Both the position numbers and the translations under genes were made by a program. The notes under the pieces were generated by a model that was not told the origin of the DNA, ran no database searches, and saw nothing but the letters and a program-made list of their open reading frames with translations. DNA of 20,874 nt from a virus: positions 1-20,874 of IMG/VR virus record IMGVR_UViG_3300033151_000140; one strand, 5' to 3'. Positions 1 through 20,874 of the stretch are shown in pieces; position 1 is the stretch's first letter; every line of letters begins with the position of its first letter.

Positions 1-1
1 G

Positions 2-100
2 GAGACAGCAGAGGCAAACGCCGATAAGTATTTCTACCGTATGGTTCAATGGCAAGAGAAGGCGATGGGGCAATACAGCCCAAGTTGGGATGAATTATGA
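2..100 (+). CDS. C-terminal end of a small Ea22-like gene, cut by the window edge
   Basis: An open frame enters from the left edge and ends at TGA 98-100, giving 32 visible residues. It starts ETAEANADK and ends YSPSWDEL. The ATGA at 97-100 is shared with the next gene, the same junction used throughout this array. The first visible residues (E-T-A-E-A-N) match, in the same frame, the LEAAEAK-type module of the downstream paralogs, so this is probably one more member of the family. Its C-terminus is different from theirs. Function unknown. Confidence 0.7.
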   Translation, partial: ETAEANADKYFYRMVQWQEKAMGQYSPSWDEL

Positions 101-369
101 ACGATAAGATTAAAGCGATAGAGCCGACAATTATCGAACGGCTACGCGCTGGCGTTGTTGAGTTTCCGGTTATCGTAGAAAACCCAGCACTTATTATGGA
201 TGCCGCAGCGGATGCGCTGGAAGCAGCAGAACTGGAACGCAATGCAGCGATACAAAGTGCAGTCAAAGCACAGCAGACCATAAAGGAAATATCAGAAGTG
301 CTGAATAGTGAGACATACCCTGATGAGCAAACACAGCGAATTATTGAAATCATAGAGAGCAAGTCATGA
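97..369 (+). CDS. Small Ea22-like coiled-coil protein, array member 1
   Basis: A 90-residue acidic, mostly helical protein. It begins MNDKIKAIE, and the first 27 nt are identical to the start of the gene at 904. Its middle carries ALEAAELERNAAIQSAV, encoded by a 32-nt block (229-260) that recurs with one mismatch at 1625-1656. It ends IIESKS, the SKS tail common to the array. The start overlaps the previous stop as ATGA, and its own stop overlaps the next ATG in the same way. The LEAAE heptad-like motif in a small early-region phage protein resembles the Ea22 group of lambdoid phages, whose role is poorly known. No catalytic motif is visible. Coding is well supported by the conserved modules; function is not. 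Confidence 0.8.
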   Translation: MNDKIKAIEPTIIERLRAGVVEFPVIVENPALIMDAAADALEAAELERNAAIQSAVKAQQTIKEISEVLNSETYPDEQTQRIIEIIESKS

Positions 370-698
370 GTAAACCAACCACGGCAGAAATTCGGGAACG
401 GATATGCAGCACAAAAGGTATCAATCATGATGACTTGATGGAGCTATCCAGAATCCTGCTCGACAGGCTGGAAGCAGCAGAGGCAAAAATGTGTGGAGGA
501 TTACCGGCTGTCGGTGGTCACGATGACTGTCATGCAAGCCAGTTCAAGAAAACTATTCGTGATCTTGAAGCAACCATAGCCGCTATATCAGAACTGCAAC
601 GATACAGGGCATTTCATGATAATTGTCGCATTGAAGACAGGGACGGAATGTTCGTTCTATATGAAGACCTTCAAGCAATCATAAGGAGTAAGGCATGA
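366..698 (+). CDS. Small Ea22-like coiled-coil protein, array member 2
   Basis: A 110-residue protein. Its N-terminus (PTTAEIRER) is shared with the gene at 1239 through a 30-nt block. The LLDRLEAAEA segment at about residues 31-40 is shared with three neighbours, and LEATIAAI at about residues 67-74 is shared with the next gene. Between them lies a Gly/His/Cys-containing insert at about residues 42-58 (GG, GGHDDCH) that is absent from the others. This is not enough to claim a metal site. It ends LQAIIRSKA. The stop region contains AGGAG followed by ATGA, so it also supplies the ribosome binding site and start of the next gene. Function unknown. Confidence 0.8.
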   Translation: MSKPTTAEIRERICSTKGINHDDLMELSRILLDRLEAAEAKMCGGLPAVGGHDDCHASQFKKTIRDLEATIAAISELQRYRAFHDNCRIEDRDGMFVLYEDLQAIIRSKA

Positions 699-907
699 GT
701 AAACGGAAATATAAACGCCACCACACAAATTCACTTATACGCGCAGAACGGGCAAATGAACTTATGGAAAAGCTAGAAGCAGCAGAGGCAACCATAGCCG
801 CTATACAGTGGAAAAGCATTTGTAAAGATAACATGGAATATCAGGCAACCATAACCTGCTTTCAGATGGGCGAACTTCAAGCAATCCTGAACAGGTGCAA
901 GTCATGA
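695..907 (+). CDS. Small Ea22-like protein, array member 3
   Basis: A 70-residue protein and the shortest complete coiled-coil member of the array. The N-terminus is basic (MSKRKYKRHH) and unlike the other members. It is followed by EKLEAAEATIAAI, which repeats the module of the preceding gene, and a C-terminal GELQAILNRCKS matching the tails of the genes at 904 and 1239. It looks like a version of the gene at 366 lacking the middle. The stop overlaps the next ATG as ATGA at 904-907. Function unknown. Confidence 0.75.
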   Translation: MSKRKYKRHHTNSLIRAERANELMEKLEAAEATIAAIQWKSICKDNMEYQATITCFQMGELQAILNRCKS

Positions 908-1242
908 ACGATAAGATTAAAGCGATAGAGGAACGTCATAGCAGAGATGCAAAAGCCATAAAAGAATGTCCAGAACAGGAGGTGTATGTTTGGGCGTATC
1001 TGTCACATGAAGACCGCGCCACACTCATTGAAGAATACCACTTGCTGGAAGGCAGGCTGGAAGCAGCAGAGCAGACCCGATTAGGATTGCTTAAAAGGTT
1101 AGCTGTACTGGACGCAAAAGATCGAGCAGCAGAGCAGACCATTGAGAAAATCGAGGAAAGCATACGAGGTGTGCCAGAGGATTTCATGGACGGTGCTGTT
1201 GTAGATATACAAGAATCAATCCTGAACAGGAGCAAGTCATGA
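904..1242 (+). CDS. Small Ea22-like coiled-coil protein, array member 4
   Basis: A 112-residue protein. A GTG at 895 is in frame, but I place the start at ATG 904 because its 27 nt (904-930) are identical to the start of the gene at 97, and because this gives the ATGA overlap seen at every other junction. The sequence HEDRATLIEEYHLLEGRLEAAEQ at about residues 35-57 combines an H-x-DR motif with the LEAAEQ heptad. A second copy of the AAEQTI module follows at about residue 75. It ends ESILNRSKS, with AGGAG just before the next start. Likely helical and acidic. Function unknown. Confidence 0.8.
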   Translation: MNDKIKAIEERHSRDAKAIKECPEQEVYVWAYLSHEDRATLIEEYHLLEGRLEAAEQTRLGLLKRLAVLDAKDRAAEQTIEKIEESIRGVPEDFMDGAVVDIQESILNRSKS

Positions 1243-1487
1243 CTGAACCAACCACAGCAGAAATCAGGGAACGGCATGACACTATTGATCGTTATAATGG
1301 TGCTGAATTTAGTGACTATATCTTTGCAGATGAAGACCGTGGAATCCTGCTAGATAGGCTGGAAGCAGCAGAGCAGACCATAAAGAAAGCGTTAGAACTT
1401 GAAGTACATGAAGCCTGCATCCCCGCACGGATACGCTTTGTGTATGCCGGAAAACTTCAAGCGGTCCTGAACAAGAGCAAGTCATGA
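1239..1487 (+). CDS. Small Ea22-like protein, array member 5
   Basis: An 82-residue protein that is the cleanest example of the modular plan: N-terminal PTTAEIRERH, a variable stretch, DRGILLDRLEAAEQTI, a second variable stretch, and the C-terminal LQAVLNKSKS. The RERH...EDR...LL..LEAAE order is typical of Ea22-like phage proteins. It overlaps both neighbours by ATGA. Function unknown. Confidence 0.8.
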   Translation: MTEPTTAEIRERHDTIDRYNGAEFSDYIFADEDRGILLDRLEAAEQTIKKALELEVHEACIPARIRFVYAGKLQAVLNKSKS

Positions 1488-1948
1488 GTAATTCAATAGT
1501 ACGGGATATGCTTGAAGCACTGGAAGTACAGCACATCAATGAACTGATGGATGATGGCAAGCATTACATTATTGAGGTTTGTAAGAGGATAGCTTCTGAA
1601 AATAAGAAACAGATGGAAACATCCGAACTGGAACGCAACGCAGCGATACAAAGTGCTGTTGTTAGTGAGGAGCGTGCTGAGAAAGCGGAGGCTGAGCTTG
1701 CACTGGTTCGCACAGAGAACGCTGATTTGATTGAAGATATTAAACAAGCGATTGATGCTGCTAACGTGTTTGCTGCCGAGATTGTTGAAATGAAGCAGGC
1801 ACTATCCTTTGATTGGGACTTGTTTAAATCTACCCAGGAATCGCTGCGGGAGCATATGCAGATTATTAAAGCCGTAGCTGAGTATATGGAAGGTAAAACA
1901 TTCCACCGGAGGGACATTATGGCGATTATTAAGCGGGGTGGGTTGTGA
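1484..1948 (+). CDS. Coiled-coil protein, last and longest Ea22-like array member
   Basis: A 154-residue protein. It shares SELERNAAIQSAV (about residues 47-59) with the gene at 97, through a 32-nt block with one mismatch. This is followed by a long predicted coiled coil (EERAEKAEAELALVRTENA and onwards). The C-terminus is distinct (FHRRDIMAIIKRGGL) and lacks the RSKS tail. Loss of the tail coincides with a change in junction type: the stop overlaps the next gene as GTGA rather than ATGA. It may act as an oligomer through the coiled coil, but function is unknown. Confidence 0.8.
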   Translation: MSNSIVRDMLEALEVQHINELMDDGKHYIIEVCKRIASENKKQMETSELERNAAIQSAVVSEERAEKAEAELALVRTENADLIEDIKQAIDAANVFAAEIVEMKQALSFDWDLFKSTQESLREHMQIIKAVAEYMEGKTFHRRDIMAIIKRGGL

Positions 1949-2040
1949 GGTGGGCTAACATCCTGATCGAAATCACACTGGCAGTAATCGCGCTGGGTGG
2001 GGCGTTCATCGTGGGGTTTCTGGTGGGGATTAAGCCTTAA
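1945..2040 (+). CDS. 31-residue single-span membrane peptide
   Basis: A GTG-started frame whose GTGA overlaps the stop of the preceding gene. It encodes 31 residues: MRWANILIEI, then a continuous hydrophobic run of about 20 residues rich in Leu, Ile, Val, Ala and Gly (ending GFLVGI), then Lys-Pro and TAA. It reads as one transmembrane helix with a positively charged N-terminus. The preceding gene's end supplies a purine-rich GCGGGGTGGG stretch, and the coupling argues that it is translated. Small phage membrane peptides of this kind can be holin-like, antiholin-like or exclusion factors, but nothing here selects among these. It was called from the overlap, the hydrophobic run and its exact fit to the gap. 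Confidence 0.6.
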   Translation: MRWANILIEITLAVIALGGAFIVGFLVGIKP

Positions 2041-2054
2041 ATCTGGAGAATTAA

Positions 2055-2549
2055 ATGATTAGCAGAAGGGAATTATTACGCAGGTTAGGGCTTAGTACGA
2101 TAGCGGTTGCCGCCGCTCCGGTTGTGGCAAAACTGAATGAACTGCCATTGCCGAAACATCGGATCAAGAAACCTGTAAAGGCCCCAACGCTACCAACGGG
2201 CGTATCACAGCTATCAATTAATGGGCAAGTTGTTGGCAGGATTGTTAGATTTTCACATGAAACACAGTCACCAGTGATTGACGTAACAAATATTCATAGC
2301 GCAAGCCGTGAATACATAACGCACTATACCAATAGAGTTGCATTGGAAATTATCCCGGGTGGTGGTGGCTATACATCTATACAGGATATACTCTCATCAG
2401 GCCATATATCAACGATTGTTTTGTGGGTTGATGGCGCGTCTTTTGAATTTGAAGGTTATATATTGAGCCACTCTATTTCCGCTGGGCTTGCCGATTTCAC
2501 AATGCAGGCAATAACGATTGAAGTAACTGGCGAGGTTGTCGTTGTTTAA
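2055..2549 (+). CDS. Tat-signal protein with a tail-tube-like domain
   Basis: A 164-residue protein with GGAG 7 nt upstream of its ATG. Residues 1-25 look like a twin-arginine signal: SRRELLR (compare the consensus S/T-R-R-x-F-L-K), a hydrophobic stretch (LGLSTIAVAAAPVVA) and a possible cleavage after VVA25. A Lys/Pro-rich linker (about residues 26-47) follows. Residues 48-164 match the pattern of phage tail tube proteins: NGQVVGRI, VIDVTN (74-79), FEFEGYILSHSISA (130-143) and a final ITIEVTGEV. The tail tube protein in this window shows the same landmarks in the same order (VIDTTT, FSFSGFVLNFSFAA, FTIEIDGDV). It lies on the opposite strand from the tail genes. A Tat-exported tail-tube-fold protein is an inference. 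The hydrophobic segment could also be a membrane anchor. Confidence 0.75.
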   Translation: MISRRELLRRLGLSTIAVAAAPVVAKLNELPLPKHRIKKPVKAPTLPTGVSQLSINGQVVGRIVRFSHETQSPVIDVTNIHSASREYITHYTNRVALEIIPGGGGYTSIQDILSSGHISTIVLWVDGASFEFEGYILSHSISAGLADFTMQAITIEVTGEVVVV

Positions 2550-3373
2550 CGCTCCTCCTCAACAGTAAACTGCTTACGCCATTTCCAGCCACCGGATGAG
2601 TCTTTAGCCTGGATAACCTTAATCGGTGTGCTGGATTTGATTGAACCATAAAAGCCCAGCTTGTGCCGTACCTGTTCGTTATCTGCACCAGTTGTTTCTG
2701 GAATAACCACCAATGGGCTGGATGTGCCAACCGTCATATCCATATGCGCTGCACTGCGGATGGTGGTATCGCTGGAACTGCCCAATGCCTCTTGTTCTGT
2801 AAGGCTATTAAATATCAACCGTGCCACCCTGAACCGCTTGCGCTCATAGGTGTATTTGCTCTGGCCGATGGTCTGCTGGGTAGCTGAGTTGTCCTGCGTT
2901 GTAACCTCATACTCTGCGCCGACTTTCGGTGTCCACGGGTCATCAATCCAAATGCGTCCAACATCCACATCCTGCCCGCCTGTTGGCGTGAGGATAACCC
3001 GCACATATCGCGCTGAGTAGCTCGCGCCCAGCAATACATGCTGTTGCTGCGGGTCATCGCTTACGCCCTGCCACAGCGTGCCTGACGCACTTGCAACGTC
3101 ACTTGCGCCACTGCTTGTCCCCAGATGCACGGCATACGTTCCCGCGCTGATGTTATGCCCGAAAATACCCACATACGATATGTCTTGAGCCGATCCCAGA
3201 TCAAAGTCCAGTTTGACCGATTCCAGCGGGCTTGCGGTTCCCAGTGTCTGCCTGAATATCTTGCCAACCTGCCTGATCTGGACGTTGGTATCATCCAGAA
3301 CCTCAGAACCATCAGAACTGTTGGTCATGGTGGCGGAGTCGCCAAGATTTTCGTAACTGATTAATGCGCCCAC
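2546..3373 (-). CDS. Distal tail protein with a discoidin-like region
   Basis: A 275-residue protein that is last in the tail operon as seen here. The start is GTG 3373, preceded by CTGGGGAT and 1 nt after the previous stop. Residues of about 30-150 (ESVKLDFDLGSAQDISYVGIF..., ARYVRVILTPT, VGRIWI) follow the beta-sandwich pattern of galactose-binding/discoidin-like domains often found in receptor-contacting tail proteins. The C-terminal part (SKYTYERKRFRVARLIFNSL and onwards) resembles phage tail proteins that follow the hub gene. Its stop codon overlaps the convergent plus-strand gene. A distal tail-tip or fibre-attachment role is inferred from position and fold pattern. Confidence 0.7.
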   Translation of the reverse strand: MGALISYENLGDSATMTNSSDGSEVLDDTNVQIRQVGKIFRQTLGTASPLESVKLDFDLGSAQDISYVGIFGHNISAGTYAVHLGTSSGASDVASASGTLWQGVSDDPQQQHVLLGASYSARYVRVILTPTGGQDVDVGRIWIDDPWTPKVGAEYEVTTQDNSATQQTIGQSKYTYERKRFRVARLIFNSLTEQEALGSSSDTTIRSAAHMDMTVGTSSPLVVIPETTGADNEQVRHKLGFYGSIKSSTPIKVIQAKDSSGGWKWRKQFTVEEER

Positions 3374-3374
3374 G

Positions 3375-5534
3375 TTATCCCCAGAGTGTTAAACGGATAC
3401 GGTTTGAGATGAAACTGCCCTCAATTCCCAGCACGATATACTGTGAACCGGCAGAACCTAAATCCCAGCCATCAGAAAAGCCTGAACTAAAAGCGCCCGA
3501 ACCTGCATCAGAACCAAAACCAAAACGATCAAAGTCGATAGATACGGTATCACCCAAGTCCATCAGGATGAACTGTGACAGATCAAAGGCGGCATCAACG
3601 GTAATGAATCGCCGTTCCTGTGCGTATAACGCAATCAACCGATCAACCTCATCATCTGCATTTGCAGCGGTTCTGAAATAGGTATTCAGGATAGCATTAC
3701 CGATGGCGTGATTGTAGCCACTTGCCAGCGTGTTGCTGCTGGATGCTTCATGCTGGTATTGCTCGGATAATAAAACCCGCTCATCTTCACCCAGACTGGT
3801 GTCGATTGAATCTATATTCAGCTTGTGCCAGTTACGCAATGCGCCCATCCGGTTGGATAGACCCGGTGCATAATCTGTGCTGATGGATGATACATCTATG
3901 ATTTCCGCATCGGTAAATTCTGTTACACCCGCCCCGCCTGGTTCTGCCAATCGCCCGAACGTCAGGTTTCCTGTGCGTCCGATGTAGTACCAGCCGGAGT
4001 GCGAAGCACAGCCATCAAATAAAACCTGTGCTGCCGTGCGTGAGTCCTTCAGGTAGTACGAATATGAATAGCCGATTGCATCAATTTCAGCCTGAGTGGT
4101 GGTATCCACCGTCAAGCCTGTGATCTTGTCGGTGATGCTGGTTATAAAATCACTGAAGTCTGTTGTTGATGCGTATGCAGACCCGGCCCATGACTCATAA
4201 CCCGCTGGTATGGCCTCGCTGAAGTTCTCATCATGCAGGTACAGGGTGGCTTTGTTGTCCTGTGTGCGTAAATCTGTATGGGCCGAACCACGCACTGCAA
4301 TCAACGGATAAAATGTATCCAGTGGTGAATTTGATGTGATGGATAGTGTGCTTCCTTTTGCGCTACCATTGAGCCGGAAACTAACCTCCATATCATCAAA
4401 GCTCACCAACACACCAACGGTCTGATCTTCCCACCCGCCAGGAACTTCTGTGCTGACGTTTAAATCATCATCAATCCGTGTTCCATCTTCCCATGTATCA
4501 ATTGCCGGTGTTGAAACATTGGTTACATATGTGGTCCACAATGCGTATTCATCCGCATCACTGATGTTGTGGCCGTTGGTTGGTATTGCTGCGCCGATCC
4601 CGATTGCGGAAGTCCACCAACCATCCGGGCTTGCCGTTCCCGAAAAGCTTCTGGCCCGGTCAACATACATTTCGAAATAGTATTTCCCGCCCGCGCTGGC
4701 TGCTTTTGTGTCAACGCTATGGCCGGTAATCTCATAAATCCCGGCGGGACTGTTAAATGTCCTGTTTGGGTTTTGGATCGTGCGGTCAAGATTGGAGAGT
4801 GTTGCGCCATCCGTTTCAACACTGTCATCTATAACAGACAGGTTGCCGGTGCCGGTTGCTACCGGGTCACAGGTGATCTTGCCGGTTGCTGCGCTGGATA
4901 ATTTAAAGCCCGTATCCGTAACAGAAAACCCAACCTCTGCACCGTTATCCATGACCCGATCCATTTCGACAATGGTTGCATCATGGGCATCATAGGCGCG
5001 GGTAGCCTCATCTGTCAGGATTGGATCACAGCTTAATGGCGTACCAAAACAATATGGCTTGAGTTTATTGACTGCATCGCCCGATGCATAGGTGGATTGC
5101 TGGATGTTCTGATCTAAAATAGCGGCTGAATCCCGCAGTGTTATGCGTAGATTATCAACGGAATCGAAATCACCCTTATCCGCAATAGCGGTTGCGATGA
5201 CCGTACCGGCAGACCAATCCTGCCCAACGTCCAGCATCTTGATCGTGACAGCGCCATCGCGGAACTCCCAGCCCGTTGCATCATCAAAGTTGCCTGAGTT
5301 GTTCGCCAGCACCAGCGCACCAATACCGGCCACTGGCTTGCGGCCTGTAAACGGTGCAGCAACGCGCCACTTGTAGGATATATCCCCTGACAGAACACCC
5401 TGGAACCATGTTGATGCAGGCGTATCACCACTATCGGTAGTGAAATCCTCGGTAGCAACATACAACACCTGACCCTGTGGGCTTTGCGCTGTGTCTATGT
5501 AGCCGATAGACGCGGCAATAATGCGCCTAGCCAC
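3375..5534 (-). CDS. Tail hub/tip protein with an inserted SPRY-like domain
   Basis: A 719-residue protein directly after the tape measure gene, where siphophages encode the tail hub. GTG 5534 overlaps the tape measure stop by 8 nt. Residues of about 1-235 and 455-719 look like one tail-tip protein (NNSGNFDDATGWEFRDG; later DGCASHSGWYYIGRTGNLTFG and IIDVSSISTDYAPGLSNRMG). Residues of about 255-450 interrupt it with a different pattern: GGKYYFEMY, WWTSAIGIG, VGVLVSFDDMEVSFRLNG, DTFYPLIAV and EAIPAGYESW. These are the landmarks of a SPRY/B30.2 beta-sandwich, a protein- or ligand-binding module. The hub would close the tail tube and contact the cell. The SPRY-like domain is a candidate receptor- or glycan-binding insertion. 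Hub identity rests on position and general pattern. Confidence 0.75.
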   Translation of the reverse strand: MARRIIAASIGYIDTAQSPQGQVLYVATEDFTTDSGDTPASTWFQGVLSGDISYKWRVAAPFTGRKPVAGIGALVLANNSGNFDDATGWEFRDGAVTIKMLDVGQDWSAGTVIATAIADKGDFDSVDNLRITLRDSAAILDQNIQQSTYASGDAVNKLKPYCFGTPLSCDPILTDEATRAYDAHDATIVEMDRVMDNGAEVGFSVTDTGFKLSSAATGKITCDPVATGTGNLSVIDDSVETDGATLSNLDRTIQNPNRTFNSPAGIYEITGHSVDTKAASAGGKYYFEMYVDRARSFSGTASPDGWWTSAIGIGAAIPTNGHNISDADEYALWTTYVTNVSTPAIDTWEDGTRIDDDLNVSTEVPGGWEDQTVGVLVSFDDMEVSFRLNGSAKGSTLSITSNSPLDTFYPLIAVRGSAHTDLRTQDNKATLYLHDENFSEAIPAGYESWAGSAYASTTDFSDFITSITDKITGLTVDTTTQAEIDAIGYSYSYYLKDSRTAAQVLFDGCASHSGWYYIGRTGNLTFGRLAEPGGAGVTEFTDAEIIDVSSISTDYAPGLSNRMGALRNWHKLNIDSIDTSLGEDERVLLSEQYQHEASSSNTLASGYNHAIGNAILNTYFRTAANADDEVDRLIALYAQERRFITVDAAFDLSQFILMDLGDTVSIDFDRFGFGSDAGSGAFSSGFSDGWDLGSAGSQYIVLGIEGSFISNRIRLTLWG

Positions 5535-8500
5535 CTATCGTTCTCGGCTGTGAGTCAATCAGTAGCCGCAATTCATCGGCCAGTCTGTCTATGGATTCCC
5601 TGATTCCCTCATCAATCGCCTGCCCGGTCCGGTGTTCGTCAACCAGAATATCAGTCTGGTTATTAACCGCCGCAGATACGTCCTGTGTCGCCTGTATGTT
5701 TAGGTCAAGCGGTGCGCCGATGGACTCAGCAAACAGTAAAGCCTGCTCGCGCAATATGTCACCCTGATCCGTAACCATCTGGGCAAGTGCCTCGGCCTGC
5801 AGGGTTGCAGCGGCTTCAACTTGATCAAGGAAAGCGATCAGGCTATCGGCCTGCGCTATTTGCCCTGCTTCATCCAGTCCGCCAAAGGCTTTATCAACCA
5901 GCGATTGAATCTGCGAAACGATACTGGCGATTTCTTCCGGTGAACCAGCCGTACTCAATGAGCGGTACAGTGCCTGTGCATCACCCATCATTTGCTCGAA
6001 CGTCTGCGGGCCTTCAATCGCCTCGCGGATCTTGTTCTGTTGCGCCTCGATGCTCTGAGATATGCCGGTGATCAGTTGGTTTACCGCCGCGAGATATTCC
6101 AGTTCGCCACGATACCGCGCATCTATCAGTTGTGATATTTCGTTTAACTGTTCCGGGGATCCATCAAAACCGCTAAACAGGTCTGACAATGCCGTACCAA
6201 TCATGGTCAGCTTTTCAGTGCTGGATGTTGCCGCGTTGTTTAATTGTTCTGCGAGTACATCAGCGGGATTTGAACCGGCAAAGGCTTCGATAGCCATGCC
6301 CACGGTATTCAATGCCGTTACATAGCGTTGTAGTGCTTCTGTCTGCGCTTCCAGACCATCAAACTGATTTACATAATCCCTGATCGTGCTACCGAATGAT
6401 CCAAGGATAACACCGAACCTTGAGTCCAGAAGGTTCTCAACCGTGATGGCTTCTTTATCCAGTTTGATCGACCATGCCGCGAGTGCGCTGGTTACTTTGT
6501 CCAGTTGGTCGGCAGACAGGAATGAAGCAATGGCCGCATCAAATTGCTGGATGGCATCAATCGCGCCGGTACGGAACTCGCCAACGCCACCACGACCGCC
6601 ACCCAAAAAGAAACCACCCAACGCGGATTCCTGTAATCCCTTGTTGGTTACATCACCACGCCCCAATGAACCCGCTCCGAATATCTGCGGTTTTCTGTCG
6701 CCAAATAGTCCACCGATAGCGCCACCCAGCAAGCCGCCGATAATAGAACCGATACCCGGCAGTATTGCTGTGCCGATCATTGCACCTACAGAACCACCGA
6801 TACCACCCTGCCCGCCGAATATCTTGTCACCCAGAACCCCGCCGATGATCCCGGCTAACCCGAACTGCCAGTTAGCTGCACCACCTGAGAATATATCGCT
6901 GAAATTGGCAAACGCCTGCTGTATCCCGCTGCCAGTGAATATGCTGGTAAACCCGCTGAATATGGAACTGATTCCACCACCGGCCATGCCACTGAATAAT
7001 CCACCCGCACCACCTAAAGCACCACCGGCTGCACTCGCGGCACCGGACGCAAGCCCGCCCGTCATTGCCGCGCCTATTCTCATAACTATCGGTTGCGTAA
7101 TTGCCGCATGGAGCATTTGCGCGATAGTGTCTAAAAACAGATCCTTGATTGATTGCAGGCTGAACTTGCCGTTCTTGACCAAGTTTGACCAGAAGGATTG
7201 GAACGTATCATCTAATCGTTTAAATGAATTCTCGATAACCGCAGCAACACCTACTGATGATTCTGCTATCTCTTCAATCGCCTCGGTTGTTTCTTCTTTG
7301 AACTCTTTTGCACCACCGACAGCATCCCTGTAATTATTTTCAAGCATCGCCAGCCATTGGTTGAACTCATCCCGCTTAATCTCGCCCGCCGCCAGCGCAG
7401 AAGTCAACACCGCAACCTGTGTATTGAAATCCTCTTCCAGTTCAATAACCGGATCAAGGTTGCGTTTCAGTTCTTCAAGTGAATCAACCAGGCTTTCTAC
7501 CTCTCTGGTTTCTTTCTTTATCTCTTCAGCCACTTTCTTGACAACAACAACAACATCCTTTTTAACCTTTATCGCTTCTTTGGTTCGTGCGATTTCAGTT
7601 TTAAGAACGCCTTCAGCCTTCCGCATTTCTGCGAACAGTCCTTTCTGCCTGCCCTCAAGAAACTTCAAGTCAGCAGCATACACCTTTGATGTCAGACTGC
7701 TCTTGCGCCACCATGATTCCTGTTTCTCTTTGACCTTCTGTATTTCACGCTCTAGCGCAACGATCTCTTTTGTGGCCGTTGCAATCGCTGACTGAAACTT
7801 GGCAATAGATGCGTTCTTCTGCATCGCCCTGGTCAGTTCTGTTGTTGCCTTTTCTGCATCACCGATAACATCATTCAGACTGCGGGTTGGTGTTAGCAGT
7901 CTAACCATCGCATCTGCAACCAGATTCACGCCGGGCAGTAGTTTCGCGCCAAGACCTTCAGCCAATAGCGTGATGCTGACTTTCAATCTGTCTAACTGGA
8001 ACGCAGACCCCTGCGCCATCTTTGCAAACGCCTCATCGGTTGCGCCCGCGCGATCTCCGGTTGCCTCCAGAATTGAATTGAACTCTTTTGCCCCATCAGC
8101 ACCAAGTGACATGACCGCAGTCAAACCTTCAACGCGCCCGAACAGTTTCTGGAGTTTTTCTACATCACCATCAGCAGCTACCTGTATATCATCAAGGAAC
8201 TTCGCAAGCCCCTTCGCTTCAAGAGCCTCGGCATTGAACGCAACGCCCAGTTCATCAGCCATTGCTACCGACTGAGATGATTGCTTGAGAACCGCAGCCA
8301 AAACACCGCGCAAGCCGGACATGGCTTCAGATGTAGCAATACCTGATTTGGTCAAGGTAGCAACACCAGCAATCAGCTCATTAATCGGAACCCCTGTTTG
8401 CGCTGCTATCGTGGCTACATTGCCGATACTGGTTGCCATTTCTTCAACCGTGGTCTTGCCCTGCTTCATGCCAACAAACAGCAGGTCGGATATGTCAGTT

Positions 8501-8967
8501 GCCTGTGATGCCTCCATCCCGTATGCGTTCAGGATAGTGGTCAGCGCATCAGCAGCTATTGCCACTTCTGTCACGCCGCCAATTGCCAACTTGTTAGAAG
8601 CGGTCAGCAAATCCATCTGCTCAGCAGCAGTTGATGCTCCGGCAGATATGATCTGGTATAACGCCTTGGCTTGGTCAACCGGCGATTTGCCGAACTCTCT
8701 CGACATATCACGAATGGAATCCGTCAACGCATCCATGTTGGATGTATCACCAACCAGCGTGGATACCTCGTTCATCGCCTTTTCAAACTTCACGGCCTCA
8801 TTGATCGCCACGCCCATCGCCGCTGTAACGCCGATACCCATCCGTTTAAAGGATGTCAGTATCTGCGCTGATCTGCGTTTTGATAGCGTGGTTGCGCGGT
8901 TTAGATCGCTGGTAAAATTAGCGATATCCGCACCAACGCGAACAACGAGTGAACCAATAGTTGCCAT
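5527..8967 (-). CDS. Tail tape measure protein
   Basis: A 1146-residue protein and the longest gene, lying between the chaperone and hub genes as in most siphophages. ATG 8967 is preceded by AGGAAATTGA. Residues of about 60-260 match the TP901-type tape measure core (FEKAMNEVSTLVGDTS, YQIISAGASTAAEQMDLL, ALTTILNAYGM, GKTTVEEMATSIGNV). Residues of about 370-505 are a charged coiled coil. Residues of about 626-762 are Gly/Ala-rich and hydrophobic (GGALGGAGGLFSGMAGGG), the usual membrane-active segment. No lysozyme or peptidase motif was recognised. At about 0.15 nm per residue, the family's rule of thumb, the tail would be near 170 nm long. The start lies inside the end of the frameshifted chaperone frame. 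Confidence 0.95.
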   Translation of the reverse strand: MATIGSLVVRVGADIANFTSDLNRATTLSKRRSAQILTSFKRMGIGVTAAMGVAINEAVKFEKAMNEVSTLVGDTSNMDALTDSIRDMSREFGKSPVDQAKALYQIISAGASTAAEQMDLLTASNKLAIGGVTEVAIAADALTTILNAYGMEASQATDISDLLFVGMKQGKTTVEEMATSIGNVATIAAQTGVPINELIAGVATLTKSGIATSEAMSGLRGVLAAVLKQSSQSVAMADELGVAFNAEALEAKGLAKFLDDIQVAADGDVEKLQKLFGRVEGLTAVMSLGADGAKEFNSILEATGDRAGATDEAFAKMAQGSAFQLDRLKVSITLLAEGLGAKLLPGVNLVADAMVRLLTPTRSLNDVIGDAEKATTELTRAMQKNASIAKFQSAIATATKEIVALEREIQKVKEKQESWWRKSSLTSKVYAADLKFLEGRQKGLFAEMRKAEGVLKTEIARTKEAIKVKKDVVVVVKKVAEEIKKETREVESLVDSLEELKRNLDPVIELEEDFNTQVAVLTSALAAGEIKRDEFNQWLAMLENNYRDAVGGAKEFKEETTEAIEEIAESSVGVAAVIENSFKRLDDTFQSFWSNLVKNGKFSLQSIKDLFLDTIAQMLHAAITQPIVMRIGAAMTGGLASGAASAAGGALGGAGGLFSGMAGGGISSIFSGFTSIFTGSGIQQAFANFSDIFSGGAANWQFGLAGIIGGVLGDKIFGGQGGIGGSVGAMIGTAILPGIGSIIGGLLGGAIGGLFGDRKPQIFGAGSLGRGDVTNKGLQESALGGFFLGGGRGGVGEFRTGAIDAIQQFDAAIASFLSADQLDKVTSALAAWSIKLDKEAITVENLLDSRFGVILGSFGSTIRDYVNQFDGLEAQTEALQRYVTALNTVGMAIEAFAGSNPADVLAEQLNNAATSSTEKLTMIGTALSDLFSGFDGSPEQLNEISQLIDARYRGELEYLAAVNQLITGISQSIEAQQNKIREAIEGPQTFEQMMGDAQALYRSLSTAGSPEEIASIVSQIQSLVDKAFGGLDEAGQIAQADSLIAFLDQVEAAATLQAEALAQMVTDQGDILREQALLFAESIGAPLDLNIQATQDVSAAVNNQTDILVDEHRTGQAIDEGIRESIDRLADELRLLIDSQPRTIGG

Positions 8968-9266
8968 TCAATTTCCTGAAAGCATGGGGCAGGAATGACC
9001 CTGCCCCGCTGGAGTGCTGCAAACGGCATAAAGTCCTGAATGGTGAAATCGCCACCACCACGCTTTTTAACGCCGGTTGCAGATGCAATAAAGTTGGTTT
9101 GATTGGCAGCGCGAATGTCATCGCGCTCAACGCCCCACGGATTAATCCGGTAATAACACTGGTATAACAATATCTCAGCAGATGACCACTGCCTTACTTC
9201 GTGAAAAGGGATGCCCATCGTCACGCTCAGAAATATTAGAAACTTGAGCGTTGGACGGGCTTTTAA
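8901..9266 (-). CDS. Tail assembly chaperone T domain, made as a G-T frameshift fusion
   Basis: An open frame that becomes accessible when ribosomes translating the upstream gene (9622 to 9263) slip -1 at GGGAAAT (9272-9266). The extension starts LKARPTLKFLIFLSV, continues GIPFHEVRQWSSAEILLYQ and NPWGVERDDIRAANQTN, and ends inside the tape measure gene with a 67-nt overlap. The fusion would be 119 + 121 = 240 residues. The W-S-x-x-E...NPWG...D-R-A pattern is that of T-type chaperone extensions. In lambda, gpG and gpGT bind the tape measure protein and recruit tail tube subunits. The GTG at 9224 is an unlikely start, because the frame is open and conserved-looking upstream of it as far as the slip site. 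Confidence 0.88.
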   Translation of the reverse strand, partial: LKARPTLKFLIFLSVTMGIPFHEVRQWSSAEILLYQCYYRINPWGVERDDIRAANQTNFIASATGVKKRGGGDFTIQDFMPFAALQRGRVIPAPCFQEIEWQLLVHSLFALVRISLILPAI

Positions 9267-9622
9267 TTTCCCTCCAATTCCTCAACATCCCCATCTGTCA
9301 TGCCATTGAGGCTTTGACAGGAATTAAAGATGCGTGAAATTGGTGCTGCCGACTTCTTGCCCAGCGCCACCATATCCTTGTCGCTGAACAAGCGGTTATT
9401 GTCGGCATCCACGATGCAACGTGCAATGAAGCGGGCGCGGAAGTTCTGCAATCTCTGCTTATCCCCCTTGCCCTTGCTGTCAAGCATGGACGCTTCAAAC
9501 GCATCCCGCTCACATGCCGCCATTGCAATAATCCGAACACTACCACCCCACTCAGGAACATCAATATCCTCATGGGAACGGTCATCGGCTTTTAAAATCT
9601 GGTCTTTGGTCAATAAGGTCAT
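9263..9622 (-). CDS. Tail assembly chaperone G
   Basis: A 119-residue protein between the tail tube and tape measure genes. It contains EDIDVPEWGGSVRIIAMAACERDAFE near the N-terminus and ends DGDVEELEGN. The VPEWGG...R...A-x-E-R-D-x-F-E pattern and a small acidic protein are typical of siphophage G-type tail chaperones. These bind the tape measure protein during tail assembly and are absent from the virion. The C-terminal codons overlap the GGGAAAT slip site, so a minority of product should be extended into the T domain. The start at 9622 has AAGGCG upstream at fairly long spacing. Confidence 0.9.
   Translation of the reverse strand: MTLLTKDQILKADDRSHEDIDVPEWGGSVRIIAMAACERDAFEASMLDSKGKGDKQRLQNFRARFIARCIVDADNNRLFSDKDMVALGKKSAAPISRIFNSCQSLNGMTDGDVEELEGN
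9266..9272 (-). promoter_or_regulatory. -1 ribosomal frameshift site, G GGA AAT
   Basis: Read on the minus strand, 9272-9266 is GGGAAAT. In the frame of the upstream gene it is split G GGA AAT and followed at once by the stop TAA (9265-9263). After a -1 slip it reads GGG AAA, then TTA in the open T frame. This is the X XXY YYZ form, and it differs only in the last base from the lambda G/T slippery site GGGAAAG. A stop directly after the heptamer is favourable for slippage. Confidence 0.88.
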
Positions 9623-9640
9623 TTTAATTTCGCCTTTTAT

Positions 9641-10060
9641 TTATGCCAGGTTATCGGTTACATCACCATCAATTTCAATGGTGAATGAACCGCGCACGAT
9701 GTCATCCATATTTGCAGCAAACGAAAAGTTCAATACAAAGCCACTGAATGAAAACGTGGTGTTCGGGCTATCGCTGAATCGAATGATGAAGTTCTGCACA
9801 TCACCAGCAAGGAACGCATCCCATGTATCAATCAACGCAGTCTCAGCAGCAAGGAAATTGAAGTCTGCGGAAATCTGACCCATGTCAGGGATACCAACGT
9901 CCTTGCCCTTGGCAGTTGATGCCAACGTAGTTGTGTCGATGACCTGACGCGAACCTGTCGGGCCCTGGAAAGAGGTTACACCACCAATCACGGCGTAGAC
10001 GATAGGGCTTGCGGAATCGCCCAGTTCAATTGTGCAGCCTTGTGTTTTTACACCAGCCAT
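9641..10060 (-). CDS. Major tail tube protein
   Basis: A 139-residue protein of the TP901-1/lambda V-like tube group, which polymerises into the tail tube around the tape measure protein. Landmarks are IGGVTSFQGP, VIDTTT (40-45), TTFSFSGFVLNFSFAA (about 101-115) and FTIEIDGDV near the end. An ATG at 10075 is in frame, but it sits on GGAG (10073-10070). I therefore take ATG 10060 (MAGVKTQG) as the start, because GGAG is then 9 nt upstream. Unlike other operon members it does not overlap its upstream neighbour. An 81-nt gap holds two hairpins, so its expression may be set separately from the head genes. Confidence 0.92.
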   Translation of the reverse strand: MAGVKTQGCTIELGDSASPIVYAVIGGVTSFQGPTGSRQVIDTTTLASTAKGKDVGIPDMGQISADFNFLAAETALIDTWDAFLAGDVQNFIIRFSDSPNTTFSFSGFVLNFSFAANMDDIVRGSFTIEIDGDVTDNLA

Positions 10061-10079
10061 AATAATTAACTCCATGCTT

Positions 10080-10109
10080 AAAAAGAAAAAGCCCCAATGT
10101 TACTTGGGG
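10080..10109 (-). terminator. Terminator-like hairpin before the tail tube gene
   Basis: On the minus strand CCCCAA (10109-10104) pairs with TTGGGG (10097-10092) across a 6-nt loop and is followed by CTTTTTCTTTTT (10091-10080). A 6-bp G+C-rich stem with a broken T tract fits a weak Rho-independent terminator or attenuator. It lies between the DUF3168 gene and the tail tube gene, in an operon that must be read through. It may reduce or process readthrough rather than end transcription. Confidence 0.6.
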
Positions 10110-10116
10110 AAGACCA

Positions 10117-10134
10117 GACCTGTGATTACAGGTC
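10117..10134 (-). other. Second hairpin in the tail tube leader
   Basis: A perfect 7-bp inverted repeat, GACCTGT/ACAGGTC, with a 4-nt loop, 7 bp upstream (in the transcribed direction) of the terminator-like hairpin. No T tract follows it directly. The two stems together fill most of the leader between 10142 and 10075. Possible roles are mRNA processing, stabilising the 5' end of a tail tube transcript, or antitermination. None is shown by the sequence. Confidence 0.6.
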
Positions 10135-10141
10135 GATTCAT

Positions 10142-10495
10142 TTAACCGATCAGGGCAAAATCCAATCTGACCCTGTGGTTTTGTGTTTGGTTGAAATAGT
10201 CGTCACCCTCGCCATTGAGGTATCCGACTGTGCCGTTGATTGCGGCTTTTGATGCCTCTGCCATTGATTTGGCTTCAGCATATGAATTTGATATGCAGTT
10301 GACCTGTAATAGTTTGCGCTCGGATCCCGGCGCGGCTGATAGTTTGTTGTGTGCTTCTGTCGCTATCAATTGATATGTCATATACGGGACCGCTGCATTG
10401 TCCGGTGCAACTTGCGGGTATATCCTGCTGCCGACCAATGCCGTCAAGGTTGCATCATTGTTCAGTGCTGCGAATAGGGTGGATTCAATGCTCAT
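10142..10495 (-). CDS. DUF3168-like tail terminator/completion protein
   Basis: A 117-residue protein. The sequence pattern (LFAALNNDATLTALVGSRIYPQVAPDNAAVPYMTYQL, then SERKLLQVNC) matches the DUF3168 family: a target of VGSRIYP, P-Y-x-x-Y and a strand-rich second half. DUF3168/gp17-type proteins cap the tail tube and join the tail to the head. The start shares ATGA (10495-10492) with the preceding gene. Followed by the double-hairpin leader of the tail tube gene. Confidence 0.85.
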   Translation of the reverse strand: MSIESTLFAALNNDATLTALVGSRIYPQVAPDNAAVPYMTYQLIATEAHNKLSAAPGSERKLLQVNCISNSYAEAKSMAEASKAAINGTVGYLNGEGDDYFNQTQNHRVRLDFALIG

Positions 10496-11016
10496 CGCCT
10501 TGGTTTGTTCCTGGTGCCAAGTTTTTTGGCGATACGTTCAAGATCACCACCAAGTTTCTGCTTGAATACTGCTGGCGCTTTGGTTTTGTTTGCTATTGCT
10601 GCCGGGCGCAGGAATGGTTGTGCCGACATCTTGTCTGTCCCAAGCTCTACCATTGTTCCGTAATACGCGCCTTTTGGGTCATCACGTCCGCGCCCTGTTT
10701 TGTATCCGATGTAATAAAGCTCTCTTGAATCACCTGCCAGTGTCGCCCGATCTCTATATCGAGCGGATAACAATTTCATGGTGATTGATCTTTTCAATCT
10801 GCCGGGCGGGATTATTTCCCCGTCCTTGGTTTCACTGCCTTCGCTGCTCATCGGGGCGCGGGCAACCGCATCATCTTTAACCACCTTTGCCATCGCCCGG
10901 GCCGCGTTGCGTAGTACGTTTTTTGGGAACCCTTTTTTACCTTGAATGGCCGGCGCTAAATCACGCAGGTTTTTCTCTAGCTGGGCAAGTCCATCAATCC
11001 TGATTGTTTCAGCCAT
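10492..11016 (-). CDS. HK97 gp10-like head-tail protein
   Basis: A 174-residue protein with the HK97 gp10 pattern: an N-terminal IDGLAQLEKNLRDL helix, VVKDDAVARAP, GRLKRSI, and YYGTMVELGTDKMSAQPFLRPA at about residues 120-145. The last motif, [YF]-x-x-x-x-E-x-G-T-x-x-x-x-A-x-P-F-x-R-P-A, is diagnostic. The longest reading frame would begin at a TTG at 11034. I prefer ATG 11016 (MAETIRIDG), which overlaps the previous stop by 8 nt. It acts at the head-tail interface during joining. It ends in a basic tail (TRNKPRR). Confidence 0.88.
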   Translation of the reverse strand: MAETIRIDGLAQLEKNLRDLAPAIQGKKGFPKNVLRNAARAMAKVVKDDAVARAPMSSEGSETKDGEIIPPGRLKRSITMKLLSARYRDRATLAGDSRELYYIGYKTGRGRDDPKGAYYGTMVELGTDKMSAQPFLRPAAIANKTKAPAVFKQKLGGDLERIAKKLGTRNKPRR

Positions 11017-11362
11017 TGTCAGTTTCGCCCTCAAAGCACATCATCTCTATCAGTGCGTTGGAATAACTGCGCTGATACGGCATCATCACGGTTTTAATAT
11101 CGTATTTTCTACCGTTGGCAGCATCTTCAACGCGCCATGTTGAATCAATCCCAGACCACTCAGATCCATAGCGGATAACGACGCGGGCTTGCAGCGAACT
11201 ATTAACCTGGTCGGCGGTGAAGTTTTCAGATCCGCTCAAGGCTTCAATACCGCCCCAGACAGTCGCCGTGGTTGACCAGGTGATTGTTACACCACCAAGC
11301 CCGTCCTGAGTCTCAACCTGTTGCTGCAGATTCAGCCTGTTGCGTAACCGCGCGGCTCGCAT
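11009..11362 (-). CDS. Head closure (head-tail joining) protein, SPP1 gp16 type
   Basis: A 117-residue protein with the pattern of the phage head-tail joining family: LRNRLNLQQQVETQDGLGGV near the N-terminus, TVWGGIEALSGSE, and a strand-rich second half with VVIRYGSEWSGIDSTWRV. These proteins plug the connector after DNA packaging and bind the tail. ATG 11362 overlaps the preceding TGA by one base (TGATG). It sits in the expected connector - closure - gp10 - tail terminator order. Confidence 0.9.
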   Translation of the reverse strand: MRAARLRNRLNLQQQVETQDGLGGVTITWSTTATVWGGIEALSGSENFTADQVNSSLQARVVIRYGSEWSGIDSTWRVEDAANGRKYDIKTVMMPYQRSYSNALIEMMCFEGETDNG

Positions 11363-11967
11363 CAGTATTCACGCCACGGGGCCAAGAGCATCTTTGTGGT
11401 TTCAAGCTCGACCATTTTCAGACTGGAATGTGTCTCGCGGTTCTCAAACAGATCCGCCGCCTGGAGCTTGATAGCTGATTTAATCGCTTCCGGCACTAAT
11501 CCTGCCAAATCCTGTGGGCTATCGTCCGATGGTTCTGAGCCCGCAACAAACGTGATCTGTACCGCATCATGCCTGAGAGCTACGCTCGGAATACTCACGG
11601 TGGTATCCCGGTAAATCACGCTGCGGCCCAGATCATGCCGGTATGCTCCAGCGTCTAGCGTGGTTAATACCTGCGGGCTGTCAGTGGTGTAATACTGGAT
11701 CTGCGTAACCGATGATAACGGCGGCAGCGGTAAGCATATCTCGGAATAGAATCCCCAGATGTCCGCGCGGTAGGTGCGCTGGACCAGCGACAGCTGATAC
11801 TGCTTTTCAACAAACTGCCGTGCAGCTGCAATCATCATGTGCAGGATCATGTCGTTGTCGCTGGTATCTTCGCAACGGCAATGCACCTTCATTTCATGCA
11901 GGCCAACAGGTTCGATAACAGGCACAACCGTTTCGGTCAGTTGCCTGGTTGATACTTTATAAGACAT
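11362..11967 (-). CDS. Head-tail connector, phiE125 gp8/HK97 gp6 type
   Basis: A 201-residue protein. The early segment (PVGLHEMKVHCRCEDTSDND) and the helix (MIAAARQFVEKQYQLSLVQRTY) match connector proteins of the phiE125 gp8 group, as does the final ETTKMLLAPWREY. It would form the ring below the portal. The start lies 11 nt inside the end of the accessory cassette gene upstream, so the six-gene cassette sits between this connector and the capsid gene, where many HK97-like phages place them next to each other or separated by only small genes. Confidence 0.88.
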   Translation of the reverse strand: MSYKVSTRQLTETVVPVIEPVGLHEMKVHCRCEDTSDNDMILHMMIAAARQFVEKQYQLSLVQRTYRADIWGFYSEICLPLPPLSSVTQIQYYTTDSPQVLTTLDAGAYRHDLGRSVIYRDTTVSIPSVALRHDAVQITFVAGSEPSDDSPQDLAGLVPEAIKSAIKLQAADLFENRETHSSLKMVELETTKMLLAPWREY

Positions 11968-12643
11968 CTTTCAGGTTTTCCCATGCAGTGCCATCTGCAA
12001 TTTCATCAAGGCTAAATTGTTTGTAGCTCATTTCGTGCATCCACTCTGACCTGTCACCACGATTTAACGGCGCATCAACAGACGGTGAACAGACTGGAGC
12101 GCAAGCGTTTTGATCATCCAGGCAGACGGTTGGTTTACCCTGCTTGATTGCTTCAAACATGCTCGTTCCTTTGCTGCCAATACAAATATCATGCGCGGCT
12201 ATCTGCGCCCCTAAACGGACTGGGCCAACGCCATTGGCTGGATGCTTGCGAATATTGACCACCCCGTACCGCTGCCGGGCTTGCATGGCTATATCTGATA
12301 CGTCTTGTCCGTAATCAGCCAGGATAAGACAGCTATCCTCTCCGGGCTGCAGCGGCTGCAGTTCCGGTTTCGGTCTTGGTGCTGTGCCTGTTGCGTACTT
12401 TCGTGACCCGTCCGGCATCAGCCAGAAGATAGCCACACAATCAGGATCGCCCCACCATGCGCGGTCAATCATCAATGGTGTTGAGTGCTTCCACTGCTCA
12501 AACGCGAAATGCGGGCCGCTTATTACATGGAAGTCATGCGCCTCAACGTATGGGCTGGGCGTTGTATCAAAACCTGCCGACTTAAACGCATTCGCATGAT
12601 CGCACTGGTGCGGCATGTTTAGGTTGTAGTGCATCAGCCCCAT
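11957..12643 (-). CDS. Putative GT-B-like glycosyltransferase
   Basis: A 228-residue protein. The C-terminal half resembles the sugar-nucleotide-binding half of GT-B enzymes such as capsule (KpsC/KpsS-like) transferases: VNIRKHPANG (about 129-138), a spacer, AAHDICIGSKGTSMFEAI and KQGKPTVCLDD (about 149-177). The H-P, the Ser/Thr-rich G-S-K-G-T loop with Glu164 and the G-K-P are the conserved positions. The N-terminal half (HFAFEQWKHSTPLMIDRAWWGDP) is not recognised. At 228 residues it is shorter than typical two-domain GT-B enzymes. AGGGG 7 nt upstream supports ATG 12643, which overlaps the previous gene by 10 nt. Donor and acceptor are unknown. The cassette context suggests glycan modification. 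Confidence 0.65.
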   Translation of the reverse strand: MGLMHYNLNMPHQCDHANAFKSAGFDTTPSPYVEAHDFHVISGPHFAFEQWKHSTPLMIDRAWWGDPDCVAIFWLMPDGSRKYATGTAPRPKPELQPLQPGEDSCLILADYGQDVSDIAMQARQRYGVVNIRKHPANGVGPVRLGAQIAAHDICIGSKGTSMFEAIKQGKPTVCLDDQNACAPVCSPSVDAPLNRGDRSEWMHEMSYKQFSLDEIADGTAWENLKDVL

Positions 12644-13302
12644 AAATTACCCCTGATTTCGCCGTGCCTCGCCTCGCTTACCCATAAATCATTTACATCT
12701 GCCGGATCAGGTTTGCCGTGGAACACCACGACTGTTGCGCCTTCCGGTAATCCATTCCGACAGTGGTATTTGTAGCTGATCATGTCGGTGCTTGAGAAGT
12801 ATTCAACGTCCAGTTTTCCTGCATCCCGCAGTTCTGTAATCCACTCCTGATCGCCCCACAATATCGGCGGTCTGTTAATCGGCGGCCAGTGTGCAATGGC
12901 AGGATCAAATTCATCGTGAATGATCTGTGCCGAATCGCCCTCCCAGTACATCATCGAACTCTGACAGCCACCATGCCCGGATACCGCCCAGTTCAGCCCA
13001 ATGCGTAGCTGATGACCGATCAGTGGCGCGACAAGGCCATCCAGTGAGCCGGTGATAACAACATCGAGATCAAGCCACAAATTGCGCGTATGACTCACTG
13101 ACCCGCTGAACAGGTTGGTTTTCCCCCACCATCCAGGTATGTCATTCAGTGGCTGTACGTTGTGGATACCTTCTATGTGATGTTCAGATATGCACTGGAA
13201 TATGTGTGGTTCCGATAGATGACGGTCAACCTGCCTTTTTAATATCCGTACCTCTTCATCAGGCGCGTGGTGGTTGGTGTTCATCGTCCAGACTGTGATC
13301 AT
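12634..13302 (-). CDS. Putative GT-A-like glycosyltransferase
   Basis: A 222-residue protein. RNLWLDLDVVITGSLDGL (about 73-90) carries a DxD-type metal/nucleotide-sugar motif (D78-L-D80) in the context seen in GT8-like and related phage and marine-bacterial transferases. Further landmarks are GWWGKTNLF (57-65), the WGDQEW motif (149-154), ISYKYHCR (175-182) and VVVFHGKPDP (191-200). All are in the expected order. No signal or membrane segment is present, so it acts in the cytoplasm. ATGA at 13302-13299 couples it to the methyltransferase gene. The sugar and the acceptor cannot be read from the sequence. Confidence 0.75.
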   Translation of the reverse strand: MITVWTMNTNHHAPDEEVRILKRQVDRHLSEPHIFQCISEHHIEGIHNVQPLNDIPGWWGKTNLFSGSVSHTRNLWLDLDVVITGSLDGLVAPLIGHQLRIGLNWAVSGHGGCQSSMMYWEGDSAQIIHDEFDPAIAHWPPINRPPILWGDQEWITELRDAGKLDVEYFSSTDMISYKYHCRNGLPEGATVVVFHGKPDPADVNDLWVSEARHGEIRGNLWG

Positions 13303-13793
13303 ATTTTAATCAGCCTGATCTCTGAATCAATCCCCCTGTCCCGCCTGATAACCACCATATCAATATATGGCTGATCAATGATTGGCTCTAATCGGTTGTC
13401 AAAAGTAATCATCAGGTAACGCGCATCTGCTTTTAACAACTTACGCATTGCCTTGCGCTGCTTTTCCGGTGAGAAATGATTCAGCACCCACAACACCATC
13501 AAACAGTCCGATTCCGGCAATTTGTCCTTCAACATGTTGAGCTTTTTAACGCCCTCTGTACGTGGAATCAAATCATACGGAGCATAGTCACAACCAAGCG
13601 TTATGCGCTTAATCCAATTCAGATCACCAGCACCAATATCAGCGATAGACTCAATGCCGTGCTTGGCTACCATTTCAGGTATCCACGTGCGCTGTATTTT
13701 GGTTGCGCCAATTGTAGAACCACTTCCGCAGGGTGTTTCAGGAAATCCGCTGCGCCAGCCCCGCTGGTATTCATCATGGTTCATGTATTTCAT
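13299..13793 (-). CDS. Small class I SAM-dependent methyltransferase-like protein
   Basis: A 164-residue protein. It has a Rossmann motif I, IADIGAGDLNWIKRI (about 50-64), followed by CDYAPYDLIPR, where the acidic residue at the end of strand 2 would be Asp74. DCLMVLWVLNHFSPEKQ is in the motif IV/post-IV position. The N-terminal part (GFPETPCGSGSTIGATKIQRTWIP) resembles a family of small methyltransferases that start with a Gly-rich stretch and R-x-W-[IL]-P. The fold is compact and lacks an obvious substrate domain. The substrate is probably a small molecule or a cassette product. The start is ATG 13793, 3 nt after the previous stop; a second in-frame ATG at 13784 is possible. Neither has a clear Shine-Dalgarno. 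Confidence 0.7.
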   Translation of the reverse strand: MKYMNHDEYQRGWRSGFPETPCGSGSTIGATKIQRTWIPEMVAKHGIESIADIGAGDLNWIKRITLGCDYAPYDLIPRTEGVKKLNMLKDKLPESDCLMVLWVLNHFSPEKQRKAMRKLLKADARYLMITFDNRLEPIIDQPYIDMVVIRRDRGIDSEIRLIKI

Positions 13794-13796
13794 TTG

Positions 13797-14297
13797 CTAA
13801 AATGCGTATCCGCTGTATTCAATGTCAGCTTTATGATGCAGTGCAATGAAATCCACCATTTCGTTATCGTAATGATTCCGGTAGTCAGCTATTCCACAGT
13901 TGTTCAGATGGGGTAGTGTTTCCGGCTTCATCCCAATCGTGTTCTGTATGGCATCCCAGTCGGCTTGCAGGTTTTCATATCTGCCGATAAAGTCGCAACC
14001 ATCCAGAAAGTACATGGCGTTATGCCTGATGCCATTATTTAGAATGCGATCCATGAGGTATTCTTTAAATCCAATACCTTCATATTTAGGCATTATCTTC
14101 TGTTTGCGATAACAGGAATACATCCTGTCCCACGGGTTACGCATGAATCCAAAAGAGTAATATTCATGCTCTGCCTTGAACCGTGGCAAGTGCATCGCTC
14201 CAGCCGATTGCCCGCCAAGCAAAGCATACGCACTATTGCCGCCGGTCCTCGGAACATGGATAAATATGAACTCTTTGCCGTGGTTAATAATTGCCAT
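13797..14297 (-). CDS. PAPS-dependent sulfotransferase-like protein
   Basis: A 166-residue protein matching the Sulfotransfer_2-type family. FIFIHVPRTGGNS (10-22) corresponds to the PAPS 5'-phosphosulfate loop (usual form H-x-P-K-T-G-G-T-S, here with Arg for Lys). FGFMRNPWDRMYSCYRK (49-65) corresponds to the 3'-phosphate site with Arg53 and Ser61. It is short for the family, which is often 200-300 residues, but both cofactor motifs are intact. It would transfer sulfate to a carbohydrate or other acceptor. The frame also allows GTG 14336. I prefer ATG 14297, which places the PAPS loop at the usual distance from the N-terminus. Neither start has a good Shine-Dalgarno. Its leader is A+T-rich and contains two DnaA boxes. 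Confidence 0.8.
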   Translation of the reverse strand: MAIINHGKEFIFIHVPRTGGNSAYALLGGQSAGAMHLPRFKAEHEYYSFGFMRNPWDRMYSCYRKQKIMPKYEGIGFKEYLMDRILNNGIRHNAMYFLDGCDFIGRYENLQADWDAIQNTIGMKPETLPHLNNCGIADYRNHYDNEMVDFIALHHKADIEYSGYAF

Positions 14298-14328
14298 AAA
14301 TTGTTGTTTTATAGTGTTTTGTGGTAAG

Positions 14329-14348
14329 TTATCCACAGGTTATACACA
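14329..14348 (+). promoter_or_regulatory. Two tandem DnaA boxes
   Basis: TTATCCACA (14329-14337) and TTATACACA (14340-14348) are both exact matches to the DnaA box consensus TTATNCACA. They are in the same orientation and 11 bp apart start to start, about one helical turn. They lie in the leader between the second DUF115 gene and the sulfotransferase gene. The adjoining stretch 14281-14340 is about 30% G+C by count, well below its surroundings. Host DnaA binding is a prediction. Confidence 0.6.
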
Positions 14349-14363
14349 GGCAGATAATGATGA

Positions 14364-14978
14364 TTAAACAAAATCAGCAATTTGTGCGAACGGGAACCAG
14401 GTCATGGCGCTGCCGGGTGTGCAGTTATACACTGGCGGTATCTCCCCACGTTCAGCCTGGTCTGCAATGTGCTTGTAATCGTACAAAAGCCCGGTCTTAT
14501 CGGGCTTGTCGAACAATGACCACTTCCGCAATGGCTGCGGGTACTCGCCTGCAACATCTGATAGCCCTTTGAAATAATGCCGTGCTTCACCCTTGCGGTA
14601 CGTCATGTCGTATCCACAAAGCAGGATGGGGTCACATCCATAGTGAACAGCCAGATTCAAACACTGCCACCCGCTGGAGTGTCCGAAGCTGATGTAATCC
14701 TTATCCGTGGATAACCCATCAAGCCATAGACCCGGCTTATGCCGGTATCCGTACCGGTCGCATATGTCCTTGTCCCAGTGCCACTGGTCACAATCCAGGT
14801 CCACTTTGCCATTGTGCTTGTGCCATGCAGGATCACATGCCAACCAAACATCAAGGTCAAAGTCCTTATAGCTGTTATTCATACCAAACAGCATCACCTT
14901 GCCCGCTGCTTTTAACTCGCGCAGCTGGTCGGCCACCGGTGCCAAAGATGGGCCGGTGCCTAAAATCACGCCGATCAA
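14364..14978 (-). CDS. DUF115/Maf-like protein, second copy
   Basis: A 204-residue protein homologous in pattern to the next gene upstream. It has GTGPSL (7-12) as a Gly-rich nucleotide-binding-type loop, GMNNSYKDFDLDVWLACDP (32-50) and SSGWQCLNLAVHYGCDPILLCGYDM (101-125). The order G-x-G-P-S, N-[ND]-x-[WY], D-x-x-x-x-x-D, S-G-x-Q-x-x-N-L-A and L-x-G-[FY]-D-M is that of the DUF115 (MptE-like) fold. This fold is also the catalytic domain of Maf flagellin glycosyltransferases, which transfer nonulosonic acids. It shares ATGA with the upstream gene. It lacks the N-terminal extension of its paralog. Activity as a glycosyltransferase is inferred from the family. Confidence 0.75.
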   Translation of the reverse strand: MIGVILGTGPSLAPVADQLRELKAAGKVMLFGMNNSYKDFDLDVWLACDPAWHKHNGKVDLDCDQWHWDKDICDRYGYRHKPGLWLDGLSTDKDYISFGHSSGWQCLNLAVHYGCDPILLCGYDMTYRKGEARHYFKGLSDVAGEYPQPLRKWSLFDKPDKTGLLYDYKHIADQAERGEIPPVYNCTPGSAMTWFPFAQIADFV

Positions 14979-15745
14979 AATATATCCTCAAGGCTGTGAA
15001 CTGGAAAAGCATCCAGCGCGGTTTTCCGGGAACAGTTCAATATCTCGATCCCGTACTGTTCCGGCTTGATCGTCCTGAATGATTCGACCAGGCTCCCAAA
15101 GTTGGTGTCTGTCCTGAACTTCTCAGGATGGTCGCCAAACCAATGTGATTTACCACCGTGACAGTGCATATCAAAGCCCAGCAGCACGATCCTCGTTGCC
15201 CCAAGGTGCAGGGCAAGGTTGATGGCCTGATAGCCGCTATTGCTGCCGGAATGAACGTATTCAGGGTCTTTAGACAGTCCCCTTTCCCTAATCCTACACC
15301 GGAGTTTATGAACGCCCCATGCTTCTGGATTGTTCTTGCCCCAGTTTGTATTGCCTGGCGGATCACATGACCAGCATTTGCCCTCAAAATCACGGGCTAC
15401 ATCTGCTATGTGATACTTCCACCAGTGAAAGTCGGCAGCATATAAATGGTCTGCATCAACCATTCGCCATGTGTCATTGACTGCAATTATTTCTTCGCAG
15501 TTTTCCTTGAGCGTTTTGCAGTCTTCTTTCGTGATTGACGGACCGCTGGCGCAGATGCCAATGGTTTTCTTGGCCTTGGTTTTTTTTTTAATCTCCTTCG
15601 GCGCTGGTATCACCTTGGTTTCGTATTCATCCGCCACACCAATATCTATCAGGTGCAAGCGTACAGCTTCAGGTGGGTCAATCAACTCGCCAACATTCGG
15701 CATGTTGTAACCATGACCACAAAAAGGAATTTTAACTATAAGCAT
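14975..15745 (-). CDS. Fusion of a small head-gene domain with a DUF115/Maf-like domain
   Basis: A 256-residue protein directly after the capsid gene. Residues of about 1-45 (KIPFCGHGYNMPNVGELIDPPEAVRLHLIDIGVADEY) follow the pattern of the tiny proteins that phages often encode next to the capsid gene (hydrophobic start, G-x-x-I-D, acidic/Ala helix, G-x-A). A basic linker (KKKTKAKK, about 53-60) is encoded by an A10 run. The DUF115 domain follows: SGPSITKED (67-75), IAVNDTWRMVDADHLYAADFHWW (87-109) and NSGYQAINLALHLG (169-182), then VLLGFDMHCHGGKSHWFGDHP. A GHS-rich loop after FDM could bind metal or substrate. No clear Shine-Dalgarno precedes ATG 15745, and a hairpin lies 7 nt upstream of it. 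A nonulosonate-type glycosyltransferase role is a family-based inference. Confidence 0.75.
   Translation of the reverse strand: MLIVKIPFCGHGYNMPNVGELIDPPEAVRLHLIDIGVADEYETKVIPAPKEIKKKTKAKKTIGICASGPSITKEDCKTLKENCEEIIAVNDTWRMVDADHLYAADFHWWKYHIADVARDFEGKCWSCDPPGNTNWGKNNPEAWGVHKLRCRIRERGLSKDPEYVHSGSNSGYQAINLALHLGATRIVLLGFDMHCHGGKSHWFGDHPEKFRTDTNFGSLVESFRTIKPEQYGIEILNCSRKTALDAFPVHSLEDIF
15580..15589 (-). other. A10 run with an internal Shine-Dalgarno at a domain junction
   Basis: The coding strand has ten A in a row (codons K53-K55 plus the first base of T56). AAGGAG lies 3 nt upstream of the run, separated from it by ATT. In the normal frame this encodes the Lys-rich linker between the small N-terminal domain and the DUF115 domain. 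Loss or gain of one A leads to a stop within roughly 40 codons by my reading, so slippage would release the N-terminal domain with a short tail. Confidence 0.6.
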
Positions 15746-15752
15746 AAGGAAT

Positions 15753-15776
15753 ACCGGCGAGGTTGCCCCCGCCGGT
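15753..15776 (-). other. Hairpin between the capsid gene and the accessory cassette
   Basis: An inverted repeat ACCGGCG/CGCCGGT, 7 bp and nearly all G+C, with a 10-nt loop that can pair further (GG with CC). It occupies most of the 43-nt gap after the capsid stop. No T tract follows, so it is not a standard terminator. It could protect the 3' end of capsid mRNA or limit initiation of the next gene, whose start is only 7 nt downstream. Confidence 0.55.
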
Positions 15777-15788
15777 TCCGTTAGTGGT

Positions 15789-17009
15789 TTACGTTACGGT
15801 GAAGCTACCGCCAACAAACGCTTTAGCATTGTAGATAGTCAATGCAAGACGTTCTTCAGCCAGCAGTGTCGCCATGTTCTTGACGAAGTTGGTGCTGTCT
15901 TCATAGCTGATAGCCAGGCTCGCAGTCTGTCGATTCCAGACCTGTGCGCCCATAGTGGCACCGACCAGGAACGTACCCGCCGCCATCGAATTACTCAGCA
16001 CAACATTCATGCCCCAGATGGTTTGTGGGATAGTGCCGCCAGGATGACTGAAGATATACATGCCGGCAGTTTCTTTTGCCAGTTCGATATCGGCCCAGTC
16101 AGCCGGGTTGAGAACTACGAAATCACCACTGTAGTTGGTTATTTCGAGTTGGCCTTTCGCATCGCGAATCACATCCAGCTTAGTCGCATAATCCAGCGGG
16201 GAATTCATCGCATACGCGGTACGTCCGGTGTAAATACCCTCAATGGTTCCAGCAAGGCCAGTACCAACCAGAAGCTCTGTATCAACCTTCAAAGCCAATC
16301 CGTACATCATGCGCGAATCTGCATAAGAGCGGAGGAAATTGGAATCGTCCAGTGCCTGCTTACTGATTGGAATCCAGTGAGCAATGGTTTTGACTTCTTC
16401 AGAATCACTGGTGAACGTCAAAGCCGCTTCTGGCTTGGTCACGTTTTCAGCAACAATTGATGGAGATCCTGAAACCACTACCGCAGCCGCATTGGTGAAC
16501 GTGTCTTCCTTCGGGAACCAGACGATATTGCTGTCGGTAACTCCAGACGGGAGCAGGTCACGAATACGCAATGCGCGGTTCGGCTCTTTGATAACCGTAT
16601 CCAGGCGATGACCAGCAGTTAATGGCTGGGTCAGACTTGGAACAGCATTAACGATAGCCGTTTTGTACTCAATCTGAGCAGAACCACGAACACCACGATT
16701 AATGAATGATTTGAATTCGTCGCTTTCTATCAGCAGTTCACCCGCCGTCTTTTCAACGTCAATACCTTCAAAGTGATCCGCTTGTGAACGCTCAAGTTCA
16801 ACCAGGCGATCAGCAACATCAATAGACTTTTCAGCCAGCTGATCAATTGCCGCCTTGGTTTCAACCGATGCCTTGCCAGCTTCTTCGGTTTCGGCATTGG
16901 ATTTTTCAATGAAACCTTCAAGGGCCTCATGGGTTTTGAGCATCTGGGCTTCAACGGCCTTTAGCTCAAGGACATCTTCAACAGTGTCCATTCTGTTTTT
17001 ATCAGTCAT
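15789..17009 (-). CDS. Major capsid protein, HK97 fold
   Basis: A 406-residue protein. Residues of about 10-100 are charged and coiled-coil (the scaffolding delta domain). A transition at about residues 100-112 (SFINRGVRGSAQ) is where HK97-type capsids are cleaved by the prohead protease. The remainder shows the HK97-family pattern: RIRDLLPSGVTDSNIVWFPKED, EAALTFTSDSEEVKTIAHWIPISKQALDD, GTGLAGTIEGIY, VLNPADWADIELAKE and a late WGMNVVLSNSMAAGTFLVGA. GGAGG lies 7 nt upstream of ATG 17009, the best ribosome binding site I see in the operon, as expected for the most abundant product. The exact cleavage site cannot be fixed by eye. Confidence 0.95.
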   Translation of the reverse strand: MTDKNRMDTVEDVLELKAVEAQMLKTHEALEGFIEKSNAETEEAGKASVETKAAIDQLAEKSIDVADRLVELERSQADHFEGIDVEKTAGELLIESDEFKSFINRGVRGSAQIEYKTAIVNAVPSLTQPLTAGHRLDTVIKEPNRALRIRDLLPSGVTDSNIVWFPKEDTFTNAAAVVVSGSPSIVAENVTKPEAALTFTSDSEEVKTIAHWIPISKQALDDSNFLRSYADSRMMYGLALKVDTELLVGTGLAGTIEGIYTGRTAYAMNSPLDYATKLDVIRDAKGQLEITNYSGDFVVLNPADWADIELAKETAGMYIFSHPGGTIPQTIWGMNVVLSNSMAAGTFLVGATMGAQVWNRQTASLAISYEDSTNFVKNMATLLAEERLALTIYNAKAFVGGSFTVT

Positions 17010-17048
17010 TTCAATTCCTCCGGCTTATGCCGTAAGTAAGTTTTAGGA

Positions 17049-17729
17049 TCAGCCAATCAGTTTTCTCAGATCGTATTTATCAAACACGGCCTTGAGTTGT
17101 ATGGTTGCCTGCATTTCGCGCACTCTAGCTGCGGTTTCCTGCTCAGACTCACTCCGGCAGATCGCCTTAGCACGGCCCAATAGCGCGGTAGCCATGCTCT
17201 TGGAATAATTACCTGACTCTCTCAGGAATGATTCCATATCTCGTAATGTCTGGACCGTATCCAGTTCAGACTTGAATGATTCAATAATCGCCTTCGGTTC
17301 TGCCGGGTTTCCGGTCAGACTGGTTTCCATCAGGTTGATGGTTTTCAATATCCGTCCACCGTCCTTCGACTCTTCATATCCACCAGAAGGGATGGTGAAC
17401 CCAATCGAGAACGCCTTAACTGTGCCGTGGCGCATTTCTGCGCGGATGTCCTTAGCCAATGAATGATCACGGGTTAAATGCCCGACAACCCTCAAGCCCT
17501 TCTCATCTTCCGTAAACGATTCCCAGCGCCCAGGCTTCAGGAACCGCAGGTGTTCGTAATACATCTTGATTTCTTGACCGGATTTAATCGACTTCGTAAA
17601 CGCCCCCGGCAGGATGGTATCGCCAACCTTATCAACGGAATTGAAGACGGATGCGTAGCCCGTGATCTTCCATTCATCATCATCAAACTTGAATTCACAA
17701 TCCTCAATCGGGTTGGTTTTAATCTCCAT
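17049..17729 (-). CDS. Prohead protease, HK97 gp4 type (S78/U35)
   Basis: A 226-residue protein with the maturation protease pattern: ITGYASVFNSVDKVGDTILPGAF (about 22-44), YYEH with the likely catalytic His60, VKAFSIGF with the likely nucleophile Ser108, and LMETSLTGNPA (133-143). It would cleave the capsid delta domain and itself inside the prohead. The frame opens with a TTG at 17759. I place the start at ATG 17729 (MEIKTNP), because GGAG then lies 6 nt upstream and the overlap with the portal gene falls to 11 nt. ATG 17735 is too close to that GGAG. A C-terminal helical tail (REMQATIQLKAVFDKYDLRKLIG) could bind scaffold. Confidence 0.92.
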   Translation of the reverse strand: MEIKTNPIEDCEFKFDDDEWKITGYASVFNSVDKVGDTILPGAFTKSIKSGQEIKMYYEHLRFLKPGRWESFTEDEKGLRVVGHLTRDHSLAKDIRAEMRHGTVKAFSIGFTIPSGGYEESKDGGRILKTINLMETSLTGNPAEPKAIIESFKSELDTVQTLRDMESFLRESGNYSKSMATALLGRAKAICRSESEQETAARVREMQATIQLKAVFDKYDLRKLIG

Positions 17730-18936
17730 CTTCATCTCCGCTGCCGTCAATCGGCGCAAGGTTTAACTGCACCCGCAATTTGTCTGCTTCTACATCATCA
17801 GACTTCGGCAGGTTTTCAAGTTTGCGTATTTCATTAATAGTCATCCAGCCATTCTGTAATGCCTGGCTGAAGAAATTGGATCGTGCAGTGCTGTCTGCTC
17901 TCAGGAACCCTTGGATATTATGTTCTGCAATGATCGTTCGTTGTTCTTTACCAACCAACAATGAATCAGGAATAACGTCCTCCCATTCATTCAGATAAGG
18001 CGCTAAAGTAAACGTCTGGAAAGCTAGTACCTGTTGCTCATACGATGCAGGCCATGCTGCTGTTGCACCCACTGCACCATCAACCATGACAACCGGAACA
18101 CCAAAGAAACGGCATACTTCTGCAACCTGGAATTGCCGGCTTTCCAATAGCTGCAATTTGTTCGGGTCAACATCAACAATGCGGTACTTCATCCCGCCGG
18201 GGATAATCATCATCCCGTCTTTAAACTCTATCGTGTCAGCATCGGCACCATACATAGACCGGAGCTGCAATTTCTGGGCATCGGTTGGAAAATCATCCAG
18301 CTCCAGTACAGAATTGGCGTTACCGTTGACCGACTTGGCCGCTGATTGATCAGCAGATACGCTTAATCCCAGAACCTCGCGCATAAATCCCAACGCAGAA
18401 AGCCCGGTAACACCATCACTACCAAACCCTTTTAAATGGAATATCTCTTTCTGCGGGAAATCTACAGCACCGCCGCCGGTGTTATATCTGTATATCAGTT
18501 CTTTACCATCACGTATAACCTTCATGTATTCAGGCTTCAAGGGCATTAGCGATGTCGGCCTGTTGCCTGTCCACTTGATATGCGCGTAACCATTCCCCCA
18601 CAAAACCCGCTGTGTCCACAATGCCTGCCGAAACTCTTTAGCAGTCATGATGTCGTTTGGTTTGTACTTCAGCAGCTCATACAGATAATGGTCTTCCGAT
18701 AAGGTTTCCCGGCCATCTGGGGTGCGTGTATAAAACCCCAACGGCAGAGTTGCACCGGATTGCACCAGTATCCGTACACAGGCAAACACCGTGCTGACCA
18801 TCAATGCACGCTCATCTGAAACCGTTATATTGGCCGCTGACTTTCTTGACGGCGGACGAGTATGCTGCTCACCCGTATCTGCGTTCTGCAACGCGCCGCC
18901 ACCGAACACGCCACCGATCCAGCTCCAGAAGGTCAT
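17719..18936 (-). CDS. Portal protein, HK97 type
   Basis: A 405-residue protein with the phage portal pattern: STVFACVRILVQSGATLPLGFY (about 48-69), LKYKPNDIMTAKEFRQALWTQRVLWGNGYAHI (88-119), LMPLKPEYMKV, EIFHLKGFGSDGVTGLSAL, and LLESRQFQVAEVCRFFGVPVVMV (about 264-286). The length is typical for the HK97 group. It forms the dodecameric DNA entry ring at one capsid vertex and docks the terminase. The start shares ATGA (18936-18933) with the large terminase stop. The acidic C-terminus (SGDEDGD) overlaps the protease start. Confidence 0.95.
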   Translation of the reverse strand: MTFWSWIGGVFGGGALQNADTGEQHTRPPSRKSAANITVSDERALMVSTVFACVRILVQSGATLPLGFYTRTPDGRETLSEDHYLYELLKYKPNDIMTAKEFRQALWTQRVLWGNGYAHIKWTGNRPTSLMPLKPEYMKVIRDGKELIYRYNTGGGAVDFPQKEIFHLKGFGSDGVTGLSALGFMREVLGLSVSADQSAAKSVNGNANSVLELDDFPTDAQKLQLRSMYGADADTIEFKDGMMIIPGGMKYRIVDVDPNKLQLLESRQFQVAEVCRFFGVPVVMVDGAVGATAAWPASYEQQVLAFQTFTLAPYLNEWEDVIPDSLLVGKEQRTIIAEHNIQGFLRADSTARSNFFSQALQNGWMTINEIRKLENLPKSDDVEADKLRVQLNLAPIDGSGDEDGD

Positions 18937-20588
18937 GACATCATCACCGGATCGGATAGCCAGGAATCAAGAGATCCTTTTTCTTCTTCCATCGTATATG
19001 CTTTCATCGCCATGATCATTGCCACCCCGCCATCAATCTTGCAGCGCGGGTTATTGGGGTTTTCCTTGACCGGCTTAATGTGGTCATCCTTGTTTCTGAA
19101 AACTGCCATATTGCCCATCATCCACGTTAGAACGGGGTCGCCGTTATGATAAAAGTTGCCATCCAAGACCGCTGTTTCTAATGTTTTCATCGGGTCTGAA
19201 TAGCTGGAGAACTGTTGCGTGAACTTAAATACATCAAGCCCGGTTGCAATCAATTCCTGCATCATCTGGTTTGCCTGCCACGGGTCAAATGTCACAGATT
19301 TAACCGTGAAATTATCAGCAAGCGATTCTATATATTTCTTAATCTCGCCATAATCCTGTGCATTACCGGGGGTGGTTTCAATATGACCACCCAGTGCAAA
19401 GGCTTTAAATTTGTCATTCCATCCGAAAGCAGATTCAGGTACAAAGTGTTTGCAGAACCCGTAGAACTTGCCCTCACGCTTGAACAGTATCGCCACGCTT
19501 GATACATCTTTCTGCTCAGCAAGATCAATTGCGACATGGCAGGACTCGCCCGCAAAGTCTTCAAGGCGCATATCCTTTTTCTGTTTCTGCCAGGCCAGCA
19601 TATTCATCCAGACAGATGTTGCACCAACCCACTCATTACAATGCTTGGTTCTGAACTCTGACTGTCGCTGTGCGCTTACCCGTGCGCGCTTTAGCTGGTC
19701 TAAAAGATAGTCTTCTGAAACCGATATGTTCAGATTCGGATTAACTTTCCTGAATGTATCCGCATCCGACCAATCATCATCGGCATCTGGAGCGTAAATC
19801 ATCGCAAATGTACTATCCATATCAAGGCTATCTTCCAATATCTTGATACATTCGCCGTCTAATTCATGGCATGGGCCACCTAAACTGGCCCCGGCTGTAG
19901 TCGTAACCATCAATAAAGGCTGTTCTCTTGCCCCCATGCCGGTGTCAAATACCGCATATTGCTCGGTGGTTTCGTGCAAATGGTATTCATCGCATACGCT
20001 AAAGTTAGGACTAGCCCCATCATCAGGCTTTTTAATCACCGCCTTGAACTGCGAGAAGTTTGCAGGGATAACCAAACTGGAAGCGTTGACCTCAATGCCA
20101 AACCTGTCCCGAAACGCTTTATTGTTCCTGATGATGTAACTTGCAGGATTGAATAATAAATCCCGCGCCTGATCCTGTCCGGTTGCACCAAGATAACATT
20201 CAGCCCCGCTTTCATTATCAGCAGCAAAGAATATCAACCCAATACAAATTGATAATAAAGACTTGCCGTTCTTTCTTGGCACTCTCAAATAGAAATACCT
20301 GAAACGCCTTAGCCGTGTATCTGCCCACTTCCAACCAAAGATAGAACCAACAGCAAAACACTGCCAATCCTCCAGAATAATCAACTGGCCCTGCCACCGG
20401 CCCTTGGCGTGCTGCAGTGTTTCAATGTTGGCGATCGCTACATCAGCAGCTTCAGCATGAAACAGAATATCATCACGCTTTAAATCAGCATTGAAACGCT
20501 CACACGCCAACCGGATATATACAGGTGCTATCTGTTTTCCGCTTAATACGTCCTTAACGTACCGGCGACAACGTGCCGAACCTTTCAC
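18933..20588 (-). CDS. terL: Terminase large subunit
   Basis: A 551-residue Terminase_1-type packaging motor. Walker A is PRKNGKS (104-110), Walker B FSVCDEY with Asp200 and Glu201, and the coupling motif TTTAG is at 229-233. Candidate RNase H-like nuclease acidic residues are Asp355 (HVAIDLAEQKD), Asp435 (VTFDPWQ) and Asp519 (CKIDGGVAM). The N-terminal YVKDVLSGKQIAPVYIRLACERF matches HK97/P27-associated large terminases. It starts at GTG 20588, sharing GTGA with the small subunit stop. All active-site elements look intact. Confidence 0.96.
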   Translation of the reverse strand: MKGSARCRRYVKDVLSGKQIAPVYIRLACERFNADLKRDDILFHAEAADVAIANIETLQHAKGRWQGQLIILEDWQCFAVGSIFGWKWADTRLRRFRYFYLRVPRKNGKSLLSICIGLIFFAADNESGAECYLGATGQDQARDLLFNPASYIIRNNKAFRDRFGIEVNASSLVIPANFSQFKAVIKKPDDGASPNFSVCDEYHLHETTEQYAVFDTGMGAREQPLLMVTTTAGASLGGPCHELDGECIKILEDSLDMDSTFAMIYAPDADDDWSDADTFRKVNPNLNISVSEDYLLDQLKRARVSAQRQSEFRTKHCNEWVGATSVWMNMLAWQKQKKDMRLEDFAGESCHVAIDLAEQKDVSSVAILFKREGKFYGFCKHFVPESAFGWNDKFKAFALGGHIETTPGNAQDYGEIKKYIESLADNFTVKSVTFDPWQANQMMQELIATGLDVFKFTQQFSSYSDPMKTLETAVLDGNFYHNGDPVLTWMMGNMAVFRNKDDHIKPVKENPNNPRCKIDGGVAMIMAMKAYTMEEEKGSLDSWLSDPVMMS

Positions 20589-20874
20589 CTTGGGACTACT
20601 TGTGGCCCACCGTCATTATTATTCTTTGGTGCGCCACCTATCTTGCCGCGTGAGATCGGGGTGAATCCCAGTTCCTGCTGAATCATTCTCAACTGCGTAT
20701 GGTCAGCAGCAAGAAACACTTTGCCATTATCAGGGTCTTGTGCGCTAACCATTGCAGAAACCATGATGCAATACTGGGCAAGTATGGTCGTATCTGTCTT
20801 GGTCAATACCCCACCAGGCGCATCCTGCATCGTGCGCTTCCATTCCTGCTGCGCATACTCATTCAGATAGTCAG
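20585..20874 (-). CDS. terS: Terminase small subunit, P27 type, N-terminus outside the window
   Basis: The frame is open to the right edge, with 95 visible residues. An ATG at 20830 exists, but the in-frame residues before it (YLNEYAQQEWKRT) continue straight into MQDAPGGVLTKTDTTILAQY. Together these match the P27 small-terminase pattern (E-W-x-R ... G-x-L-T-x-x-D ... L-x-x-Y). The gene therefore starts beyond the window. It recognises phage DNA and loads the large subunit. The stop overlaps the large subunit's GTG start. Confidence 0.85.
   Translation of the reverse strand, partial: DYLNEYAQQEWKRTMQDAPGGVLTKTDTTILAQYCIMVSAMVSAQDPDNGKVFLAADHTQLRMIQQELGFTPISRGKIGGAPKNNNDGGPQVVPR

Follow-up and report, generated by a model that had tools for sequence, protein, structure and literature searches.

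The tail tube proteins of phages are not known to act anywhere but in the cytoplasm and the virion. Amongst the exclusion proteins described so far, Ltp of TP-J34 is presented as a prophage-encoded lipoprotein that is exported, halts DNA injection and has the tape measure protein as its target, and Glo of the V. cholerae phage K139 is listed as a soluble periplasmic exclusion protein (PMC3952083). SieA of P22 and gp15 of HK97 are reported to act at the inner membrane (PMC10883804). A further prophage protein, Tab, is described as working against the formation of siphophage tails, an activity tied to the tape measure protein at the stage of assembly (PMC10884400).

The window analysed here, which is the whole of a stretch of 20874 bases making up an IMG/VR record, carries at 2055-2549 a gene whose product is very probably a Tat-tagged protein of the tail tube fold. 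By description it resembles Ltp and Glo (PMC3952083) in its predicted export to the envelope and in what appears to be a prophage cargo slot, but it differs from the lipoprotein Ltp in that the passenger is a tail tube domain and the predicted route is Tat. The likeness to Tab (PMC10884400), again by description, is one of general idea, that of a prophage protein directed against siphophage tails. With lambda gpV and the PF16460 siphophage tail tubes it shares the IDVT..S..REY, FxFxG and TIxVxG motifs and the fold as modelled, whereas the usual N-terminus is replaced by a Tat-like signal and a basic linker, most of the GLxDxGE turn is missing, the gene lies off the tail operon and the PF16460 score is 15.2 bits against a cut-off of 28.4. 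The model also suggests the superfamily fold of the Hcp tubes of type VI secretion systems (T6SS), with a VIA Z of 9.6, but neither Pfam nor NCBIfam matches the protein to an Hcp family, and no T6SS genes were seen in the window.

As the protein looks like a tail tube subunit and carries a Tat-like tag, a component that is normally used for tail building within the cell may reach the envelope. The reading preferred here, to which we would give a chance of roughly 40%, is that it is a periplasmic superinfection-exclusion factor which docks on the tails of incoming siphophages. The tagged protein would be expressed from a prophage or early in infection, the Tat pathway is predicted to export it in folded form to the periplasm or to the outer face of the inner membrane, and removal of the signal after A25 would leave an arm that is basic and rich in proline. 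Once exported, the tube domain could bind part of the incoming tail, be it the tube end, the tail tip or the tape measure protein, for which the stacking-loop motif that it retains might serve, and would then block the entry of DNA and so bring about superinfection exclusion. A narrower form of this idea, in which the phage took over the tail tube protein of another phage lineage, gave it a Tat signal and uses it as a periplasmic decoy, so that the tails of rival siphophages are capped or jammed during injection, is regarded as unlikely.

Counted in favour of exclusion are the start and the Tat-like N-terminus, the tail tube homology, the strand and position off the operon, the cargo slot, the loop motif, a domain that is not a recent copy, and the precedents. 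Counted against it are that no signal-bearing homolog was found, that the window has no integrase or repressor, that no promoter-like sites rose above the shuffle background, that TIGR01409 and PF16460 score below their cut-offs, and that the carried domain is the one thing linking the Tat-tagged protein with exclusion or with any part of the tail. If true, an envelope-directed tube subunit would put a structural fold to an unusual second use, it would point to a directly testable way of stopping siphophage injection, and it would suggest a search pattern for exclusion proteins, that of structural folds joined to export signals in cargo slots.

Table 1. Features of the tail-tube-like gene, its surroundings and the counterpart position in a relative. 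Positions are those of the window unless a locus is named.
Feature	Position	Strand	Remarks
Six short overlapping genes	97..1948	+	Upstream of 2055-2549; overlapping start and stop codons
One-helix membrane peptide, M/VRWANILIEITLAVIALGGAFIVGFLVGIKP	1945..2040	+	31 aa, GTG start overlapping the preceding stop; directly upstream of 2055
Gene of the probable Tat-tagged tail-tube-like protein	2055..2549	+	164 aa; stop TAA at 2547-2549
Predicted twin-arginine signal peptide, MISRRELLRRLGLSTIAVAAAPVVA	2055..2129	+	Residues 1-25; TIGR01409 and TATFIND-style rule
Basic, proline-rich linker, KLNELPLPKHRIKKPVKAPTL	2130..2192	+	Residues 26-46; read from the sequence
Putative tail-tube-fold domain	2193..2546	+	Residues 47-164; profile against shuffles, PF16460 below cut-off, alignment-guided model
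Loop at the stacking-loop position, VIDVTNIHSASREYITHYTN	2274..2333	+	Residues 74-93; alignments, modelled strands E58-69 and E94-101
Last gene of the tail operon	2546..3373	-	275 aa; phrog_8610; 72% identical to the L011 homolog
The phage's own ordinary tail tube protein	9641..10060	-	Starts at MAG; PF16460 47.2 bits against 28.4; phrog_158
TylF-like methyltransferase in the convergent slot	L011:7319-7975	-	E 6e-12; counterpart position of 2055-2549

A first-pass annotation had placed the gene at these coordinates, outside the tail operon and on the other strand, beside a small membrane peptide, and all of this holds, with the coordinates and landmarks agreeing with the reading-frame list and the translation, the ORF list putting the gene off the operon and the peptide being present where it was said to be. 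A TGGAG about 7 nt 5' of the ATG at 2055 is the ribosome site, and by eye no comparable site accompanies any other in-frame ATG, GTG or TTG within the first 100 codons; the N-terminus is therefore most likely part of the product. In all the other reading frames the longest frame competing over the gene has 80 codons, and third-position G+C is close to that of the neighbouring genes on the same strand. These features bear on the least probable of the explanations considered, that of a decaying or chance fusion in which a captured fragment of a tail tube gene and a signal-like sequence make a product without function. That no other example of the architecture turned up in the searches and that the domain has a long branch, both described below, is in keeping with such a fusion, but the frame of 164 codons is intact and has a good ribosome site, its third-position composition is near that of its neighbours and the core motif of the family has been kept despite the divergence.

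The N-terminus reads M-I-S-R-R-E-L-L-R-R, followed by an uncharged core of 15 residues, a VVA end and then K, which fits the twin-arginine signal of residues 1-25 (SRRELL, core and VVA) that the first-pass annotation had proposed. The core is weakly to moderately hydrophobic, with a mean Kyte-Doolittle value of 2.0. When the isolated N-terminus of 41 residues was run against the NCBIfam models, TIGR01409 (TAT_signal_seq) gave 16.1 bits, 0.6 short of its cut-off of 16.7, whilst the run with the full-length protein did not list this model; there was also a weak match of the protein to TIGR02811, the model of a Tat target in the formate dehydrogenase region. A TATFIND-style rule written for this analysis, covering the twin-arginine motif and the core, was passed by 20 of the 5778 ORFs with a length of 90 aa or more from the loci collected by then; the present protein is one of the 20, and by eye the only other one to look like a classical Tat substrate is a host protein of L028. 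The features of a Tat substrate that are present are thus the motif and core, by the rule, and the cleavage-like VVA, by eye, so that the Tat signal is a prediction argued from motifs and cleavage would probably fall after A25.

Such a signal weighs against a role inside the cell, in which the protein would be a tail tube mimic that poisons the tail assembly of other phages, or a decoy for a host defence that senses the tail tube protein, such as DSR2, with the N-terminus being a membrane anchor or having no role. There is some encouragement for this idea in the precedent of Tab, described as a prophage-encoded inhibition of tail assembly (PMC10884400), in the complexes of DSR2 and tail tube protein that appear amongst PDB entry titles, and in the retention of the stacking-loop region, but a cytoplasmic role leaves the Tat motif and the VVA end unexplained and PADLOC gave no match for the protein, so that it seems quite improbable.

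The carboxy-terminal part had been said to be like a tail tube protein, and on this the comparisons agree. Against the phage's own tail tube protein a pairwise BLASTP gave E=1e-6, and the same pair was recovered in a six-frame search of the record (E=5.9e-5, residues 46-161). Shuffling gave Z values of 12.0 against that protein, 11.6 against the one in L098 and 10.9 against the one in L119. A profile of 11 tail tube proteins, from which the present protein was left out, scored 26.0 bits over residues 44-164, where the best of 5000 shuffles reached 12.8 bits. PF16460 (Phage_TTP_11) was found at 15.2 bits with an E of 0.017 over residues 56-163, which is below the cut-off of 28.4, and the protein is therefore no member by Pfam's own rule. 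Residues of about 47-164 are, as judged from sequence, a divergent tail tube domain with a homology beyond chance. All the homologs that were found are ordinary tail tube proteins without a signal, and the protein is therefore a divergent offshoot of these, although this does not give its role. Two further kinds of phmmer match were taken as chance, namely weak ones to the capsid P domains of nodaviruses (5yku and 6jjc, window 2187-2546 on the plus strand, E 0.002-0.003), which span most of the domain, and one to designed armadillo repeats, which breaks up into pieces of 6 bits or less.

With an alignment that included tail tube proteins as its guide, AlphaFold2 gave a model with a pLDDT of 55 and a pTM of 0.42, in which residues 12-47 lie below a pLDDT of 50. 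The model matches tail tubes in Foldseek with E values down to 5e-6, also matches a library of viral structures, gives the VIA Z of 9.6 against Hcp and gene transfer agent (GTA) tubes and matches the fold of lambda gpV as well. As tail tube rows were present in the modelling alignment, this agreement in fold is partly built in. A model made from the single sequence was too poor for use (pLDDT 43) and had no match below an E of 0.9. The structural side of the proposed tail tube likeness thus comes from the alignment-guided model, whose input included tail tubes; the fold as predicted does not speak against the likeness, though it is no independent check of it.

In the loop between modelled strands 2 and 3, at residues 70-93, VIDVTNIHSASREYI aligns with the IDVT..S..REY of related tail tube proteins, and in the alignments the GLxDxGE turn at the end of the loop is mostly gone and the first hairpin is shorter. 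In phage 80alpha the beta2-beta3 loop is described as the stacking loop, which inserts into the next ring (PMC7048315). It is possible that the retained beta2-beta3 motif serves for docking in the protein considered here.

The phage has an ordinary tail tube gene as well, which occupies the slot between the tail terminator and tape measure genes and whose product matches the phrog_158 major tail protein at 5.6e-20. The exported-looking protein had been called a look-alike of this one, and whilst the similarity is above chance, it is not, in the tree tests, the nearest relative of the phage's own protein. In a maximum-likelihood tree of 15 tail tube domains the phage's own protein pairs with that of L016 at a support of 99, and the Tat-tagged domain falls outside this pair, weakly beside L098 and L119 (support 44), on a long branch of 1.03. 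A topology in which it is a recent duplicate of the phage's own gene, made after the split from that of L016, was rejected with a p-AU of 0.028; an older duplication, with a p-AU of 0.47, was not rejected. An older duplication or a foreign origin of the domain is thus possible.

Further proteins that combine the two parts were sought widely. No second one was found by tblastn in the phages or the plasmids searched, where the best plasmid match (E=8) was a Devosia protein of other make-up. Scans of viral contigs with the protein and with two alignments gave no second member, the last of them returning a single ordinary tail tube protein (L119). Nor did one come from 36 genomes whose terminases are related, which gave another ordinary tail tube protein (L098), from 142 genomes of the order of G011, which gave one more of the ordinary kind (L120), or from 385 Alphaproteobacteria searched with the protein. 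PF16460 and a profile of eight sequences were run on sampled Gammaproteobacteria, and the eight-sequence profile on Alphaproteobacteria, and amongst these 754 sampled genomes further proteins with a tail tube domain were found. By eye none of the 30 matched frames (L112-L144, some of which are the same gene twice) has a Tat-like start in its first residues; L137, which lacks a hydrophobic core, has SRRRL just 5' of its likely start codon. The 40-residue signal used on its own in tblastn returned nothing, possibly owing to the low-complexity filter. Amongst the proteins inspected there is no second export-tagged tail tube protein, a statement that is limited to these, and no paper in the literature searched was recognisable, from the part of each that was available, as being about one.

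The genes upstream have overlapping start and stop codons and apparently form one operon with the tail-tube-like gene, with which the small membrane peptide is possibly co-transcribed. Several of the six share coiled-coil stretches of the LEAAEQTI type and starts of the PTTAEIRER type, and look like a tandem family of paralogs. No promoter-like sites were found above the background of shuffles. Downstream, there is an overlap of 4 bp between the stop of the gene and the stop of the last tail gene, which runs towards it.

The nearest relative that is sequenced across this slot is L011/L015, with 59-63% identity in the tape measure protein and 66 and 72% in the two last tail proteins; the contig of L016 stops about 140 bp beyond the tail gene. 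In L011/L015 the convergent overlap is likewise of 4 bp, and the gene in the counterpart position is the methyltransferase, which ends a run of genes on the same strand with a DUF4224 protein, an integrase and an HTH repressor-like gene, the last identified by eye in L015 and without a Pfam match. As there is no integrase or repressor within the window itself, lysogeny is inferred from this one relative, and the tail-tube-like gene probably sits in the cargo slot of a temperate lineage. Right after the repressor-like gene of L015, at 14115-14483 on the minus strand, lies a gene for a protein of 122 aa with a Sec-like signal by eye and no Pfam match, which is a candidate envelope-acting prophage gene in its own right.

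The methyltransferase of L011 makes the slot one for general cargo, and this also suits an exported protein that is of use to the lysogen or changes the envelope in some manner that has nothing to do with phage exclusion, with a domain like that of tail tubes or Hcp co-opted for some envelope partner; the model is matched equally well by Hcp structures and by tail tubes. Those sequence relatives whose match extends over the domain are tail tube proteins, though, and apart from the Tat-signal models there is no match to Hcp or to an envelope family in Pfam or NCBIfam, and such a role seems unlikely.

The surroundings of the gene also speak to whether it might encode an ordinary minor component of the virion, of tail tube fold, in which the hydrophobic stretch at the N-terminus is no export signal. 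Tail tube folds are described as recurring across many parts of the tail (PMC7048315) and the homologs recovered are all of the ordinary tail tube kind, but the gene is on the strand opposite to the tail operon and outside it, the phage already has tail terminator and tail tube genes, and no counterpart was found in the L015 sequence searched (16972 bases, incomplete). This possibility, whilst less remote than a role in the cytoplasm, is distinctly improbable, and the exclusion factor remains the reading that we prefer.

Elsewhere in the window, the major capsid gene and the head-tail connector are separated by six genes, at 11957-15745 on the minus strand. Two of these are MptE-like, one is sulfotransferase-like and the three others look by eye like methyltransferase or glycan genes, and counterparts of some of the six follow the capsid gene in Tetraselmis virus S20 (L007) and in L003, L004 and L020.
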